A stretch of DNA of 64,000 nt, from contig LDXJ01000063.1 of NCBI GenBank assembly GCA_001029295.1, positions 434,001-498,000 of the forward strand, written 5' to 3'. A program made the position numbers and the translations under genes. The notes beneath the pieces were generated by a model. That model saw only the letters and a list, made by a program, of their open reading frames with translations. It was not told where the DNA came from and made no database searches. This stretch comes from Peptococcaceae bacterium CEB3 (GTDB lineage Bacteria; Bacillota; Desulfitobacteriia; Desulfitobacteriales; Desulfitobacteriaceae). Below are positions 1 through 64,000 of this stretch, piece after piece (within the stretch, counting starts at the first letter, position 1; the number at the start of each line of letters is the position of its first letter).

Positions 1-2
1 CT

Positions 3-869
3 TATACGGTCATGGCTCAGATTGCGGCGGAAGTCCTGGATATGCCCTTGGAGAAAGTGAAGGTCATTTGGGAAAACGATACGGACAAGAATCCCTACGA
101 CTGGCAAACCGTGGCTTCAAAATATACTTTCATGGGAGGGAATGCCGTTATTCGCTGCGCCCAGGATCTTTTGCGCCAGATGAAAGAAGTGGCGGCTTGT
201 GTACTGCGCAGTCCCTCAGAAGAATTGACACACGGAGATGAGAAGATTTATCACGTTCAGCACCACGATAAAGCTATCGCTTATAAGGACCTGGCTTTGG
301 GCTATACCTATGAAGACGGAACGGGAATCGGGGGTCCGCTGATTGGCAGGGGAGTCTATATGGCAGAGGGCTTAACGAACCTGAATCCGGAAACAGGCCA
401 AGGGCTGCCCGCGTTGGATTGGACCTACGGGGCGCACGGGGCTGAGATCGAAATCGACCTGGAGAGCGGAGAGATCCATGTGTTAAAAATTGCTTCAGCG
501 TTCGACGTCGGACGGGTGATCAATCGCAAGCTGGCTGCGGGACAAGTCGTGGGCGGGGTGATCCAGGGGTTGGGTTCGGCCCTGATCGGAGGGTACAAAT
601 ACAGCCCGGAAGGGCGCTTGCTGAATCCGTCTTTTACCGACAATAAGATTCCCACTGCCAAAGATATTCCGGATCGCATCGTGCCGATCTTCATCGAGAA
701 TCCTCAGCTTGACGGCCCCTTTGGGGCTCGCGGAGTGGGGGAGCATCCCATGATCTCCGTGCCTTCCGTCTTGGCGAACGCGGTTTATGATGCCCTGGGA
801 ATTAATTTCTATGAGCTTCCCCTCTCTCCGGAGCGAATTGCCCTTGCCCTGGCACGCCGGAAGGAGTGA
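3..869 (+). CDS. Xanthine dehydrogenase-family molybdopterin-binding subunit (5' truncated by window)
   Basis: This is the C-terminal 288 residues of the large molybdopterin subunit of a xanthine dehydrogenase/aldehyde oxidase-family hydroxylase. The reading frame is already open at base 3, so the start lies before the window. Visible family features are YGAHGAEIEIDLESGEI, the DVGRVINRKLAAGQVVGG stretch, and GARGVGEHP near visible residue 241, whose Glu is the family's catalytic base. Such enzymes hydroxylate purines or other N-heterocycles with Fe-S and FAD subunits, which would lie upstream. Its position before an oxamate/carbamoyl-phosphate cluster and an NCS2 permease suggests a purine substrate, but the substrate cannot be read from this part. 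Confidence 0.9.
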   Translation, partial: YTVMAQIAAEVLDMPLEKVKVIWENDTDKNPYDWQTVASKYTFMGGNAVIRCAQDLLRQMKEVAACVLRSPSEELTHGDEKIYHVQHHDKAIAYKDLALGYTYEDGTGIGGPLIGRGVYMAEGLTNLNPETGQGLPALDWTYGAHGAEIEIDLESGEIHVLKIASAFDVGRVINRKLAAGQVVGGVIQGLGSALIGGYKYSPEGRLLNPSFTDNKIPTAKDIPDRIVPIFIENPQLDGPFGARGVGEHPMISVPSVLANAVYDALGINFYELPLSPERIALALARRKE

Positions 870-920
870 CACGCGGAAACAGTGATGGCGAAAGGTGAGA
901 AGAGAAAAGGGAGAAGGAGA

Positions 921-1128
921 AAAGAGCAAAGAGCAAGGAGTACGGAGCAGAGAGCAAGGAGCAAGGAGCAAGGAGCAGGGAGCGGGGAGCAAGGAGCAAG
1001 GAGCAGGGAGCAAGGAGCAGGGAGCAAGGAGCAGAGAGCAGAGAGCAGGGAGCAAGGAGCAGGGAGCAGAGAGCAGGGAGCAAGGAGCAGGGAGCAGAGA
1101 GCAGGGAGCAAGGAGCAAAGAGCAAAGC
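921..1128. repeat. Polypurine heptameric tandem repeat (GGAGCAR)n
   Basis: About 200 bases consist almost entirely of degenerate 7-bp units GGAGCAA, GGAGCAG and AGAGCAG. The unit length is not a multiple of three and contains no stop codons, so the array reads through in several frames on both strands. On the plus strand it gives SKEQGAG-like peptides joined in frame to the downstream DUF2877 gene. On the minus strand it gives Leu/Ala/Pro/Cys/Ser repeats. No promoter is visible inside. It separates the molybdenum hydroxylase gene from the next gene. Confidence 0.9.
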
Positions 1129-1137
1129 GAAAAGAGC

Positions 1138-2106
1138 ATGGTCATGGCTTTAGTAAAAGGGAAAGTTTGGGGTCGGGATTTTGCTCAGCGCATCCGGGAA
1201 GAGGAATTTGCGGTTCACAGTATTTTTCAGAGCGTGTGCAATTTCCAGGCGGATCCGGCCCGGCCTTTGTTGAGCTGGGTCAATAGAGAGGAGGCTCTGG
1301 CTCCTAACGCCTTGTTGGTAGAGGGAAATTCGTTTCGTGACGTTTGCCGGGTGGGGGAAAAGGTTCAGTTCCGGTCCCAAATCTTGACGTGCGGGGAGTA
1401 TGGGGTGGATTGCCGGAGAGTGGTGGAATTCCGATCCCGGTACCGAAATACCCCCCAGAGCAATCCGGCGGCGCTGCAGGCGGCTGACACTTGGCTGGAG
1501 ATTCACGTGCCGGGTTTCCGGGCTGAACACAGTCCGCTAAGGCAGGACCTCAGGGAGGCTCTCCTGCGAGAAGACGGGTCATTGCTCCAGAAGGTTTTGA
1601 GTAGGTTGATTGGTGCGGGTCCCGGGTTAACGCCGGCCGGGGATGATTTTGCGGCGGGAGTGCTCTTGGCCTACACTAGGGGAATCCACACGGCGGGGCC
1701 CAAGGAGGGGCCATCCCCGGGCACCGGTTCGAAAGCGGGAGCAGACCAAGTCAGGGAGCCCATGGGAAGGCTGCTTTCGTTGACCGGGGCGAGGACTGGA
1801 TGTCAAGGGGGATTGCCTGTTGTTTCCGACACAGGTGGCTGGGAGGGGTTCGCTGCCCAAATAGTTGGGATCGTGCAGGCTTTGCTGCCCGCGACGAACG
1901 CGATCAGCCAGACGATGCTGACCTATGCCGTGCGGGGGGAAGGGGCTCGGTATGTCACAGCGGTCGTGGACGGAATTTACGGGAATGCCAGAGACGTCGT
2001 CGCCGCGGCGGCCAAGCTGAGCCGGATTGGGGCATCTTCCGGGCGTTACCTTTTGGCAGGGGTCCTGTTAGGATGTGAGATCAGGCGGGCCAGCAATTCC
2101 ATCTGA
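1138..2106 (+). CDS. allH: DUF2877 protein, oxamate carbamoyltransferase subunit AllH-like
   Basis: 322 residues from the ATG at 1138; ATG 1144 is equally possible. The frame also extends upstream through the heptameric repeat to 895, giving 403 residues, but that extension is low complexity and I treat it as non-genic. The DUF2877 signature GAGPGLTPAGDDFAAG lies at about residues 159-174. In E. coli the DUF2877 (YlbF), FdrA and YlbE proteins were assigned as AllH, AllF and AllG, three components of oxamate carbamoyltransferase in anaerobic allantoin use. The same three families occur here in the order H-F-G with carbamate kinase downstream. The function is therefore inferred from family plus context. 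The stop codon lies inside a 17-bp tandem repeat. Confidence 0.8.
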   Translation: MVMALVKGKVWGRDFAQRIREEEFAVHSIFQSVCNFQADPARPLLSWVNREEALAPNALLVEGNSFRDVCRVGEKVQFRSQILTCGEYGVDCRRVVEFRSRYRNTPQSNPAALQAADTWLEIHVPGFRAEHSPLRQDLREALLREDGSLLQKVLSRLIGAGPGLTPAGDDFAAGVLLAYTRGIHTAGPKEGPSPGTGSKAGADQVREPMGRLLSLTGARTGCQGGLPVVSDTGGWEGFAAQIVGIVQALLPATNAISQTMLTYAVRGEGARYVTAVVDGIYGNARDVVAAAAKLSRIGASSGRYLLAGVLLGCEIRRASNSI

Positions 2107-2154
2107 ATAGTAATAAAGCCTGAACAGTAATAAAGCCTGAATAGTAACAAAGCC
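2104..2154. repeat. Three tandem 17-bp repeats starting at the allH stop codon
   Basis: The unit TGAATAGTAATAAAGCC occurs three times head to tail at 2104-2120, 2121-2137 and 2138-2154, with one mismatch each in copies two and three. The first three bases are the TGA stop codon of the upstream gene. The array lies in the 120-bp gap before the FdrA-like gene. Confidence 0.9.
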
Positions 2155-2226
2155 AGGTGATACCGAATTGTACGAACGGCAAATCCCGATAAAGACAAAC
2201 TTCGGCTAAGGGGGCAGGCTCAGGAT

Positions 2227-3828
2227 ATGAAAGAGCAAGTCATCGTTCAAGCGAATCGTTACGCGGATTCCGTTACTTTGATGCTAGTTTCCCAGAGAGT
2301 TCAACAGCTGCCTGGGATTGAAGCGGCCTTAGTGGGCATGGGCAGCCCATTGAACCTGGACGTGCTGCAAACTCTGGATTTTCAGGCAGAGATCAGTGCC
2401 GGCCCCAATGATTTGATCATTGCTTTGCGCGGAAGAGATGACGAAGCCGTCCAGAACGCCTTGGATCAGATGGAGGCTCTGATGCGGGCGCAGGGAAGTT
2501 CCGCTTCCGGTCCAGGGAAAGAGCGGCCCAAATCATTGGTTCAGGCTTTGGCCAAGCAACAGAGCAATTTGGCATTGATCTCCGTCCCGGGAGTTTATGC
2601 GGCCAGAGAGGCCCGCAGGGCTCTGGAACAAGATCTTCATGTGATGTTGTTCAGTGACAATGTTTCCCTGGCGGAAGAAGTTGAGTTGAAGAAGCTGGCG
2701 CACAGCCGGGAACTTTTGCTCATGGGACCTGACTGCGGTACCGCAATCCTGAACGGGGTGCCGCTGGCCTTTGCTAATGTGGTGCGCCGGGGTGTCATTG
2801 GCCTGGTGGCTGCTTCGGGAACCGGAGCGCAAGAGGTCAGCGTTCAGATTGACCGGATGGGTCAAGGGATCTCCCAAGTGATCGGGACCGGTGGGCGCGA
2901 TCTGCATGAGGCCGTGGGCGGAATCATGATGTTGGATTCTATCGAAGCGTTGCGACAGGATCCGGAGACCACAGTCATCGTGGTCGTCTCCAAACCCGCG
3001 GCCCCGGCCATTGCGGCTAAAGTCTTCGAGGCTTTGTCAAAGTGCGGAAAACCCTCTGTGCTCTGTGTGATCGGGTCGAACGGAGGGATCCGGGGGAAGA
3101 CTGAGGTGACGGCTCAGGTGGCAATTGCCCATAGCCTGCTGGAAACGGCTCAGAAGGCAGTGCGGTTGGCCGGGGGAGTACAGATTCCCCAAAAGCCCGC
3201 CGATCCGGCGGAAATTTCCGGAATCGCCGCGACCTTGCAGCCTGAGCAAAAATACGTGCGCGGCCTTTTTTCCGGAGGGACGCTTTGTGATGAAGCGATG
3301 GAAATACTGACCGAGAAATTGGGGCTCATCTATTCCTATGGCCCTCTTGATCCGGCGGGCCAGTTGCTCGACCCGAACAAATCCTGCCAAAATACCGTTC
3401 TGGATCTGGGTGATGATTTCTTTACCGTCGGTCGGCCCCATCCGATGATCGATTTGACCCTGCGCAAACAACGGATCAAAGAAGAAGCCGGGGATCCTGA
3501 AGTTGCGGTCATCCTCCTGGACGTGGTTTTGGGATATGGTGCACACCCGGATCCGGCGAGCGAGTTGGTGTCCGTGCTAGCGGAGGCGAAAGCAGAAGCA
3601 GAAGCAGAAACGAAGGTGAAAACGGAGCGGGGGAGAGAATCTGAACCGCACAAGAACGGTGCCGTCTTTGTCGCCTATGTCTGCGGCACGGCCGGGGATC
3701 CCCAAGATTACAACAAGCAGGTCAAGGCTCTTCGAGAAGCGGGTGTCAGAGTCTTCGCTTCCAACGTCGAAGCGGCGGAGTTTACAGCAGGGATATTAGA
3801 GGCGGCACGGGGAGGTGGACCACGATGA
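2227..3828 (+). CDS. allF: FdrA family protein, oxamate carbamoyltransferase subunit AllF-like
   Basis: 533 residues. FdrA proteins share the Rossmann/flavodoxin-like fold of the succinyl-CoA synthetase alpha subunit; here the MGPDCGTAILNGVPLAF stretch begins near residue 166 and AASGTGAQEVS near 197. FdrA was renamed AllF in E. coli as part of oxamate carbamoyltransferase, which makes carbamoyl phosphate from oxalurate. The gene overlaps the next gene by 4 bp (ATGA), indicating translational coupling. A charged low-complexity insert with AEAEAE repeats lies near residues 450-475, before the last domain, and looks like a local repeat expansion. Confidence 0.85.
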   Translation: MKEQVIVQANRYADSVTLMLVSQRVQQLPGIEAALVGMGSPLNLDVLQTLDFQAEISAGPNDLIIALRGRDDEAVQNALDQMEALMRAQGSSASGPGKERPKSLVQALAKQQSNLALISVPGVYAAREARRALEQDLHVMLFSDNVSLAEEVELKKLAHSRELLLMGPDCGTAILNGVPLAFANVVRRGVIGLVAASGTGAQEVSVQIDRMGQGISQVIGTGGRDLHEAVGGIMMLDSIEALRQDPETTVIVVVSKPAAPAIAAKVFEALSKCGKPSVLCVIGSNGGIRGKTEVTAQVAIAHSLLETAQKAVRLAGGVQIPQKPADPAEISGIAATLQPEQKYVRGLFSGGTLCDEAMEILTEKLGLIYSYGPLDPAGQLLDPNKSCQNTVLDLGDDFFTVGRPHPMIDLTLRKQRIKEEAGDPEVAVILLDVVLGYGAHPDPASELVSVLAEAKAEAEAETKVKTERGRESEPHKNGAVFVAYVCGTAGDPQDYNKQVKALREAGVRVFASNVEAAEFTAGILEAARGGGPR

Positions 3829-5234
3829 GCATCCGGGATTTGTTTGTGACCGAGCTGGCTGTGATCAACCTTGGGGTTCCGTCTTTTTATGAGGATCTTT
3901 TACGCCAGGGGCAGCCTGTGATTCAAGTCGATTGGAAGCCTCCGGCCGGCGGAAATCAGGAAATGGTCGCAGCCTTGGAAAAATTGGAGACCGTACGGGA
4001 AAAAATTGAGGCGGGAAATCGGGAGGCTTTTCAGCGCTTGAGTGAAGCCCATCCCTATTTAGAGGGCATCGGAACGGCCCGTGATCTTATCCCGGGGCTG
4101 GGGGAACGCATGTTGTTGCATGCCGGACCGCCCATTTCCTGGGAACATATGAGCGGACCGGTCCGGGGTGCGATCATCGGAGCTATTCTTTATGAGAGCT
4201 GGGCTCAGTCGCCGCAAGATGCGGAGGAACTGGCCGCCTCCGGGGGGATTGCCTTCAGCCCCGCCCATGAGCACAATGCCGTCGGTCCGATGGCCGGCAT
4301 CATCTCTCCGTCCATGCCTGTGTTTATCATCCATAATCGCACCCATGGCAATTATGCTTACTGTACCCTGAATGAAGGTTTGGGTAAGGTTTTGCGTTTT
4401 GGAGCATTTGGCCCTGATGTTCTGGAGCGGCTGAAATGGATGGCAGAAGAGTTGGCTCCGGCTTTGAAAAAAGCCCTTCAACTCTCAGACGGGATTGATC
4501 TTAAGAGCTTGATGGCCCAAATGCTGCACATGGGAGATGAAGGACACAACCGGAATAAAGCAGGAACATCTTTGTTTTACAGGATCGTCGCCCCTCTGCT
4601 GCTGAAGACGGACCTTGCTCCCAAAACGGTACGGCGGTGTTTGGAGTTTATCGACAGCAATGACCACTTTTTCTTGAATCTTTCCATGCCCGCCTGCAAG
4701 GCGATGCTCGACGCGGCAGTCGGTGTGGAATACAGCACCCTGGTCACGACGATGACCCGGAATGGGACGGATTTTGGCCTGCGGGTCGCGGGAACGGGAA
4801 ATCACTGGTTTACTGCTCCGGCCAACTATGTAGAAGGACTTCTCTTTCCCGGGTTTACGCCGCAAGATGCCAATCCGGATCTGGGAGACAGCGCGATTAC
4901 GGAAACATGCGGCCTGGGAGGGTTTGCGATGGCTGCGGCCCCGGCTATTGTCCAATTTGTGGGCGGGACGGCGTCCATGGCCTTGGAGTTCAGTAATTTG
5001 ATGTATCAGATAACTTACGGTGAAAATCCCGTCTTCACGATTCCGGCTTTGAATTTCCGGGGTACGCCGACGGGAATTGATGTCCGGCAAGTGGTTGAAC
5101 TGGGCTTGCTGCCGGTGATCAATACCGGTATTGCCCACCGCGAGGCCGGGATTGGCCAGGTCGGAGCGGGTTTGGTCAGGCCTCCCATGGCCTGTTTTGA
5201 AAAAGCCTTATCTGCTTTGGCGGAAAGTATTTGA
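3825..5234 (+). CDS. allG: DUF1116 (YlbE) family protein, oxamate carbamoyltransferase subunit AllG-like
   Basis: 469 residues, ATG overlapping the TGA of the FdrA-like gene. The protein is a full-length DUF1116 member with the family's conserved glycine-rich and His-rich segments, for example FSPAHEHNAVGPMAGI near residue 144 and ETCGLGGFAMAAAPAIVQF near 360. In E. coli the DUF1116 protein YlbE is AllG, needed with AllF and AllH for oxamate carbamoyltransferase. Tight coupling to allF supports the shared complex. Individual catalytic residues are not assigned here. Confidence 0.85.
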   Translation: MSIRDLFVTELAVINLGVPSFYEDLLRQGQPVIQVDWKPPAGGNQEMVAALEKLETVREKIEAGNREAFQRLSEAHPYLEGIGTARDLIPGLGERMLLHAGPPISWEHMSGPVRGAIIGAILYESWAQSPQDAEELAASGGIAFSPAHEHNAVGPMAGIISPSMPVFIIHNRTHGNYAYCTLNEGLGKVLRFGAFGPDVLERLKWMAEELAPALKKALQLSDGIDLKSLMAQMLHMGDEGHNRNKAGTSLFYRIVAPLLLKTDLAPKTVRRCLEFIDSNDHFFLNLSMPACKAMLDAAVGVEYSTLVTTMTRNGTDFGLRVAGTGNHWFTAPANYVEGLLFPGFTPQDANPDLGDSAITETCGLGGFAMAAAPAIVQFVGGTASMALEFSNLMYQITYGENPVFTIPALNFRGTPTGIDVRQVVELGLLPVINTGIAHREAGIGQVGAGLVRPPMACFEKALSALAESI

Positions 5235-5427
5235 AAGTCCGCCGGAGGCAAGAAGCACAATTTCAGGTATGCGGCATTCCGACGACGGAAGGGGCGTTTT
5301 TCCATGAACGATACAGAGTGGGAGCAATTCTTTTCGGGTGGGAACTCTGAATACCTGAGCAGTACCTAATAGCTAACGATGAGTAAAGGAGTGATTTATC
5401 GGGCTTAAACACTGGGACCAAGTACAA

Positions 5428-6186
5428 ATGTATGACCTGACGCAGAAACTGAGTCATCTGACCCCGCCTTGGCCGACGTATGAACCTCTGCAAATCAAGT
5501 TCTTCAAACGCCTCAGTTCCAATGGCGCCAACGGACAAGTGATCACGACCTCTAACCATGTGGGCACTCATTTGGACGGATCGCTCCATTTCTGTACGCA
5601 TGGCCGGGATATTGCGGCCATTCCCCTGGAGGAATTAATTGGGGAAGCCGTGGTCGTGGACTTGAGTGACATTGCCGAGGATTACGGAATTTACACATCC
5701 CAAGACATTATGAAGAGAGTGGAGGTGAAAAAAGGAGATATCCTCCTCATTAACACAGGCTATCACAAGTATGGCTGGGACCAGCCCGAGGCTGACGAAG
5801 TACGTTATATGGTGAAGCATCCCGGCCCCACGAAGGAATTTTCGGCCTGGTGCCGGCTAATGGAATTCAAATGGATCGGAGTGGACTGCGGTTCCGCGGA
5901 TCATCCGATGAATACGAAAATCCGAGAATGGGCACCGCGCCAGGCTGCGGAATGTGAAGCTTACTTTCAGCAGAAATACGGCAAGTCTCTGGATGACATT
6001 TTCCCGGCGCAGGATTATCAGCTTATGCACGTCGATCTCTTCCCATACAACATCGTCCATGCCGAGAATTTAGGAGGAGAAATCGATAAGGTGTTAAACA
6101 AACGATTGATCGCGGGTTGCTACCCGTGGCGTTTTGAAGGCGGAGAGTCTTCCATCTGTCGGATCGTCGCTTATGACGAAAAATAA
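5428..6186 (+). CDS. Cyclase family metal-dependent hydrolase
   Basis: 252 residues of the cyclase/kynurenine formamidase superfamily. The metal-binding signature appears as SNHVGTHLDGSLHF near residues 38-51, close to the usual HxGTHxDxPxH with Ser in place of Pro, and a second His-containing segment MHVDLFPYNIVHAENLGG occurs near the C terminus. Family members hydrolyse cyclic or formyl amides using Mn or Zn. Its place between the AllG-like and carbamate kinase genes suggests an amide-hydrolysing step in ureide or oxamate breakdown, which is inference. The annotated ATG has no good ribosome site; an AAAGGAG at 5385 sits 6 bases before an in-frame ATC at 5398 that would add ten residues. Confidence 0.8.
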   Translation: MYDLTQKLSHLTPPWPTYEPLQIKFFKRLSSNGANGQVITTSNHVGTHLDGSLHFCTHGRDIAAIPLEELIGEAVVVDLSDIAEDYGIYTSQDIMKRVEVKKGDILLINTGYHKYGWDQPEADEVRYMVKHPGPTKEFSAWCRLMEFKWIGVDCGSADHPMNTKIREWAPRQAAECEAYFQQKYGKSLDDIFPAQDYQLMHVDLFPYNIVHAENLGGEIDKVLNKRLIAGCYPWRFEGGESSICRIVAYDEK

Positions 6187-7129
6187 ATCAGGTCAGACTT
6201 TGGTTTTGGCCTTAGGTGGCAATGCGATTACAAGAGAAGGACAGAAAGGGACTTTCGCTGAGCAGCTGCGAAATATTGAAGCGAGCTGCCGCCATATTAC
6301 CGGATTAGCCTTTGCGGGGCAGCGTATGGTTATCACCCACGGGAATGGACCGCAAGTTGGAAGCTTGCTGATCAAAAACGAGTTGGCCAAGGATGTCGTT
6401 CCTCCCATGCCCCTGGATGTCTGCGGTTCCAATACCCAGGGTTCGATCGGATACGCCATTGTGCAGACGCTGCAAAATATGCTGAGTCAAGCGGGAAATC
6501 CGCGGGAAATGGCGGCCGTCATCACCCGGACACTGGTGGATCGGGCGGACCCGGCGTTCGAGAATCCCACCAAGCCGGTGGGCCCGTTCTTCACGCAAGC
6601 ACAAGCGGAGGAACTAGTCCGGCTTCACGCCTACCAGATGAGGGAAGACAGCGGAAGAGGCTGGCGGCGAGTGGTTCCCTCGCCGCGTCCGCTGGCTATC
6701 CTGGAGAGAACCGTGATTCAAAGGCTTGTGGACAATGATGTCATCGTGGTGGCCGTTGGGGGCGGCGGCATACCGGTGATCGATGAGGGGGGGAGATATA
6801 GCGGGATCGAGGCCGTGATCGACAAGGATCTGGCGGCTCAAAGGTTGGCTCAGGATATTAAGGCAGACGTTTTCGCGATTTTGACAGGAGTGCGCAAGGT
6901 CTATCTGGACTACAGGAAACCGGCTCAAAAGGATCTGGATGTCCTGCGCGTTTTAGAGGCCAGGGAATATTTGGCTCAGGGACAATTCCCGGCCGGAAGT
7001 ATGGGGCCCAAAATCGAGGCGGCTGTGCATTTCGTCGAACAGAGTGGCAACCCGGCGGTGATCACTGATTTCGAGCATGTTGAGGCGGCTCTAAAGGGGC
7101 AGGACGGAACAAGGATTATCCCTGATTAG
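6173..7129 (+). CDS. allK: Carbamate kinase, catabolic (AllK/ArcC-like)
   Basis: 318 residues from ATG 6173, which overlaps the cyclase gene by 14 bp; this start gives the usual carbamate kinase length of about 310-315. Amino-acid kinase features are LVLALGGNAI at the N terminus, THGNGPQVG near residue 55, VVAVGGGGIPVI near residue 195, and ATDF-like AVITDFEHVEAAL at the end. The enzyme converts carbamoyl phosphate and ADP to ATP, CO2 and ammonia in the cytoplasm. Together with the AllFGH-like proteins it would yield ATP from allantoin-derived oxalurate. It may also serve other carbamoyl phosphate sources. Confidence 0.9.
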   Translation: MTKNKSGQTLVLALGGNAITREGQKGTFAEQLRNIEASCRHITGLAFAGQRMVITHGNGPQVGSLLIKNELAKDVVPPMPLDVCGSNTQGSIGYAIVQTLQNMLSQAGNPREMAAVITRTLVDRADPAFENPTKPVGPFFTQAQAEELVRLHAYQMREDSGRGWRRVVPSPRPLAILERTVIQRLVDNDVIVVAVGGGGIPVIDEGGRYSGIEAVIDKDLAAQRLAQDIKADVFAILTGVRKVYLDYRKPAQKDLDVLRVLEAREYLAQGQFPAGSMGPKIEAAVHFVEQSGNPAVITDFEHVEAALKGQDGTRIIPD

Positions 7130-7164
7130 AAGAGAATACGGAGATTTGAGAGGAGAATGTGAAA

Positions 7165-7848
7165 ATGGCAGTACTGGACAAAATGGAAGCTCAACTGCGA
7201 CCGGTGGAAACCCTAATGGTTCCCTATCCCGCGAAGTACATCACCCAGGCTTCAGGTGAAAAGTTGGTGGTTCATCAATTGACCCGGGAGGATGTTCCCC
7301 ACTTGCTCAAAGCGATCCAGCCTTTGACCACGGTGGAAAAGGATTTTTACGATGTGGTGGGGTGCCGGGTGGTGTCTGAACTCGTGGGCTGGATGCGCTA
7401 CCGGGTAAAAGACGAGTACTGCCTGGTGGGGACTGTGAACGGTGAGATCGTGGGGATGGTGAATGGACGGATGCTGACGGACAAAATAGGCATGTCCTAT
7501 CACACCCTGGCGATCCGGCAGGGTTTGCGCTTGGGAGCCCAACTGTTTGCGGCGAAAATGGAATACCATATGGATTTCCTTAAACAGGATGAAGTCTGGG
7601 TCGTGGCGGAAAGTCCCAACGGCTTTAAACGCTGGATGATCGAATACGAACTCGAACCGCGTTTTGAACAATGGCATGAACTGGGGGGAGTTCCCACCTA
7701 TGTCTTGACCCGCAAGCTTTGGGAAAAACACAAAGCGGCCAAATGCGGCGGACGCCGGCCGGTGCCGGAGGAACTCCTGGCCGTGGCGAAACAAATGACC
7801 CTGCCGTCAATATACGGGCAGATCCCGGGTTACAAGAGAGGAGAATAA
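7165..7848 (+). CDS. GNAT-like N-acetyltransferase-fold protein
   Basis: 227 residues from ATG 7165; AGGAGA at 7151 is 8 bases upstream, whereas the GTG at 7159 is too close to it. The segment VGTVNGEIVGMVNGR followed by RQGLRLGAQLFAAKM resembles strand 4 and the acetyl-CoA loop (motif A) of GNAT enzymes, and ESPNGFKRWMIEYELEPR resembles motif B. The substrate is unknown. It ends 3 bp before the thiolase-like gene and lies in the same transcription direction, so it probably belongs to the same operon as that gene and the zinc-ribbon protein. Confidence 0.6.
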   Translation: MAVLDKMEAQLRPVETLMVPYPAKYITQASGEKLVVHQLTREDVPHLLKAIQPLTTVEKDFYDVVGCRVVSELVGWMRYRVKDEYCLVGTVNGEIVGMVNGRMLTDKIGMSYHTLAIRQGLRLGAQLFAAKMEYHMDFLKQDEVWVVAESPNGFKRWMIEYELEPRFEQWHELGGVPTYVLTRKLWEKHKAAKCGGRRPVPEELLAVAKQMTLPSIYGQIPGYKRGE

Positions 7849-7851
7849 GGA

Positions 7852-9045
7852 TTGCGAGAAGTAGGAATTGTCGGGGTCGGGCATCCGCCTTTCGGTAAGT
7901 ACGAAGGTTCTCTGATGGCTATGCTTTGTGAAGCGGCCGTGGCAGCCTTAGACGACGCGGGCCTCAAGACCGGTGCGGGGCACGGAGTGGATCAGGTTCT
8001 CGTTTCCAGCATGGGGGCTTCGCAGGTGAACCGGCAGACCGGAGTTGCTTCCGCGTTGGTTGATACCTTGAATTTACGGCCGGCGATGGCGGAAACGGTG
8101 GAAAACGGTCCGGCCTCCGGGGCTTCGGCGGTCAAACTGGGATATATGGCCATTGTCAGCGGCATGTGTGATGTGGTGCTCGTGGTCGGCGGGGAGAGGA
8201 TGAGGGTTCTGAGCGGTTGGGAGGCGACAGATTTCGTGGCGACCATGCTTCACCCCGAGGCGGAGTATGCGTACGGCCTGACCCTGCCCTCCTTTGCCGG
8301 GATGTTCACCAGGCTGATTATGGCCAAGTACGGAGTGACCGAACGCGATTTGGCCATGGTCTCAGTCAAGAACCATCAAAATGCTATGTTTAACCCTGCG
8401 GCTCATATCCAATTAGTGCCTGACCTGGAGGCGATCACGGAAGACGAAGACGCCCTGACTATCAACCCTTATGTCGCCGAGCCCCTGCATCTTTACGATA
8501 CCTGCCCGGTTTCGGACGGAGCGGCGGCGGTCGTGCTGTGTGCCCTGGATGTGAAAGAACGCTTTGCCAAGCGGCCGGTTAAGATTGCTGGGATCGGTCA
8601 GGCGACGGATACGCATGTCGTGGCCGAGCGGGAAGTCCCTACGGATCTTTTTGCCGTTCGCCGGGCAGCGGAGCGGGCTTACGCCATGGCGGGGCTTGGG
8701 CCTCAGGATATCGATGTGGCGGAGCTGCACGATGCTTTCACGATCTTGGAGATAGTCGAAGCGGAAGAAGTGGGCTTTTTCCCGCGCGGGGAAGGTCACC
8801 TGGCCGTGAGGCGGGGAGAAACGCGAATCGGCGGCAGGATTCCGATCAATACGTCCGGCGGCCTGAAGGCCAAAGGTCATCCCTTGGGTGCCACGGGTGT
8901 GTCGCAAATCATCGAACTGGTCAGGCAGCTGCGGGGAGAAGCCGACGGGCGTCAGGTCAAAGATGCCCAAGCGGGGCTAGCCGTTAATTTCGGCGGATTT
9001 GGCAATAATGTGGTGGCAACGATCTTGACCAGGGAGGAGGAATAA
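7852..9045 (+). CDS. Thiolase-like protein lacking the nucleophilic Cys
   Basis: 397 residues from a TTG start preceded by AGGAGAATAAGG. It is related to SCP-x/archaeal thiolases: the region ETVENGPASGASAVKLG near residue 83 corresponds to the NxxCASG motif of thiolases but has Pro where the acyl-accepting Cys normally sits. GHPLGATGVSQ near residue 343 keeps the conserved His, and the C-terminal Cys motif is replaced by NFGGFGNN. Thiolases form or cleave C-C bonds on CoA thioesters; without Cys this protein may instead bind a CoA ester or act as a scaffold. It is followed one base later by a zinc-ribbon/OB-fold protein, the usual partner of this family. Confidence 0.85.
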   Translation: MREVGIVGVGHPPFGKYEGSLMAMLCEAAVAALDDAGLKTGAGHGVDQVLVSSMGASQVNRQTGVASALVDTLNLRPAMAETVENGPASGASAVKLGYMAIVSGMCDVVLVVGGERMRVLSGWEATDFVATMLHPEAEYAYGLTLPSFAGMFTRLIMAKYGVTERDLAMVSVKNHQNAMFNPAAHIQLVPDLEAITEDEDALTINPYVAEPLHLYDTCPVSDGAAAVVLCALDVKERFAKRPVKIAGIGQATDTHVVAEREVPTDLFAVRRAAERAYAMAGLGPQDIDVAELHDAFTILEIVEAEEVGFFPRGEGHLAVRRGETRIGGRIPINTSGGLKAKGHPLGATGVSQIIELVRQLRGEADGRQVKDAQAGLAVNFGGFGNNVVATILTREEE

Positions 9046-9046
9046 G

Positions 9047-9391
9047 ATGGAACGGGAAATGCAGGCTTATCAATGTACCCAGTGCGGGGAACTCCATCAT
9101 CCTCTCCACTATGTCTGCCGTAAATGCGGAGGCCGTGACTTTAAAGAAGTTCCCTTGCGCGGGGAGGCTGCGCTTCTGACCTGGACAAAAGTCTATAATC
9201 TGCCGGAAGGGTATATGAGACCGTCCCTGGGCTTCTGTATCGTGGAATTCGAAAACGGCCTGAGAGTGGCCGGGCAGCTTGAGGTGGATCGACCTATCTT
9301 CGGGATGAAAGTGCGAGCTGTGGTTGATGTGGTCCGGGAAGGGGTTGGCGAAGATTACTACGGTTTCATCTTCAAGCCCGCGCAAGAGTGA
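9047..9391 (+). CDS. Zn-ribbon OB-fold (DUF35) protein, thiolase partner
   Basis: 114 residues. Two CxxC pairs (CTQC near residue 8 and CRKC near 24) form an N-terminal zinc ribbon, followed by a beta-rich OB-fold stretch containing LLTWTKVYNLPEGYMRPSLG. This is the DUF35 architecture found beside SCP-x-type thiolases; in archaea a DUF35 protein bridges acetoacetyl-CoA thiolase and HMG-CoA synthase and binds CoA. The gene starts one base after the thiolase-like stop, so the two are almost certainly co-translated. Confidence 0.88.
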   Translation: MEREMQAYQCTQCGELHHPLHYVCRKCGGRDFKEVPLRGEAALLTWTKVYNLPEGYMRPSLGFCIVEFENGLRVAGQLEVDRPIFGMKVRAVVDVVREGVGEDYYGFIFKPAQE

Positions 9392-9556
9392 CTGATGGCC
9401 CGGATGCTCTGTTTGCCCGGTGGGACCAAGGAAATAAACCAATTTATAGGGGGGTATGCCTATGAGGGTCTGAGTATGGTGCACTGCCGCCAAGGGGAGG
9501 ACAGCAGGTGTTGTGAGCAGGAAGGAACCCAAGTGATTTTTCGAGGGGGTCTGGAA

Positions 9557-10828
9557 ATGCTGATGAAAAAGATTTATGACATTGAAGATGTCCCTCCGCT
9601 CAGTAAAGCGGTACCTTTATCTTTTCAACATGTTTTTGCTATGTTTGGGGCGACGATCCTGGTCCCGCTGCTTACGAAGCTGGACCCGTCCGTCACTTTG
9701 TTTGCCTCGGGGCTTGGTACTCTGCTTTTTCATTTAATTACCAGGGGAAAGGTCCCCGCCTATCTGGGATCCTCGTTTGCCTTTATCGCACCAATCATCG
9801 CGGCGTCCAAAGCCTATGGAGCCCAGGGAGCCTTTACGGGGATGATTGCTGCAGGTTTTATCTATCTGATCGTGTTTGGCATCATTGCTTTGGTGGGGTT
9901 GAATTGGATCGAAAGGGTCTTGCCCTCGATCGTCGTGGGCCCGGTCGTGATGATCATCGGCTTGAGTTTAACGCCCGTTGCGATTTCGGAAGCCAGCAAG
10001 GGGTTGCTCACGGCCTTTGTCACAGCCGGAATTGTGGTGGTCGCCAATATCTTTGCCAAAGGTTTTCTCAAGATTATTCCGATTCTCCTTGGAACGGTGG
10101 GCGGATACCTTTTTGCTATTACCCAGGGGCAAGTGAACTTTCAGGCGATCAATCATGCGGCCTGGTTTGCTCTCCCCAACCTGACGATCGTTACGGGGCA
10201 TATGCCGGTATTGGCCTGGGGAGCGGTGAGCCTAATCGCGCCTATCGCCATTGCGACGATGGTTGAGGATGTCGGGCACCTCTTGGTGATAGGGGATACG
10301 GTGGGCCGTGATTTAATGCATAAGCCGGGTCTGCATAAAGTCCTACTGGCCAATGGGGTGGCGACGATGTTAGCGGGATTTTTAGGAGGGGTTCCCGAGA
10401 CGACCTACGGCGAGAATATCGGAGTTCTGGCGATCACGCGCGTTTTTAGTTCGCGGGTGATCCAAGGGGCGGCTGTCATTGCGATCCTCCTGAGCTTCAT
10501 TGAAAAAGTGGGTGCCGCCATCCAGACGATTCCGGAACCTGTTCTCGGCGGGATTACGATCATCCTCTACGGGATGATTGCCTCCGTCGGTCTGCGCAAC
10601 TTGGTGGAAAATAAAGTTAACCTGGCGAGCAACCGGAATCTGCTCATTGCTTCTATTATATTCACCCTGGGCGTGGGCGGAATCAATATTCCCATCGGAC
10701 ATTATTCTTTCCAAGGGGTAGGGCCGGCCGCGGTGATCGGGATTCTTCTTAATTTGGTCTTACCCAAGGAAAAAAGCGAGCCCGAAGAGGTGAAGACTTC
10801 GTCCGGATCGGGCGTTTCCGCGGATTAA
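9557..10828 (+). CDS. NCS2 family nucleobase (uracil/xanthine) permease
   Basis: 423 residues from ATG 9557, 8 bases after GAGGGGG. Multiple hydrophobic helices, the N-terminal SFQHVFAMFGATILVPLLT, and PVLGGITIILYGMIASVGLRNL near the C terminus mark the nucleobase-ascorbate transporter family (UraA/PbuX). VPETTYGENIGVLAITRVFS near residue 278 carries the conserved Glu used for substrate binding in this family. It is a cytoplasmic membrane proton symporter. Purine versus uracil cannot be separated by eye, but the upstream molybdenum hydroxylase and the PucR-type regulator next door favour a purine. The 165 bp before it contain no gene. Confidence 0.88.
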   Translation: MLMKKIYDIEDVPPLSKAVPLSFQHVFAMFGATILVPLLTKLDPSVTLFASGLGTLLFHLITRGKVPAYLGSSFAFIAPIIAASKAYGAQGAFTGMIAAGFIYLIVFGIIALVGLNWIERVLPSIVVGPVVMIIGLSLTPVAISEASKGLLTAFVTAGIVVVANIFAKGFLKIIPILLGTVGGYLFAITQGQVNFQAINHAAWFALPNLTIVTGHMPVLAWGAVSLIAPIAIATMVEDVGHLLVIGDTVGRDLMHKPGLHKVLLANGVATMLAGFLGGVPETTYGENIGVLAITRVFSSRVIQGAAVIAILLSFIEKVGAAIQTIPEPVLGGITIILYGMIASVGLRNLVENKVNLASNRNLLIASIIFTLGVGGINIPIGHYSFQGVGPAAVIGILLNLVLPKEKSEPEEVKTSSGSGVSAD

Positions 10829-10869
10829 CTTGATCGAGAAACGGATGGTCTCAACGCGATTCTAAGGGA

Positions 10870-10902
10870 CGGACAGCAAAGCATACTGGCTATGGCTGTC
10901 CG
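10870..10902. other. Inverted repeat CGGACAGC/GCTGTCCG downstream of the permease gene
   Basis: A perfect 8-bp inverted repeat with a 17-base loop occurs between the permease stop and the operon terminator. No T-run follows, so it is not a terminator by itself. It could stabilise the mRNA 3' end or serve as a regulator site; nothing else supports either role. Confidence 0.4.
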
Positions 10903-10919
10903 CCTTGCCGCTAGTCAGT

Positions 10920-10975
10920 GCCCGGGTAGGGGTTTCCGCCAGTGTTCTTGGCGGTGGCCGGCCCGGGCTTTTTTT
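10920..10975 (+). terminator. Intrinsic terminator of the catabolic operon
   Basis: GCCCGGG (10920-10926) pairs with CCCGGGC (10962-10968), followed by seven T residues. Inside this lies a second hairpin, CCGCCA (10936-10941) with TGGCGG (10949-10954). It lies 92 bp after the permease stop and before the pucR-like gene. The 337-bp gap 10829-11165 shows no other clear element. Confidence 0.75.
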
Positions 10976-11165
10976 GGCATGTCAGGGAAGTTTAAATCTT
11001 GTGGTTGCCCAGGTGCAGGGAATTCTCATGGCTATGGTATATCCCGGTTCCCCGCATCTGTGTTACAATGATGGCGGACGATCTGTGGATCCCCCTAAGG
11101 GCAAACCGTGGGCTTAAAGGCCAACTTTCCCTATTCGGATTACTTTCCGTAAAGGATAGATCGCG

Positions 11166-12854
11166 ATGCTTAGGAAAAACGGTGTCAGTGTAGAAGATGT
11201 CCTCAGACTCGATTGCATGAAACAAGTTAAGGTGCTGGGCGGGCACGGCGGTCTGGAGAGGATCGTCACGAATGTCAACATCATGGAGGTTCCCGATATT
11301 TATAATTGGGTCAATTCCGGGGATCTCTTGTTGACGACGGCTTATTCCATTCATGACAATCCTGAGGCTTTGCTCTCCCTGATTCCGGAGTTGGTGAACC
11401 GCGAGCTGGCCGGCTTGGCTCTCAAACCGAAACGCTATCTCGGCCATGTTCCGCCGGAGATGATTGATCAGGCGAACGAGAGGAATTTTCCGCTTCTTGA
11501 GCTGCCCCCGGAAGTTTCTTTTGCCGCGATTTTGAATCCGATTTTGAGCGAAATCTTGCAGATGCATATAGATTTCTTTGAGAAATCGGAAAAGGCGCAC
11601 CGGCTTTTTATGGAAGTGATCTTGAAAGGCGGAGGTATTGCCGATATTGTCCGCAAATTAGCGGAAGTCATCGGCAACACGGTTTTGATCTACAATCAGA
11701 ATAATGAGGTTTTGGCCGGGCATTTCGTGAACTGGGATGCGGCTTCTTGGCAAGAGGCGGTCGAACGGGTTAAGACAGCGGAGGTTCAAGTCACGGATCC
11801 CTTGGATTCCGGGGTTCGCTACCGCATCTCCGCGACGGCCGCGGAGCCCGGTTTACGGGAATTCAGAACCCCTATCATTGTGCAGGGCCGGCTGAGCGGC
11901 TATCTTTCCATTTGGGACAACCAACACGCTTTAAAAGAGACGGATTTCATCTTTATCGACAGTGCGATGACGATTGCGGCCCTGGAGTTCATGAACCAGC
12001 GTTCGATGTTGGAAGTGGAAAGGCGCCACCGCAATGATTTCATCGGGGACCTCTTGCAGGAGGCCAAGGTGGAGGAAAAGAGCCTGAGGGAGAGGGCCCG
12101 CTACTTAGGCTGGAATCTCACTGGGGATTATGTGGCGTTGGTGACTGACATTGACAACTTTCTGGGGTATGCCACGCGGGGCCCTCAAGACGAGCAGGCT
12201 GTCCAAGAGGCCAAGGATTACTTGTTCAACCAGATCATGGAGGCGGTGCATAAGGACGAACCTTGTATCGCGGGAACGAAGAGCGATAGTATTATCCTGC
12301 TATTGTCCCATCCGCGCGCACTCGCTCGGGAGAAGCTCAGTGCCTACTTCCGGGCCCGAAGCGGGGAAATCTTCAGTTTTGTGAGCGAGAGGATTAAGGA
12401 GTTTACGATCTCGGTCGGGGTCGGCAGGTGTTATACGGGCATAGCTGGGTTACGCAAGAGTTACCGCGAAGCGCTGCAGGCCTTGAACGCGGGCAAAGCG
12501 CTGTTTGGCCGCAACCAATTGGTCTTTTTCGAGGAACTTGGCATCTACCGCTTGTTGCGGCAAATGCCGAATACGGAGGAGTTCGAGCTGTTCTATCAAG
12601 AGACTGTGGCTCCGCTGGATGTCCATGATCGTAAGTTTCACGGGGACCTGATCAAAACCTTGGAAGCTTTCTTCAAATATCACGGAAACCTGAAACAGGT
12701 TTCCCAGGCTTTGTTTATTCATTACAATACGGCCCTCTATCGGATTGAACAAATCCAAGAACTCACGGGTCTCAGCCTCAAGTCGGCGGAAAACCGGCTT
12801 AATTTGCAAATCGGCTTAAAGGTCCGAAGGATCTTGCATGAAAAGGAAAATTGA
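11166..12854 (+). CDS. PucR family transcriptional regulator
   Basis: 562 residues with the PucR layout: an N-terminal PucR domain (about residues 10-130, including LLLTTAYSIHDNPEALLSLI), a central GAF/GGDEF-like region (about 130-420), and a C-terminal HTH_30 domain (about 490-550, HGNLKQVSQALFIHYNTALY). B. subtilis PucR activates purine catabolism genes, and relatives respond to allantoin or other nitrogen compounds. The gene sits directly downstream of the molybdenum hydroxylase/oxamate/permease cluster and probably controls it. The ribosome site is weak (AAGGATAG). Confidence 0.88.
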   Translation: MLRKNGVSVEDVLRLDCMKQVKVLGGHGGLERIVTNVNIMEVPDIYNWVNSGDLLLTTAYSIHDNPEALLSLIPELVNRELAGLALKPKRYLGHVPPEMIDQANERNFPLLELPPEVSFAAILNPILSEILQMHIDFFEKSEKAHRLFMEVILKGGGIADIVRKLAEVIGNTVLIYNQNNEVLAGHFVNWDAASWQEAVERVKTAEVQVTDPLDSGVRYRISATAAEPGLREFRTPIIVQGRLSGYLSIWDNQHALKETDFIFIDSAMTIAALEFMNQRSMLEVERRHRNDFIGDLLQEAKVEEKSLRERARYLGWNLTGDYVALVTDIDNFLGYATRGPQDEQAVQEAKDYLFNQIMEAVHKDEPCIAGTKSDSIILLLSHPRALAREKLSAYFRARSGEIFSFVSERIKEFTISVGVGRCYTGIAGLRKSYREALQALNAGKALFGRNQLVFFEELGIYRLLRQMPNTEEFELFYQETVAPLDVHDRKFHGDLIKTLEAFFKYHGNLKQVSQALFIHYNTALYRIEQIQELTGLSLKSAENRLNLQIGLKVRRILHEKEN

Positions 12855-12906
12855 AGGGGACGCTTTTCAAAACGCGAATTCCTGTCTACAATAAGGGAGA
12901 AAGTAG

Positions 12907-13857
12907 GTGGGGATTTTGGCCACGACCTTTGTGCATGAGCATCTGATGCAAGCGGTTTATTTTGCGCCACGGGGAAAGAAACGCCTGCTTTTTTTGGGAA
13001 CCAATCTGCAGCAGCGCTACCTCAGCCCCGAAGACAAACTGATAGGTTTTCTGGGGGATGCCGGGGCGGGAAAGTCCTTGCTCATTCGGGGCATGTTCCC
13101 GGGTCTTGAATTGACAAATGATGACGACGGGATCAATGTCCGTCCGCTTCCTCTCCTGGAAGATGCGGAGAGGGGGCATTTCCGCTGCCATACCTATCAT
13201 TTGGATGTCCGCTTTGAATCCGCTTTTACCCAGCCTTGGGTCATTGCCGATGCCATAAAGGCGGCCATCATGAAAGGGCACCGGGTGGTCGTCGAACATT
13301 TCGATTTGGTCTATCCCTTTTTGAACGTCAACGCGGAGGTCCTGATCGGGGTGGGCGAGGAAGTGATCGTCATGCGGCCTACGGTTTTCGGACCGGAACC
13401 CAAAGGAATCGCCGCCATCGTCTTCGAGTCGATTAAGTACCGCCGGATGGCGCACAGTGCGGAAGATTTGACCTCCATGATTCTGGAAGAGATGGGTCTG
13501 GAGAAACCGGAGATCCACAGTGACATTAAGCACGGGTTTGTCCTTGAGTCTCAGTTCAAACCGGATATTGATCTGGACTTGGTGGAACAGAGAGTTCACC
13601 AACTGATCAAAGCGGATCTGCCGATCTGTTTCGCGGATGACGAACACATTCGGGTGGGGGAGACGATGTACCCTTGTACCGGGCCGCGCATTCATATCCG
13701 CCGGACCGGTGAGATTAAGGGCTTTCGTTTGCTGAAGGAGTTTCGTTATGATCCTATCCAAAACCTCTACACAATCGCGGGGATTGTCGGGGATGACCCG
13801 ACTCCATCCCGTTCCTTGGATCTTATGGGGCCGGAATACCCGATCAAGGAGAGGTGA
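12907..13857 (+). CDS. P-loop protein with alanyl-tRNA-synthetase second additional domain-like C terminus
   Basis: 316 residues from a GTG start with AGGGAG 7-8 bases upstream. GDAGAGKSLLIRGM near residue 47 is a Walker A P-loop, placed as in uridine kinase or small NTPases. The C-terminal part MYPCTGPRIHIRRTGEIKGF (about residues 254-273) resembles the metal-binding end of the AlaRS second additional domain (CGGTHVxxTGEI) but lacks the Gly-Gly-Thr-His core. This architecture is annotated in Firmicutes as a protein with an AlaRS-SAD-like domain and no known function. It follows pucR by 52 bp and could belong to the same transcript. Confidence 0.6.
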   Translation: MGILATTFVHEHLMQAVYFAPRGKKRLLFLGTNLQQRYLSPEDKLIGFLGDAGAGKSLLIRGMFPGLELTNDDDGINVRPLPLLEDAERGHFRCHTYHLDVRFESAFTQPWVIADAIKAAIMKGHRVVVEHFDLVYPFLNVNAEVLIGVGEEVIVMRPTVFGPEPKGIAAIVFESIKYRRMAHSAEDLTSMILEEMGLEKPEIHSDIKHGFVLESQFKPDIDLDLVEQRVHQLIKADLPICFADDEHIRVGETMYPCTGPRIHIRRTGEIKGFRLLKEFRYDPIQNLYTIAGIVGDDPTPSRSLDLMGPEYPIKER

Positions 13858-14038
13858 CAAAAAAGTTTAGCGACATGCCCTGGCTTTTTAGCCATGAGGA
13901 GATTCAGAGGAGGGTTCTTCGAAGTTCTGGTTAGTATTGACCCTGTGTCGGGGAGGTGTAGGGCGTTCATAGGTGTTTGAAATGTATAGCGCATAGAAGT
14001 ATAGGTGCATAGAAGTAGCATAGAAGTGAGGTTATTGC

Positions 14039-14761
14039 ATGCAGCGTTTTGACGGAAGGGCTTTTGACCAAATGCGCCCGGTGAGAATTACCCGGAACTT
14101 TACCAACATGCCGGAAGGCTCGGTGCTCATTGAAGTCGGTCAGACGAGAGTTCTTTGTACGGCCAGTGTGGAGGAAAAAGTGCCTCTCTTTCAAAAAGGG
14201 TCCGGAAAGGGTTGGATAACCGCGGAATATTCCATGCTTCCTCGGGCGACCCAAACCCGGACGCCTCGGGAAGCGACCAGAGGGAAGCTTAGTGGCCGCA
14301 CGATGGAAATCCAACGCCTGATCGGCCGGGCCTTGCGCTCAGTGGTTGAACTGAAGAAACTGGGGGAGCGCACGATCTGGTTGGACTGTGATGTGCTCCA
14401 GGCGGACGGGGGAACGAGGACTGCCTCGATCACGGGCGCGTACGTCGCTCTGGTCGATGCGGTGCAAGTCCTCCGCAGTAAAGGGTCGCTGAAAGAAAAC
14501 CCCATCCGGGATTCTCTGGCGGCGGTGTCGGTGGGGAAGGTGCAAGGGGAAGCGGTGTTGGATCTGGCCTATGAGGAGGATTCTCAGGCCGAGGTGGACA
14601 TGAATGTGGTCATGACCGGAACGGGAAAATTCGTCGAGATACAGGGAACGGCGGAGGAGGCGCCCTTCGATCGGGAAGAGTTGGAATGGTTCCTCCTGCT
14701 GGCGGAGAAAGGAATTAAAGAGCTGACAGACATGGAAAAAGCCGCTTTAGGTTCGGAGTAG
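14039..14761 (+). CDS. rph: Ribonuclease PH
   Basis: 240 residues, the standard length. RNase PH trims tRNA 3' ends by phosphorolysis in the cytoplasm. Family features: [19 protein letters not shown] start, [20 protein letters not shown] (about residues 65-85), [20 protein letters not shown] (about 115-134). It is followed 81 bp later by the rdgB-type gene, and then by a tRNA operon whose transcripts it would process. The gap 13858-14038 holds only short imperfect repeats of GCATAGAAGTA. Confidence 0.96.
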
Positions 14762-14842
14762 GGAGTGGTGACCCCGACGGTTCGCATATGGAAAGGGGGA
14801 AACGGTCTTTCTTTTTCCGACGGAAGCCGGGAGTATTAGGCC

Positions 14843-15469
14843 GTGATGATGATGAAGTTTTTGCTGGCGACTTTAAACCAGGGAAAAGTGAAAGAACTAC
14901 AGGATTTATTGGCGGATGAGGAGGTTGAAGTCCTTTCCCTCCAGGATATTGAGGGTTGGCAGGAAGTGGAGGAAACCGGGAAGACATTTGCCGAAAATGC
15001 GGTTATAAAGGCGCGGGCAGCGGCGGAAAAAACCGGGTTCGTCTCTTTGGCGGACGACTCCGGCCTGGAAGTGGATGCTTTGGCAGGGGCTCCCGGGGTT
15101 CATTCGGCCCGTTTCGCCGGTGAACCGAAAGACGACGAAGCCAATATTGACAAGCTCCTGAAACTCTTGGACGACGTTCCGGATGAAGCGCGCACAGCCC
15201 GCTTCCGCTGCTCTTTGGCTGTGGTGACACCCAGCGGGGAGGAGTACGCCACCGAGGGCATGGTAGAAGGCAGAATCCTGCGCCAGAGGCGGGGAAAAGG
15301 CGGATTCGGTTATGATTCCGTTTTCCATGTGCCGGATTTTGGCCGGACCATGGCGGAGTTAAGCGTGGCTCAGAAGAATAAACTGAGCCATCGGGCGCAG
15401 GCTTTTCACAAAGCCCTTCCTATTTTGCGAGAATTAAAACAGCGGTTGGCAACGCCTAAAAATGGTTAA
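14843..15469 (+). CDS. rdgB: XTP/dITP diphosphatase (RdgB/HAM1)
   Basis: 208 residues. The enzyme hydrolyses non-canonical purine nucleotides such as XTP and dITP to monophosphates, keeping them out of DNA. Visible family motifs: LLATLNQGKVKELQDLL at the N terminus (substrate loop TxNxxKxxE), SLADDSGLEVDALAGAPGVH (about residues 70-90) with the catalytic Asp, and GGFGYDSVFHVPDFGRTMAE (about 152-171) with SHRAQAF. The start could be GTG 14843 or one of three ATG codons that follow; GGGAG at 14829 fits either. The rph-rdgB order is common in Firmicutes. Confidence 0.95.
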   Translation: MMMMKFLLATLNQGKVKELQDLLADEEVEVLSLQDIEGWQEVEETGKTFAENAVIKARAAAEKTGFVSLADDSGLEVDALAGAPGVHSARFAGEPKDDEANIDKLLKLLDDVPDEARTARFRCSLAVVTPSGEEYATEGMVEGRILRQRRGKGGFGYDSVFHVPDFGRTMAELSVAQKNKLSHRAQAFHKALPILRELKQRLATPKNG

Positions 15470-15484
15470 AATCGGTTTCTTGTC

Positions 15485-15513
15485 TTGACGAAGTTATTTC
15501 GGTGAGATATACT
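15485..15513 (+). promoter_or_regulatory. Sigma-70-type promoter of the tRNA operon
   Basis: TTGACG (15485-15490) and TATACT (15508-15513) are separated by exactly 17 bases and lie 17 bp before the first tRNA. This is the clearest promoter in the area. Confidence 0.8.
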
Positions 15514-15529
15514 AGACTATGTCACTGAA

Positions 15530-15607
15530 CGGGGCATAGCGCAGTTTGGCTAGCGCGCCTGCCTTGGGAGCAGGAGGTCGGGGGTTCAAATCCCTCTGCC
15601 CCGACCA
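15530..15607 (+). tRNA. tRNA-Pro (UGG)
   Basis: The acceptor stem CGGGGCA/TGCCCCG closes the cloverleaf, with discriminator A and encoded CCA. The anticodon stem CCTGC/GCAGG encloses loop CTTGGGA, giving anticodon UGG. The T arm has GGTTCAAATCC. First of three tRNAs in one operon. Confidence 0.97.
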
Positions 15608-15643
15608 GAATAGAAGTCAGAGGCCGGAAGTCAGAGGTCGGAA
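15608..15643. repeat. Short dispersed repeat GAAGTCAGAGGCCG between tRNA genes
   Basis: Two adjacent copies of GAAGTCAGAGGYCGG lie between tRNA-Pro and tRNA-Arg. The reverse complement family (CCGGCCTCTGAC, CTCTGACTTCT) reappears at 57385-57575 after the penicillin-binding protein gene. It looks like a genome-wide low-complexity repeat family. Confidence 0.55.
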
Positions 15644-15699
15644 AACGGATGTCGCAAAAGGCTTCCTCTTACGTCTATCCCCGGCGGAGACCGTTGTCG

Positions 15700-15776
15700 G
15701 CGCCTGTAGCTCAGTTGGATAGAGCATCTGCCTTCTAAGCAGGTTGTCGGGAGTTCGAATCTCTCCAGGCGCGCCA
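15700..15776 (+). tRNA. tRNA-Arg (UCU)
   Basis: Acceptor stem GCGCCTG/CAGGCGC, discriminator G and encoded CCA at 15774-15776. The anticodon loop CTTCTAA gives anticodon UCU (reads AGA). The D arm AGCTCAGTTGGATAGAGC and T loop TTCGAAT are standard. Confidence 0.97.
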
Positions 15777-15807
15777 AAGCTCGGGCAAGGCAAGATTCAT
15801 AAAACAT

Positions 15808-15884
15808 GGTGGATGTGGTGAAGCGGTTAACACACCGGATTGTGGCTCCGGCATTCGAGGGTTCAATCCCCTTCATCCACCCCA
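15808..15884 (+). tRNA. tRNA-His (GUG), carrying the left end of an insertion
   Basis: Acceptor GTGGATG (15809-15815) pairs with CATCCAC (15874-15880), and an extra G at 15808 pairs with C73, as expected for tRNA-His. The loop TTGTGGC gives anticodon GUG. CCA is encoded. The last nine bases and the following terminator are duplicated at 17229-17278, marking the far end of a 1.35-kb insertion. The gene itself remains intact. Confidence 0.97.
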
Positions 15885-15924
15885 ATACGTAAGAGAGCGT
15901 CAGGAGTAGTTCCTGGCGCTTTTT
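15876..15924. repeat. Left 49-bp direct repeat (attL-like) at the tRNA-His 3' end, with terminator
   Basis: Starts in the tRNA 3' end (TCCACCCCAATACGTA) and runs through the stem-loop GCGTCAGGA/TCCTGGCGC with a T5 tail, which is the tRNA operon terminator (15896-15924). The copy at 17229-17278 differs by one substitution (AAG to AGG) and one inserted G. Repeats at a tRNA 3' end are typical attachment sites. Confidence 0.85.
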
Positions 15925-16038
15925 GTTTACCGTAATTTGGGCGGAAATGGATGGAGCCCGGTCTAGTAACATCTAGTGAGTGCTATTTAGCAGAACTCTT
16001 ATCCAGAAAAATATTTCAGATGAATCCCAAAAAAGGTC

Positions 16039-16074
16039 TTGACTTAACACATAGGTTAAGGTTAATGTATAGGT
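16039..16074 (+). promoter_or_regulatory. Promoter with overlapping direct repeats before the DUF6932/XRE pair
   Basis: TTGACT (16039-16044) and TAATGT (16063-16068) with an 18-base spacer form a candidate promoter. A direct repeat TAACACATAGGT (16045) and TAATGTATAGGT (16063), period 18 bp, overlaps it and could be the operator of the downstream XRE-type protein, as in autoregulated toxin-antitoxin operons. Confidence 0.5.
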
Positions 16075-16119
16075 ATAAATAACCCTGGATTCTGCATATA
16101 ATAGGAGTGAGTAGAAGCA

Positions 16120-16698
16120 ATGTTAAATCTGGATTTTAACGAGCATGGCCTCCTACCTGCAGGTGACTACCAAATGAATTTTGGCATGTTAAGGACGTCA
16201 ATATTAGTACAGGGTAACAGGGGCTGTGATGAGACATGGGATTCGAACTGGAGACTAAAACTAGTGGATAATTTAGAAATACTTGTAAAGCAACTTTGGG
16301 AGAGGGGTCTTACTGAAATCTTCATTGACGGATCATTTGCTACCAGTAAGCCACATCCCAATGACATTGATGGCTATTTTGTCTGTGATCTACGGAGAGT
16401 AGTCAGTGGAGATTTAGAACGTGAGCTTAACGCGATTAACACAGATAAAATCTGGACATGGGATCCTAAAAGTTTACGCTCATGCAAAGGCTCTACTAAA
16501 CGGCAACTGCCAATGTGGCATAAATATAGGGTGGAGCTTTACCCGGAATTTGGTCAGGGATTTGGTGTTTCTGATGAATATGGGCAACCGTTGCTCTTCC
16601 CTGCCGCGTTTCGGAAAGAACGATATACTAGAATTCCAAAAGGCATCATTAAAATAATGAAATTGATTTCTGTGAAGAATGTTAAGGAAGGAGAATGA
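16120..16698 (+). CDS. DUF6932-type nucleotidyltransferase-like protein
   Basis: 192 residues. IFIDGSFATSKPHPNDIDGYF (about residues 67-87) shows the minimal nucleotidyltransferase pattern: a Gly-Ser turn followed by Asp-x-Asp, the metal-binding acids of the polymerase-beta fold. I recognise the N-terminal LNEHGLLPAGDY-like region as DUF6932. No substrate is known. The gene is markedly more AT-rich than the flanking chromosome, sits alone with an XRE gene between 49-bp repeats, and its stop overlaps the next start (ATGA). The pairing suggests a toxin-antitoxin or small defence module, which is inference. Confidence 0.65.
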   Translation: MLNLDFNEHGLLPAGDYQMNFGMLRTSILVQGNRGCDETWDSNWRLKLVDNLEILVKQLWERGLTEIFIDGSFATSKPHPNDIDGYFVCDLRRVVSGDLERELNAINTDKIWTWDPKSLRSCKGSTKRQLPMWHKYRVELYPEFGQGFGVSDEYGQPLLFPAAFRKERYTRIPKGIIKIMKLISVKNVKEGE

Positions 16699-17141
16699 TT
16701 GTGATTAGAAGCGAAACTGAATACAAGGAAATGGTTAAAAGGCTCCAAGATGATCGTCAGTTTATTAAGATGCAGAAAGAGTCTTTAGTGGAGATGGGGT
16801 TGACCGACGAGGAAATACAAAGAGCAATGGCTCCGGCACTGTCTTTTTACGAACAATTAAAAGACGAAGTAGACTATTATGAAAGGATTAAGAGGGGTGA
16901 ATTTAGAGTTCTCTTGAACTTGGAAGATCTTGGGAGGACGTTGATCGCACTTAGGATTGCTCTTGGAATTTCTCAAAGAGAGCTATCCGATAGGCTAAAT
17001 GTTTCAGAGGCTCAGGTGTCTAAGGACGAACGCAATGAATACCATGGAGTTACAGTCGAGAAGGTTCAGAGAATATTAAATGTCCTACAGGTCACTTTGA
17101 AAACTGAAGTAACTGACTTTCCTGAGACACTAGCATCATAG
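16695..17141 (+). CDS. XRE-type helix-turn-helix protein, partner of the DUF6932 gene
   Basis: 148 residues, start ATG overlapping the previous stop by 4 bp, with AAGGAGA just upstream. A helical N-terminal half (LQDDRQFIKMQKESLVEMGL, with a run of charged helices to residue 70) precedes an XRE/Cro HTH at about residues 88-140 (RIALGISQRELSDRLNVSEA). This resembles antitoxins and phage-type repressors that autoregulate a toxin operon; the direct repeats at 16045-16074 could be its operator. AT-rich like its partner and inside the same insertion. Confidence 0.75.
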   Translation: MIVIRSETEYKEMVKRLQDDRQFIKMQKESLVEMGLTDEEIQRAMAPALSFYEQLKDEVDYYERIKRGEFRVLLNLEDLGRTLIALRIALGISQRELSDRLNVSEAQVSKDERNEYHGVTVEKVQRILNVLQVTLKTEVTDFPETLAS

Positions 17142-17228
17142 GTTCAACGATTTTACCAATCCAGTGAGTGACGCAATCCGATGGATAATATTTGCGTGTC
17201 GAGCGTTTATTTTAGTCGCTTTCAGAAT

Positions 17229-17278
17229 TCCACCCCAATACGTAGGAGAGCGTCAGGAGTAGGTTCCTGGCGCTTTTT
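17229..17278. repeat. Right direct repeat (attR-like) with duplicated terminator
   Basis: Second copy of the tRNA-His end plus terminator: TCCACCCCAATACGTA followed by GCGTCAGGA/TCCTGGCGC and T6. It now lies just after the insert and 14 bp from the 3' end of dapB on the other strand. Only nine bases of the tRNA are present, so it is not a second tRNA gene. Confidence 0.85.
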
Positions 17279-17292
17279 TAGATATTTTTTCG

Positions 17293-18183
17293 TCACATAT
17301 CTACTTCCTCCGCCACGGGGAAGGGAAAGTTCAGTTCGCCGCCGCCGAACCTTTGGTTGCGGATATTGGCTTCGCGCTCCAAATAACGCAGGATAACGTT
17401 TTTTAGATCCAGGACTTCGTCCATCTCATAGTAGCCTGTTTTTCCGTAAATGAAGCGGACGGCTTTGAGAGCGCCGAGAGCGAAGGCGGTGCGGGCAAAG
17501 GCTTCGTGGGTAATCTCAATCTTGTCAAATTCACCCGCCAGCACGACACTGTGCCGGCCGATGATCCCTCCGGCTCTGATCGCGTGAATGGGTACTTGCC
17601 GGTGATCCAGTTCATGGAGGTTGACGCCGGTGCCGGAACGACCCTTGAGGACCTCATTGGCAATTTTGATCGCGGTGCCGGAGGGGGCGTCTTTTTTTTG
17701 CTTAAAATGTGATTCGACGATCGTACAATCATAACTATCCAAGATACTGGCGGTCAGGTTTGTCAAGACCATCAGTACGTTGACCCCGAGTGTAATATTG
17801 GGGGCGGAGATGATCCCAGTCCGGTATTTCCGGGTAATGTACATGAGTTTGCGCTGCTGCAGTTCGCTGAATCCGGTTGTCCCGATGACCAAGGGAATTC
17901 GCAGCCGACCTAAAATTTCAGCATGATCTAAGGTTGATTCAGGGTTCGTGAAGTCAATGGCGACGTCTGGGCATGAACTTTCTAACTTTTCGGCCAAGTC
18001 AAGGCTGCTTTCCATTATAATTCCAGTGTCATTCCCGTTTAAAATGCTGCCTAAGTCTCTACCTGGCTTGTCACTGTAGGGACTGCAAACTGCCATGGTA
18101 AGTGTCAGATCTTCTTGCTGCAAAAGGACTCGGGCAATTTCTTTGCCGGTTCTGCCGAGGCCGATTAAACATACCTTGATCAT
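17293..18183 (-). CDS. dapB: 4-hydroxy-tetrahydrodipicolinate reductase
   Basis: 296 residues, about 25 longer than usual because of a C-terminal extension after residue 265. DapB reduces hydroxytetrahydrodipicolinate with NAD(P)H in lysine and diaminopimelate synthesis. IKVCLIGLGRTGKEIAR is the nucleotide-binding Rossmann start, VIGTTGFSE and ISAPNITLGVNVL follow, and the active-site signature reads VESHFKQKKDAPSGTAIKIA (about residues 155-175): the catalytic His and Lys and the PSGTA loop are kept but the second His of the usual HH pair is Phe. It stands alone, convergent with the tRNA operon. Confidence 0.85.
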   Translation of the reverse strand: MIKVCLIGLGRTGKEIARVLLQQEDLTLTMAVCSPYSDKPGRDLGSILNGNDTGIIMESSLDLAEKLESSCPDVAIDFTNPESTLDHAEILGRLRIPLVIGTTGFSELQQRKLMYITRKYRTGIISAPNITLGVNVLMVLTNLTASILDSYDCTIVESHFKQKKDAPSGTAIKIANEVLKGRSGTGVNLHELDHRQVPIHAIRAGGIIGRHSVVLAGEFDKIEITHEAFARTAFALGALKAVRFIYGKTGYYEMDEVLDLKNVILRYLEREANIRNQRFGGGELNFPFPVAEEVDM

Positions 18184-18426
18184 GCGCGAGCCACCTCCAA
18201 GATTTATGGCCGATTTTAGTTACAACTTTATTATAAGGTAGGAGTTGGCGGGTGTCAAGAGGCCCTGGCGGGTGAAACATTGCACTCAGCCTCGCCCTTA
18301 ACTTGACTCGCTGCTTTCGATTGGGCATACTAGAGAGAAGGTGTCGAGCGAACCCTACTTCGAGGGCGTTGATAAATTTCTTGGAGTGGCAATGGCATAA
18401 TTCGTGTCAATTAGGGGGCAGAATTC

Positions 18427-19209
18427 TTGACAGAGAAAAATGTGCAGACTTTAGAACGTTCCTTAGATGTCCTGGAAGTTTTGGCCCAGGCCGAGGGTGC
18501 CCTGGGTGTTACGGAAATAGGCAACCGGGTTAGCTTGCATAAGAGCACGGTGCACAGGATTTTGCAGACCTTGGCTCACCGCGGCTATGTCGCAAGGGAA
18601 AGGGATGGGGATCGTTACTATTTGGGGATCAAAATCGTGGAATTGGGCATCCGTTTTTTTGATGATCTTCAGATACGTAAAGTGGCTGAGCCATACCTGA
18701 GCGACTTAGCCAATATGGTTGACGAAGTTGTTCATCTCGTGCTTTTTGATCAAGGGGAAATTGTCTATCTGGATAAGATTGAGGGCTCCCAGATCATCGG
18801 TATGCGTTCCCGGGTGGGACGAAGGGCCCCCATGCACTGTACGGCCGCAGGCAAGGCTATCCTTTCCACCCTTTCGGAAGACGAAGTGCGCCAGATTCTG
18901 AAAGTGAAAGGAATGCCCCGGTTGACGCACAATACAAAGACGGATGTCCGGGAGCTTCTGGAGGAATTTCCGGAGATCCGCCGGACCAAGGTGGCCAGAG
19001 ATAACGAAGAAAACGACCTGGGCATTACCTGTCTCGGTACCCCGGTCTTTGACTATTCGGGCCGGGCCATCGGCGGGGTGAGTGTATCCGGACCGTCGAT
19101 TCGGATGGAAGAGAAGGGTCTGGACAGAATCAGCGCCGAACTGCGTCGGGCGGGGGAAGAAATTTCCACTCAGCTGGGTTATAGGGTGCAGGCTCACTTC
19201 GACGATTAG
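18427..19209 (+). CDS. IclR family transcriptional regulator
   Basis: 260 residues from a TTG start with GGGGG about 9 bases upstream. Winged HTH at about residues 5-65 (VTEIGNRVSLHKSTVHRILQ) followed by the IclR effector domain (about 80-250, including HCTAAGKAILSTLSEDEV). IclR proteins respond to small organic acids such as glyoxylate. It lies 280 bp upstream of glcF in the same direction and is the best candidate regulator of the glc genes. Confidence 0.93.
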   Translation: MTEKNVQTLERSLDVLEVLAQAEGALGVTEIGNRVSLHKSTVHRILQTLAHRGYVARERDGDRYYLGIKIVELGIRFFDDLQIRKVAEPYLSDLANMVDEVVHLVLFDQGEIVYLDKIEGSQIIGMRSRVGRRAPMHCTAAGKAILSTLSEDEVRQILKVKGMPRLTHNTKTDVRELLEEFPEIRRTKVARDNEENDLGITCLGTPVFDYSGRAIGGVSVSGPSIRMEEKGLDRISAELRRAGEEISTQLGYRVQAHFDD

Positions 19210-19304
19210 TAAATCGCTTTGTCGACCTTCTCCAGGCTGAGGTCAGGGGATTCCGAGCTGCCTCCGGGGACTTCGCCTCCGGTTATGCCGGGAATTTTGA
19301 TCTG

Positions 19305-19340
19305 TTGGAATGTTCAAATTCTGTGTTCTTGTGCTATAAT
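19305..19340 (+). promoter_or_regulatory. Candidate glc promoter with overlapping palindrome
   Basis: TATAAT at 19335-19340 has only a poor -35 (TTCAAA, 19313-19318, spacer 16). The -35 lies in a near palindrome TTGGAA-TG-TTCAAA (19305-19318), a shape typical of IclR-family operators. A weak -35 under an operator fits regulated expression of glcFED, but the assignment is tentative. Confidence 0.35.
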
Positions 19341-19489
19341 GAGTCGAGAGAGGGTGTCTTATAATTAGCTGGCAAGGCCACCATACCACCTCACCGTCAA
19401 CTGTTCCGAATATCTTGAGGCGACAGAATCTAAGGGTATGGTAAAGTTCGACGCCCGGTGTTAGGGGCAGTGCAAAGGAGGAGATTTGA

Positions 19490-20737
19490 GTGGGGGTTTT
19501 AAATGATGTTTACGAGATGCTCAACACGTGCAACAAGTGCGGCTTTTGCTTAACGGCCTGTAAGACTTACAAAACGGATCTGCGAGAGCCGATGAGCCCG
19601 CGGGGTCGGATTCAGCTCATCAAAAAACTGGTGGACGGAGTCATTGAACCGGATCGGGATTATGAAGACGCCATCAACAGCTGTCTTCTCTGTGGGGAAT
19701 GCGCGGTGGCTTGTCCCAGCGGGGTTAAAGGAAATGAGCTGGTTTTAGCTGCCCGCCGTGACTTAAAGTTGAGGCATGGCATCAAACCCTTTGCCAAGTC
19801 GTTCGCGCTTAAGACCCTGGCCAGCCCTTCCCGTTTGGAACACGGTTTTAACTTTTTCAAAGGGGTGGGCAAGGGGATATTAAAAAAGGTTGACGGTCTG
19901 GATTATTTCCGAGGGGTCGATATCCGGAATATGCCAGTCGCCGAAAAGCCGTTTTTGGAACAGGTACCCGAGCAAATCACAGTCAGTAATCCGCAAAAAA
20001 AAGTCGCTTTTTTCGTGGGTTGCTTTCTCAACCACTCCTTGGACGGTACGGCCCATTCTGTCGTCAAAGTATTAACGAAAAACAATTGTGATGTGATCCT
20101 TCCCAAGGATCAGGTGTGCTGTGGCTTGCCGCAATATGCCTATGGGGATTTTGAAAGGGCGAAAGCCAATGCGCGCAAGACGATTGAATCATTTCTCGAT
20201 TGCAAGCCCGATGCCGTGTTGACCGCCTGCGCGTCCTGCGGTTCCATGCTGCGCGATGAGTATCTGAAGCTTTTCGCTGATGAACCCGGGTATCTGCCAC
20301 GGGTTAAGGAGTTTTGCGCCAAGGTCTTCGAATTCTCTGAGTTCGTAGAAGACCAGATCAAGTTGGATGAAAGCAAGCTGAAAGCTCACACTTCGGTCAA
20401 AGTTACGTACCATGACCCGTGCCATATGGCCCGTCATCTGAAAATCACTTCTCAGCCCCGTAAAGTCTTGCGGAGTATCCCCAGACTCCAGTTCGTGGAG
20501 ATGAATGAGGCGAACCGCTGCTGTGGTGCTTCCGGCCTGGTGCAGGCTTTCTATCATGAACTGTCAACTGATATTACCCGGCAGAAGACCCAGAATATCG
20601 TGGACAGCGGCGCGGAGGTTGTTGCCACCAGCTGCCCAGCTTGCATGCTGAGAATCCAAGGGGGGCTGAATTTTGCCGGTAAGAAGCAAACAGTCGTTCA
20701 TGTAGCGGATTTGCTGGCCAAGGCTTACGAAGACTAA
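19490..20737 (+). CDS. glcF: Glycolate/lactate oxidase iron-sulfur subunit GlcF
   Basis: 415 residues from GTG with AAAGGAGGAG 7 bases upstream. Two ferredoxin-type clusters at the N terminus (CNKCGFCLTACKTY near residue 14, CLLCGECAVACPSG near 65) bind 4Fe-4S centres; two CCG domains follow (CCGLPQYAYGD near 210, CCGASGLVQ near 344). GlcF passes electrons from the flavin subunits to the membrane quinone pool. It leads a glcF-glcE-glcD operon; the substrate could be glycolate, D-lactate or another 2-hydroxy acid. Confidence 0.92.
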   Translation: MGVLNDVYEMLNTCNKCGFCLTACKTYKTDLREPMSPRGRIQLIKKLVDGVIEPDRDYEDAINSCLLCGECAVACPSGVKGNELVLAARRDLKLRHGIKPFAKSFALKTLASPSRLEHGFNFFKGVGKGILKKVDGLDYFRGVDIRNMPVAEKPFLEQVPEQITVSNPQKKVAFFVGCFLNHSLDGTAHSVVKVLTKNNCDVILPKDQVCCGLPQYAYGDFERAKANARKTIESFLDCKPDAVLTACASCGSMLRDEYLKLFADEPGYLPRVKEFCAKVFEFSEFVEDQIKLDESKLKAHTSVKVTYHDPCHMARHLKITSQPRKVLRSIPRLQFVEMNEANRCCGASGLVQAFYHELSTDITRQKTQNIVDSGAEVVATSCPACMLRIQGGLNFAGKKQTVVHVADLLAKAYED

Positions 20738-20781
20738 GGGATTCGTTGCGAAAGGATTATTAGAGTGGAGGGCGGGTAGCA

Positions 20782-22083
20782 ATGAGCAATGAGATAGTGA
20801 ACAGGATCAAGGGTTTAGTGGGAGAGGACCATGTTGTCGATTCCCCAGCCGGCATGGTCCGCTATTTGAAAGGTCAGGGCCAGCCGCTGGCCGTAGTGAT
20901 GCCCGGCAGCACGGTCGAGGTGGCGGAAATTGTCAAATTGGCCAACAAGGAGAATCTGAAAGTTGCGGTCGGTGGCCTGAGCGTAGAGAGCAGAGGGTTG
21001 GATGGCGGGTTGGCTATGGTGATGTCTGGAATGAACCAAGTGCTGGAGATAGACCACGCGAACCTGACAGCTACGGTTCAACCCGGCTTATCCCATGCCG
21101 AGTTCAGCCGAATCTTAGCGGAGCAGAATTTGGTTTTCCCACCGGAGCCTTATGCGCCGAAAACCGGCTCCGTCGGCGGCTGTTTCGCCTTGGGGGGAGC
21201 GGATTCTCAGGCTTTTCAGTATATGCCGGTGCGGACCTATCTCCTGGGTTATGAGATGGTTCTTCCTAACGGGGATATCTTGGAGGTCGGCAACAAATGC
21301 ATTAAAAACGTCTCGGGCTATGACATGATTCATTTCGCGGTGGGCAGCAGAGGAACTTTGGGTATTTTTACCCGTCTTCTGGTCAAACTGCTCCCTCCCC
21401 CCGCGGTCAAAATGGCGCTGGTGGCGGATTTCGCCTCCCTGCCCAAAGCCTGTCAAGCGATTGCAACTCTGATCAAGCGCCGTATTTTTCCGACCCGCTT
21501 AAATCTCCTCAACCCGACTTTGGCCGCCAGAATCGATCCGGGGGCCAAGGGAAACCTGGTCATGGTTGATCTGACTGGGTTTAAGAATTCTACGGAACTT
21601 CTGGCCGAAGAGATGGCCGGTATTTTTCATTTGGCTGGGAGCGGTGAGGTGCGAATCGTTAAAGAAGCGGAGGCCTACGCCAAACTATGGCAGGAATGGC
21701 TGGACTTGCGCGGAGAATTGAACACGACTTGGGCGGAACGTGTTTTGGATTTCAATGTCGGCCCTATGAAATTGGCGGCGGTTCTGCAGGCCCTGGCGGA
21801 TATCACCGGGGATCTCGCCGCCTATCCGGGTCTGGTCGTGGAGGGGCTCTTGGGCCGCGTCCGCTTGCTTTTGCCGGCTGCGGGGGAGAAGGAGGAGATG
21901 GCAGTTAAGGTCAATACCTTGGCCATGTCCTTTGGTGGCAATGTATCCGGGAACTTCGGCAGCAAGCTGGTTTGCCGGGCCTATAACGATGCGGAAATGT
22001 GGGAGGGGATCGAATCTCTCCTAGGGCAGATCCGACGGCAGTTTGATCCCAAGGGGATCCTGGCGCCGGGCGTAAGCTTGTAG
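20782..22083 (+). CDS. glcE: FAD-binding oxidase subunit GlcE
   Basis: 433 residues. FAD_binding_4 region at about residues 25-190 with GSTVEVAEIVKLANKENLKV and the Gly-rich GGCFALGGADSQAFQYMPV, and a C-terminal segment ending FDPKGILAPGVSL typical of the GlcD/GlcE family. GlcE is the second flavoprotein of the glycolate oxidase complex, together with GlcD and GlcF. It is separated from glcF by 44 bp and from glcD by 27 bp, so one transcript is likely. Confidence 0.88.
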   Translation: MSNEIVNRIKGLVGEDHVVDSPAGMVRYLKGQGQPLAVVMPGSTVEVAEIVKLANKENLKVAVGGLSVESRGLDGGLAMVMSGMNQVLEIDHANLTATVQPGLSHAEFSRILAEQNLVFPPEPYAPKTGSVGGCFALGGADSQAFQYMPVRTYLLGYEMVLPNGDILEVGNKCIKNVSGYDMIHFAVGSRGTLGIFTRLLVKLLPPPAVKMALVADFASLPKACQAIATLIKRRIFPTRLNLLNPTLAARIDPGAKGNLVMVDLTGFKNSTELLAEEMAGIFHLAGSGEVRIVKEAEAYAKLWQEWLDLRGELNTTWAERVLDFNVGPMKLAAVLQALADITGDLAAYPGLVVEGLLGRVRLLLPAAGEKEEMAVKVNTLAMSFGGNVSGNFGSKLVCRAYNDAEMWEGIESLLGQIRRQFDPKGILAPGVSL

Positions 22084-22110
22084 ACCGGAGGAGAAAGGAG
22101 GGTATCACTG

Positions 22111-23496
22111 ATGACCGACAAGGAGATCATTGAGCAATTAAAAAAGATCGTAGGAGAAAAGAATGTTCAGGCGGACAAAATAGGGCTGACATCCTATGGC
22201 TACGATGCGACCTTGCTCTCAGGCGTGGGCCTGGCTGCGGTTTTTCCCCTGTCGACCGAGCATGTGGTCAAATTGGTCAAGCTGGCCAACGAGGCGGGAT
22301 TCAGCTTGATTCCGCGAGGCGCCGGCACGAACCTGAGTGGGGGTACGATCCCGGACGAGCGTTCTGTGACAGTTAATTTTAACCGGATGAAAAAAATCCT
22401 TGACATTGACACCGACAATTTTGTGGCAGTTGTGGAACCGGGCCTGGTAAACTTCGATCTCCAGGCGGAGCTGGAAAAGGAAGGCTTTTACTATCCGCCG
22501 GATCCGGCCAGTTATAAAGCGACCACTCTGGGAGGCAATCTGGGCGAATGTTCGGGTGGTCCGCGCTGTTTTAAATATGGAGTGACCAGAGACTACATCT
22601 TGGGCCTGGAAGTGGTTTTGCCCAACGGGAAGGTCATTCAAACTGGAGGACGAAATTTCAACAGTGAGCCCGAGTATGATTTGACCCGCATCATCGTCGG
22701 TTCGGAAGGAACGTTAGCTCTGATCACGAAAATTTTCTTGCGCATTCTGCCCCTGCCCGCGGCCAAGAAAACCATGCTGGCCATTTACAACCGGGTGGAG
22801 GACGCTTCTCAGACCGTGTCGGACATCGTGGCAGCGGGCATCGTACCGACGACCTTAGAGATGATGGATAACTTGCTGATCAACACGGCCGAGGATGCCA
22901 CCGGGGCCGGGCTGCCGCGGGATGCCGGGGCCTTGCTCATTATTGAAATAGACGGACACCCTGAGGACATGGACGAGCAAGTGGAGACGATTGCCGGGAT
23001 TTGTAAAAAAGCTCGCGTGCGGGAGTTCAAGATTGCCCGTACGGCGGCCGAGGTCGATCAACTCTGGCTGGCCCGCCGGGTCGTGATCGGTTCCGTGGCC
23101 CGCCGTCGTCCCTCCTATTCTCTGCAGGACATTACGGTTCCGCGCAGCATGTTTCCGAACATGGTGAGCGGGATTTTGCAAATCGCCAAGGAGCGCAACC
23201 TGGAAGTAGGGATCTTGGCCCATGCCGGTGATGGCAATATGCACCCCTTGGTTCTCTTTGACCAGCGCATAGAAGAGGAGGTAGAGCGTGTTCACCTGGC
23301 CGAGAAGGATATTTGCACACTCGCCCTGGAGCTGGGTGGCACGATGAGCGGGGAGCACGGTATCGGCTTGCTGAAGAAAAAGTATATTACGCTGGAGTTT
23401 TCGCCGGTTGCCATGGACTGTTTTGCCAAGATCAAGAACAGTTTTGATCCTCGGCACCTGTTGAATCCGGGTAAGATCATGAATTTGCAGAGTTAG
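22111..23496 (+). CDS. glcD: FAD-linked 2-hydroxy-acid oxidase catalytic subunit GlcD
   Basis: 461 residues, the usual GlcD length. PRGAGTNLSGGTIPDERSV (about residues 69-87) is the FAD-binding core; GNLGECSGGPRCFKYGVTRD follows near 140; GILAHAGDGNMHPLVLFD near 369 and GTMSGEHGIGLLKKKYI near 411 carry the conserved catalytic-domain His residues. It oxidises glycolate to glyoxylate or D-lactate to pyruvate. In this window glyoxylate metabolism would connect to ureide breakdown in region 1, but that link is inference. Confidence 0.93.
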   Translation: MTDKEIIEQLKKIVGEKNVQADKIGLTSYGYDATLLSGVGLAAVFPLSTEHVVKLVKLANEAGFSLIPRGAGTNLSGGTIPDERSVTVNFNRMKKILDIDTDNFVAVVEPGLVNFDLQAELEKEGFYYPPDPASYKATTLGGNLGECSGGPRCFKYGVTRDYILGLEVVLPNGKVIQTGGRNFNSEPEYDLTRIIVGSEGTLALITKIFLRILPLPAAKKTMLAIYNRVEDASQTVSDIVAAGIVPTTLEMMDNLLINTAEDATGAGLPRDAGALLIIEIDGHPEDMDEQVETIAGICKKARVREFKIARTAAEVDQLWLARRVVIGSVARRRPSYSLQDITVPRSMFPNMVSGILQIAKERNLEVGILAHAGDGNMHPLVLFDQRIEEEVERVHLAEKDICTLALELGGTMSGEHGIGLLKKKYITLEFSPVAMDCFAKIKNSFDPRHLLNPGKIMNLQS

Positions 23497-23558
23497 GGAG
23501 TTGCGCGAAGGTATTCGCTCATTCGGAAGTGTTGAGGTTTTGCGAAGCGGGGGTTTCG

Positions 23559-23582
23559 CCGGCCGGCGGTTTTGCCGGCCGG
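23559..23582. other. GC-rich hairpin after glcD
   Basis: CCGGCCGGC (23559-23567) and GCCGGCCGG (23574-23582) form a perfect 9-bp stem with loop GGTTTT. No T-run follows, so it is at best a weak or Rho-independent-like end of the glc operon. The rest of the 432-bp gap 23497-23928 holds a short AGAGATAGGTA-type repeat (23841-23876) and no gene I can support. Confidence 0.5.
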
Positions 23583-23928
23583 GACGGGAATCCCCGCTCC
23601 TCGTTTGGGCCCGACCATCCTAGCTTAAAACCGTGGGTGACGAGGCCCTTCCGAGTTTATGGAACGTGCGCGGGAAAACCTCGGAATTGATTCCGGTGAC
23701 CAAAAAGTGCGTCCCCGAACGCGGGGAGGAAGTGAACTCGTTCAACTAAAGTTGAAATCAAGAGGAGAATATCCGCTTTGGCAGCAGGAAACGCTAAAGT
23801 TTAACATGTTTGTCAAGCTGCGTTTTGCCATGATACCGTAAGAGATAGGTAATAGGTAAGAGATAGGTAAGAGATCAGTCAAAAATCTGCCGCAAAAAGC
23901 TGGCGAGGCGAGGGGAGGGAGAGTCCGG

Positions 23929-25707
23929 ATGGAACTGGGAACAAGAGAGTGGCACGAGATCTTGGACGCCGCGCACAATGGGATTATTGCGGTGAACCGG
24001 GAAGGGCGGGTCATTGTATTTAATCGTGCGGCGGGCGAATTGGTGGGATGCGTCCAGACAGAGGCCTTTGGCCGGCGTCTGGAGGAGATCATTCCCAATA
24101 CGCGTCTCATAGAGGTGATGGAAAGCGGAGAGCCTGAGTACGGTCAACCCTTGCCCTTGAGAGAGCGGGTCATTGTGACCAACCGCAGTCCCATTCGGCG
24201 TGGCCCTCAGATTATCGGGGCTGTGGGTGTCTTTCAGGATATAACGGACATTGAAGCGCTGTCCCAGGAACTGGAGACTGTGCGCCGGGCCCGTGCCGAC
24301 CTGGATGCGGTGATCGAGTCCGTGGATGACGGCATTGTCGTCGCCAATGAGCTCGGCTTCATGGTCAGAGCGAATCAGGCCTATCTGCGCATCGCGGGGA
24401 TCGCTCGGGACGAATTCGTGGGTAAGCATTTCTCCGAACTCCTTAAGCAGGGCTATCTCAACCGTTCGACCAGCCAAATGGTTCTGGAACGCCGGGCCCG
24501 GGTCAACGTGGTGGATGTGCGCAATGGCAAGGAACTGCTCATGACCGGAACGCCCATTTTTAACGAAAAGGGGGAACTGAGCCGGGTTGTGACTGCGGTC
24601 CGCGATATCAGTGAGCTGAGCGAACTCAAAGCCCGTGTGGCTGAGAGTGAAGAGAAAAGTAAGCGTTATTATCATGAACTGGAGCATTTGCGCTCTCGGC
24701 AATCTTTTCAGCAGATCCTGACGAAGAATCAGGAAATGCTGACCAAGGTGGAGATGGCGTTTCATGTGGCCAAGGTCGATTCCACGGTGCTGATTTTGGG
24801 AGAATCTGGGGTGGGGAAAGAATTGGTGGCGGGTTTGATTCACCGTGCCGGCAGTCGTTCCAAAAGCCCGTTCATCACTATCAATTGCGGAGCCATTCCG
24901 CTCAATCTCTTGGAGTCGGAGCTTTTTGGCTACGAAAAAGGGGCTTTTACCGGTGCTCAAAAGGAGGGTAAACTCGGGCTCTTTGAGTTGGCGCAAGGTG
25001 GGACTTTGTTTCTGGATGAGGTCGGGGAATTGCCCCTGGAATTACAGGTCAAAGTTTTACGGGCTTTGCAGGACCGGGAGATTACGCGCCTCGGGGGCAG
25101 TAAGCCGATCCGTTTAGATGTGCGCTTTGTGGCGGCGACCAACCGCGATTTGGAGGAGATGGTGCGGGAGAAAACCTTCCGGGAAGATCTGTTCTACCGT
25201 TTGAATGTCGTGCCGATCCTTCTTCCTCCCCTGCGCCGGCGTAAGGAAGACATCCCGCTTCTGGTCAATGAATTCTTGCGCAGGTTTAATACTCGGTATG
25301 GCTTGCAGAAGTGGATAACACCAGAAGTTATGGGAGTCTTCATGCTCTACGATTGGCCCGGGAATATCCGCGAACTGGAAAATACAGTGGAACGGCTCAT
25401 GGTGACCAGTCGGGAGGATGCGATTAGCAGAGAAAGCTTGGAGAATGTTTTCTCCCCTGCGGGGGTGAAGGGGGTGAAACCGGCCGGCCTGAGCCCCTCG
25501 CGGGAAGTGGGCTACGAGAAACTGCCGGAATTTCCGGACGAGCCCGGAGGCACTTTTTCCCTGCCGGCGTACCTCGAAGAAGAGGAAAGGCGCCTGATTA
25601 GCCAAGCCTACGAAGTTGCGGGCAGCACGCGCAAGGCGGCCGCATTGCTCAAGATCAGCCAGTCAAGTCTTGTGAAGAAGATGCAGAAATATCGCGTGCG
25701 GGTCTGA
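23929..25707 (+). CDS. Sigma-54-dependent PAS-PAS-AAA activator
   Basis: 592 residues: PAS 1 (about 5-110), PAS 2 (about 120-235), a short coiled linker, an AAA+ sigma-54 interaction domain (about 260-500) with Walker A LGESGVGKE, the GAFTGA loop that contacts sigma-54, and Walker B GGTLFLDEVGELP, then a Fis-type HTH at the C terminus (STRKAAALLKISQSSLVKKM). No receiver domain, so the PAS domains are the likely sensors of a ligand or redox signal. A strong -24/-12 promoter 440 bp downstream of its stop makes the following methyltransferase operon its probable target. Confidence 0.95.
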   Translation: MELGTREWHEILDAAHNGIIAVNREGRVIVFNRAAGELVGCVQTEAFGRRLEEIIPNTRLIEVMESGEPEYGQPLPLRERVIVTNRSPIRRGPQIIGAVGVFQDITDIEALSQELETVRRARADLDAVIESVDDGIVVANELGFMVRANQAYLRIAGIARDEFVGKHFSELLKQGYLNRSTSQMVLERRARVNVVDVRNGKELLMTGTPIFNEKGELSRVVTAVRDISELSELKARVAESEEKSKRYYHELEHLRSRQSFQQILTKNQEMLTKVEMAFHVAKVDSTVLILGESGVGKELVAGLIHRAGSRSKSPFITINCGAIPLNLLESELFGYEKGAFTGAQKEGKLGLFELAQGGTLFLDEVGELPLELQVKVLRALQDREITRLGGSKPIRLDVRFVAATNRDLEEMVREKTFREDLFYRLNVVPILLPPLRRRKEDIPLLVNEFLRRFNTRYGLQKWITPEVMGVFMLYDWPGNIRELENTVERLMVTSREDAISRESLENVFSPAGVKGVKPAGLSPSREVGYEKLPEFPDEPGGTFSLPAYLEEEERRLISQAYEVAGSTRKAAALLKISQSSLVKKMQKYRVRV

Positions 25708-25912
25708 GCAGACCGTTTTGCCTGCCGGCGTGACGGAACTATGGCAGGGCTGCCGCGCTGCCGGCGTCGAGTCTCCGGTTGGTTGTCCCATTTGCGGATA
25801 AAGTGATTCTGTAAGGAATCAAAAGAGAATGCCTGATTCCAATTTGAATCGGGTTGCAACTTATAAGTGTGCCGTGGATATATCAACATTGAGAGAAGGT
25901 TATGATTTTCGG

Positions 25913-25939
25913 AAAGACACGCGTGGCGCGTGTCTTTTT
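25913..25939 (+). terminator. Intrinsic terminator after the sigma-54 activator gene
   Basis: AAAGACACGCG (25913-25923) and CGCGTGTCTTT (25927-25937) form a perfect 11-bp stem with a TGG loop and T-rich end. It isolates the activator transcript from the sigma-54 promoter at 26148. Confidence 0.85.
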
Positions 25940-26147
25940 AAGTATTCCGACAAGGCATATCGGGTATGATGGCGGAAAATCGGTGAGCAGAGTTTAGGCC
26001 AGGGTTCGTGCCAGGGATTAAAAGCGGAACTCTGATCAGGGCTATGGGAGAGTGAAATTGACAAAAATCGGCAGTCCGAGTGATTCACAACGGAATCACA
26101 AAGGAGATGAATACCCGTAAAAACGCCGGAAATAAGGCATGCCAGAT

Positions 26148-26164
26148 TTGGCACGCAATTTGCA
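26148..26164 (+). promoter_or_regulatory. Sigma-54 (-24/-12) promoter of the corrinoid methyltransferase operon
   Basis: TTGGCACGCAATTTGCA matches the consensus YTGGCACG-N4-TTGCW at every fixed position, with GG and GC spaced correctly. It lies 258 bp before the methyltransferase start. The activator encoded upstream would bind near it; no upstream binding site was identified by eye. Confidence 0.88.
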
Positions 26165-26222
26165 ATAGTTCCTTAGTAACCGTTTGGAGTGGTTGCGCGG
26201 GCTGGCAAGGATTGAGAGATGC

Positions 26223-26330
26223 GAAAGGATCAAGGGATACGAAGGGATCAAGGGACACGGAAGGATCAGGAGATAGAAAAGGATCAAGTAAGACGGAAGT
26301 ATCAGGAAATACGATGGGAAAGAATTGAAG
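26223..26330. repeat. 18-bp tandem repeat in the sigma-54 operon leader
   Basis: Five clear and one degenerate copy of an 18-bp unit (GAAAGGATCAAGGGATAC and variants) run head to tail from 26223. It is transcribed as part of the 5' leader. The unit length is a multiple of three and one frame would read charged repeats such as RDQGIRRDQGTR, but there is no ribosome site for it. Confidence 0.85.
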
Positions 26331-26421
26331 GATACAAAAAGATCGGGGGTATGACAGGATCGGGGAAGGCGAGGGTGGGAAAACAGGAAAGGTGCACAAG
26401 AAGCGTGAGGAGGAAGAAAAA

Positions 26422-27513
26422 ATGAGTATGACACACCGTGAACGGGTGCTGGCTGCTTTGCGCCGGCAAGAACCGGATCAAGTGCCTTGGGTGGAAAACG
26501 ATATTGAAGAGGCCCTGCAGGTGCAGATCATGGGCAGGGCGGACTTTACCCCCCCTGAACTGTGTGAGAAATTAGGTTTAAGCGGCTTTGGAGCCCACTT
26601 TCCCACGGGGGCGGCCGCCGATGGCCAGGGATTGGTGACGAAGGAAACCTACAAAGAAAGCTACTATAATCCCCAAAAAGTGACGTTCGATTTTTTCCCG
26701 CCCTGGATTGCCAAGATGGGTGCGGACCCTGATACGGGGCGGACCTATATTGAAAAGGGGCTTTTAGTTTCGGAGGAGTCTCTCAAGTTATTTGACCAGT
26801 TTCTGCCGGATCCGAATCATCCCGGGCGTTACGACAGGGTGGCGGAGTGGTTGGATAAATACAGAGGAGATTATGCCGTATTTGCCCGTATTCGCTTGGG
26901 GGCGGCCTCAACGATCGAGAGTATGGGGTTGGAGGAGTTCAGTTATGCTCAGGTGGACAATCCCGAACTGATCAACGAAATTCACCGCCGTTTTTCCGAA
27001 TGGTCGGCGGCCGTTGTGGACCACCTAAATGACATGGATTTTGATTTCTTCTGGGCGAATGACGACTTGGCCGGGAATACGGGGCCCTTTATGTCGCCGA
27101 AAGTCTTTCGCGAGTTGTTGCTGCCGAACATGAAAATCGTGGCGGAAAGGATTAAGAAACCTTGGATTTTCCACAGCGACGGCAATCTTTTTCCCATTAT
27201 GGAGGACCTGTTGAGTCTGGGCATGACGGCGATCCATCCCATTCAGCCTTCGGCCATGGATATCGGGAAAATGAAAAAGGAATACGGTGGAAGGGTGGCC
27301 ATTCTGGGCAACATTGATCTCGATTATACCTTGCCTTTGGGCAGCGAGGAAGAGGTCGAGGCAGAGGTGCGAGACCGCATCAAGACAGCAGGTCCGGGCG
27401 GGGGGTACCTCATAGCGAGTGCCAACAGTCTGACGGACTATTGTAAAGTGGAAAATGTACTGGCTATGTCCAAGGCAATTAAGAAATACGGCAAATATCC
27501 ACTGGAGGGATGA
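26422..27513 (+). CDS. UroD-family corrinoid methyltransferase (MtaA/CmuA/MtvB type)
   Basis: 363 residues from ATG 26422 with GAGGAGG 8 bases upstream. It is a member of the uroporphyrinogen decarboxylase fold, but the partner corrinoid gene 4 bp downstream shows it belongs to the methyltransferase branch that moves methyl groups to or from a Co(I) corrinoid protein. N terminus MTHRERVLAALRRQEPDQVP is the family start; WIFHSDGNLFPIMEDLLSLG near residue 247 has the His-x-Asp-Gly-Asn-type zinc-site region. The methyl donor is unknown; methoxylated aromatics or other C1 compounds are possible. Sigma-54 controlled by context. Confidence 0.82.
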   Translation: MSMTHRERVLAALRRQEPDQVPWVENDIEEALQVQIMGRADFTPPELCEKLGLSGFGAHFPTGAAADGQGLVTKETYKESYYNPQKVTFDFFPPWIAKMGADPDTGRTYIEKGLLVSEESLKLFDQFLPDPNHPGRYDRVAEWLDKYRGDYAVFARIRLGAASTIESMGLEEFSYAQVDNPELINEIHRRFSEWSAAVVDHLNDMDFDFFWANDDLAGNTGPFMSPKVFRELLLPNMKIVAERIKKPWIFHSDGNLFPIMEDLLSLGMTAIHPIQPSAMDIGKMKKEYGGRVAILGNIDLDYTLPLGSEEEVEAEVRDRIKTAGPGGGYLIASANSLTDYCKVENVLAMSKAIKKYGKYPLEG

Positions 27514-27517
27514 GCAG

Positions 27518-28165
27518 ATGGTGAATGTATTGCAAGAAATTCAGGAAGGGGTCATTAACGGACAAGCTCCTCGGGTGAAAGAGTTGACTCAAACAGCTTT
27601 GGCTCAGGGACTGGGGCCGCAGACGGTCCTGAATGAGGGACTCGTGCCCGCCATGGCGGTGGTGGGTGAAAAATTCCAGAAGGGAGAGTTCTTTATCTCG
27701 GAAATGATGATCTCGGCCCGTGCCATGTACTCCGGTCTCAACTTGGTTAAACCCTTGCTGCTGAGCCAGAAGGCGGAAAGCAAAGGGAAGGCGGTGGTGG
27801 CCACGGTTCAAGGGGACCTGCATGATATCGGCAAAAACCTGGTCTGCATGATGATGGAAGGAGGTGGATATGAGGTCGTCGATTTGGGTGTAAACGCGAC
27901 GCCCGCTAAGTTCGTCGCGGCGGTCAAGGAACATCAGCCTGATTTTGTCATGATGAGCGCCCTGCTTACCACGACGATGGCCAACATGGGCAAGACCATC
28001 CAGGCTTTGAGTGACAACGGCCTGCGCGCGAAGGTGAAAATCGGTATCGGCGGGGCGCCTGTGACACAGCGCTTTGCGGATTCCATCGGGGCCGACTTTT
28101 ATGCCGCTGATGCCGGAGAAGCGGTGACTAAGGCCAATATGCTCCAGATAGGCGGAAATGCCTAA
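27518..28165 (+). CDS. Corrinoid (B12-binding) protein of a methyltransferase system
   Basis: 215 residues. N-terminal helical B12-binding-2 cap (about 1-85) followed by a Rossmann-like cobalamin domain with GDLHDIGKNLVCMMMEGGGY near residue 104; the DxHxxG motif supplies the His that ligates cobalt. It carries the methyl group between two methyltransferases, as MtaC, MtbC, MtvC and OdmA do. It is 4 bp after the UroD-type gene. No gene for a reductive activator (RamA-like) or a pterin methyltransferase is in the window. Confidence 0.93.
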   Translation: MVNVLQEIQEGVINGQAPRVKELTQTALAQGLGPQTVLNEGLVPAMAVVGEKFQKGEFFISEMMISARAMYSGLNLVKPLLLSQKAESKGKAVVATVQGDLHDIGKNLVCMMMEGGGYEVVDLGVNATPAKFVAAVKEHQPDFVMMSALLTTTMANMGKTIQALSDNGLRAKVKIGIGGAPVTQRFADSIGADFYAADAGEAVTKANMLQIGGNA

Positions 28166-28277
28166 ACGTGAATAACAAACTTAATGATGGGGAGCTTTGC
28201 CAGACGCCTTGAAAGAGCAGGACTCAGAAGAAGCAATGGGCAAGAAGCAATGCTATTTTATGTAGACTCCCCGGTCG

Positions 28278-28300
28278 AGCCCCAATTGGGGCTTCCTTTT
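28278..28300 (+). terminator. Intrinsic terminator after the corrinoid protein gene
   Basis: AGCCCC-AATT-GGGGCT followed by TCCTTTT. It ends the two-gene methyltransferase unit. The 336-bp gap 28166-28501 has no other element beyond the ribosome site of the next gene (AAGGAGAA). Confidence 0.75.
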
Positions 28301-28501
28301 AAAGGATAATTATCAGATGATTGGGAAAGTTTTCACTCGCACCTATTTGTTGTCGAGTGAAGAAGGGAAGCTTCTCTGCCGAGAACCCCATAGTTTCAGT
28401 TTCCAAAGAACCAGGTGTATTGTACCAAAAACTAAGCTAATGGGCACGAATTTTTGAGGGAAGCGGTACAAGACAAGTGGGCACAAGAAAGGAGAATTTA
28501 T

Positions 28502-29875
28502 ATGGCATCATCCGGGGCGGCCGAAACGACGTACAGATTCAACATCCCTCAGCGCCTGGAGCGCTTACCGATGAGTTCTTACCAGAAGAAAATCTTTGGC
28601 ATTATCGCTACGGCTTGGCTTTTTGACTCGATTGATTTAGGCATGCTGACCTTCGTCCTCGGTTCTCTGCAGAAGGCTTTTCATTTAAGCGTGGTAGAGA
28701 CTGGGCTTTTGTCCAGCGCCAGTTTCCTGGGCATGTTCTTCGGGGCCGCCATTTCCGGCATGTTGGCGGATCGCTTCGGCCGCAAGATTGTATTCCAGTG
28801 GAGCATGGTCATCTGGGGCTTGGGCAGTTTTCTTTGCGCTTTCTCCACAACACCAGCCATGCTCGCTTGGAGTCGGGTCGCAGTCGGTCTGGGCATGGGC
28901 ATGGAATTTCCCATCGGGCAGTCTTTAGTTTCGGAGTTCATCCCGGCCAAGAACAGAGGGCGCTACATTGCTTACCTGGAGGGATTTTGGCCCATCGGCT
29001 TCATCGTGTCGGGTTTGTTAGCTTACTTTATCCTGCCGGTTGGTGGTTGGCGCTGGGTTTTCGCGGCCGAAGGTATTCCCGCCATTTTTGTCCTGTTTAT
29101 TCGGCGCATTGTGCCCGAGTCTCCGCGTTGGTTGGAATGTAACGGCAGGGACACGGAAGCGGACCAAGTGATGGTAAAATTCGAGGAAAACGTAAAAAAA
29201 GCTTTGGGAACTGAGCAACTGCCGGAACCTGCGGACGGTAGTTACAGTGCCAAGGTCTGTGAAACGCGCAGTTCATTTTTGGACCTTTGGGCTCCGGGGT
29301 ATGTCAAACGCACGATCATGGTTTGGATGCTCTGGTTTTTCGGCCTCCTCGGCTATTATGGTTTAACGACCTGGCTGGGGGCGTTCCTGCAGCAAGCGGG
29401 TTATTCGGTCACTAAGTCCGTTTTTTATACGCTGCTCATTTCTTTGGCAGGCATTCCCGGTTTCTTTGCCTCCGCTTACCTGCTCGAGATTATCGGACGC
29501 AAAGGGACAGTGGCCTTGATGTTGATTGGTTCCGCAGCCTCAGCCTATTTTTACGGGACTGCCACAAACATTACGACCTTGATTATTTTCGGTTTATGCA
29601 TGCAGTTCTTTATGTTTGGCATGTGGTCAGCGATCTACGCTTACACGCCGGAGCTGTACCCCACCCGGGCCCGGGCCACAGGAGCAGGGTTTGCTTCCGC
29701 GGTCGGCAGGCTTGGTTCTCTCTTGGGACCTGCCATTGTGGGAGTGGTTTTGCCTAAGTCGGGGCATGCCGGCATCTTTACGCTGGGGGCGATCTCTTTC
29801 GTCATTGCCGCTGTCATCGTCCTCATTCTGGGGGTGGAGACCAAAGGACGCGTACTGGAAGAAATATCGGGCTGA
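28502..29875 (+). CDS. MFS transporter (aromatic acid/sugar:H+ symporter type)
   Basis: 457 residues from ATG 28502, which has AAGGAGAA 8 bases upstream; the longer frame from 28454 lacks one. Twelve hydrophobic segments, the MFS loop 2-3 motif GMLADRFGRKIVFQW near residue 80, and PESPRWLECNGRDTEADQVM after helix 6, as in the metabolite:H+ symporter family. Placed between two UroD-type methyltransferases, it may import the methylated substrate. The stop codon lies inside the first copy of a 41-bp tandem repeat. Confidence 0.85.
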   Translation: MASSGAAETTYRFNIPQRLERLPMSSYQKKIFGIIATAWLFDSIDLGMLTFVLGSLQKAFHLSVVETGLLSSASFLGMFFGAAISGMLADRFGRKIVFQWSMVIWGLGSFLCAFSTTPAMLAWSRVAVGLGMGMEFPIGQSLVSEFIPAKNRGRYIAYLEGFWPIGFIVSGLLAYFILPVGGWRWVFAAEGIPAIFVLFIRRIVPESPRWLECNGRDTEADQVMVKFEENVKKALGTEQLPEPADGSYSAKVCETRSSFLDLWAPGYVKRTIMVWMLWFFGLLGYYGLTTWLGAFLQQAGYSVTKSVFYTLLISLAGIPGFFASAYLLEIIGRKGTVALMLIGSAASAYFYGTATNITTLIIFGLCMQFFMFGMWSAIYAYTPELYPTRARATGAGFASAVGRLGSLLGPAIVGVVLPKSGHAGIFTLGAISFVIAAVIVLILGVETKGRVLEEISG

Positions 29876-30040
29876 GAAGCAGGGGTCAGGAAGTGAACGC
29901 AAAGATTTCAGGCTGAGAAGCCGGGGGTCAGGAAGTGAACGCAAAGATTTCGGGCTGAGAAGCAGGGGTTAGGAAGTGAACGGTAAGATTTCTACTGCGA
30001 AGCAGGGACTGGGCAGTGAATGGAAAGATTTCGGCCTGGA
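29868..30040. repeat. 41-42 bp tandem repeats starting at the MFS stop codon
   Basis: The unit beginning GGCTGAGAAGCAGGGGTCAG starts at 29870, 29911 and 29953, with a fourth, degraded copy from about 29995. The first unit includes the last codons and the stop of the MFS gene. The remainder of the 339-bp gap 29876-30214 is GC-rich with no gene and only a ribosome site before the next start. Confidence 0.88.
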
Positions 30041-30214
30041 CGGTAAACGGGCGAAAGAGGGGGTCGGGAAGTAAACCGAGCGGACGAAGGGGGTCGGTGC
30101 TTACGCCGACCCTGTCCTGCCCCCGGGGGGATGGGATGAATAGGGGGCCCGTCTGTCCCCCGGACAGAGGGAAAAGCGGTGAACAGATAAATCACGGAAA
30201 GAGGTGAAAGGGCT

Positions 30215-31414
30215 ATGATGACATTCCGGGAGAGGATCTTGGCGACGTTAAAAGGAGACCCGACGGACTGCCTTCCTTATGTTCCGCGTCTGGACCTTTG
30301 GTACAAGTCCAACAAACTCAGGGGCACGCTGCCTTCCAAGTATAAGAAAGCCACGCTGACAGAAATCGTGGATGACCTGGGTGTGGGTTACCATGCGATT
30401 ATCCCGGACTTTCTGGATTTCTTCGACCCGCTGGACGAGGTCGATCGAGCCTTAGGTATTTACCGGCTGCGCACATTACCTTACCGGACAGTCTTGCGAG
30501 GAATAAAGCGGAATATATCTTATGAGGGAGACCTCACTTGTGTGGAGTATAAGACACCCGCAGGAAGTATCAAGACGAAAGTTCTCTATGATGATACCAT
30601 GCGCCAGGCCGGTATTACGATTACTCATATCCTGGAGCATGCCATCAAAAGTCTTGATGATTACGAAGCAGTCGCCTATATTTTTGAACAGGCCGAAGTG
30701 CAGCCGGCCTATGAGCAATATTTGGTGGCAAAAGGGGAAGTGGGAGACCGGGGAGTAGCTGTGGCCTATGTAAGCTTGGCCGGTTCGCCCATGCACTTAA
30801 TTCAACGAGAGTTGATGAGTTATAACCTCTTTTTCTACGAACTTCACGATCATCCGCAAGAACTGGAGTGGTTGAGCCGGCGAATTGAAGGGTATTATCA
30901 GAAGGTATTTGATGTTGTGGCCAAGAGTCCGGCCGAGGTCATCCTGCTCGGTGCTAACTATGACGCGCAGATTACCTGGCCGCCTTTCTTCCGGGAGCAC
31001 ATCACGCCGACTCTGGCCCGCGCGGCTGATACGTTGCACGCCCAGGGAAAATTCCTCCTGACTCATACGGACGGGGAAAACAAAGGTCTGCTTCAGGCCT
31101 ATGTGGAAGGCAAAATAGACGTTGCCGACTCCATCTGTCCGGCCCCGATGACTCAGCTTAGTTTGCGCGATGTACGGGAGGCTTTTGCCGGGAAAGTTAC
31201 GGTTTGGGGTGGAATTCCGTCGGTGAGCGTCTTGGAGAATTCCATGAGTGATCAAGAATTCGAGGAGTATTTAGAAGATTTGTTGCGGCAGGCCGAGCGG
31301 GGAGACCACCTGATCCTGAGTATCGCCGACACGACACCGCCGGATGCCAAGTTTTCCAGGATAGAGCGAATCGCTCGGGCGGCAAGCGAGTTCGGCCCGG
31401 TGGGACGGGTATGA
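30215..31414 (+). CDS. UroD-family methyltransferase, second copy
   Basis: 399 residues. The N terminus MTFRERILATLKGDPTDCLP and the HTDGENKGLLQAYVEGKIDV region near residue 287 place it in the same uroporphyrinogen decarboxylase/corrinoid methyltransferase superfamily as the gene at 26422, but it is longer and clearly divergent. It probably acts as a substrate-specific methyltransferase feeding the corrinoid protein at 27518, with the first UroD gene as the alternative partner. Which of the two uses the substrate and which the acceptor cannot be told here. Confidence 0.75.
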   Translation: MMTFRERILATLKGDPTDCLPYVPRLDLWYKSNKLRGTLPSKYKKATLTEIVDDLGVGYHAIIPDFLDFFDPLDEVDRALGIYRLRTLPYRTVLRGIKRNISYEGDLTCVEYKTPAGSIKTKVLYDDTMRQAGITITHILEHAIKSLDDYEAVAYIFEQAEVQPAYEQYLVAKGEVGDRGVAVAYVSLAGSPMHLIQRELMSYNLFFYELHDHPQELEWLSRRIEGYYQKVFDVVAKSPAEVILLGANYDAQITWPPFFREHITPTLARAADTLHAQGKFLLTHTDGENKGLLQAYVEGKIDVADSICPAPMTQLSLRDVREAFAGKVTVWGGIPSVSVLENSMSDQEFEEYLEDLLRQAERGDHLILSIADTTPPDAKFSRIERIARAASEFGPVGRV

Positions 31415-31443
31415 TGTCCTAGGCCAAAGCAAAGGACGTAAGG

Positions 31444-34239
31444 CTAAGTTTTTTGTTCAAAGCGGTGTGCCAGAAATTGCCCTATCTCCTCGTGGGGCAG
31501 GGGTTTGCTGAAGAGATAGCCCTGGATTTCATCGCAGTGCTTTGCTGCAAGAAAATCCAGTTGCGCCGGTGTTTCCACCCCCTCGGCGATGACTTTCAAC
31601 TTAAGGGTTTGAGCGAGGTCGATAATGGCTGTGACAATTTCCTCGCCTTGGCGGGGGAGAATATCCGCGACGAAAGATTTATCGATTTTCAGGGTATCGA
31701 TGGGAAAGCGCCGCAAGTAGCTGAGGGAAGAAAATCCGGTGCCGAAGTCGTCAATGGAGATTCTGATTCCCATGTCCTTTAAAGAGCGCAAAATGGTAAT
31801 CGTTAAGTCCAAATCGTCCGCAGCGATACTTTCGGTGATCTCAAGCTCAAGGGAATCAGGTTTAAGGGAGGTTTCCTTCAGGACGGCTCGGATGGTTTCC
31901 GCCAGTTGGGGCTGTTTGAACTGGCGTGCCGAGAGATTGACCGCGACCCGCAAGGGATATCCGGATTTGTGCCAGGCATGGACCTGGTTACAGGCGGACC
32001 GCAGCACCCATTCGCCCAAGGGGATGATGAGCCCGGTATCTTCCGCCACTGAAATGAAGGAAGAGGGAAGAAGCAAGCCCTTGTGTGGGTGTTGCCAGCG
32101 GACCAAAGCCTCGACGCCGACGACTGCCCTGCTGAGTACGGAGATTACAGGCTGATAATGGATTACCAATTCGTTGTTTGCCAATGCCCGGCGCAGGCTG
32201 TTTTCTATTTCCAGCCGGGACTGGGCGGTTTCATTTTGGGCAGGGGTGAAGAACTGGTAGTTGTTACGCCCGAGCTCTTTGGCGGAGTACATGGCGGCAT
32301 CCGCATGCCTGACTAGGGTTTCAGTGTCCGTGCCGTCGTCCGGGTAAAGGCTGATACCGATGCTCGGGGTGATGAAGACCTCCTCCTGCTCCAGGAGAAA
32401 AGGGGTCGAGAAGACCGTGAGGATTTTCTGGGCAACGGTGCCGGCTTCAGTTCGGCCGAAGATTTCCGGAAGGATGAGGATGAATTCATCCCCTCCTTGG
32501 CGCCCTACCGTATCGCTTTCGCGCAGAAGGCCTTTTAATCGTGCGGCAATGGATCGCAGTAGGTGATCACCGACGGCATGGCCTAAAGTATCGTTGACAA
32601 GTTTGAAACGGTCTATATCCAAGAAGAGTATGGCAATATGGTGGTTTTTCCGGCGGGCCTGAGCAATGGCCTGCCTGAGGCGGTCATTGAAGAGCAGACG
32701 GTTGGGCAGGCCGGTCAAAGCGTCATGGTGAGCTTGGTGTGTCATCTGGCGCAGAAGTGCCCGCTTATCGCTGACATCATGAAAGACGAGGACAGCCCCT
32801 ATGAGATTTCCCTGTCGGTCGAGGACGGGAGCCGCCGAATCCTCAATCGCGAACGGGTGATTATGGCGGTGAATGAGTACGGTATGATTGGCGAGCCCGA
32901 CGATGCGCCTTTCTTTCAGACAGCGCGCAATAGGGTTTTCGACTTCCTTGGCGTCGATTTCGGAGACGATGTGAAAGACTTCGTCGAACCTCTTGCCTTT
33001 CGCTTCGGCAAGCGACCAACCGGTTAACTCCTCGGCGATTGGGTTTAGGTACTCTACGGTGCCGTGGACATCGGTCGTGATCACGCCGTCCCCGATGGAG
33101 TGCAAGGTGATTTGGGCGCGCTCTTTTTCCTGCCAAAGTTCTTCCTCTGCCTGCTTACGTGCAGTTACATCCCGGTAGAGGCAAACGATTTCCGCCGTGG
33201 ACAAACGATAAACGTAGTTTTCCCGCCAGCGCCGGTCTTGGCCGTTGGGGTAGTAAATGGCGGGGAATTGTTCGGGGTGGCCGGTTTTCCGGACACGGCG
33301 CAATACCGTGCATATTCCGGATTGTTCGGCATAGGGGAACACTTCGGTGAGGGAACGTCCCAGGACGTCCTGACGGTTGACCTGTTCCAGTATTTCGGCT
33401 CTGCGATTAAACTCCCTGATAATAAATTGCTGTCCATTTTCTTGGATTTCAAATACTACGGCGGCGTTGCTCATGTGTTCAAGAATTTCCCGGTAACGTT
33501 CCTGGCTATGTTCCAACTCCGCCATAATGCGAGCCTCTTGCTCCTCCAAATTTTTTTGACGAGTGACGTCCTCAAGGGTGAGGACGATTTCTTCCGGGGC
33601 GGCGGAACCCGGCTGACAAATCGGATGAATCGTATAGGCGAGCCAGCGCGCGGGGAAGCGGGCGGAAGAAATTCTGACTCGTCCGCTGAGATTTGCCGGC
33701 GGGTTTGCGGCTGCGGCTAAAGTTACGGGGGAGCCGAACGGAACGGCCAAGACAGCGGGCTGCTTGGGCGAAAGGCTGGCGGCGATGTTTTGCCAAGTGA
33801 ACGGAAGGCCGTTTTCGCAGCGGGCCTGCCAGTCGGGCCAGAAGGGCTCGGCTCCGGTAAGTTGACTTAGGCTCAGGCCGAGGAGGGACTGAGCGGCTTC
33901 ATTGGCTTCAGTGACCGTTCCGGCAGGGTGCAGAATCATAACCCCGCTGGATACTCCTTGAAAAATGCGACGAAAGCGGGCTTCACGGGCCCTCACCCGG
34001 AGAAGCTGGGCTTGCAGTGTTTCCTTGGTTGCGCTGAGTTCTTCTTGGGCCTCCTCAAGTGTGAGCAGATGTTCCTGAAGCCGGGTTTCCGAGCGCTTAA
34101 CAAGTCGGATGGCCTTGTTAATCAAGGTGTAGAGGAAAAGGGCAGTCAAAAAGATGAAGGCCCAGCCTTTTAGCGTGCCGGCTAGGACCGAGGCAGGTGA
34201 GTGTCCAAAGATGAGGTGTATCAAACTCACTAGATTCAT
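31444..34239 (-). CDS. Membrane PAS-PAS-PAS-GGDEF-EAL cyclic di-GMP protein
   Basis: 931 residues. One N-terminal membrane segment (about 20-42, LKGWAFIFLTALFLYTLINK), a coiled coil, three PAS domains (about 85-225, 240-355 and 370-490), a GGDEF domain with intact GRQGGDEF active site (about 500-660) and an EAL domain (about 680-925) with VEALVRWQHP, ELEITES, DDFGTGFSSL and VIAEGVET. Both synthesis and hydrolysis of c-di-GMP are possible; such fusions often favour one. It is transcribed alone, convergent with the methyltransferase gene. Confidence 0.95.
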   Translation of the reverse strand: MNLVSLIHLIFGHSPASVLAGTLKGWAFIFLTALFLYTLINKAIRLVKRSETRLQEHLLTLEEAQEELSATKETLQAQLLRVRAREARFRRIFQGVSSGVMILHPAGTVTEANEAAQSLLGLSLSQLTGAEPFWPDWQARCENGLPFTWQNIAASLSPKQPAVLAVPFGSPVTLAAAANPPANLSGRVRISSARFPARWLAYTIHPICQPGSAAPEEIVLTLEDVTRQKNLEEQEARIMAELEHSQERYREILEHMSNAAVVFEIQENGQQFIIREFNRRAEILEQVNRQDVLGRSLTEVFPYAEQSGICTVLRRVRKTGHPEQFPAIYYPNGQDRRWRENYVYRLSTAEIVCLYRDVTARKQAEEELWQEKERAQITLHSIGDGVITTDVHGTVEYLNPIAEELTGWSLAEAKGKRFDEVFHIVSEIDAKEVENPIARCLKERRIVGLANHTVLIHRHNHPFAIEDSAAPVLDRQGNLIGAVLVFHDVSDKRALLRQMTHQAHHDALTGLPNRLLFNDRLRQAIAQARRKNHHIAILFLDIDRFKLVNDTLGHAVGDHLLRSIAARLKGLLRESDTVGRQGGDEFILILPEIFGRTEAGTVAQKILTVFSTPFLLEQEEVFITPSIGISLYPDDGTDTETLVRHADAAMYSAKELGRNNYQFFTPAQNETAQSRLEIENSLRRALANNELVIHYQPVISVLSRAVVGVEALVRWQHPHKGLLLPSSFISVAEDTGLIIPLGEWVLRSACNQVHAWHKSGYPLRVAVNLSARQFKQPQLAETIRAVLKETSLKPDSLELEITESIAADDLDLTITILRSLKDMGIRISIDDFGTGFSSLSYLRRFPIDTLKIDKSFVADILPRQGEEIVTAIIDLAQTLKLKVIAEGVETPAQLDFLAAKHCDEIQGYLFSKPLPHEEIGQFLAHRFEQKT

Positions 34240-34694
34240 CTTTTTTAGTCCCCTTCAGCTCTGAAAATAGCAGGTATTGTGGTCGCCCCGCGGGGCATTT
34301 AGCGGTGGATTCCAATGCCATTGACCGCGGGGTTCCGGGCAAGTGGAAGACAGAGGACTGGCCCGGGCAAAAGGGCTTGTCCTGCCGAGGGGAACGGCAA
34401 GTGGAGGGGAACGGCGAAAGGATAAGACTTTAAGGAAGCCGCGAGACTGTAGAACAAGAATTTCCTGCCAAGGGGGAAAGACATAATAGAACTAATTTCG
34501 CGAAACATTCGGTTTTTCCTGCCGGGGTGAGAGAAGGAGTTTGTCACCAATCGTTATCCCCAAGGAGGAAGGGACGGCTCGCCAGTCGCAAGTTGTTCTG
34601 AATTCCCTCCGCAGGCTGCGCGGAGGGCTGCTTTAATAGGCTAACTGTCAGGGGCGTTATCTCCCATGATGCTGAGGGTAAAGTGAGAGGGGTT
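34240..34694. other. Intergenic region with a GC hairpin
   Basis: No gene is supported here. A perfect 8-bp hairpin CCCTCCGC (34605-34612) and GCGGAGGG (34620-34627) with loop AGGCTGC is followed only by CTGCTTTAA, so it is at most a weak terminator. It lies downstream of the minus-strand gene at 34695-35327 in that gene's direction. Confidence 0.4.
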
Positions 34695-35327
34695 TTAATG
34701 CTTCAGCTGCTGCTCGACCCGGGCAATGGCGGAGACAGCTGCGGCCAGGTCGGTCTTACTCGCCTGCAGCTGGGTCTGGCCGAAACTGCCGGGGAAAGCC
34801 AGGCTATCTTTACGCTCGAAGATAGAGGAGGTAAGCAAGCTGCCGCTTTGACTCAGGTCACTGAGAAGAGTGCTGTTGCCGGTCTCCCGGAGGGCTGCGG
34901 TATTTTCGTAATCTTGGGCGGATAAACGATAAAGACGCTGGAGTTTGGCGATCAGGCTATTCTTGTCTATGGCGTTGGCGCTAGTCGGGAGGGATTCATA
35001 TTCTTTTAAAACATCTTTAAGAGAAAGGGCAATTTGATCGATATTCATAGTAGGTTGACTTATTTCCGGTGGCGGGTCGGGAAGATCAACCCAGCCGGAA
35101 TCATGGCGTAACAAAACTATTTTGACGAGGACGATCATAAGAATGACAAGCGCCATCAGGCTAAACCGGGCTGAGCGGGACAGGTGGGTTAAGCGAGGAA
35201 GGCGGGTTAAGCGGGGTAGATGGGGCAGACCGGTCTGAGCGGTTCGATGAGTTAGGCGAGTTCGGTTGGCTCTATAGCTCGGATGGGTTCGACTGGATCG
35301 GTGGGTTTGATGGTTTAATTTGGACAT
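34695..35327 (-). CDS. Uncharacterised single-pass membrane protein with repeat-rich N terminus
   Basis: 210 residues; not recognised. Residues 1-55 are Arg/Thr/Leu/His-rich and repetitive (LPRLTRLPRLTHLSRSARF), followed by one membrane segment (about 56-71, LMALVILMIVLVKIVLL), then a soluble helical domain rich in Ser, Leu and Gln. The repetitive N terminus arises from DNA repeats of GGCGGGTTAAGCG and is doubtful as protein; the start could be the Met at about residue 58. A helical extracytoplasmic domain fits an envelope role, but no function can be given. Confidence 0.55.
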   Translation of the reverse strand: MSKLNHQTHRSSRTHPSYRANRTRLTHRTAQTGLPHLPRLTRLPRLTHLSRSARFSLMALVILMIVLVKIVLLRHDSGWVDLPDPPPEISQPTMNIDQIALSLKDVLKEYESLPTSANAIDKNSLIAKLQRLYRLSAQDYENTAALRETGNSTLLSDLSQSGSLLTSSIFERKDSLAFPGSFGQTQLQASKTDLAAAVSAIARVEQQLKH

Positions 35328-35751
35328 TTCCTTTGCCGCCTTTCCAATTTAGTTCCTTACAGTTCTCTCAGATAGGGAGCGGTAGTACTAGACGCTGCAA
35401 TAGTACGAGGTCGTGAAAGTACGAGGTTGGCTGCTGCGAGGTTGGGGCACTGCGAGGTTGCGATTGTGACAGCCTTTCCGTTAAGATATCTATGGTTCCG
35501 GTTTCTTTCTTATTCTTCGGCTCTTCTTCTTCCTCTCCCAACCGTTAAGTGAGACCGGATACTTGCCGTGGGTTCAAGGTATCACTTACAGTTTTTGGGC
35601 GGTAAGGCAGCCAGGCTGTGGGTCCGGCTGGCTCGGCCGAGAGAGTGGAACCGGCACACGGCATTTTACCAAGGCATGATGAAAGGACTCGGCGTGAAGC
35701 TGCACGGCTTTAGCCGTTGTGGGGCGTAACCGAGAGGGGGTAACGCGGAAA
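35328..35751. other. Intergenic region with short imperfect repeats
   Basis: No gene is supported. Between 35396 and 35465 there are four imperfect copies of a CGAGGTYG-containing motif with variable spacing. A GAGAGGGGG at 35733 is the ribosome site of the next gene. Confidence 0.5.
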
Positions 35752-36840
35752 ATGTCGACAAGGAGGGCGTTTTTGAAGTTCTTGGTCGGAGTGGGTGCGG
35801 GGTTCCTGCCCTGGTACGGTTGGCCGGATGTACTGCGAAATGTCCACGGGCAAGCGGTTCAGGCAGCGGTGCAAGATTACCGGCCGACTGAAAATACGGC
35901 TTCCCGACTCGACCCGTTCAAGAAAACGGGGGTTCTTGGCGGAGCAAATCCGTCCTATTTGAAGCGGACGGCGTCGGACGACATAATGGTGCTCGCCCAA
36001 GCGGACTTGGCGGGGCGCCGGGCGGGTTCAGCTGGCGAGGGGAAAGCTGCGGCCTATTTGCAGGATCAGATGCGGGGGTTGGGATTGCAACCCCTGGGAG
36101 ATCTAGGGGCTGACGGCCGGCGGCTTTATACCCAGGCTTTTACGATTTATCCCGTGGTGGAGGAATTTGCTAACTTCTATTACGGACGTCACCTGACTTT
36201 TTCTCTGGGAGACCCTAAGGACCTGCGTACTCCCAGCGCCAATATTCTGGGGGGGTTAATGGGAACGCAGGCGGCGGAATCCGTGATTTTGTCGGCCCAT
36301 TATGATCACATGGGCATTTTCGAAAGGAATCTCTATCCCGGCGCGAACGACAACGCTTCCGGGGTGGGCTCAATACTGGACGTGACGCGCAGACTCATTA
36401 AAGAAGGTGTGCGACCTAAGCGCAATCTGCTGTTGGCTTTTTGGAGCGCGGAAGAAATGGGTTTTGTCGGTTCCTCTGCCTTTATTAAAAGTCCGACCGT
36501 GCCGCTTCGGGGGATTCAGGCGGTATTTAACGCGGATACGGTTGGGAACGGTTCTTTGCGTGAATTTGCCCTTTGGGCCGACGGTCAGAATACGGCTGTA
36601 CGGACTGCGCAAGCCGCCGCCCAGGAATGTGGTTCCTCGGCTCCGGTGGTGCCGAACCACGGCTATAACAGTGATCAGTATTATTTCAACCTGAACCATA
36701 TTCCGGCTACAACTCTGATGGCCCGCACTTGGTTGGAGAAAAATCACACACCCGAGGATATACCGAGCTTCGTGAATCCGCAAAAGATCACCTTGGCAAG
36801 TGATATCCTGTATAAGGCTGTACATAAGATGGCCTTTTAG
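35752..36840 (+). CDS. Tat-exported M28 family zinc aminopeptidase
   Basis: 362 residues from ATG 35752. The N terminus MSTRRAFLKFLVGVGAGFLP is a twin-arginine signal (TRRAFLK matches S/TRRxFLK), so the protein is probably exported folded. The M28 metal site is visible: SAHYDHMG (His, Asp) near residue 182, PGANDNASG (bridging Asp) near 194, WSAEEMGFVGS (catalytic and ligand Glu) near 229, FNADTVG (Asp) near 257. The final His ligand lies in the LNHIPATT segment. It would act on peptides outside the membrane. Tat use for a zinc peptidase suggests cofactor loading in the cytoplasm. Confidence 0.9.
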   Translation: MSTRRAFLKFLVGVGAGFLPWYGWPDVLRNVHGQAVQAAVQDYRPTENTASRLDPFKKTGVLGGANPSYLKRTASDDIMVLAQADLAGRRAGSAGEGKAAAYLQDQMRGLGLQPLGDLGADGRRLYTQAFTIYPVVEEFANFYYGRHLTFSLGDPKDLRTPSANILGGLMGTQAAESVILSAHYDHMGIFERNLYPGANDNASGVGSILDVTRRLIKEGVRPKRNLLLAFWSAEEMGFVGSSAFIKSPTVPLRGIQAVFNADTVGNGSLREFALWADGQNTAVRTAQAAAQECGSSAPVVPNHGYNSDQYYFNLNHIPATTLMARTWLEKNHTPEDIPSFVNPQKITLASDILYKAVHKMAF

Positions 36841-36871
36841 GACGTTTCGAGCTAAGGCATCCGATCATCCT

Positions 36872-36900
36872 TTGCAAATCGTCAGCGGATAAGGTAAAAT
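36872..36900 (+). promoter_or_regulatory. Promoter of tRNA-Leu
   Basis: TTGCAA (36872-36877) and TAAAAT (36895-36900) with a 17-base spacer, about 97 bp before the tRNA. Confidence 0.6.
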
Positions 36901-36996
36901 AACCAGAGTGGCATAGGTTATTCAGCGAACGAGGGGAAACGCCTGGGAATGGGCGCTTTGGCTCGGGACGAAGGGAACACTTGCCGTCAAATGAAT

Positions 36997-37081
36997 GCGG
37001 GCGTGGCGGAATTGGCAGACGCGCAAGATTTAGGATCTTGTGTCGAGAGGCGTGCAGGTTCAAGTCCTGTCGCCCGCACCA
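36997..37081 (+). tRNA. tRNA-Leu (UAG), left attachment site of a genomic island
   Basis: Acceptor GCGGGCG/CGCCCGC, discriminator A, encoded CCA, and the long variable arm of leucine tRNAs. The anticodon loop TTTAGGA gives UAG (reads CUA). Bases 37029-37081 recur at 45278-45330, so the 3' half is an attachment core. The tRNA remains complete on this side. Confidence 0.97.
37029..37081. repeat. 53-bp left direct repeat in tRNA-Leu (attL)
   Basis: TTTAGGATCTTGTG, a variable stretch with five mismatches, then 33 identical bases ending at the CCA of tRNA-Leu. The second copy is 8249 bp downstream at 45278-45330. The same 53-bp length on both sides makes an insertion by site-specific recombination likely. 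Confidence 0.9.
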
Positions 37082-37092
37082 CTCACAATCAG

Positions 37093-37135
37093 AAGGATTT
37101 GAACCCTCGAAGCTCAAATCCTTTTGCTTTATTTA
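37093..37135 (+). terminator. Intrinsic terminator after tRNA-Leu
   Basis: AAGGATTTGA (37093-37102) and TCAAATCCTT (37114-37123) form a perfect 10-bp stem followed by TTGCTTTATTT. Because it lies after attL it is island-borne, so the island supplies the tRNA's terminator. Confidence 0.8.
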
Positions 37136-37158
37136 TCAATGGTATACATGCTGGAATA

Positions 37159-38502
37159 TTACAGCGTGTCTTTCAATTTCACCTGAATCTCAAGCGTTTT
37201 CCCATTCTGCCTTACCTCAATGTAATCCGTCAGGCGGCGGAGGTCGGCTTCGTCGATGGGCGTGTTTTTCAGCACTTTGTCGAGAGCGGCTATGCGTTTC
37301 GCCAGATCTCTGAGCTTACGTCGCAGTTTGGCATCGAGTGTTTTGAGATTGTTTAGCTCCAGCCGGGCTTGTTCATGATCCGCTGTGAGCCGTATAATGA
37401 GAGCCGTGTAGCGTTCAGCGTTTTCGTGGATACGGTGGGATTCACAGAATGACTTACCGTATAGCTGATAGTTCCTACAGATATATTCGACGCGCTGCTT
37501 TCCGTTCCACCATCGGATGATGGGGACAAAAAGAGCGCCGCAGTCGCCGCGTTTCAGGAGACCGGCATATCGGTGAGCAGCGATATTATTTTCCCTGGGC
37601 ACTCGTTTGCCGTTACGGGATACCAACTCCGTCTGCGCCGTCAGCCATTCCTTTTTGGATACGATAGCTGGCAGGAAGTCTTCATGGCGGAACTGTTCCT
37701 CCTTCGGGATAAAGAGAGTGACCTTTCCTTTGTGCATTTCGGCCTTGTGATTTCGGAGCGTTCCGGCGTAGTTTTCATCGCTCAGAATTCTTTTGACACC
37801 GGTGTAATTCCATAAATAAATATGCTGTCCATCCTTATCGGTATGGATGTCAGGATTATGCTTGCCATAGAGTTCAGCCTGAAGCTGTGCCGGGGTCTTG
37901 CGCTGTTGCTGGTTCAATAGCTGGCTGATAGGCCTTAACCCGACGCCGCTTAAGTACAGAGAAAAGATGAGGCGAACCGTGTCGGCCGCCTCATCCACTA
38001 TCTCAACTTGTTTTGTATTTTTGTTCTTCCAATCCGAAGGGAGCTATAATAACAATGCCAGCTTTTTGCTTCTGCCGATATCCTGTCCTTATCTTTCGCC
38101 CTATGTCTCTCGCGTAGTAGTCATTCATCAAACCCCGGATGCCGATGGTCAGGTCATCGTTTTATCGAAGGTGTCCACGCTCTCAGTGACCGAGAGGACA
38201 CGAACATTGTTTTCCCGCGGGAAGTCGATGAGAAGTGCGGTCTGTATCTTATGCCGGTCGAGGCGGGATAAGTCCTTGACGATGACGGCGTCGATGCTTC
38301 CGGCTTCTACCGCCTTGACGATTTCACGGATGCCCTCGCGCTGAAAATTCATCCCGCTGGCGTTGTAGTCGGAGGATTCACCTGCGACAATGTAGCCATT
38401 GCGGAGAGCGTATTCAAGCGTAATCCTTCGCTGGTTCAGCAGGGAATTCTGTTCCTTATCGTCATCGTTTGAGAGGCGATAGTAAAGCCAGACCCGCATC
38501 AT
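37159..38502 (-). pseudogene. Large serine recombinase, broken by two frameshifts
   Basis: Read on the minus strand, residues from 38502 give an intact resolvase catalytic domain (WLYYRLSNDDDKEQNSLLNQ with the catalytic Ser, and VKDLSRLDRHKIQT). The frame then ends near 38149; the continuing sequence (DLTIGIRGLMNDYYARDIGR and onward) is in another frame up to a stop near 38000, and the rest (recombinase domain, zinc-ribbon Cys residues, C-terminal coiled coil) resumes in a third frame from 37998 to 37159. All pieces are the parts of one TnpX/TndX-type recombinase of about 500 residues. The breaks make it inactive unless they are sequencing errors. Confidence 0.88.
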
Positions 38503-38510
38503 CCCACCGC

Positions 38511-39061
38511 CTTTTCCGTCGTCAACTCGTATACATCCTCGTCATCAAACAGGAGGGGAGCGAGCCTGTCGAAGTCAAAGTCCAAAGCAAAAGAGCGTTC
38601 CATTGTCTGCATGGTTTCGTCGTACTCGTCGGAGTGTGTCGGAAAGGAGCCTTGATAGCGATGTTCACGTCCAACCTACCGCCCTCGATCTCGGTGATAC
38701 GGATACCCTCTATAAAGAGTCTGAGCTGCGCCTCGCTGATACCGTCAGCGGCGAGGATGTCGTCTATCATTCCGATGTCGCGCTTGATGGAGATCTGCTT
38801 TCGCCGGATGGTATCTGACAGATTTTCGAGGTCGGCGATGCGCTTCCGGAATGCTTCCTTTTCCGCCTCACGCTTTTCTATCGTGCGGGTGTATCGCTCG
38901 GCGTTATCACGGTCACGGATGCGTTCCAACAGGATAGCCTCGATATCTTCCTCTAAGGCACCCAGCCGCTCCTTCAGCTTTTTAATCTGATTCTCCGCTA
39001 GATTCGCTTTCGGAATCCAGTGGTTCTCCGTACATTTAGAAGAAGCCGCGCCTGATCCCAT
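38511..39061 (-). pseudogene. Second serine recombinase remnant, 5' deleted and frameshifted
   Basis: Only the C-terminal coiled-coil portion remains (IKKLKERLGALEEDIEAILL and later QLRLFIEGIRITEIEGGRLD), typical of large serine recombinases. The frame breaks near 38640; the following bases in another frame encode SDEYDETMQTMERSFALDFD and end just before the neighbouring recombinase start at 38502, an arrangement seen for tandem recombinase pairs in clostridial elements. No catalytic domain is present upstream. Confidence 0.8.
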
Positions 39062-39204
39062 ATTTCTAACACACAGAGAATCTGCCCGAGGTTTTACGGG
39101 ACGGAGAAACTCGCCTTATACAAGGCTCACATGCACAAGGATAAAGAAGGATTGGACATAGTAACTAACAGACAAAAGGGTTTGAAAATGCGAAATATAT
39201 CTGA

Positions 39205-39233
39205 TTGATTATTCAGGAAAGAAATGGTATACT
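39205..39233 (+). promoter_or_regulatory. Promoter of the rsgA leader
   Basis: TTGATT (39205-39210) and TATACT (39228-39233) with a 17-base spacer, 64 bp before a short leader ORF. It would transcribe the leader, terminator and rsgA. Confidence 0.75.
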
Positions 39234-39297
39234 AAGCTCAATCTTTTATCTGCGATTATTTATTATTCTTCGCAGAGAACGAAAGGAGCTGGTTTTA

Positions 39298-39330
39298 ATG
39301 ACGGTTATTTTTGAGGTGGCTTTCGTCTAA
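39298..39330 (+). CDS. Ten-codon leader peptide upstream of rsgA
   Basis: ATG 39298 with AAAGGAG at 39282, 9 bases before it, encodes MTVIFEVAFV and stops at 39330. It is followed by an intrinsic terminator (39428-39463) and a second stem-loop (39488-39523). A short, well-initiated ORF ahead of a terminator is the layout of ribosome-sensed attenuation, as in some antibiotic resistance genes. The peptide has not been described to my knowledge. Confidence 0.55.
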   Translation: MTVIFEVAFV

Positions 39331-39427
39331 AACAGAATATTGGGCAGAGCAATAATTTTCAGGGTGTGAGTACGCCTTTTGTTGCTGTGCCGCTATGAGG
39401 AACCTTTCGTGAATACTGTAGACCTCT

Positions 39428-39463
39428 ACGGGCATACGAACAGGTATGCCCGTGTTTATTTAT
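39428..39463 (+). terminator. Intrinsic terminator in the rsgA leader (candidate attenuator)
   Basis: ACGGGCATAC (39428-39437), loop GAACAG, GTATGCCCGT (39444-39453), then GTTTATTTAT. It lies between the leader peptide and rsgA, so transcription of rsgA needs read-through. Confidence 0.75.
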
Positions 39464-39487
39464 AACACTTGCATTACCTGTGACGAA

Positions 39488-39523
39488 CCGCAGTTTGCAG
39501 CTATCGATGGCTGCTTGCTGCGG
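39488..39523 (+). other. Second stem-loop in the rsgA leader
   Basis: CCGCAG-TTT-GCAGC pairs with GCTGC-TTG-CTGCGG around the loop TATCGATG, giving two helices with a symmetric internal loop, followed by CATTTTTATG. It could be a second terminator or part of an antiterminator. A ribosome site GAAAGGAG and ATG at 39580 follow, opening a 55-codon frame that overlaps the rsgA start in another frame. Confidence 0.5.
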
Positions 39524-39634
39524 CATTTTTATGCCCTTTTCTGTGAATCCAAATTTATAGCGAAAGGAGTTGTTGTTTTATGACTGTTTTTCTTGATACT
39601 TGTAAAATATCAACTGCATTGGAGGATAAAAGGA

Positions 39635-40699
39635 TTGAACCTGATAGATTACGGATTTATTCCGTCGATGTTATATTCCCTTGCGCCGCAGGACGAAGTA
39701 TCCGGCATTCCGGCGAGGATCACCGCTGTTCACAAGGAGCGGTATGAACTCGCCTGTGAATTCGGGCAAGCCTTCGGCAGACTGAAAACCAGCGTTTATT
39801 ATGCAGATGGCAGAGAGGGCTTCCCGACAACGGGAGATTTTGTGATGATAAACTTCAATCAGAGCGGCGATAGCCAGGTTATTAAAACACTGCCTCGCAG
39901 GTCGTTCTTTTCGAGACGTGACCCGACGCCGGGACGAGGTGAGCAGGCGGTTGCCGCAAACTTTGATTATGTGTTTATCATGCAGTCTCTCAACTTCGAT
40001 TTTAACCCGAAGCGCATGGAGCGATATATCACTCTTGCGTGGCAGTCGGGAGCGATGCCGGTGCTGATCCTGACAAAGGCTGACCTGGTCAAGGATTTCA
40101 CCGAGCAAATGCGAGCGGCGGAAAAGGTCGCGTCCGGCATTGGGATATATGCTGTCAGCGCGGTGAGCGGTGCTGGAATTGACGCGCTGACTGATTATCT
40201 GAAGCCCCGAAAAACTATTGTCTTTCTTGGCTCGTCGGGCGTCGGCAAGTCAAGCCTTGTCAATGCGCTGACGGGGTCAGACATTATGGCAGTAAACGAA
40301 ATACGTGAGGACGACAGCAAAGGCCGCCATACCACCACTCACCGGCAGCTCATCATGCTCGACAGCGGCGTAATGATTATTGACACCCCCGGCATGCGTG
40401 AGCTTGGTATGTGGGATGTCAGCCAAGGGCTCGGTGAAGCGTTCGGCGATGTGGAGCAGTATTTCGGGAAGTGCAAATTTAAAGATTGCAAGCATCAGAC
40501 CGAGCCGGGCTGTGCTGTCAAAGCCGCCATTGAAAACGGCGAGCTGCCGCCGGAAAGATGGAACAGCTATTTAAACCTCAAGCGTGAGGCTAAATTCTCT
40601 GATGATAAAGGCGCTTATTTGCGTCAGAAGCAGCAATGGCACAAGGAGCTTGCCAAATGGGGCAAGCAAATGAAGAAAAACGGAGGAAAACAGAAATGA
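39635..40699 (+). CDS. rsgA: Ribosome small-subunit-dependent GTPase A (accessory copy)
   Basis: 354 residues from TTG 39635, which has GGAGG 9 bases upstream and gives the usual MNLIDYGF-type N terminus; the longer frame from 39593 lacks a site. RsgA is a circularly permuted GTPase that aids 30S maturation. Visible motifs: N-terminal OB fold, LTKADL (G4), LGSSGVGKSSLVNAL (G1), IIDTPGMRELG (G3), and the C-terminal zinc finger CKFKDCKHQTEPGC. Its stop overlaps the next start (ATGA). As an island gene behind a leader-peptide attenuator it may protect ribosomes from an antibiotic or stress, which is inference. Confidence 0.93.
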   Translation: MNLIDYGFIPSMLYSLAPQDEVSGIPARITAVHKERYELACEFGQAFGRLKTSVYYADGREGFPTTGDFVMINFNQSGDSQVIKTLPRRSFFSRRDPTPGRGEQAVAANFDYVFIMQSLNFDFNPKRMERYITLAWQSGAMPVLILTKADLVKDFTEQMRAAEKVASGIGIYAVSAVSGAGIDALTDYLKPRKTIVFLGSSGVGKSSLVNALTGSDIMAVNEIREDDSKGRHTTTHRQLIMLDSGVMIIDTPGMRELGMWDVSQGLGEAFGDVEQYFGKCKFKDCKHQTEPGCAVKAAIENGELPPERWNSYLNLKREAKFSDDKGAYLRQKQQWHKELAKWGKQMKKNGGKQK

Positions 40700-41568
40700 A
40701 TATAAGGTTTGTGAAGAATGAAGCAGGTGCTAATCGACAGCTGCTTATGGAATACACCGCGCGGCTTACAGGCATAGGTGACGATCTTTGGGAGGAGCAT
40801 ATTTTGAATGGGGTACATTACAATATCCTTTCAAACAATGCTGAAATCGGTTATTTCACAGACAGCGACGCATGGAAAAAGAGCGTTGGCATCGCGGAGT
40901 GCAAACCCGGCAGTCAAATGGTATCTTGAACAGCGCTGCCCGGAATGTGCGCCTCTTATAACTGAGCTCACTGCAAATGCGCCCACGACTTCCAGCACAG
41001 AGCAAATCCGAGAAGCAGAGGTCCACGCGATGATTGGCGTGGAGGACTTTGTTGTCTACACCACGCCGGAGGTCATGGCAGAAAAGTGCGATTTCATACG
41101 CGGGTGGAGCAAGGAGCGTCTGTTTGAACTTGCTGACTCAGCAGGAAAAACCGTGCTTGACGTCGGTGCGGGTTCCGGGCGGCTGACTTTCGCCGCGCTG
41201 AAAAATCGGCATGGGTTTATGCGAGCGAGCCCTTCGGGACGCTGCGTGAGTTTATGCGTGACAAAATCAAGCGTGAGGGCATTAAGAACATCCGAGTGCT
41301 GGACGGTCTTGTCACAGAGCTTCCTTTCCCAGACGATACATTTGACATCGTGATGTCTGGTCACGTCGTCGGCGATGATTGGGACGCTGAGCTTGCTGAA
41401 ATCACCCGTATCTGTAGGCCCGGAGGCTGGCTGCTTGACTGCCCCGGCGACTCCGAGCGGGATTTAAAACCAAAGCCAGAGCTTACGAGTTGTGGCTGGG
41501 AAGAAATCCATTATGTCGGCAGCTTCGGGAAAGACGTTTACATTCACCGCAAGCAGGTAGCCAAGTAA
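40696..41568 (+). pseudogene. GNAT N-terminal remnant joined to a frameshifted SAM methyltransferase
   Basis: From 40696 about 55 residues match the start of a GNAT acetyltransferase (RFVKNEAGANRQLLMEYTAR), then switch at about IGYFT to sequence of a class I methyltransferase. That part is spread over three frames: ending at 40929, resuming in another frame with EQRCPECAPLITELTANAPT and the SAM-binding VLDVGAGSGRLTF, then breaking near 41205 before YASEPFGTLREFMRDKIKRE. The last frame ends at 41568 (TELPFPDDTFDIVMSGHVVG). One lost base near 41200 explains the second break. I take it as a dead gene. Confidence 0.8.
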
Positions 41569-41637
41569 AGCAAGCTCTTATGACACCACAGGCAAGGGAG
41601 ATTGACTTCTCCTTTGCCTGTGGTTTTAATACAGTAA

Positions 41638-43932
41638 TCACCTTATATCGACCAATACACGGTTAATGTTGCGGATTTCAATAGGAACTAAGTTTTGATA
41701 TTTCTGGAGGATAGCATCATACAAAGCACCGCCGTACTTAGGGGCATCAATAGTTATAGCTGTAAAATACTTAATCTTCTGCGTATCGAATCCATTACGC
41801 CCGATGGCGTGCAGTGTTAATGCGGGATTCAATATCGAAGAACCCCTCATTTTTACGAGTTTTCTGGTTACGGTATCCCATTTCAAATCCACAGCCCGCA
41901 AATCCGTCTCATCCCAATATTTTTTGGCGGGATGGCTCACTGGAAATTACGACTTGGCATAACCATTATCCAATAAACCCTTTACCTGCATAACATGGTC
42001 GGGCTTGAGCAAGTTAAGCTTTTTGCTTGAAAAGCCTTTTTTGGTAAAGTTATAGGTCATATCATGAGGAATAAAAACATCCTCAATACAGTTACATGAA
42101 TAAGCATCAGGATCGTTTACATTTGGATTGACGATAGTCGAGATAGTCCATGTTATGGTGACATTTCCTTTAACATCATTAATCATTGGAGCGAAAATAG
42201 GTAATCTGACTGTTTGCGAAGAATCAAGTACGCCGGAATATAGGATTGTGACTTTGTTATCTTCGCAATTAATAATATCGTCGACATTATCAAGGCAAAA
42301 TCCAAATCCCTGTTCATCCTGCGTTAATGCGTCACACTTTTGTGCGGTGTGAATTAATAAGGTGCGGCCAATATGTGGAATAATTCTGTTGCTCTTGGCC
42401 ATTAGCTTTCCAATTTTATGTACCGCAAATGGAGATGCGAAGCTTGTCCCTGCCGAGGTAGATAAAGTATTGGCTTTTGCTCCGACTAATACAAAAGGTC
42501 TATCAAGACTTCCACCAAACTCAAGTATATCGGGCTTAATCTTTGCGCCTTCTCTGCCTTCGCCGATACAGCTATATGATGCACGTGTTTTTGAGCCATC
42601 GGCGGCATAGGTATATGCTCCGATACCCAGCCCATTAACCATATCCGATGGTGACTGAACTCGGTTATGCGGATAATCGCATTCGCCGTCATTTCCAACC
42701 GCAACACAAATTAAAGGGTTTATATCACCATCGGCGACTTTATAGGTCAACAAGTCGAGAACGTAGGTAAATCGGCTTATGCTGTCGTCTACGATTGCTC
42801 CTACAGGACCGAATGACAGGTTGTATAATTTAATGGTGGTGCGTCCTTTTATAACATCCTCAATAGCATCGATAGCCTCGTAAAGCTCAAAATCAAAACG
42901 ATCCTTTACTGGCAATACGCGATAGCTCTCAACTGATACGGGCGGTATTTCCAATTTATCTGTCGAACTACATCCGGCAAGGTTTCCGTATAAAACCGTT
43001 CCGCAAACACCAGTACCATGTTCAACACAACCGGCATCCTCCGGTTCAGAGACACAGTCGACGGCGGTCACATATTTGGACAACAAAGGCACGTTTTCGG
43101 CAACGCCGCCATCAAATACACCGACAGTGATTTTTGACTTCTTCTTTGCATCCGGCGCTTGAGGCGCGCTATTTGACGGCAACGTTCTTATGGGAGCAAT
43201 ACTGACTTGCCCCATTGGATGAATAGCTCTTAAAGGGTTTAGCGCCGATATTTTTGCTACTTCATCCTTGGAGCAAATCGCAGAAACAAAGGTTGGACCG
43301 TCATGGTAACTACGGATAATCATGCGGTCTTCCGGTAATTTGCTCGTGCTGCGAAAAAGAGAAATCATTTCATCTGTTTCGCTAGCCATGGGATGCAATA
43401 CTATTTCAACAGTTCCAGAATCCCAATCGTCGGGAAACCCCATAATTTTCTCATCCCGGGAAAGAAGATCCATAGAGCGAATAGAGCCTATCTGGTTTCT
43501 CCATGATTCAACATTATCTTTGAGGCCTTTTTCCAAAGTGGTTTTTAAATTACTTAATCCCTGATCCGTTGCCTTAACAAAATATAGCTTTGCGTCTGTA
43601 TCTTCTTCAAATTCGGTTGTGGCGTTAATTTTATATTTCCTGCCGCCGACGATTTCTAAGCTTCTATCGCCAGGAATAATCGAAGTAGGAACGTAAGATT
43701 TCGCCTCAAATTTCGGCTCCATACGGACACATATTACTTTTTCGTCCATGAATATTTCTTCTTGCTTCTGTACCCGCTCAAAAATCTGATCAATGTAGTG
43801 AATCATGTTTTGCTTTGCAATTGGATATTCATTAGGAATTTTCTTTTCCATAGGGCCGGCTTTCTTTCTAATTGGTTCAACATATAGCTCGCCATTAGCG
43901 ATTATGGGATGTTTTTCATTCGGCATGCTCAT
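41638..43932 (-). pseudogene. ietS: Subtilisin-like S8 protease, IetS-like, with an in-frame stop near the C terminus
   Basis: 661 residues run from 43932 to a TAA at 41947-41949; the same frame continues (FPVSHPAKKYWDETDLRAVD) for about 102 more codons to 41638, so the full protein was about 764 residues and one nonsense codon splits it. Catalytic triad segments are intact in the first part: VGVFDGGVAENVPLL (Asp), VEHGTGVCGTVLYG (His), SAGTSFASPFAVHKIGKL (Ser). The start overlaps the AAA gene by 17 bp. A subtilisin-like protease with an AAA ATPase matches the IetAS antiphage system. The truncated form may still be active. Confidence 0.8.
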
Positions 43933-45040
43933 CGTCCCCCTTTCTGTTTACACTGAGATATCTTGAGACAGTGGTCGATGGTATTTGGGTTATCATAGAG
44001 ATATCTCTTAAGCTCAAGCTGGAAGATTCTATTTTTAGTATTCTGCAGATATTAATCTTATCTTCTTTTGTTGCCAAAGGCTTTATTTTGTATAATTCCG
44101 ATAATGCAATTATTTGTAGCGGTTCGTCTGGGCTCAGGAATGCTCTCCGTTTCATATGCTCGCTTAGCTTACATATATCAGCGGCATTTATATCTTTCGT
44201 GTGCTTGACTAAATAATCCAAAGTATCTCTCTTCAAATTATCTCCGAATTTCCCGAGATGCCTAATTAGTAAAGACCGGCGTTCACGCTCATCGGGCATG
44301 GAAATGGTTAAGGTTCGGTCAAATCGCCTCCATATAGCTTTATCAAGAAGCTCAGGATGGTTAGTGGCGCCGATAATTACACAGGAGGAAGGACAGTCCT
44401 CCAATTCCTTTAATAGCACATTTACTAAGCGCTTCAATTCGCCTAAATCACCAGCATCATCTCTCCGCTTTGCGATGGCATCCAATTCGTCTAAGAACAA
44501 GATGGTTCTCTGTGATCTCGCGTAATCGAAAATGTTTCGAATATTCTGGCCAGTCCTTCCAAGATAACTTGAAATTGATGACGCTAGGTCAAGTGTTACT
44601 ATCGGTGTTTTTAACCGATATGCAAGCCAATAAGCAATATAAGTTTTGCCGACTCCGGGAGGGCCATTAAGCAATATGCTGTTAGGTGGAACGATATCTT
44701 CCCTTAGAAAATCTTTGAGCATTTGTCTTTCCTTGATAAAATCCTCAAGTTGCTGTCCGGTAAAATCTCCCAAGATCGGATCTGGAATCTCAATCGGCTC
44801 TTCGATTTTTACAAGGGAATATCTCGTTTCCTTATCGACTGGCAATGGCTGCATATCAATTGAGCGGGTTACAGAGCTATCAAGTCTTGAATAGGCTAAT
44901 GCTTTGGTTATTTCCTCGGCGGCAGCAGGGTAGTCTTTTTTTATTTTCCTTGCAATCATGAGCGCTGTCGCTTCAATGTTCTTTTTATCGGCTTCCAAGC
45001 TTGAACGGACAAGTTTGGGAATTAAGTCAAATACGTTCAT
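43916..45040 (-). CDS. ietA: AAA ATPase, IetA-like, partner of the S8 protease
   Basis: 374 residues from ATG 45040 with AAGGAG 8 bases upstream. N-terminal helical region (1-90), AAA+ core with Walker A LLNGPPGVGKTYIAYWLAYR near residue 125, Walker B TILFLDELDAIAKR, sensor and arginine residues (GATNHPELLDKAIWRRFDRT), and a C-terminal HTH-like tail SLRDISMITQIPSTTVSRYL. In the IetAS pair (AAA ATPase plus subtilisin-like protease), found first as a plasmid stability locus and later as antiphage, this is IetA. The AT-rich pair is the probable cargo of the island. Confidence 0.8.
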   Translation of the reverse strand: MNVFDLIPKLVRSSLEADKKNIEATALMIARKIKKDYPAAAEEITKALAYSRLDSSVTRSIDMQPLPVDKETRYSLVKIEEPIEIPDPILGDFTGQQLEDFIKERQMLKDFLREDIVPPNSILLNGPPGVGKTYIAYWLAYRLKTPIVTLDLASSISSYLGRTGQNIRNIFDYARSQRTILFLDELDAIAKRRDDAGDLGELKRLVNVLLKELEDCPSSCVIIGATNHPELLDKAIWRRFDRTLTISMPDERERRSLLIRHLGKFGDNLKRDTLDYLVKHTKDINAADICKLSEHMKRRAFLSPDEPLQIIALSELYKIKPLATKEDKINICRILKIESSSLSLRDISMITQIPSTTVSRYLSVNRKGDDEHAE

Positions 45041-45277
45041 CTGTTCCACTCCTTGTAACATTATAGTTTTGGCACAGTTATATAATAGCCTTAGATTGAG
45101 GGAATGTCAATAGATGTTGTTCCAATTAACAGAGTATATTAAAAGTGGTACAGAAAATAAGCGCGAGGAAAGGGTCGAGATTTCGAAGGAAATACTATAT
45201 TGTGCGATTGCTTGTACCGTGCTATCATCCATAGATTAGCCAAGGGACTTGTAATCATTCACTGAGGTGACGATACC

Positions 45278-45330
45278 TTTAGGATCTTGTGCCACATGGC
45301 GTGCAGGTTCAAGTCCTGTCGCCCGCACCA
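45278..45330. repeat. 53-bp right direct repeat, partial tRNA-Leu copy (attR)
   Basis: Copy of the tRNA-Leu 3' half with the same length as 37029-37081. Only the anticodon loop onward is present, so no functional tRNA is encoded. The chromosome resumes after CCA at 45330; 45331-45537 has no gene. Confidence 0.9.
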
Positions 45331-45476
45331 AAAAAGGCGCCATCTGTATGATAAAAGGAACTTTATCGATAGGTGGTTTTTGTTTTGCCCGAAAGTCCAG
45401 TAATGTTGCCGGATGCGTTGATAAAGGAGTAACCCTTGCGATTGCACCCGATGGGTTATGGTCACGCTGAAAGTGG

Positions 45477-45505
45477 TTTACATAAAAAGGTCTTTTGGCT
45501 ATAAT
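45477..45505 (+). promoter_or_regulatory. Promoter of the DUF4143 ATPase gene
   Basis: TTTACA (45477-45482) and a perfect TATAAT (45500-45505) with a 17-base spacer, 39 bp before the start codon. Confidence 0.85.
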
Positions 45506-45543
45506 AATATTAGATATTAAATTGGTCAAAGGGGGCCTTGTTT

Positions 45544-46767
45544 GTGTACATACGCCGCCATATGGAGGATACCGTTAATAAAATTGCGAGGATGTTTGGC
45601 GCGGTTTTAGTGACCGGTCCCCGTCAGGTTGGTAAAACCACGCTTTTGCACATGGTTACCGAAGGCATGACTTATGTCACGCTGGACGATCCCTTACTCC
45701 TGCAGTCAGCCAGAGAGGAGCCGGGAACGTTTTGCAGGAACGTGTCCTTGCCGGCATTTATTGACGAGGTCCAGTATGCACCCACCCTGTTTCCGCACAT
45801 CAAAATGTCTATCGACAGGGAAAAAAAGAAAGGGCAGTTTTTCCTGTCCGGCTCGCAACAGTTCAAGATGATGAAAAATGTAGGCGAGTCCTTGGCGGGG
45901 CGCATCGGTATCCTCAGTCTGCTGGGGCTTTCGCTGCGTGAAATCAGTGGAACCCGCTTTGATAAACCTTTTATCCCCACCTCTGGGTACTTTGCGGAAA
46001 GAGGCCGGGACTTAAAGAAAACGACCTATAAGCAGATTTGGCAGATCATACACCGGGGCAGTATGCCGGAGTTGCACGCCAACCCAGAGATTGACTGGCA
46101 GATGTTCTATGGAGCCTACACAAAGTCCTACATTGAGAGAGACGTGCGGGAACTCACCCAAGTGGGTGATGAAGTAAAGTTCCTAAAATTCATCACGGTC
46201 ATGGCGGCTTCCACTGGGCAATTGCTAAACCTCGCTTCCGTCTGCCGGGATATAGGTGTCAGTCAGCCCACCGCACATCGTTGGCTCTCTATTTTGCAGA
46301 CCTCCAATCTGGTCTACTTGTTGCAGCCCTATTCCAACAATTTGACAAAACGGGCTGTCAAGACGCCCAAAGTGTATTTTCTGGACACAGGGCTGGCCGC
46401 CTACCTGACAAGGTGGAATACACCGGATGTGATGCAAAACGGGGCGATGGCCGGGGCCTTCTTTGAAACCTTCGTGATAGCCGAGATCATTAAAAGTTAC
46501 TTCAACGCGGGCGTCCTCGAACCGCCTCTCTTCTTTTATCGCGATAAAGAACAGAATGAGATAGACCTGATCATTTCTGAAAACGGGGTACTTTATCCGA
46601 TTGAAGTCAAAAAGTATGCCGACCCGAGTCGCAAAGACGTCGAGGCGTTTTCGGTGTTGGACAAAATCAGCGGGGTTGTGCGGGGCCCCGGTGGCGTCAT
46701 TTGTCTGTATGAAGACCTGGTCGGGCTGAAAGATGATGACAGAGTGATACCGGTAACGATGATTTGA
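45544..46767 (+). CDS. ATP-binding protein, AAA_14/DUF4143 family
   Basis: 407 residues from GTG 45544; AAAGGGGG at 45528 is 8 bases upstream, too close for the TTG at 45538. Walker A GPRQVGKTTLLHM near residue 26, Walker B FIDEVQYAPTLFPHIK near 73, then a DUF4143 C-terminal domain with YFLDTGLAAYLTRWN near 280 and an archaeal-Holliday-junction-resolvase-like EIDLIISENGVLYPIEVKKY (about 340-360) carrying the PD-(D/E)xK pattern E...D...ExK. The family is widespread, often mobile, and of unknown function. It lies just outside the island's right repeat. Confidence 0.88.
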   Translation: MYIRRHMEDTVNKIARMFGAVLVTGPRQVGKTTLLHMVTEGMTYVTLDDPLLLQSAREEPGTFCRNVSLPAFIDEVQYAPTLFPHIKMSIDREKKKGQFFLSGSQQFKMMKNVGESLAGRIGILSLLGLSLREISGTRFDKPFIPTSGYFAERGRDLKKTTYKQIWQIIHRGSMPELHANPEIDWQMFYGAYTKSYIERDVRELTQVGDEVKFLKFITVMAASTGQLLNLASVCRDIGVSQPTAHRWLSILQTSNLVYLLQPYSNNLTKRAVKTPKVYFLDTGLAAYLTRWNTPDVMQNGAMAGAFFETFVIAEIIKSYFNAGVLEPPLFFYRDKEQNEIDLIISENGVLYPIEVKKYADPSRKDVEAFSVLDKISGVVRGPGGVICLYEDLVGLKDDDRVIPVTMI

Positions 46768-46784
46768 GCAAGGATGTCTACAAT

Positions 46785-47579
46785 TTACGCGTTGCGAAAG
46801 CGGCTGAGAAACTCTTGGGTGCGTTGGTTGTGCGGGTTGCCAAACAAAGCTTGCGGAGGCCCCTGCTCCACTATTGAACCTTCCATGAAGATCACCCTGT
46901 CCGCGACTTCTTGAGCAAAAGCCATCTCATGAGTAATCACCAGCATTGTCATATTTCCCTCTTCGGCGATCTCTTTTAGAACAAGAAGAACTTCGCCGAC
47001 CATTTCAGGGTCAAGGGCAGAAGTAACTTCATCAAATACCATGACTTTGGGGTGCATGACCAAAGCCCTGGCGATAGCTACTCGTTGTTGCTGTCCACCC
47101 GACAATTGCCGGGGATAGTTATCAAGTTTTGCCTCGAGGCCAACTTTCTTGAGCATACTAATCGCTTGTTCTTTAGCTTTGTCTTTTGGGATACCTAACA
47201 CATGCACCGGTGCTTCCATGACGTTTCTCAAAATTGTCATGTGCGGAAAAAGATTAAACTGCTGAAACACCATCCCCGCGTTGCCGCGAACTTTACGTAA
47301 ATGCTTTTCATCCGCAGGTACCAGTTCTCCTTTTACAGTCTTGTGCCACAGCATCTCCCCGTCGATCTCAATAGTGCCGGACGTTGGTTTTTCCAAGGTT
47401 ACCAACATTCGCCCTAAGGTCGTCTTTCCTGACCCACTCGGCCCAATCACAGCCACTTTTTCCGAGGGGGCAATTTCAAGGTTAATGTCTGTTAATACTT
47501 TCAAATCGCCGAATGACTTGCAGATGTTCCGATAGCGGACCATGGGCTGAACCTTCGCAGTTTCCGCATTCGTGTTCAT
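46785..47579 (-). CDS. ehuA: Polar amino acid / ectoine ABC transporter ATP-binding protein EhuA-like
   Basis: 264 residues from ATG 47579 with GGAGG 7-8 bases upstream; a longer frame from 47630 has no site. Walker [14 protein letters not shown] near residue 43, Q loop [10 protein letters not shown], signature [15 protein letters not shown], Walker [15 protein letters not shown] loop ITHEMAF. It powers the importer whose permeases and binding protein lie upstream on the same strand, in the order ehuB-ehuC-ehuD-ehuA known for ectoine uptake. Substrate (ectoine, histidine or glutamine) is inferred. Confidence 0.85.
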
Positions 47580-47668
47580 GTTGTTTCCTCCAATGGTTAG
47601 TCCAAATTTCTCCAATAATCCATAACCCATAACCCATAATCCGTCTACGATGTTCGTTGGGTGAGGCC

Positions 47669-48325
47669 TTATTTTAAGTGTTGATTCAAACGGACATTGA
47701 CCTGTTGTACAATTAGGGATAAAAGATTGCTCGTTATCAGAAACAAGAAACCCACCATGGTTATCGGCTCAAGATAGCGAAATGAATTATCGCCAATGAT
47801 TTTGGCCCTCTCCAAAACTTCCACCAGGGTAATGGCTGAAAGCAAGGGGGTGTCCTTGAGCAAGGCAATCAAGTAGTTGCCAAACACAGGAATCAAGGGA
47901 GGAACCGCTTGAGGTATGATAATCGTCAGCCAGGTACGCAGACGGGAAAAATTCAGGACATTCGCCGCTTCCCACTGCCCTTTCGGTACGGACTCGATCC
48001 CGGCCCGATACACTTCTGACAAATAGGTACTGTAATGGAGACCGAGTGTTAAAACTCCGGCAAGAAAGGGAGTTAAAACTAAGCCGAACTTGGGAAAAAC
48101 ATAAAACACAAAATACAACTGGGCAAGTAATGGGGTACTCCTGACAAATTCCACGATTGCTCCCACGGCGAGGGCCAGAGGTTTAACCCCCGAACGCTTC
48201 GCCATAGCAAACAGTAAACCAAGAATACAAGCAAGCAGAAAAGCAACAAATGTCGCACTGATTGTAATGCGTAATGCGGCTATTAGCTGAGGCAGTACGG
48301 AAAGAGCAAATTGCCAATTCCACAT
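47669..48325 (-). CDS. ehuD: Amino acid ABC transporter permease EhuD-like
   Basis: 218 residues, five or so membrane helices, with the HisMQ-family EAA loop [20 protein letters not shown] near residue 118. It forms the membrane channel with the EhuC-like protein, starting 2 bp after that gene's stop. The ATPase gene follows 89 bp downstream. Named by the ehuBCDA layout and the binding protein; a glutamine/histidine-type importer is the alternative. Confidence 0.85.
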
Positions 48326-48327
48326 AG

Positions 48328-48975
48328 TTATGCCCTCCCCACGGTGATTTTGCGTTCAAGCCAGCGCACACCCAAAGTAAGGGGATAGGCAAGACAAAAA
48401 TAAATCACCAGTACTAAGCCAAAGACCTCAGTTGTGCGTAGCGTGGTATTCTGAATCATTTTCCCCTGAAACATAAGATCATTGAGGGTTATGAGAGATA
48501 CTAAGGCAGTTGATTTTAGCAATTCAATTAGGTTATTGCCGAATGTCGGAATCATGATCATGAAGGCCTGGGGTAAAATTATACGCCATGTGATTTGAGA
48601 GGGCTTCATATTGAGGACTACCCCCGCTTCAGTTTGACCTTTGGGAATGGCCAGAACCGAACTGCGGACAACCTCTGAGCCGTAAGCTCCAAAGTTCATG
48701 CCCAAAATAAGAATTCCCGCCGCGAGAGCGGAAATGTTTACGTTAAAAAGCGGAAGGACAAAGTATACCCAAAAAAGTTGCACGAGTAAAGAAGTGCCGC
48801 GGAAGAATTCCGTATAAATTATAGCTATGGCTCGCAGCGGCCAAAACTTGGCCATGCGTGAAAACCCGACAATAAAAGAAATCACAAAAGCCAGTAATGC
48901 CGCAAATACGGTCAACTCGATTGTTACCACAGTGCCACGCAACAACTGCACTAAAATATTAAAAGGCGGGTGCAC
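48328..48975 (-). CDS. ehuC: Amino acid ABC transporter permease EhuC-like
   Basis: 215 residues from GTG, with GAGGAG 9 bases upstream. HisMQ family: N-terminal LLRGTVVTIELTVFAALLAF, YTEFFRGTSLLVQLFWVYF, and the EAA loop EAGVVLNMKPSQITWRIILP near residue 116. It is the first permease of the importer, 241 bp downstream of the binding-protein gene. Confidence 0.85.
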   Translation of the reverse strand: MHPPFNILVQLLRGTVVTIELTVFAALLAFVISFIVGFSRMAKFWPLRAIAIIYTEFFRGTSLLVQLFWVYFVLPLFNVNISALAAGILILGMNFGAYGSEVVRSSVLAIPKGQTEAGVVLNMKPSQITWRIILPQAFMIMIPTFGNNLIELLKSTALVSLITLNDLMFQGKMIQNTTLRTTEVFGLVLVIYFCLAYPLTLGVRWLERKITVGRA

Positions 48976-49216
48976 ATAACCACGCTCCTCAATTTCCGCC
49001 GCCTAAGCTTGATAGACAAGGCCTTCAATAAGTGATCGTTGCGTGATCCGCCGTCTTTGTAAACAAGTAACAAAAAACTTTGGAGCACGCAACGACAGAC
49101 TCCGAGTAGCTTAGTGAATAAGATATTTGGAGTTTTAGATGGTTTCCCAATTATCCCCAATTATCCTCAGTTATTCCCAATTACAAGCAAACGAATTAAT
49201 CATTAAGATTTAGCCA

Positions 49217-50104
49217 TTAAGATTGTTTTTGCAGAACTTGTTGTACCGTAATTCCCTTGGGCAGGTTATCTTTGGTGAAGCCGAATGGCTCAATGATCTT
49301 GAGTAATTCTCCCGATTTCTCTAACTTAGCCAACTCTTCGTTATAAGCCTTACGGAAATCATTATCATTCTTTCTGAATACCGCGGCTCCGTAACCGACA
49401 ATGCTCTTTCCGTTGATCACAGGTTGAGTAAAGTTTTGAACTTCTTCGATTTTAGGATCATTGGCTGCCTTTAAGATAGCAAGCAAAGATGGACCGGTCA
49501 TTGTTATAACGTTTACCCGGCCAGCCTGAAGAGCCGCTAAGGCAGAGGGTTGATCCGGAACCGTCACGATCTGGGAAGTTTTTACACCCGATCCGGTCAG
49601 GTAGTTGTTTTCGATTCCGCCAGCCATAACGCCAACCTTGACTTTAGGATTGGCGGCAATATCTTTATAACTGTGGAGGTTATACGGATTCCCTGCTTTA
49701 ACTGCAATCGCTTCTCCCATTTGGTAATCCGGATTGGCGAAGGCAGCTTCCTTAGCCCGGGCAGGCGTGATAAACATTCCGGCAGTAATTATATCAAAAC
49801 GATGGGCATTCAAACCGGGAATAAGGGAGCCAAATTCGGTAAGGACACCATTCATTTCCTTAATCCCCAGGTTTTTGAGAATCGTCCGGGCAACTTCCAC
49901 AGATTCACCGGTGAGTTTGCCGTTGGGAGTAGCGTAAGCATAAGGTTTTTCATTAGCAAAACCGACGGTAATGTATCCCTGCTTTTTGGCTTTTTCCAAA
50001 GTTGTTTGTTGGGCACTGTTCGTGGGGTTGCCGCCGCATCCAACCAGGGAAAATATCAAGACCGGGATTAAAGCCAAAGAGACAATAAAAGCACTTTTCT
50101 TCAT
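49217..50104 (-). CDS. ehuB: Substrate-binding lipoprotein EhuB-like
   Basis: 295 residues. Lipoprotein signal MKKSAFIVSLALIPVLIFSL followed by VGCGG, whose Cys would be lipidated. Type 2 periplasmic-binding fold with GFANEKPYAYATPNGKLTGE near residue 48 and TEFGSLIPGLNAHRFDIITA near 88, the pattern of EhuB, the ectoine/hydroxyectoine binding protein. Ectoine can serve as osmoprotectant or nutrient. AAGGAGGA lies before the start, and a strong promoter lies 278 bp upstream (50382-50410). Confidence 0.8.
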   Translation of the reverse strand: MKKSAFIVSLALIPVLIFSLVGCGGNPTNSAQQTTLEKAKKQGYITVGFANEKPYAYATPNGKLTGESVEVARTILKNLGIKEMNGVLTEFGSLIPGLNAHRFDIITAGMFITPARAKEAAFANPDYQMGEAIAVKAGNPYNLHSYKDIAANPKVKVGVMAGGIENNYLTGSGVKTSQIVTVPDQPSALAALQAGRVNVITMTGPSLLAILKAANDPKIEEVQNFTQPVINGKSIVGYGAAVFRKNDNDFRKAYNEELAKLEKSGELLKIIEPFGFTKDNLPKGITVQQVLQKQS

Positions 50105-50381
50105 AGATATCCTCCTTTTTATCCCTTGTAAATACTGCTTTCTTAACCAGATCTTCTTATCTCAGGTGATAGTTTCATAATTTTATCTCACCTCCCGTAT
50201 TTCGTTTCATCTCCTGTAGTGCTAACACTATGGTTGTCGAAGTTCGCTTTGCTTTAAACTAAATATGTTTCGCGCTTTCGGATGCACTTGAAAATTTAAT
50301 GCAACTTGAAATAAAAGGGCGACAGACTCGTCTTAACCAGACAACTTGCCCTAGTAATATGAGTTGGCATCTGATGATGCC

Positions 50382-50410
50382 ATTTTACTAGTTGAGCATA
50401 GTAATGTCAA
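50382..50410 (-). promoter_or_regulatory. Sigma-70-type promoter of ehuBCDA
   Basis: On the minus strand TTGACA (50410-50405) and TAAAAT (50387-50382) are separated by 17 bases. It leaves a leader of about 270 nt before ehuB. In this leader, a region of imperfect inverted symmetry with GGGC/GCCC ends (about 50316-50350) could form a hairpin. Confidence 0.75.
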
Positions 50411-50574
50411 TGTCAACCTGTAGTGTAGCCCGGACATGTGTAAGTGATTTACCGCAAGCTCAAAGAGCATAATCTGGGTTAGAGGGGTGAGTCCGAGTCA
50501 GCAAAACCAAACCAGTTTTATAGAAAGTTTGCGTGACAAGCCGAAATAATTCGATAAAAACGGCGTCCCGCCCC

Positions 50575-50599
50575 GGTCAGGTCTCAGCCTGGCCTTTTT
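50575..50599 (+). terminator. Terminator-like hairpin upstream of the amino-acid permease
   Basis: GGTCAGG (50575-50581) pairs with CCTGGCC (50588-50594), one G-T pair, followed by T5. No plus-strand gene lies before it in the 616-bp gap 50105-50720, so it may be an attenuator in the leader of the permease gene or a leftover. No riboswitch class was recognised in that gap. Confidence 0.5.
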
Positions 50600-50720
50600 C
50601 CTTGTGGTAGGGGGCATAGCGGTGGATGAAGCTTGTTTACTTTCTAAAATATCTGTATTAATCTAATAAGTAGAATAATAGACACAGCAAATTTTGGCGG
50701 AGGGGAAGGAGAAAGATTAG

Positions 50721-52160
50721 ATGAACTTACTGCGGACCAAATCTGTTCAACAGTTGGTTTCCGAATCGGAAGAACAACAGACAAAACTGAAGAGGGCCCT
50801 CAGCGCCTTTGACCTAACGGCTTTGGGCATTGGGGGGATCATCGGGACGGGTATTTTCGTCCTGACCGGGATCGGGGCCAGTAATTTTGCCGGTCCGGCC
50901 CTGGTTATCTCATTTATCATGGCGGGACTGGCCAGCGGTCTCGCGGCTTTGTCTTATGCCGAGTTTGCGGCCATGATCCCGGTGGCCGGGAGTGCTTACA
51001 CTTATGGCTACGCGGCCCTGGGCGAAATTTTCGCTTGGGTCATTGGCTGGGACCTTCTCTTGGAGTACGGTTTGGCTTCTTCCACCGTGGCGGTCGGTTG
51101 GTCCGGCTACTTGGTTAACCTGCTTTCCGCCATCGGAGTCAATCTGCCCGCCTGGGCCATCAACGCTCCCGGAGCCGGAGGAATCATCAATCTGCCGGCC
51201 ATCCTGATTGTGGGACTCATTGTCGGCTTGCTCACAGTTGGGGTTAAAGAGAGTAAATGGGTCAATAACATCATAGTCGTCGTCAAACTCGCTGTCATTG
51301 TGCTTTTTATTGCGGTGGGGACTTCACACGTCACAACCGCAAACTGGCATCCCTATATGCCTTTTGGTTGGGGTGGTGTCATGACGGGGGCGAGCATTAT
51401 CTTTTTTGCCTATTTAGGCTTTGATGCCGTTTCCACCGCGGCGGAGGAGGCAAAAAGGCCCCAACGCGATTTACCTATCGGCCTCATGGCCTCGCTCGGG
51501 ATTTCTACTGTTCTTTATATTTTGGTCACCATGATCCTAACCGGAATGGTCAATTACACGAAACTTAATACCTCGGCGCCTGTCTCCTTCGCTCTTAATT
51601 ATATCGGGCTGCACTGGGCGGCGGCACTTTTAAGCGTCGGGGCGATCGCCGGTATCACCAGTGTTTTGTTGGTGGACCTGTTTGCCCAGACCAGGATTCT
51701 CTACGCTATGTCGCGCGACGGGTTGCTGCCTCCGGTGTTTTCTTCCGTGCACCAGAAATTTAAGACTCCGCATGTCAGCACTCGGCTGGTGGGGCTTGTG
51801 GTTGCTGCCATGGCTGGTTTTACCCCTATCAAAGATTTAGCTGAGATGGCCAATATCGGTACTCTGTTCGCCTTCGTCATAGTCTCGGCGGCGGTAATCG
51901 TCCTGCGCAAAACCAAGCCCGAACAGCGCCGTCCATTCCGGGTTCCGCTCGTGCCTTGGCTGCCGCTGCTGGCCATTGTCTCCTGCCTGTATTTAATGTA
52001 CAGTTTGCCTCAGCTTACCTGGATCCGTTTTGTCGTTTGGCTGGTTGTCGGGTTGATCATCTACTGGCGCTACGGTTCACGCCATAGTCTTTTGCAAAAA
52101 GGAGAAAATGGACGGCTGCCCGAGGAGAAGACAATGGGTACCGAGCCTCCACGGTCTTAA
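50721..52160 (+). CDS. APC family amino acid permease (cationic amino acid transporter type)
   Basis: 479 residues with twelve or so hydrophobic segments. GIGGIIGTGIFVLTGIGA near residue 35 is the APC helix-1 substrate/backbone motif; the length and PVAGSAYTYGYAALGEIFAW near 90 match the YfnA/CAT-type cationic amino acid transporters of Firmicutes. An inner-membrane secondary transporter. GGAGGGGAAGGAG precedes the start. It stands apart from the ABC importer on the other strand. Confidence 0.88.
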   Translation: MNLLRTKSVQQLVSESEEQQTKLKRALSAFDLTALGIGGIIGTGIFVLTGIGASNFAGPALVISFIMAGLASGLAALSYAEFAAMIPVAGSAYTYGYAALGEIFAWVIGWDLLLEYGLASSTVAVGWSGYLVNLLSAIGVNLPAWAINAPGAGGIINLPAILIVGLIVGLLTVGVKESKWVNNIIVVVKLAVIVLFIAVGTSHVTTANWHPYMPFGWGGVMTGASIIFFAYLGFDAVSTAAEEAKRPQRDLPIGLMASLGISTVLYILVTMILTGMVNYTKLNTSAPVSFALNYIGLHWAAALLSVGAIAGITSVLLVDLFAQTRILYAMSRDGLLPPVFSSVHQKFKTPHVSTRLVGLVVAAMAGFTPIKDLAEMANIGTLFAFVIVSAAVIVLRKTKPEQRRPFRVPLVPWLPLLAIVSCLYLMYSLPQLTWIRFVVWLVVGLIIYWRYGSRHSLLQKGENGRLPEEKTMGTEPPRS

Positions 52161-52262
52161 GGCTGGCGGGAGCCAAGAAAAGGAAAATTTTTCCGGCATA
52201 GTACTTGTTTCCCGCAGCCTCTCTTGTTAATATTTAATCAGGAGAGGTTGCGGGGAGGTTTT

Positions 52263-52703
52263 TGTTTGACCGTTGCAGTGGTTTCTGCGCAAGAGGAGGT
52301 TGAAGAGTTCCTCAGGACGCTTAAGGCCGTGTTGATGAGCCCCGGTTTTGATGTCGAGCGCGACTTGGTTTTGGTGGCTGCCCCGTATGGGGGCGCGGCG
52401 GCAGGCAGGAAGAGGGGGCTGAACGGGGGGCTGAACGCTTCGCTTCAGAGAGGCTTTAGGGGCAAGGATTGGGTCTACCCGCTCATGGGCTTGGAGGCGG
52501 GAGTGTACCTTCAGACTTTATGGGAGGAGAGAGATTCTCCGCAACCGTTTTGGGCCTTTGTGAAGGCAACCGGGACTCATGATAGGTGTCTGCGCTTTAG
52601 GATCAGGGACAGGAAAGGCGGTCGCTTGCTGGGAGTCCAGCTGAATCTCCTACGGTTTCCTTTCTTGCGCCGTTTGCCTTACGCCAGGGTGGCCGATTTG
52701 TGA
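52263..52703 (+). CDS. Hypothetical protein
   Basis: 146 residues from TTG 52263, after GGGGAGG; the frame is also open upstream to 52224. Not recognised. It starts TVAVVSAQEEVEEFLRTLKA, is rich in Gly and Arg, has a Gly-rich middle and no membrane segment. The N-terminal hydrophobic beta followed by a helix could be the start of an alpha/beta fold. It has no similarity I recall, and the low-complexity middle leaves doubt that it is a real gene. Confidence 0.4.
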   Translation, partial: CLTVAVVSAQEEVEEFLRTLKAVLMSPGFDVERDLVLVAAPYGGAAAGRKRGLNGGLNASLQRGFRGKDWVYPLMGLEAGVYLQTLWEERDSPQPFWAFVKATGTHDRCLRFRIRDRKGGRLLGVQLNLLRFPFLRRLPYARVADL

Positions 52704-52759
52704 AAGCCGGTTTTTTCTCCAATGCAGGCCAAAACAGAAGACGGTGGGAGGGGTAGAAC

Positions 52760-52912
52760 ATGCATTATTTAGCCGCTGTCATTGCTCTTTGTCTGATTCT
52801 GGGACTGGGTCTCTGGTCGGGACGACGTTCTCGGAAATCTCAGAAAAATAGGCCGGTCAAGCTTTATCGCTTGCGCAAGGGCAGGCGAGGCAATCTACGA
52901 AGGGTGAAATAG
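52760..52912 (+). CDS. Small single-pass membrane protein, 50 residues
   Basis: ATG 52760 with GGGAGGGG 7-8 bases upstream encodes 50 residues ending at TAG 52912. A hydrophobic helix (YLAAVIALCLILGLGLW, about residues 3-19) is followed by a strongly basic tail of about 30 residues rich in Arg and Lys (SGRRSRKSQKN...). This is the shape of a small membrane-anchored, nucleic-acid- or lipid-contacting protein. No family recognised. Confidence 0.5.
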   Translation: MHYLAAVIALCLILGLGLWSGRRSRKSQKNRPVKLYRLRKGRRGNLRRVK

Positions 52913-53175
52913 TGTCCGGGGGAAGCTGAGTCATTGTGACGGTTCCGCGGCAACGATGAGCCGGAGCTGTTATTTTCCGTTACATATCTCAAGCCAAAGT
53001 GATTGAGTTAAATACCGCTGGCCCAAGATTTGGCTAGGGGTACGTTGCCTCTTGCATTACGCGGTGATAAGAGTTATGATGCTTGCATAGGAACACAGGT
53101 TCTCAAAGATACAACATATGTACCGGAGATTGAAATGTGCCGTATGGACAACATATGTGCCCGGGGGGATGAGGA

Positions 53176-53409
53176 ATGATTCCAGCGGAGATCCGGGTGG
53201 TTAAGGCCGGTAACCGGCTCGTGCGCTTCCAATGGAAGGGCCGATGGTACGCCGTGACATCCATTGAGGATGAGTGGGTTGATACCGGCGAGTGGTGGCA
53301 TGACGAGGGGGAAAAGACATTCTATCGTGTTAGCAGCGGTACTTCTGTCTTCGAGCTCTACTATGACGCAAAGGAAAAGGGGTGGCACATGTACCGGGTC
53401 TATGATTAA
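53176..53409 (+). CDS. DUF6504 family small protein
   Basis: 77 residues from ATG 53176 with GGGGG and GAGG upstream. Aromatic-rich beta protein (RFQWKGRWYAV, EWWHDEGEKTFYRV, YDAKEKGWHMYRVYD) that I recognise as the short DUF6504 family, seen beside or fused to DNA polymerase Y/ImuB genes in other bacteria. No polymerase gene is near here, so its role is unknown. A strong terminator follows. Confidence 0.7.
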   Translation: MIPAEIRVVKAGNRLVRFQWKGRWYAVTSIEDEWVDTGEWWHDEGEKTFYRVSSGTSVFELYYDAKEKGWHMYRVYD

Positions 53410-53435
53410 GAGATGTTGAACGAGTTCACTTAGAA

Positions 53436-53469
53436 AGCGCGGGATACTGCCTGTATCCCGCGCTCTTTT
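53436..53469. terminator. Bidirectional intrinsic terminator between the DUF6504 and Nramp genes
   Basis: AGCGCGGGATAC (53436-53447) and GTATCCCGCGCT (53453-53464) form a perfect 12-bp stem with loop TGCCT, followed on the plus strand by CTTTTC. It separates two convergent genes. Confidence 0.85.
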
Positions 53470-53492
53470 CGGTGCCCGAACAGTGCCACTGC

Positions 53493-54806
53493 CTAAATCG
53501 CGTTCAGGAATACCTGACCCAGGGCGGCGAGGGTCAAGCCGCTGAGCAGAACAATAACTGTCCAACTCCAGAGTCGGCCGGGCAGCTTGGTCCGGTAGCT
53601 GCCCATTAATCCCTGGTCACTGGTCATCAAGACCATGAAAATGAGCAGGGGAACCATGAGGATCCCGCCGATGACCTGGGTGGCGAGTGCGATTAAGTTC
53701 AGGGGCAGGTTCGGAATCAGGAGGGCAAGCGAGGCTAAGACGAGGCTGCCGATATAGACCAAGTAGAACCGGGGCGCTTCCCTGATCTTGTCATTCAGGC
53801 TTTTGGACCAGCCGAATAATTCCGCGATGCTCCAGGAAGAAGAGAGGGAGACGGTGATGGAAGCGAGAAAACCGGCGTTGAACAAACCGAGCCCGAAGAG
53901 AATGGCGGGCCAACGGCCGACCACCTGGGCCAATGCGGCAATGATCTCGGACGGGCCCGCGCCGGCAAGGTTCGGAACTTTGCCGAAGAGGGAGGCTCCT
54001 AAGATGATAATGCCGGCGGCGACGACGACCTGGACGAGAGAGCCGAACGCGGTGTCGAGGCGGCCGAAGCGAAGTTCATGAGCACGGATCCCTTTATCGA
54101 TGACGCCGCTTCCCTGGAAGAAAATCATCCAGGGGGCGAGAGCGTTGCCGACTGTCGCAATGAGGTAGAAAACAAAGCCGGCCTGCAGGGCTTCGGGAAC
54201 GTTCCAGGTGACGAAGACGCGCGCGATTTCAGACATGTTCGGGTGGGTCATCGCGGCCACCGCGAGAAAGACAATGTTGAGCGCCCCGATGAGCAGCGCC
54301 AGGCGTTCTTTGGCCCAGTAGCCGGTGAAGACGGCAAAAGAAATGATTAGAATCAGACAGATGAGGGAAGCGAGGAGGAGGGGAACACCTAAAAGGACGA
54401 GCCCCGCAGTCATGCCAATGAATTCTGTCATCAGGGTCAGGAGATTCTCCAAGGCCAGAGTCGTAATCAGGTAAAATCCCCAGGCTCGCCCGTAGCGCCG
54501 CAGAACGAGTCTGGAAAATCCCTCCCGCGTAACGACTCCCAGCCTCAGGCTCATCTCCTGGACAGTATAGGTCAAAAGTGCCAGACAGAGCACTAGGGGC
54601 ACGAAGACGCTGATGCCGAATCTGGCCCCCGTGACTAAGTACGAAATGACTCCCCCGGCATCATTGTCAGCCATGGCGGCGAGAAAACCGGGGCCCATCA
54701 GGGCCCAGAAGAGGATGACATAGCGCTGCCATCCCGCTCTGGGGCGGCTGATTATTTCATGAAATTTTGATTGGCTTTCACCGGTCGAAGTAAGCGATGT
54801 GTTCAT
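53493..54806 (-). CDS. Nramp-related divalent metal transporter
   Basis: 437 residues from ATG 54806, with AAGGGGTG upstream; eleven or so membrane helices. The helix-1 region reads GPGFLAAMADNDAGGVISYL. Classical manganese transporters have DPGN here; DNDAGG is seen in the Nramp-related magnesium/other-metal subgroup. A cytoplasmic-membrane proton-coupled or uniport carrier; metal specificity is unknown. It is divergent from the XRE-DUF1232 gene, 133 bp apart. Confidence 0.8.
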   Translation of the reverse strand: MNTSLTSTGESQSKFHEIISRPRAGWQRYVILFWALMGPGFLAAMADNDAGGVISYLVTGARFGISVFVPLVLCLALLTYTVQEMSLRLGVVTREGFSRLVLRRYGRAWGFYLITTLALENLLTLMTEFIGMTAGLVLLGVPLLLASLICLILIISFAVFTGYWAKERLALLIGALNIVFLAVAAMTHPNMSEIARVFVTWNVPEALQAGFVFYLIATVGNALAPWMIFFQGSGVIDKGIRAHELRFGRLDTAFGSLVQVVVAAGIIILGASLFGKVPNLAGAGPSEIIAALAQVVGRWPAILFGLGLFNAGFLASITVSLSSSWSIAELFGWSKSLNDKIREAPRFYLVYIGSLVLASLALLIPNLPLNLIALATQVIGGILMVPLLIFMVLMTSDQGLMGSYRTKLPGRLWSWTVIVLLSGLTLAALGQVFLNAI

Positions 54807-54939
54807 GGTGTCAGCACCCCTTAAAAGTATTTGCTTCACATTTTATTGACAGATGTTGCAGAAAGTGCCAGTCCCGCGCATAGACTGTTGTTAAAAGGTC
54901 AATACACTTTTATGCTTAAATGGAGGGGGCTGCCATTTG

Positions 54940-55617
54940 ATGCGCGAAAAGGAAATATCGTCGGATCTCGGGAGTTTATTAAAAGCATTGTTAAAAGAGA
55001 AGTCTTTATCGATGCGAAAGCTCAGTCAACTCTCCGGGATCGAAACAGCCACGATTTCCCGGATCGTCAACGGCAAGCAGCAAGCAAGGCCCAAACACTT
55101 GCAGCAATTTGCCCAAGTACTGAGCGTGCCGGTCGAACGACTTTTTGAGGCCGCCGGTTATGGCATTAAAGCACAAAAAAAAGACCCCTATTCGGACTTT
55201 CGCACCTCATTAGAGGCCATTCAGGAGGTCCTTTTGGCATCCAAACTGTTTGATGAGGAGTATACGCGGGAACGGGTTGAGCAAAGGTTGGCTGATTATG
55301 AACACTATGCGCGAACAGAAGAAGGGCAGCGGATTATTCTGGAGGACTTTCAGGAGAAAATAAAACAGGTCGGCGGTCTGGGTCCCTTCATCGACGATTT
55401 AAATCAGCTGTACGCGCTTTACCTTCAGACTGACGTCACGTCGCCGAAAAGGGCTGTGCTGGGCAGTGCTTTGCTGTATTTTATTTTGGCCACAGATATC
55501 ATTCCGGATTATGTGTTCCCGATCGGCTATCTTGATGACGCCATTGCCATCAAACTGGTTTTACAGAAGTTGTCTTTGGGGCAGGATCGGGACGAGGGAG
55601 CGGAAAACGAGCCGTAG
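54940..55617 (+). CDS. XRE HTH protein with DUF1232 domain
   Basis: 225 residues. N-terminal XRE HTH (about 15-65, SMRKLSQLSGIETATISRIV) and C-terminal DUF1232 (about 170-210, LLYFILATDIIPDYVFPIGY with LDDA), the domain typical of small membrane or polyketide-biosynthesis-associated proteins. The fusion of a DNA-binding HTH to DUF1232 occurs in Clostridia; the role is unknown. A GGAGGGGG lies 10 bases before the ATG; TTG 54937 is 7 bases away, so the start is uncertain. Divergent from the metal transporter, which it may regulate. Confidence 0.85.
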   Translation: MREKEISSDLGSLLKALLKEKSLSMRKLSQLSGIETATISRIVNGKQQARPKHLQQFAQVLSVPVERLFEAAGYGIKAQKKDPYSDFRTSLEAIQEVLLASKLFDEEYTRERVEQRLADYEHYARTEEGQRIILEDFQEKIKQVGGLGPFIDDLNQLYALYLQTDVTSPKRAVLGSALLYFILATDIIPDYVFPIGYLDDAIAIKLVLQKLSLGQDRDEGAENEP

Positions 55618-55971
55618 GGTATACTGCGGGTGCCTAGGCTCCAAGCGTCGAGGATTGTTCCATCCTTCCGGCGATATTCTCCCTGAAGCCCCCGCCTCTT
55701 AGCTTAAAGCGTAGGCGGGGGAAGTTCACCCAACGGTTCACCTGCGGCTCACTTAGGAATCCACAGTATCCTGGCCCCAAGCGTTGTTTGTATCGTTCAC
55801 CCTCTTCGTTTGGGGATAGAGGTCGATTGTGATAAAATAAAGAGCGAGTACATGCTGTCAACGACCCTTTCGACACTATTTGCAGGGTGTCACATTGGTT
55901 GAAAAGAAGAAAGGGGGAAAGCGGCCTTTCCTCTCCTGGCTGAAGTCAGGAAGTATCCGGCTGCGAAAATC
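55618..55971. other. Intergenic region with a GC hairpin of possible IS200/IS605-end type
   Basis: CCCCCGCC (55689-55696) and GGCGGGGG (55714-55721) form a perfect 8-bp stem with an AT-rich 17-base loop, followed by AAGTTCACC. Such hairpins with a nearby TTCAC occur at IS200/IS605 ends and as solitary palindromes. No transposase or RNA-guided nuclease gene is present, so no mobile element is called. The rest shows no gene. Confidence 0.4.
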
Positions 55972-57375
55972 TTGAAAGGATTGCGCCGTATTGCCTTGGG
56001 CATGGTACTCTGCTTTTTTGTTCTGAGCCTGGGGCTTGTCTATTGGCAAGTTGTGCAAAACAATTCCATGCTGAAAAACCCGGCTAATCCACGCCAGGCA
56101 CTCATGGAACGCCGTATCAAAAGAGGGGGAATCTTTGACCGCAACGGCGTGGTCTTGGCCCAGTCCAAGGTTGAAAGCGGCAAAACGGTTCGCGCCTATC
56201 CCAACGGGGGGACCTATGAGCCCCTGCTCGGATACAGTACCCTGGAGCATGGTTCAGCGGGGTTGGAAGACGCTCTGTCCGGCTGGCTCCTGGGGATGAA
56301 AGATCCCACTTTGTCACAGGAACTCAAGCAGTTTTTTCAAGTTCCTCGTCAAGGGGATGATGTCGTTCTCACTCTGGACGCAAAAATCCAACAGGCCGCC
56401 TATGACGGTCTGCAGGGGAAGAAAGGAGCGGCGGTCGCCGTTGATCCCCGCACGGGGCAAATACTGGCTTTGGCAAGCCAGCCATCGTTTGACCCAAATT
56501 CTCTGAATAAGAACTGGAAAGAGATCTCCCGCCCCGGCAGCACGGACCTCCTGAACAACGCCCTGTCCCTGTATACACCCGGTTCCGTTATGAAGCTTGT
56601 CACATCGAAAGCCTTGTTCAGCGGGGGAATCGATACCTCGAAACTCTTTGACGACAAAGGCACTACCGTGATTAACGGTCAAGTCATTCCCGATGAAAAT
56701 ACATCCGGCAACGGCTGGATCAATTATAATTTGGCGCTCGCCTATTCCAGCAATGTCTACTTTGCCACCCAAACGGTTAAAGCGGGGCAAGATAATTTTC
56801 TGGCGGCTGCCAAGGCCTACGGTTTTGGTCAAAAAATCCCTTTTCCCTTGCCTGTTCCCGCCAGCCAAATCACGAACAAGGCGGCGGTGCCCACGCATTT
56901 AAGTATTAATCAGTTGGCGGCCAGTGCTTTTGGCCAAGGCCAGGTTTTGGTTACACCGCTGCACATGGCCTTGATTACGGCGGCGGTGGCGGACCATGGT
57001 GTCATGATGAGACCCTACATTGTAGATCGGGTGTTGGATTCCCGGCAAAATGTCTTGTATAAGGCTCAGCCGAAACCTTGGTTAACCCCGCTGTCCCCAG
57101 CGGACGCGGACAAGATCACCACAGCTATGGTGACCACTGTGAATCAAGGCACCGCTGCCGCAGTCGCCCTGCCCAATGTCCAGGTAGCCGCCAAAACCGG
57201 GTCGGCACAGCCCGGCGGCAATGTTACAACAAACGCCTGGTTCGTGGCCTTCGCGCCGGCCGACAATCCTAAGATCGCTGTCGCGGTCTTGGTGGAACAT
57301 GGTGGGGCCGGCGGGGTGGCGTCCGCCCCTATTGCCAAACAGATGATCAAGGCGGCTTTAGCCGAAAATCTCTGA
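55972..57375 (+). CDS. Class B penicillin-binding protein (PbpA/FtsI-type transpeptidase)
   Basis: 467 residues. One N-terminal membrane anchor (about 8-25), a short pedestal (LMERRIKRGGIFDRNGVVLA near residue 45), and the transpeptidase domain with SxxK (TPGSVMKL, near residue 203), SxN (YSSNVYF, near 262) and KTG (AAKTGSAQ, near 405). It cross-links peptidoglycan outside the membrane and usually works with a SEDS protein, none of which is in the window. The start is unclear: TTG 55972 is used here, but an ATG at 56002 is also possible; neither has a good ribosome site. Confidence 0.88.
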   Translation: MKGLRRIALGMVLCFFVLSLGLVYWQVVQNNSMLKNPANPRQALMERRIKRGGIFDRNGVVLAQSKVESGKTVRAYPNGGTYEPLLGYSTLEHGSAGLEDALSGWLLGMKDPTLSQELKQFFQVPRQGDDVVLTLDAKIQQAAYDGLQGKKGAAVAVDPRTGQILALASQPSFDPNSLNKNWKEISRPGSTDLLNNALSLYTPGSVMKLVTSKALFSGGIDTSKLFDDKGTTVINGQVIPDENTSGNGWINYNLALAYSSNVYFATQTVKAGQDNFLAAAKAYGFGQKIPFPLPVPASQITNKAAVPTHLSINQLAASAFGQGQVLVTPLHMALITAAVADHGVMMRPYIVDRVLDSRQNVLYKAQPKPWLTPLSPADADKITTAMVTTVNQGTAAAVALPNVQVAAKTGSAQPGGNVTTNAWFVAFAPADNPKIAVAVLVEHGGAGGVASAPIAKQMIKAALAENL

Positions 57376-57384
57376 TCTTCGATT

Positions 57385-57575
57385 CCGACTTCCGACTTCC
57401 GGCCTCCGACTGCTGATCAGTGGCCACTAACGCCTAGTCTCCGGCCTCCAACCGCTTCACCGGGGTGTGTCAAGAGCATAGGCCCGTCGGCGTCTGTCCC
57501 CCCGGCTGCGGACTCCTGGCCCGGCCCCCTGGTTTCTGACCTCCGGCCTCTGACCTCTGACTTCTGTTTCTAGAC
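57385..57575. repeat. Pyrimidine-rich imperfect repeats (CCGGCCTC / CTCTGACTTC)
   Basis: Between the PBP and the regulator gene are several imperfect copies of CCGGCCTCTGAC- and CTCCGACTTC-type motifs. They are the reverse complement of the GAAGTCAGAGGCCGG repeats at 15608-15643. Confidence 0.55.
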
Positions 57576-58517
57576 CTCCTTTATGATCTGACCCATGCGG
57601 CTCACGTCATAACCGCCAATACCCTGGACTTCTTTTTGGAAAGCGGGGGAGTTCAAGATCGACAGGAGGGCCCGGAAAGGGGGTTTGTCAAGATCCTCGT
57701 GCAGGATGATAAGATCGTAGCGTTCTTTCTGCAAGGGGACAAAGTCAAGCCCGCTGACCTGCAGGGCCGCTTTTTCGATGCCCAAGCCGGCATCAGCCTC
57801 GCCGCGGGCCACCCGGCTCGCCACCGCGAGGTGGCTCATCTCTTCATCCTCGTAGCCGTTGACTTGCCGATGGTCAATTCCCAGAACTTTCAGCTTTTCG
57901 TCCAGGAGTACTCTCGCTCCCGAACCCCGCTCCCGGTTGACAAAGCGCAGCTCGGGGCGGGTTAAGTCCTGCCAAGTAAGGATGTTTTTCGGGTTGCCCC
58001 CGGCAACGTAAAAACCCTCGATCCGGTAGACCAGGTTGATGACCAATGCCCGGTGCCCCGGCAGCATATGGCGCACATAGGGGATATTGTATTCATCGGT
58101 GTCACTGTCCCAAAGATGGGCTGTCACCGCGTTCGCTTGTCCGCGGTAAAGAGCCGTCAGCCCGTCGATGCTGCCGATGTATTGGCGCAGGAATGAGAGG
58201 TGGGGAAGTCTCTTTTCCAGATGACGGGTCAGAATATCCAGAATAACGTCCTGGCCGCAGATGACCAGGCCTTCACCTTCGGGAAAAGGGCGGCTGCGAT
58301 ATTCTCCGGCCGGCGAAGGTGACGAAAAGGGAGCGTGAACAACCACGCCCTTTGCTTTTCTTTTGTAGGCTTCCAGGTCGGCGGCTTCTACCCGGACCTT
58401 ACGTCCTATGTGATAGGCGGTTAACTGACCGCGTTTAATGAGCTCGTAGACCGTGAACTTGGAGATTTTAAGGATCTTGGCCACCTCTTCCGGTGTGTAG
58501 GAAATATCTTCGGCCAT
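57570..58517 (-). CDS. HTH (excisionase-type) regulator with periplasmic-binding-like domain, divergent from modABC
   Basis: 315 residues. N-terminal MerR/excisionase-type HTH (about 5-55, SYTPEEVAKILKISKFTVYE) and a C-terminal PBP-like domain (about 85-310, with AVTAHLWDSDTDEYNIPYVR), the architecture annotated as substrate-binding HTH regulators near molybdate or tungstate genes. The C-terminal domain probably binds molybdate, tungstate or a related ligand. Divergent from modABC with overlapping promoter region, so it likely controls both itself and the transporter. Confidence 0.85.
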   Translation of the reverse strand: MAEDISYTPEEVAKILKISKFTVYELIKRGQLTAYHIGRKVRVEAADLEAYKRKAKGVVVHAPFSSPSPAGEYRSRPFPEGEGLVICGQDVILDILTRHLEKRLPHLSFLRQYIGSIDGLTALYRGQANAVTAHLWDSDTDEYNIPYVRHMLPGHRALVINLVYRIEGFYVAGGNPKNILTWQDLTRPELRFVNRERGSGARVLLDEKLKVLGIDHRQVNGYEDEEMSHLAVASRVARGEADAGLGIEKAALQVSGLDFVPLQKERYDLIILHEDLDKPPFRALLSILNSPAFQKEVQGIGGYDVSRMGQIIKEV

Positions 58518-58535
58518 TGTTTCACCCGCTTTCTA

Positions 58536-58564
58536 TTGTCAACTATTATAACATATCGTATAAT
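58536..58564 (+). promoter_or_regulatory. Promoter of the modABC leader, overlapping the divergent regulator promoter
   Basis: TTGTCA (58536-58541) and TATAAT (58559-58564) with a 17-base spacer read toward modA. On the other strand a TATAAT (58550-58545) lies inside the same region, with only a poor -35, and could serve the regulator gene. The overlap allows one bound protein to control both directions. Confidence 0.7.
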
Positions 58565-58659
58565 GAGCTTACAGTTGGGTTGTGTGAGTTCGCGTTTGCT
58601 CCCGTCGGGTGCTTTTCGCGTCAACAAGTTATCAGATCATTTGGCATCAACAGAATGTT

Positions 58660-58800
58660 ATCCGATCTCCGAGCCAGATAAGCCTAATGAGTGATCGACG
58701 GCTTCTGGCCAGGGCTTCGAGCCCTCGGGGTATATCCGGAAACGGGTATGCCTTCACTTTTGGAAAAGGAGGTGGGCAGGCTGTCAGGCGTTTAGTTGCG
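58660..58800 (+). ncRNA. Structured modABC leader, candidate Mo/W cofactor (or ligand) riboswitch
   Basis: AGCCT (58681-58685) can pair with AGGCT (58778-58782) to enclose two hairpins: AGGGCT-TCG-AGCCCT (58711-58725) and GGTATATCCG-GAAA-CGGGTATGCC (58729-58752), the latter with a GAAA loop. An intrinsic terminator follows at 58806. Moco-type riboswitches are known upstream of molybdate transporter and cofactor genes and use similar features, but I could not match the full consensus, so the class is uncertain. Two direct repeats GTTATCMGATC (58628 and 58657) lie just before it. Confidence 0.5.
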
Positions 58801-58805
58801 CTCAG

Positions 58806-58840
58806 GCTCCACCGGTTTTGGGTGGAGCTGTTTTGGTTTC
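58806..58840 (+). terminator. Intrinsic terminator in the modABC leader
   Basis: GCTCCACC (58806-58813) and GGTGGAGC (58821-58828), followed by TGTTTTGGTTT. It lies 107 bp before modA and after the structured leader, which fits termination control of modABC. Confidence 0.75.
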
Positions 58841-58946
58841 GGAATCACACCCACTTACAGAAGTGGGAGTCTCACGAGTGGATCAAAAGTGGATCAAAAG
58901 TGGATGAAAAAAGGGTAACAGATGAGGGAAGAGAGGGTGTAGCAGA

Positions 58947-59741
58947 ATGCGGAAAAGATTGGGATGGGTATTCCTTAATTCACTCTTGGTGCTTTTAGCG
59001 GTGGTGCTTCTACTGGCGGGCTGTGGTACCGCACAACCCAGTTCCGGGGCCTTGACCATCTCGGCTGCGGCCAGCTTACAGAATTCCTTGACTGACATTC
59101 AGAAGGTATATACAAAAATTCACCCCAATGTTCAGCTGACCTTCAATTTTGGCGCTTCGGGTCCGCTGGAACAGCAAATCGAACAAGGGGCTCCCGCCGA
59201 CCTGTTCATTTCGGCCGGCAAAGCGCAGATGGATGCGCTGGTCAAGAAAAACCTGGTAGTCAAGAAGACAAAAGTTAATTTGTTGAGTAATGTCTTAGTT
59301 CTAATCACCGGTAAGAACGATAAAAGCGTGACGTCCATCCAGGATCTAACAAAGCCGGGGGTGGGGAAGATTGGCATTGGCACGCCTCAGTCCGTGCCGG
59401 CGGGAAAGTATGCCGAAGAGTCCCTGAAAAGCTTGAAGCTTTGGAACACGTTGCAACAGCAGCAAAAGCTGGTGCTGGCGAAAGATGTGACCCAGGTGCT
59501 GACCTATGTGGAGATGGGGAGTGTGGATGCGGGGTTCGTGTACCAATCCGACGCCCAGGGGTCTTCCCAAGTCAAGGTTGCGGCGGTCGTTCCCGACAGT
59601 ACACACCAGCCGATCGTTTATCCGGCAGCCGTCGTCGCGGGTTCCAAAGACAAACGAGATGCCGGGGACTTCCTGAAATTCCTGGAGAGCCCGCAAGGAC
59701 AGCAGATCTTTGCGAAGTACGGCTTTAAGATGATGAAATGA
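58947..59741 (+). CDS. modA: Molybdate ABC transporter substrate-binding lipoprotein
   Basis: 264 residues. Lipoprotein signal with lipobox LLLAGC, then the ModA fold: LTISAAASLQNSLTDIQKVY near residue 36 (anion-binding Ser), FNFGASGPLEQQIEQGAPAD near 67, and GTPQSVPAGKYAEESLKSLK near 146. It captures molybdate or tungstate outside the membrane. Followed by modB and modC. Mo supply is needed for the molybdenum hydroxylase at the window start. Its stop codon lies in a 14-bp tandem duplication. Confidence 0.94.
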   Translation: MRKRLGWVFLNSLLVLLAVVLLLAGCGTAQPSSGALTISAAASLQNSLTDIQKVYTKIHPNVQLTFNFGASGPLEQQIEQGAPADLFISAGKAQMDALVKKNLVVKKTKVNLLSNVLVLITGKNDKSVTSIQDLTKPGVGKIGIGTPQSVPAGKYAEESLKSLKLWNTLQQQQKLVLAKDVTQVLTYVEMGSVDAGFVYQSDAQGSSQVKVAAVVPDSTHQPIVYPAAVVAGSKDKRDAGDFLKFLESPQGQQIFAKYGFKMMK

Positions 59742-59757
59742 ACATGATGAAGTGAGT
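59730..59757. repeat. 14-bp tandem duplication across the modA stop codon
   Basis: ATGATGAAATGAAC (59730-59743) is followed directly by ATGATGAAGTGAGT (59744-59757). The stop TGA (59739-59741) lies in the first copy; a second TGA follows in register. modB starts 6 bases later. Confidence 0.8.
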
Positions 59758-59762
59758 ACAGG

Positions 59763-60440
59763 ATGCAATTTGATTATATTCCGATTATCCTCTCTTTGAA
59801 AGTCGCGGTGGCCGCAGTCGCCCTGGTCGTGATCGGTTGTCTGCCCATTGCGGCCCTGATGGCAAAATACGAATTTTGGGGCAAGGGATTGGTGGAGTCG
59901 GCGTTAACCTTGCCCCTGGTGCTCCCGCCTTCCGTGGTTGGCTTTATGCTGCTCTATCTTTTCGGCAAGAACGGTTGGCCGGGTATGTTTCTCCAGCACT
60001 TTTTCCACTATCAAGTCGTCTTTACTCTGTCCGGCGCGGTTATCGCTTCGGCGGTCGTTTCTTTTCCCCTGATGTATCAGTCCCTGAAAGCGGCGTTGGA
60101 AAGTGTGGATCCCAATTTGGAAAAAGCGGCCCGGACTTTGGGAGCGGGAGAATTAAGAATCTTTTTCACGGTGACGCTGCCCTTAGCCTGGAACGGTTTT
60201 ATCGCGGGGCTGGTTCTCGCTTTTGCCCGCTCCCTTGGGGAGTTTGGGGCAACGCTGATGATAGCGGGTAATATACCCGGCAAAACCCAAACTATGCCCC
60301 TGGCCATTTTCTTTGATGTTTATGCCGGCGAGGGCAAGCAGGCGAACATCCTGGTTCTGATCATGACGGTGTTCAGCTTCCTGGTCATTTACGCCCTAAA
60401 CCTTTGGCGCAAAAAAGGCAGGAAGAGAGAAATGGGTTGA
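59763..60440 (+). CDS. modB: Molybdate ABC transporter permease
   Basis: 225 residues, five or so membrane helices. ModB pattern: LPLVLPPSVVGFMLLYLFGK near residue 44 and the EAA loop EKAARTLGAGELRIFFTVTL near 120, then ARSLGEFGATLMIAGNIPG near 157. It forms the channel of the Mo/W importer with the ModC ATPase. 21 bp after modA and 27 bp before modC. Confidence 0.94.
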   Translation: MQFDYIPIILSLKVAVAAVALVVIGCLPIAALMAKYEFWGKGLVESALTLPLVLPPSVVGFMLLYLFGKNGWPGMFLQHFFHYQVVFTLSGAVIASAVVSFPLMYQSLKAALESVDPNLEKAARTLGAGELRIFFTVTLPLAWNGFIAGLVLAFARSLGEFGATLMIAGNIPGKTQTMPLAIFFDVYAGEGKQANILVLIMTVFSFLVIYALNLWRKKGRKREMG

Positions 60441-60467
60441 CGGCCGATGGACGGGAGGAGGTGCCCA

Positions 60468-61136
60468 ATGATTGAAGCGAGGTTCGGCAAGAAGCTGCCC
60501 GGCTTTGAACTGGAGATCAATATCGCCCTGACTCAGGGGATCTTGACCGTGGTCGGTCCGTCCGGGGCCGGAAAAACTACTTTGCTGCAGTGTGTCGCCG
60601 GCTTGCAAAAACCTTCCTGGGGTGAGATCCGGATCGGGGGCCGACTTGTCTTTTCCTCGCGGAAGGCCAAAAACGTGCCCGCACGCGAGCGGCGCATCGG
60701 CTATTTATTTCAGGACTACGCGCTTTTTCCCCATCTGACGGTGGAAAAGAATGTGCTTTACGGTAAGCCGAGGGGTGATGATCGGCGTGGTAAGCGTCTT
60801 CCCCTGGCCGAAGTCCTCCGGATGCTCGGCATCGAGCATCTCAAGAACAGGTACCCGGGTCAGATTTCGGGGGGCGAGAAACAGAGGGTGGCCTTAGCCC
60901 GGGCTTTGATGACCGCTCCCGAGCTGCTGCTCTTGGATGAGCCCCTTTCGGCGCTGGATCCGGAGACACGGGGTGCCCTGCAACGGGAATTGCGCCGGTT
61001 ACAGATTGAATGGCAGATTCCTTTTGTTCTGGTCACGCACGACTTACAGGAGGCAGAATTCTTGGGTGATCAGATCATTCGCATCGACCGCGGCCGACAG
61101 GAGGAACTTGGGATTTGCCGACCCGCGTTCCAGTGA
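60468..61136 (+). CDS. modC: Molybdate ABC transporter ATP-binding protein, short form
   Basis: 222 residues from ATG 60468 with GGAGGAGG 6 bases upstream. Walker A VVGPSGAGKTTLLQCVAGLQ near residue 25, signature ISGGEKQRVALARAL, Walker B LLLDEPLSALDPE, H-loop VTHDLQEAE. Most ModC proteins are about 350 residues with a C-terminal TOBE molybdate-binding domain; this one stops after the ABC domain, so anion feedback by that domain is absent. Confidence 0.9.
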   Translation: MIEARFGKKLPGFELEINIALTQGILTVVGPSGAGKTTLLQCVAGLQKPSWGEIRIGGRLVFSSRKAKNVPARERRIGYLFQDYALFPHLTVEKNVLYGKPRGDDRRGKRLPLAEVLRMLGIEHLKNRYPGQISGGEKQRVALARALMTAPELLLLDEPLSALDPETRGALQRELRRLQIEWQIPFVLVTHDLQEAEFLGDQIIRIDRGRQEELGICRPAFQ

Positions 61137-61314
61137 GGCGGGGGGGATAGGCGCTTGCGGCAGATAGCCTAAGCGGAATTTGCCTGCCCGCCTTGCGCGA
61201 AGGGTGAACCGTGAACTTGCTATTCCGGGCAGCCGGTGCTATGCTTGGATGAAGTAAGCCGTGTTCGCGAGGGACGAACCGGCGCTTGTTCAGGAGAAGA
61301 CGGGAGGGATGACG

Positions 61315-61842
61315 GTGCTCGGTGCCAGAGTGGAGCAGGAACTTAACGGACAGCTTCAGAAGGAGTTCTATTCCGCCTATTTTTACTTAGGGATGCAGGC
61401 TTATTTTGCGGCCCAAAACCTGGACGGTTTTGCCAACTACTTCCGGGTTCAGGTTCAAGAGGAACGCGATCATGCCCTGGCTTTTTTCAACTATCTCAAC
61501 AAGGTCGGGGGACGGATCGTCTTGGCGGCGATTCAAGAGCCGCCGTCCGATTTCAGCAGTCCGGCGGATGTCTTTGACCGCGCTCTGCAGCATGAACAGT
61601 ATGTGACCAAATCCCTGTACGCCATTATGGATGCCGCCAGGGAAGCGCGGGATCATACGACGGAGATTTTCCTGCAATGGTTTATCACGGAACAGGCCGA
61701 GGAAGAGGAAAACATGGGCCGGGTCCTAAAACGGCTGAAGTTGGTAAAAGAAGACAGCGCCGGTCTGTTCATCATAGACAATGAGTTGGCCCAGCGGGTT
61801 TATACGCCCGCGGCTATTCCCGGATTGTCACCGCAACCGTAA
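61315..61842 (+). CDS. Ferritin-like protein (non-haem ferritin, Ftn type)
   Basis: 175 residues from GTG 61315, 7 bases after GGGAGG; ATG 61309 lies too close to the site, and the frame is open further upstream. Four-helix bundle with ferroxidase residues: EFYSAYFYLGMQAYF (Glu), QEERDHALAFFNYL (Glu and His), EQAEEEENMGRVLKRL (Glu). It stores iron as a 24-mer in the cytoplasm and limits oxidative damage. The length fits the bacterial ferritin FtnA group. Confidence 0.92.
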   Translation: MLGARVEQELNGQLQKEFYSAYFYLGMQAYFAAQNLDGFANYFRVQVQEERDHALAFFNYLNKVGGRIVLAAIQEPPSDFSSPADVFDRALQHEQYVTKSLYAIMDAAREARDHTTEIFLQWFITEQAEEEENMGRVLKRLKLVKEDSAGLFIIDNELAQRVYTPAAIPGLSPQP

Positions 61843-61901
61843 GATCGGCGGGAGTACTGCCGTCTCCGGTGCGTGTCCGCCGGGGCGTTACGGCACATGA
61901 G

Positions 61902-61938
61902 ACCTGCATTTTCACTGAAAGAATGCAGGTTTTTCTTT
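61902..61938 (+). terminator. Intrinsic terminator after the ferritin gene
   Basis: ACCTGCATT (61902-61910) and AATGCAGGT (61922-61930) with an 11-base loop, followed by TTTTCTTT. The rest of the 463-bp gap 61843-62305 shows no gene and no clear element. Confidence 0.85.
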
Positions 61939-62305
61939 GGCATACTTTGGCATATTGGTTAGTACAAGTCCGTAGGCGTACTAGTGCAACTTCGGCTTCT
62001 GTCTTCGCCGAGAGGGATCGTTGGCCAATAAGCTATGTGTTTTGGCCTCGGCGGTACGGTCCGCCGGACTGTATCGCAGCACAAGCGATTGGATGAACTT
62101 TTGCGGTGCCCTTTTCGTCTTGATCAGCGGACAAAGATTTTTTGACAGCGGAGATTAAAGGAGGATTTTTCCCCCGGGTTGCCGTAATATGTATTTAGAA
62201 AACTTTGGGGTTCTGTCCTCGGCCGGGCTGACGGACCGGCTTGAATATTCAAAGGGGTTTTTGTTCAATATTTAGATATAGGGAAGAAAAGGAGGGCTTT
62301 TTCCG

Positions 62306-63457
62306 GTGAAACAAAAGCGGGTGCTCATTTTTTCGGCGACATTCGGGGCCGGGCATGTGAGAGCGGCTCAAGCTCTGATCGAGGCTTTGCGGGAAGATGA
62401 TCCAACGCTTGACATTACCCATTTGGACTTTGGCGCCTTTGTCAGTAAGACCATGAACACCGTGATCAAGAGCACCTATATTGAAGTCATCAAGCACACA
62501 CCGAAACTGTGGGGCAAGTTTTATTACCGGACGGCGAAAATCTCTCCCCATTCCGTGTTTCAGCGCTTTCTCAATGGTATTGGGCGCAGTGAACTTGTAA
62601 AATACATCAGTTCCTTGCGGCCGGATCTTATCGTCTGTACTTATCCCACGGTGGCCGGGGTTCTGGCGGAACTCAAACTCAAGGGAGTTCTCGATGTTCC
62701 TTTGACGACGGTGGTGACAGATTATGCCATACACAGCCAGTGGGTTCATCAAGGAATCGATTTGTACATCGTGGGTGCCCGGGACGTCTATGAGGGGCTT
62801 ATCAGCCGCGGGATTGACGGCCGCAGAATCAGGGTTACCGGCATCCCCGTGAGTCCCCGGTTCGAGCGGGAGATTGAGCGCGGGCCGGTCGCGGCCAAAC
62901 TCGGTTTGGATCCCAACGGTTTGACTTTTCTGGTCATGGGCGGAGCTTACGGCGTGTTGAACGGCGCTAAGCGGGTCTGCCAATTCCTGGCGGACAGCCG
63001 GGTGCCGGTTCAGACGATTTCCGTTTGCGGCCGGGATGAACGTCTCTACAAATCTCTGGACAGTTTGGTCGCCGAGGCCCGCAATCCCTTTATCCGTTTT
63101 GGCTTTGTCAACAACGTGGAGGAACTCATGGCGGCCTCCGATCTCATTATCACCAAGGCGGGGGGGCTTACGGTCAGCGAGGCTCTCACGAAGAGGATTC
63201 CCCTGTTGATTTTTAAGCCTATCCCCGGTCAGGAGGAAGAGAACGCCACTTTTTTGGAGAAAGTCGGAGCGGGAAGAATCGCTCACACGGAGGAAGAGTT
63301 GGAGGGTATCCTCAAAGAGATCTTGGCACATCCGCAACAGATAGCCGCGATGCGCAAGGCGGCGGCTGGGGTTTTGCCGGGGAAGGCCGCGGAGCGGGCC
63401 GTCGGGTACATGATGGAACTCGTGGATGAACAGACGAGCCGGCAGAAGATTGGCTAA
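62306..63457 (+). CDS. Diacylglycerol glycosyltransferase / MGDG synthase-type glycosyltransferase
   Basis: 383 residues. GT28-type fold of the MurG/UgtP/MGDG synthase family: N-terminal LIFSATFGAGHVRAAQALIE with the conserved Gly-Gly-His-type start, VVTDYAIHSQWVHQGIDLYI near residue 142, GIPVSPRFEREIERG near 186, ITKAGGLTVSEALTKRIPLL near 278 and GQEEENATFLEK near 308, which bind the sugar nucleotide. It would add sugar to diacylglycerol at the membrane, making glycolipids. The next gene is a polysaccharide deacetylase, so both may serve the envelope. Repeats follow the stop. Confidence 0.85.
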   Translation: MKQKRVLIFSATFGAGHVRAAQALIEALREDDPTLDITHLDFGAFVSKTMNTVIKSTYIEVIKHTPKLWGKFYYRTAKISPHSVFQRFLNGIGRSELVKYISSLRPDLIVCTYPTVAGVLAELKLKGVLDVPLTTVVTDYAIHSQWVHQGIDLYIVGARDVYEGLISRGIDGRRIRVTGIPVSPRFEREIERGPVAAKLGLDPNGLTFLVMGGAYGVLNGAKRVCQFLADSRVPVQTISVCGRDERLYKSLDSLVAEARNPFIRFGFVNNVEELMAASDLIITKAGGLTVSEALTKRIPLLIFKPIPGQEEENATFLEKVGAGRIAHTEEELEGILKEILAHPQQIAAMRKAAAGVLPGKAAERAVGYMMELVDEQTSRQKIG

Positions 63458-63510
63458 AGCAAAGGAAAATTGGCTAAAGAGAAGTAGAGAAAGATAAGGT
63501 TGGCTCAAGG
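63449..63510. repeat. Tandem ATTGGCTAAAG repeats starting at the glycosyltransferase stop codon
   Basis: ATTGGCTAAAG occurs at 63449 and 63469, and GTTGGCTCAAG at 63499. The first copy contains the last codons and the TAA stop (63455-63457). They fill the gap before the next gene. Confidence 0.75.
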
Positions 63511-63551
63511 GAAGTATTGAAGACTGATAAAGAGGAGATTGGAATGGTCAC

Positions 63552-64000
63552 ATGAATCTCACCGGTTGGTTATGGACGGTTCTGGGTTTTGTTGCCATGG
63601 TTTTGATTTTATACACGCTTGTGCCCGATTTTTTTCTGCACCGCCTGGGCGCAGGCTCCCGCAAGAGGCAGTATACGCCCGGGGTGACGCTTACTTTTGA
63701 CGATGGTCCCGATCCGGTGGTGACTCCCCTCCTTCTGGATGTCTTAGCCCGTCAGCGGGTGCGTGCCGTTTTCTTTGTGGTGGCCGAACGCGCGGCTCGC
63801 TATCCCGAGTTGATCCGGAGGATGGTGGCTGAAGGGCACGTTTTAGGCATCCATTCGCTGTCCCATCGCTATGCTTGGTTTATGGGGCCAGGGCGAACCT
63901 GGCGGGAGTGGGAAGAGGCCGACCGGGTCTTAACGGAGCTGTCGGGGAGAGCGGTGGAGTGGGTGAGACCGCCCTGGGGGACGTTTAATTTGTCAACCTG
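63552..64000 (+). CDS. Polysaccharide deacetylase (NodB domain), 3' truncated by window
   Basis: 149 residues visible, gene runs off the window. One N-terminal membrane helix (about 5-25), then the NodB homology domain: LTFDDGPDP near residue 48 (the catalytic base and metal Asp), GIHSLSHRY near 98 (metal His pair), VRPPWG near 139. It removes acetyl groups from a surface polysaccharide or peptidoglycan outside the membrane. It lies 94 bp after the glycosyltransferase gene in the same direction. Confidence 0.92.
   Translation, partial: MNLTGWLWTVLGFVAMVLILYTLVPDFFLHRLGAGSRKRQYTPGVTLTFDDGPDPVVTPLLLDVLARQRVRAVFFVVAERAARYPELIRRMVAEGHVLGIHSLSHRYAWFMGPGRTWREWEEADRVLTELSGRAVEWVRPPWGTFNLST

Follow-up and report, generated by a model that had tools for sequence, protein, structure and literature searches.

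A thiolase-like protein with proline at the nucleophile position, its DUF35 partner and a GNAT-fold protein: candidates for the last step of a proposed oxygen-independent uracil route

Introduction

What does a thiolase-like protein without its nucleophilic cysteine do in a cluster of transcarbamylase genes? The question is raised by a 64,000-nucleotide stretch of contig LDXJ01000063.1 of Peptococcaceae bacterium CEB3 (the window), where genes for a GNAT-like protein, a thiolase-like protein and a DUF35 protein follow one another closely. The sequence-only reading placed this trio in purine or ureide breakdown, where it would handle a CoA ester or a carrier. Our preferred reading, at a probability of about 40%, is that the trio is a CoA-dependent complex that ends an anaerobic oxidative pathway of uracil. 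If such an oxygen-independent route exists, its missing final step would best be assigned to the trio.

The Trio and Its Distribution

The three genes lie on the forward strand. The GNAT-fold protein (7165..7848) has no Pfam family and was recognized from its AlphaFold model, matches to GNAT folds and residue conservation. The thiolase-like protein (7852..9045, with a TTG start) was assigned by Pfam, alignments and fold match. The DUF35 partner (9047..9391), a ChsH2-type protein with a zinc ribbon and an OB fold, was assigned by profiles, PDB sequence matches and conserved Cys. The tight packing noticed earlier stands: the GNAT-like gene ends at 7848, 3 bp before the thiolase start at 7852, and 1 bp separates the thiolase end (9045) from the DUF35 start (9047).

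The loci, 80 in number, cover at least 10 phyla, and all but five of them (75/80) keep the three genes together; the DUF35 gene lies within 60 bp of the thiolase-like gene in 75/78 loci. The number of phyla and the several gene orders rule out chance clustering inside one genus, and the trio is supported as a conserved functional unit. The GNAT gene is absent altogether from five relatives: none was found in these genomes, which have the thiolase and DUF35 genes only, with a model that, in a separate search, detects the GNAT gene in other genomes. A plasmid search with the GNAT-like protein gave no match.

The Thiolase-Like Protein

The protein belongs to the thiolase superfamily by its matches to Thiolase_N and Thiolase_C_1, far over the Pfam cut-offs. 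Pro87 of its ENGPASG motif aligns with the nucleophilic Cys, as had been proposed, both in the HMM alignment to solved thiolases and in a MAFFT alignment with a classical thiolase. Pro87 is found in all 81 aligned sequences (the window protein and its relatives, from at least 10 phyla), which rules out a sequencing error or a pseudogene at the Cys codon. Equally invariant (81/81 each) are His293 and Ala295 of HDAF, His343 of the GHP motif, a histidine shared with classical thiolases and part of the GHPLGATG that the earlier reading found to be kept, and N379, which occupies the position of the second (CxG) Cys. Since each of these five residues is present in all the sequences, neither chance nor sequencing error explains them. 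Judged from the alignment, the exchange of Cys for Pro is a family trait.

Thus the N-terminal half has no nucleophilic Cys, and neither the second Cys nor that of HDCF is available as acid/base (N379, A295). The absence of the second Cys, correctly reported before, is by itself unremarkable because the archaeal/SCP2-type proteins 7yvy and 6esq also have Asn there and retain the nucleophilic Cys. Classical thiolysis is very unlikely, in agreement with the sequence-only reading. Its description of the protein as "Cys-less" needs qualification: the classical catalytic cysteines are gone, yet Cys218 is invariant too (81/81), so the protein is not free of conserved cysteine. In the alignment, Cys218 takes the place of the NASG-loop Ser of classical thiolases, within the predicted pantetheine loop. 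It could be a relocated nucleophile.

The DUF35 and GNAT-Fold Proteins

The zinc-ribbon and OB domains of the DUF35 partner are matched by Pfam slightly below the cut-offs (E 7e-5 and 3e-5). Cys10, Cys13, Cys24 and Cys27 are conserved, as in a four-Cys zinc ribbon. Its best matches by sequence in the PDB are also DUF35 subunits, one belonging to the archaeal thiolase/HMGCS complex and one to BbsA. In the former complex, the best sequence match, DUF35 bridges the thiolase and a second CoA enzyme.

The GNAT-like protein had no usable match in Pfam, NCBIfam or PDB sequence searches. Its AlphaFold model (pLDDT 92) has a GNAT fold, with VIA-align Z up to 14.2 (rmsd 3.0, 163 aligned). Six residues are invariant in 74/74 sequences: S111, H113 and T114 on beta-4, R122, S150 and H171. 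R122 is inside the predicted CoA pyrophosphate loop; when RQGLRLGA is aligned by hand with the consensus Q/RxxGxG/A, this Arg takes the place of the middle Gly. GNAT-fold malonyl-CoA decarboxylases use a His-Ser/Thr dyad (PMC3701320). The invariant S111/H113/T114 and S150/H171 are candidates for a dyad like that of MCD and CurA; the top fold matches listed for the model are general GNATs, MCD and CurA being absent among them, an absence that excludes nothing.

Comparison with Known Thiolase-DUF35 Systems

Among solved structures, the thiolase model is matched best by the archaeal thiolase/HMGCS protein 6esq (Z 53.9, rmsd 2.0, 379 aligned, 36% identity); further matches are PhlC (Z 50.2), MucABC (Z 49.4), Ltp2 (Z 44.0) and Sal (Z 43.3). 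The archaeal complex differs in having a Cys in VEAACASG and HDCF, where the trio has Pro and HDAF, and HMG-CoA synthase where the trio has a GNAT fold. The second-best PDB sequence match (3e-69) is ST0096 of Sulfolobus tokodaii (4yzo), a thiolase-like protein that also lacks the nucleophilic Cys (NTSGSG); it has Ser at this position and HDMA, whereas the trio has Pro and HDAF. Among thiolase-DUF35 modules, the trio is new in having a GNAT-fold partner and in its Pro/HDAF active site.

The steroid side-chain aldolases Ltp2-ChsH2 and Sal-Shy likewise have a thiolase fold without nucleophilic Cys bound to DUF35. The trio might accordingly carry out an aldol or retro-aldol reaction on a small beta-hydroxyacyl-CoA, in which case the GNAT-fold protein would either prepare the CoA ester or unload it. 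In favor of such a reaction, the tested thiolase-DUF35 pairs without nucleophilic Cys are all aldolases (PMC12329534), and both Ltp2 and Sal are among the fold matches. However, acyl-transferring thiolases (6esq, PhlC) match better, identity to the aldolases is at most 28%, and the Tyr base of their YDHF/YDCY motif (PMC12329534) is His in HDAF in all 81 sequences. Nor does the trio have their partner hydratase, and no hydratase, dehydrogenase or CoA ligase recurs in the clusters to supply a beta-hydroxyacyl-CoA. The aldolase chemistry thus appears quite unlikely here, and membership in the Ltp2/Sal type was rejected on the Tyr-base motif, though a DUF35 gene does adjoin.

PhlACB and MucABC also combine a thiolase-like protein and DUF35 with a third subunit. 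The rings on which their thiolase-DUF35 parts act are of the phloroglucinol and tetramic-acid types, and the trio could by analogy transfer or remove a C-acyl group on a cyclic 1,3-dicarbonyl, perhaps barbiturate itself, whose C5 is nucleophilic. The close fold matches to PhlC and MucABC agree with this, as does one trio (L012, Moorella stamsii) that, with a cyclase gene, adjoins genes resembling those of phloroglucinol breakdown, in a genome without AllG. The known systems need their catalytic Cys, however; PhlC requires Cys88 (PMC6392133) where Pro is found here. Their third subunit is KASIII-like, and the cluster has no KASIII/PhlA-like partner. We regard C-acyl chemistry as improbable.

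Genomic Context: Purine or Pyrimidine?

Upstream of the trio are, all on the forward strand, the C-terminal part of a Mo-hydroxylase large subunit (12..869), which runs off the window and has a complete homologue at L011:428-2842; an AllH-like subunit (1144..2106; PF11392, 58 bits), whose real start is uncertain as the open frame continues upstream through a tandem repeat at 908-1125; an AllF/FdrA-like subunit (2227..3828; NF004760, 470 bits, cut-off 433); an AllG-like transcarbamylase subunit (3825..5234; PF06545, E=4e-100); a PF04199 cyclase-family hydrolase (5428..6186; Pfam), the predicted ring opener; and a carbamate kinase of the ArcC/AllK type (6173..7129; TIGR00746, 394 bits, cut-off 358). 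Downstream, on the same strand, are an NCS2 permease of the UraA (uracil) type (9557..10828; E=4e-95 to UraA), whose listed ORF is longer (9395-10828) but shows homology only from about residue 57 on, and a PucR-family regulator (11166..12854; PF07905). Homologues of AllF, AllG and AllH are thus all present together.

The association with allFGH-type genes that the sequence-only reading drew from one locus is borne out elsewhere: AllF/AllG lie within 10 kb of the trio in 48 of the 75 loci having enough flank. Where AllG is not nearby, it is found elsewhere in 16 of 31 genomes (p=5e-6, Fisher test with the class as background). In all, about 64 of 80 cases have AllG either linked to the trio or at another place in the genome. 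In L113, L117 and L119, Xdh, AllF, AllG and Cyc are together on a contig other than that of the trio. The cyclase is near the trio in 50/75 loci and the Mo-hydroxylase in 35/75, in several gene orders.

A role on a CoA ester or carrier in allantoin or xanthine breakdown would fit the AllF, AllG, AllH, carbamate kinase, xanthine-dehydrogenase-like and PucR homologues around the trio, but closer inspection does not support it. The permease is closer to UraA than to the uric acid-xanthine permease (4e-10), and the UraA-type Glu is present in 18 of 19 readable neighboring permeases. The Mo-hydroxylase has GGGFGGKA (in L011) against the GGGFGGKE of xanthine dehydrogenase, whose Glu we take to be the purine-binding residue; other readable loci likewise have Ala, or Gln in L012, the window copy being truncated before the motif. 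No allantoinase exceeded the cut-off in 16 trio genomes. Finally, several trio genomes have pyrimidine genes that stand in for these steps or occur along with them. L118, from the genome of trio locus L065, combines AllHFG, AOR and Cyc with a cytosine-deaminase-like gene (421 bits, cut-off 438) and uridine phosphorylase (293 bits, cut-off 280); in L068 a single contig carries uridine phosphorylase together with Cyc, GNAT and THL; and the AllHFG/Xdh genes of L117, where no cyclase is seen, adjoin a dihydropyrimidinase (537 bits, cut-off 393). On these four lines of evidence the purine/ureide assignment was discarded; there is at best a slim chance that it is correct. A catalytically silent scaffold or CoA-sensing complex regulating the pathway, which the lost nucleophile and the modified GNAT-like CoA pyrophosphate loop (R122 for Gly) might suggest, is the least probable, since the invariance of H293, D294, H343 and C218 in one protein and of S111, H113, T114, R122, S150 and H171 in the other, over at least 10 phyla, indicates catalysis or tight ligand binding.

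A Proposed Anaerobic Uracil Route

From the genomic context, it is likely that the trio belongs to a pyrimidine pathway. In the route that we propose, the Mo-hydroxylase would convert uracil to barbiturate, and the PF04199 cyclase would open barbiturate to ureidomalonate, the homologue of oxalurate one carbon longer. Known ring openers of the PF04199 family include isatin hydrolase, which acts on a cyclic amide, and DPGC, which acts on cyclic 1,3-dicarbonyls (PMC10470551). The AllFGH-like transcarbamylase would then split ureidomalonate by phosphorolysis to malonamate and carbamoyl phosphate, from which carbamate kinase would make ATP. E. coli AllFGH carries out the homologous reaction on oxalurate (PMC11326118); the permease, the pyrimidine genes and the lack of allantoinase argue for ureidomalonate as the substrate here. 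Homologues of the whole E. coli allFGHK oxamic transcarbamylase operon (AllF, AllG, AllH and carbamate kinase) adjoin the trio, and the N-carbamoyl amide phosphorolysis proposed is of the same kind. E. coli differs in having allantoin genes and no trio, in place of the Mo-hydroxylase, cyclase and uracil-type permease without allantoinase seen here. In searches of the open literature for barbiturase, ureidomalonate, malonamate and oxidative pyrimidine breakdown in anaerobes, no account of the pathway was found.

What would be left is malonamate. No amidase, acyl-CoA ligase or malonate decarboxylase is among the recurrent cluster families, so the three CoA-type folds remain as candidates. We infer that the trio may convert malonamate and CoA to acetyl-CoA, CO2 and NH3, a specific reaction that we hold tentatively, as possible but doubtful. 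The DUF35 subunit would let the GNAT-fold and thiolase-like proteins share one CoA chain; known thiolase-DUF35 complexes have HMG-CoA synthase, PhlA or MaoC hydratases in the place of the GNAT-fold protein. In the most likely division of labor, the GNAT-fold protein would exchange amide for thioester, giving malonyl-CoA and NH3, and the thiolase-like protein would decarboxylate the malonyl thioester with its two enolate-oxyanion-hole His and no nucleophile; the reverse division is also possible. The most detailed version is unlikely to hold in full: CoA-thiolysis of a primary amide by the GNAT subunit, a reverse GNAT acyl transfer, pulled through the DUF35 channel by decarboxylation in the Pro-for-Cys thiolase and completing an undescribed anaerobic uracil route in at least 10 phyla. 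The GNAT-fold malonyl-CoA decarboxylases are one chemical precedent. Among thiolase-like proteins, TbSLP, which lacks the catalytic Cys, has weak malonyl-CoA decarboxylase activity; counting against the proposal, the non-thiolytic CtSal does not decarboxylate malonyl-CoA (PMC12329534). The canonical malonyl-CoA decarboxylase, PF05292, had no match in 11 trio genomes, nor in control genomes, so that this negative carries no weight.

Several observations sit less easily with this route. Conversion of an amide to a thioester is uphill unless decarboxylation pulls it. The specificities of the permease and Mo-hydroxylase are sequence-based readings, PucR regulators take their name from purine catabolism, and E. 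coli AllFGH is known for oxalurate only. Five relatives have no GNAT gene, and the trios of L012, L034 and L035 are without AllG; in the last two, which come from termite-gut genomes, a nitrilase-like gene adjoins the trio.

If correct, the proposal describes an oxygen-independent oxidative pyrimidine route that yields ATP through carbamoyl phosphate and is present in Clostridia, Coriobacteria, Spirochaetes, Verrucomicrobia and others. It would provide thiolase-DUF35 modules with a GNAT-fold partner, and the thiolase subfamily with invariant Pro at the nucleophile position with a testable function. It would also explain AllFGH and xanthine-dehydrogenase homologues that occur without purine genes and that at present can easily be mistaken for genes of purine or ureide breakdown. 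AllFGH is not purine-specific: in close relatives it is found, without the trio, in an unrelated-looking Nit1C-like cluster.

The trio and its altered active site

The GNAT-like (7165-7848), thiolase-like (7852-9045) and DUF35 (9047-9391) genes, all on the + strand, are separated by 3 bp and 1 bp, the position and packing described in the sequence-only reading. The three adjoin, with their order kept, in 75 of 80 loci, which come from Bacillota, Actinomycetota, Spirochaetota, Verrucomicrobiota, Acidobacteriota, Bdellovibrionota, Bipolaricaulota, Gemmatimonadota, Eiseniibacteriota, Sumerlaeota and other phyla. Five thiolases lack an adjoining GNAT gene, and a search of their genomes found none. 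As four of these (L042, L047, L048 and L062) cluster in the thiolase tree and L041 stands apart, the gene was probably lost twice.

The middle product is a thiolase by Pfam, and its model matches the fold of the archaeal acetoacetyl-CoA thiolase 6esq (Z 53.9). Alignments to solved thiolases, and to a classical one encoded at a different locus, confirm that Pro87 occupies the column of the nucleophilic cysteine. Positions 85, 87, 293-296, 343 and 379 are identical in all 81 sequences compared (80 fetched relatives plus the window protein). The second cysteine is absent, as had been claimed, its place taken by N379; it is also missing from archaeal thiolases that retain the nucleophile. The HDCF/NEAF motif reads HDAF and, as first read, the GHP motif is retained. 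The protein keeps both histidines of its enolate oxyanion hole but has no nucleophile. An overlooked cysteine in the active site would argue against this picture: none is at the nucleophile position, but Cys218, likewise invariant and in the predicted pantetheine loop, leaves partial doubt. Its counterpart in classical thiolases is the Ser of the NASG loop, a loop that touches the pantetheine arm. The window's own genome also encodes a thiolase-like paralogue of about 33% identity (locus L002, G000:C61:301463-302563), also without the nucleophilic Cys (ESGGATGG) and, as in the trio thiolase, with a Cys in the pantetheine loop.

Neither Pfam nor NCBIfam assigns the GNAT-like protein to a family. 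Its confidently predicted model (pLDDT 92) matches GNAT folds at Z 14.2, and S111, H113 and T114, all three on beta-4, are invariant in 74/74, as are R122, S150 and H171; R122 sits in the loop that normally binds CoA pyrophosphate. The DUF35 protein has four zinc cysteines, and the solved proteins nearest to it are BbsA and the corresponding DUF35 subunits in the archaeal thiolase/HMGCS complex. Known thiolase-DUF35 modules share a CoA ester with a third enzyme: HMG-CoA synthase, PhlA or a MaoC hydratase (PMC6392133, PMC12329534). Here the GNAT-fold protein would take that place, and the Pro/HDAF active site with such a partner is a new variation on these modules.

Genomic neighborhood

Flanking sequence was sufficient at 75 loci: 48 have AllF or AllG close to the trio, 50 a PF04199 cyclase and 35 a Mo-hydroxylase; the trio itself may be downstream, upstream or divergent. 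No deep branch of the thiolase tree is without such linkage. In 82 genomes of the window's class, the GNAT gene occurs in 6 and AllG in 12, with 5 genomes having both (Fisher p=1.6e-4). Where AllG is not near the trio, it is elsewhere in 16 of 31 genomes (p=5e-6 against the class background, a rough guide as the backgrounds differ in taxonomy). Several of these unlinked AllG contigs (L113, L117, L119) carry Xdh, AllF, AllG and cyclase together, although no cyclase is seen next to AllHFG and Xdh in L117.

The co-occurrence with allFGH proposed as a check is therefore real, but AllFGH alone is no purine signal, since Desulfosporosinus-like relatives (L094-L097) carry homologues in other surroundings and without the trio. 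Next to their AllFGH and carbamate kinase homologues lie genes of the GNAT, AIR-synthase-like, glycosyltransferase and FAD/Fe-S oxidase kinds, an arrangement that resembles the Nit1C nitrilase cluster.

Probable pyrimidine rather than purine breakdown

The initial observation of a nucleophile-less thiolase stands and its interpretation is partly supported; the assignment to purine or ureide breakdown is not. From context, we infer oxidative pyrimidine breakdown instead. The window permease is far closer to UraA (4e-95) than to the uric acid-xanthine permease UapA (about 4e-10 or weaker). The UraA-type Glu, which we take to mark specificity, is present in 18 of 19 readable neighboring permeases, with Gln in one (L024). 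The Mo-hydroxylase large subunit, complete in locus L011, has GGGFGGKA where xanthine dehydrogenase has GGGFGGKE, and among solved proteins it is most closely related to 4-hydroxybenzoyl-CoA reductase. No allantoinase scored above the NCBIfam cut-off in 16 trio genomes, while two control genomes were positive.

Several trio genomes carry pyrimidine genes. Trio locus L065 shares its genome with another locus, L118, which holds AllH, AllF, AllG, a cyclase and an aldehyde:ferredoxin oxidoreductase relative together, with a uridine phosphorylase (292.6 bits, cut-off 280.3) and a protein resembling cytosine deaminase (421 bits against a cut-off of 438). Locus L068 brings uridine phosphorylase and the cyclase together with the GNAT and thiolase genes on a single contig. 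L117, from the same genome as trio locus L078, has a dihydropyrimidinase (537 bits, cut-off 393) beside AllHFG and Xdh, at the place where the cyclase was not seen.

The aldehyde:ferredoxin oxidoreductase relative lies next to AllG/cyclase genes in UBP18-like genomes (L118:9469-11370, L116, L068:2526-4445), in the position that the Mo-hydroxylase holds at other loci, and may replace it in base oxidation. In the window, a 14-bp tandem repeat of 15.6 copies (908-1125) separates the Mo-hydroxylase and allH genes; as the allH open frame reads through it, automatic gene calls may wrongly extend allH.

A possible route

All reactions proposed here are read from genomic context. Uracil would be oxidized at C6 to barbiturate, whose ring the PF04199 cyclase would open to ureidomalonate; isatin hydrolase and dihydrophloroglucinol cyclohydrolase are ring-opening precedents in that family (PMC10470551). 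Ureidomalonate is one carbon longer than its homologue oxalurate, on which E. coli AllFGH acts (PMC11326118). Because of this homology, the same phosphorolysis would yield carbamoyl phosphate and malonamate, the former giving ATP via the adjoining carbamate kinase. Since no amidase, acyl-CoA ligase or malonate decarboxylase is among the recurrent genes of these clusters, and three CoA-type folds remain, the trio would convert malonamate and CoA to acetyl-CoA, CO2 and NH3.

How the trio might do so is the least certain part, and a doubtful one. TbSLP, a nucleophile-less thiolase-like protein, is a slow malonyl-CoA decarboxylase, an activity that CtSal does not have (PMC12329534), and GNAT folds decarboxylate malonyl-CoA via a His-Ser/Thr dyad (PMC3701320). 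Given both precedents, decarboxylation could fall to either subunit, with amide/thioester exchange left to the other. The GNAT-fold protein is slightly favored for the exchange, because GNATs move acyl groups between amine and CoA.

Exceptions

Some loci do not fit this route, and the trio reaction could be something else. In Moorella stamsii (L012, 1-11999), whose genome yielded no AllG, the trio accompanies a distinct Mo-hydroxylase, a cyclase, a canonical thiolase, a CoA-transferase and a BKACE-like gene (3,5-dioxohexanoate-type; 393 bits, cut-off 430). The gene set is reminiscent of phloroglucinol breakdown. In two termite-gut Coriobacteriales (L034, L035), also with no AllG found in their genomes, the trio lies beside a nitrilase-family gene (in L034 232 bits, far below cut-off), an acetate/monocarboxylate-type symporter and PucR; these genes may form a short route that starts from a small nitrile or amide acid. 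At L061 and L065, as at several loci from Bipolaricaulota, the trio is near glutamate dehydrogenase. Together, these exceptions suggest that the substrate of the trio is also supplied in other ways, as would suit a small common metabolite.

Follow-up and report, generated by a model that had tools for sequence, protein, structure and literature searches.

A very small integrase-less element at a tRNA-His gene of Peptococcaceae bacterium CEB3 probably retains a toxin-antitoxin-like DUF6932/XRE gene pair

Organization of the tRNA-His site

The window analysed here is a 64,000-nucleotide stretch of the genome of Peptococcaceae bacterium CEB3, in which ARAGORN places tRNA-Pro, tRNA-Arg and tRNA-His genes in this order. 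A 14-bp tandem repeat (GAAGTCAGAGGCCG/GAAGTCAGAGGTCG) occupies 15613-15640 in the interval between tRNA-Pro and tRNA-Arg. All features of the tRNA-His site and its insert lie on the forward strand. The tRNA-His (GTG) gene itself, which served as integration target, spans 15809-15884 and is followed by a terminator hairpin with T-run at 15895-15924. Its last nine nucleotides together with this terminator constitute a left, attL-like direct repeat (15876-15924), which recurs as a right, attR-like copy at 17229-17278 containing the displaced terminator of tRNA-His. As the preliminary description had stated, the repeats measure 49-50 bp; the two copies differ by a single substitution and a 1-nt gap. 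With only 9 nt of the tRNA, the right repeat is short on the tRNA side in comparison with a classical att site.

Enclosed by the repeats is a 1.35-kb unit consisting of two genes, with 195 nt upstream of the first and 87 nt downstream of the second. The spacer between the left repeat and the promoter (15925-16043) has no match in 60 relatives and contains no remains of a larger element, while a short spacer (17142-17228) separates the second gene from the right repeat. The insert is AT-rich, as previously noted: the GC content falls from about 0.52-0.55 (0.52 for the window) to 0.40. It occurs as a single copy in the host genome. Inspection of open reading frames and Pfam matches revealed neither integrase nor transposase genes between the repeats, and the unit is thus integrase-less, as had been proposed; with no transposase and no terminal inverted repeats, it likewise does not resemble a transposon or IS. 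The early objection that the repeat might simply be a common terminator does not hold, because the tRNA-His 3' end plus terminator has only one further copy in the whole host genome, namely the right repeat.

The DUF6932 and XRE proteins

The first gene (16120-16698) encodes a DUF6932 protein of 192 aa, a predicted nucleotidyltransferase and putative toxin that matches PF22014 with E=5e-29. The second (16695-17141) encodes an XRE-family protein of 148 aa with an HTH_3 match, which is a putative antitoxin and autorepressor. These profile matches bear out the family assignments made at first sight, and both open reading frames are present as described. Their reported overlap amounts to 4 nt and applies only if translation of the second gene begins at 16695; a GTG start at 16701 is likelier because its spacing to GGAG is better and the N-termini of homologs match, and in this case the genes are 2 nt apart.

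In all 18 DUF6932 homologs aligned, G71, S72, D82, D84 and E139 are invariant and form a nucleotidyltransferase signature (GS...DID...E), in agreement with the pattern hG[GS]...D-x-[DE] plus a third carboxylate (E139) that characterizes nucleotidyltransferases of the Pol-beta type. A sequence search for homologs of solved structure yielded none. Structure predictions were made, as the preliminary description had suggested. The AlphaFold model of the DUF6932 protein (mean pLDDT 78.5, low confidence at residues 116-132) retrieved nucleotidyltransferases, CdnC and MNT as top Foldseek matches, all of them weak (best E 0.03). The XRE model combines two long N-terminal helices with a C-terminal, HipB-like HTH domain.

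Several features of the pair would fit a toxin-antitoxin system. The XRE gene follows the DUF6932 gene in every locus with a close relative, covering Firmicutes, Balneolota, Planctomycetota and Bdellovibrionota, so that the two-gene operon is conserved in unrelated contexts; a weak DUF6932 match (L058) is devoid of an XRE gene. Amino-acid changes are far rarer than silent ones, with pN at 0.13-0.14 and pS at about 0.8, a value at which silent sites are saturated. Moreover, decay falls on the putative toxin gene and not on the putative antitoxin gene: at five loci (L055, L056, L065, L066 and L067) the DUF6932 gene is shortened next to an intact XRE gene, including three (L056, L065 and L066) that have lost the catalytic region, while the reverse was found at none.

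The promoter region adds a further such feature. A -35-like TTGACT (16039-16044), conserved in Desulfocucumis (L047) and Desulfotomaculum sp. (L051), adjoins the palindrome TTAACACATAGGTTAA at 16044-16059, and a half-conserved copy, TTAATGTATAGGTATA, follows at 16062-16077. These two putative operators are the direct repeats with 18-bp spacing that had been reported to cover the promoter. Most homologs are preceded by a corresponding TTAAC-N6-GTTAA palindrome, frequently as two copies spaced by 17-18 bp, although it is absent or weak at L045, L052 and L053, and such conserved, operator-like palindromes at the promoter are what would be expected of an autoregulated toxin-antitoxin operon. Judged from sequence, the nucleotidyltransferase motif, the conserved operator and the one-sided decay of DUF6932 together favour the earlier suggestion of a toxin-antitoxin-like pair.

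Relation to known systems

The pair shares individual traits with several described systems, yet coincides with none of them. In HEPN-MNT systems (HepT-MntA), the nucleotidyltransferase is the antitoxin, and the partners found in MenAT and AbiE systems are of a type different from an XRE protein with a helical N-terminus. The DUF6932 protein has a weak fold resemblance to MNT, but a HEPN partner is missing here and its place is taken by a protein matching HTH_3. Similarly, the C-terminal HTH and the palindromic putative operators upstream of the operon are reminiscent of HipB/HigA-type XRE antitoxins, whereas the N-terminal two-helix part sets the protein apart and neither a HipA nor a HigB partner is present. 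Toxin-antitoxin systems of the MenT/AbiEii type (PMC10435456, PMC11541572) also join a nucleotidyltransferase-fold protein to a small partner; in contrast, the protein described here matches only PF22014, with no AbiEii/DUF1814 match, and is accompanied by the XRE protein with its helical N-terminus. A full-text search for DUF6932 in a collection of open-access papers returned none.

Alternatively, the two genes could form an anti-phage defence system instead of an addiction module. The DUF6932 protein partially matches M63A of the PADLOC candidate PDC-M63AB (E=1e-11, residues 11-95), and one relative of the pair is located on a phage-like contig. On the other hand, the XRE protein has no PDC-M63B match, PDC-M63AB itself was without protective effect when assayed in E. 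coli NILS69 (PMC12409345), and the neighbouring genes inspected are not known defence genes, with the exception of one Uma2 protein. A defensive role is hence regarded as rather improbable.

Empty site and distribution of the pair

The 1.35-kb unit is a real insertion, because the same spot is empty in a sister genome. In this member of the same genus (G001), a search for an unoccupied site recovered a single copy of the tRNA-His/terminator sequence within intact synteny. On the left, the alignment of G001 with the window (92%) continues to where the left repeat ends; on the right, it resumes at 17297. The right repeat of the window aligns with the very same single copy. The two repeat copies, with their two differences, resemble each other more closely than either resembles the G001 site. 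The finding of a clean empty site runs counter to the alternative that the pair is an ordinary chromosomal feature of this lineage.

A full-length DUF6932 gene was detected in only two of the 101 genomes searched, those of the host (G000) and of Candidatus Dichloromethanomonas elyunquensis (G057), which belongs to another family, and profile searching across 83 genomes from the class gave the same result. A chromosomal operon common to all relatives is thereby ruled out. No match to DUF6932 was obtained in a phage collection, and plasmids yielded one good match, on a 551-kb Mesobacillus plasmid.

Parallel insertions at tRNA genes

The search for the pair at other tRNA-His genes was likewise successful. 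In G057 (contig matching LNDB01000001.1), the pair resides at the same tRNA-His, and its proteins are the closest relatives of both host proteins, with identities of 80% (DUF6932) and 75% (XRE). For comparison, the neighbouring IclR ortholog is 64.6% identical between the two genomes. Because the pair is more conserved than this neighbour and only 2 of the 83 class genomes possess the full-length gene, it is likely that the pair reached one site horizontally. The right-hand repeat of G057 takes in the final 54 nt of the tRNA together with two terminators, and its perfectly matching blocks measure 102 and 104 bp. The segment in addition carries a tyrosine-integrase gene that is truncated (Phage_integrase, E=3e-5) and divergent from DUF6932. 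An IS-like remnant was also noticed by eye in this segment.

In Desulfocucumis palustris (L047), the pair is part of a 2.5-kb integrase-less segment extending from an intact tRNA-Ser to a 60/61-bp copy of its 3' end, where the tRNA blocks match while the two terminators differ. Such a pattern would be expected of an element that brings its own att copy. Moreover, tRNA-His is used for integration within the order, since two relatives harbour integrase genes directly downstream of it: in G010 (L064), a tyrosine integrase gene follows tRNA-His (5706-5781), and in G044 (L107) an integrase fragment lies at +73 to +264 of tRNA-His, both pointing back at the tRNA.

These observations bear on the idea that homologous recombination between the tRNA-His regions of related bacteria delivered the pair, with the repeats as a by-product instead of att sites. 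This reading draws on the fact that the repeats do not stop at the tRNA but include the terminator, and a second terminator in the case of G057, which exceeds what an integrase core would need; the kept tRNA block with differing terminators in Desulfocucumis and the integrases adjacent to tRNA-His in G010 and G044 nevertheless speak against it and make it very doubtful.

Around most other copies of the pair, no flanking repeats were found within 2.5 kb. A further arrangement was seen in a member of the Bdellovibrionaceae (L052, 3524-5971), where tRNA-Met, a gene for a 396-aa protein, DUF6932 and XRE follow in order. The 396-aa protein has no Pfam match but shows tyrosine-recombinase-like C-terminal residues by eye, and the locus may represent a form of the element that has an integrase.

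Origin of the element and the source of its recombinase

The preliminary description considered the unit a minimal, satellite-like mobile module with a recombinase acting in trans; it would then be excised and reinserted at tRNA-His by an enzyme whose gene lies outside the unit. It is consistent with such a mode of life that exactly two genes lie between the repeats, that the two repeats are more alike than either is to the G001 site, and that other integrase-less segments, the selenium cassettes treated below, are found at tRNA-His. Furthermore, the host does encode tyrosine recombinases, two of which (82026-82508 on contig C52, L130; 37718-38200 on contig C46, L131) are small and 74-76% identical to the integrase fragment of G057. 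The genomic surroundings of these enzymes nonetheless offer little in favour of this proposal: among ten host tyrosine-recombinase loci scanned for tRNA genes, two are near tRNA-Thr and none is near tRNA-His, and no tRNA was present within the 14-kb stretches around the L130 and L131 recombinases. Together with the single copy in the genome and the integrase fragment retained beside the G057 pair, this renders such a satellite-like mode of life unlikely. A trans-acting recombinase is possible, but deletions within a larger ancestral element account for the anatomy at least equally well, because none of the ten loci links an integrase to tRNA-His and G057 keeps its integrase fragment. An integrative and mobilizable element or a phage satellite with an integrase of its own does not apply, as none is encoded.

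Integrase-less elements flanked by att repeats are in fact a described class, the CIMEs (PMC5704250), and in Dehalococcoides 15 ssrA islands have been reported to lack an integration module (PMC3146451). The type of element is therefore less unusual than had been supposed for a small, cargo-only unit. The tRNA-His unit resembles the CIMEs, including the Dehalococcoides ssrA islands (PMC3146451, PMC5704250), in that its repeats include the 3' end of the target gene, as do those at tRNA or tmRNA genes, in that an empty site exists (G001), and in that it contains only cargo, with neither integrase nor other integration or transfer genes. Unlike the cited examples, it measures a mere 1.35 kb with two genes, its repeat continues through the terminator, and it is not arranged in tandem with an intact island.

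Taken together, we consider it reasonably probable that the insert is an integrase-less, cis-mobilizable-type element located at the 3' end of tRNA-His, with a toxin-antitoxin-like module of nucleotidyltransferase and XRE protein as the cargo that is left. Points against this reading are the short tRNA part of the right repeat, the weak fold matches, the lack of flanking repeats around most other copies of the pair and a left spacer free of larger-element remains. An ancestral integrative element specific for tRNA-His, equipped with a tRNA 3' end and terminator of its own, would have recombined into the tRNA-His gene, leaving the tRNA intact and giving rise to the observed flanking repeats of 49/50 bp, and the integrase part would subsequently have been lost or may never have belonged to this unit. 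As its motif and fold suggest, the DUF6932 protein is probably a toxin that nucleotidylates cellular RNA or protein, while the XRE protein probably acts as repressor of the operon, binding this toxin as well as the tandem operators of the form TTAAC-N6-GTTAA. The pair would then be retained by addiction, and this resistance to loss would account for its persistence as the final cargo between the att-like repeats.

Other small cassettes at tRNA genes

Two further kinds of small insert were observed at tRNA genes of relatives. The first is an integrase-less selenium cassette of 3.4-3.7 kb between copies of the tRNA-His 3' end in three genomes of one genus, G038, G042 and G055 (L060, 2501-5484; L061, 2025-5008; L062, 2684-5670), which encodes a class V aminotransferase, a YedE-like transporter and a Se/S carrier; it was not seen at the tRNA-His of G040 and G045 of the same genus. 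The second comprises hairpin modules of 100-160 bp downstream of tRNA-His, -Ser, -Leu, -Gly and -Pro genes in many relatives of the same order (L141-L152, L059, L060, L062, L068-L070, L077, L085, L088 and L024). Each consists of an inverted copy of the T-arm of its own tRNA, a conserved core GGGCGGAAAAAGAAAATGCGACCTATGGAAGCATTTTCCCGCCC-CGGCGTGATAGC and, last, the 3' end of the tRNA copied in direct orientation. In G016 and G057 the modules occur in tandem. The inverted arm matches its own tRNA at a mean of 11.8 of 14 positions, as opposed to 7.6 for other isotypes. The modules have no match in Rfam and are absent from the genome of the window and from G001. That tRNA 3' ends in this order form a docking platform for tiny recombinase-less cassettes, with DUF6932/XRE, selenium cassettes and hairpins sharing a machinery supplied in trans, appears unlikely.

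Concluding remarks

The tRNA-His insert of Peptococcaceae bacterium CEB3 represents a very small natural element at a tRNA site, reduced to one toxin-antitoxin-like operon, and its analysis defines DUF6932/XRE as a probable new family of nucleotidyltransferase toxin-antitoxin systems. With an empty site and two parallel loci at hand, two ideas become directly testable: that modules of this kind are what ultimately persists when mobile elements decay, or that they move by themselves and rely on a helper.
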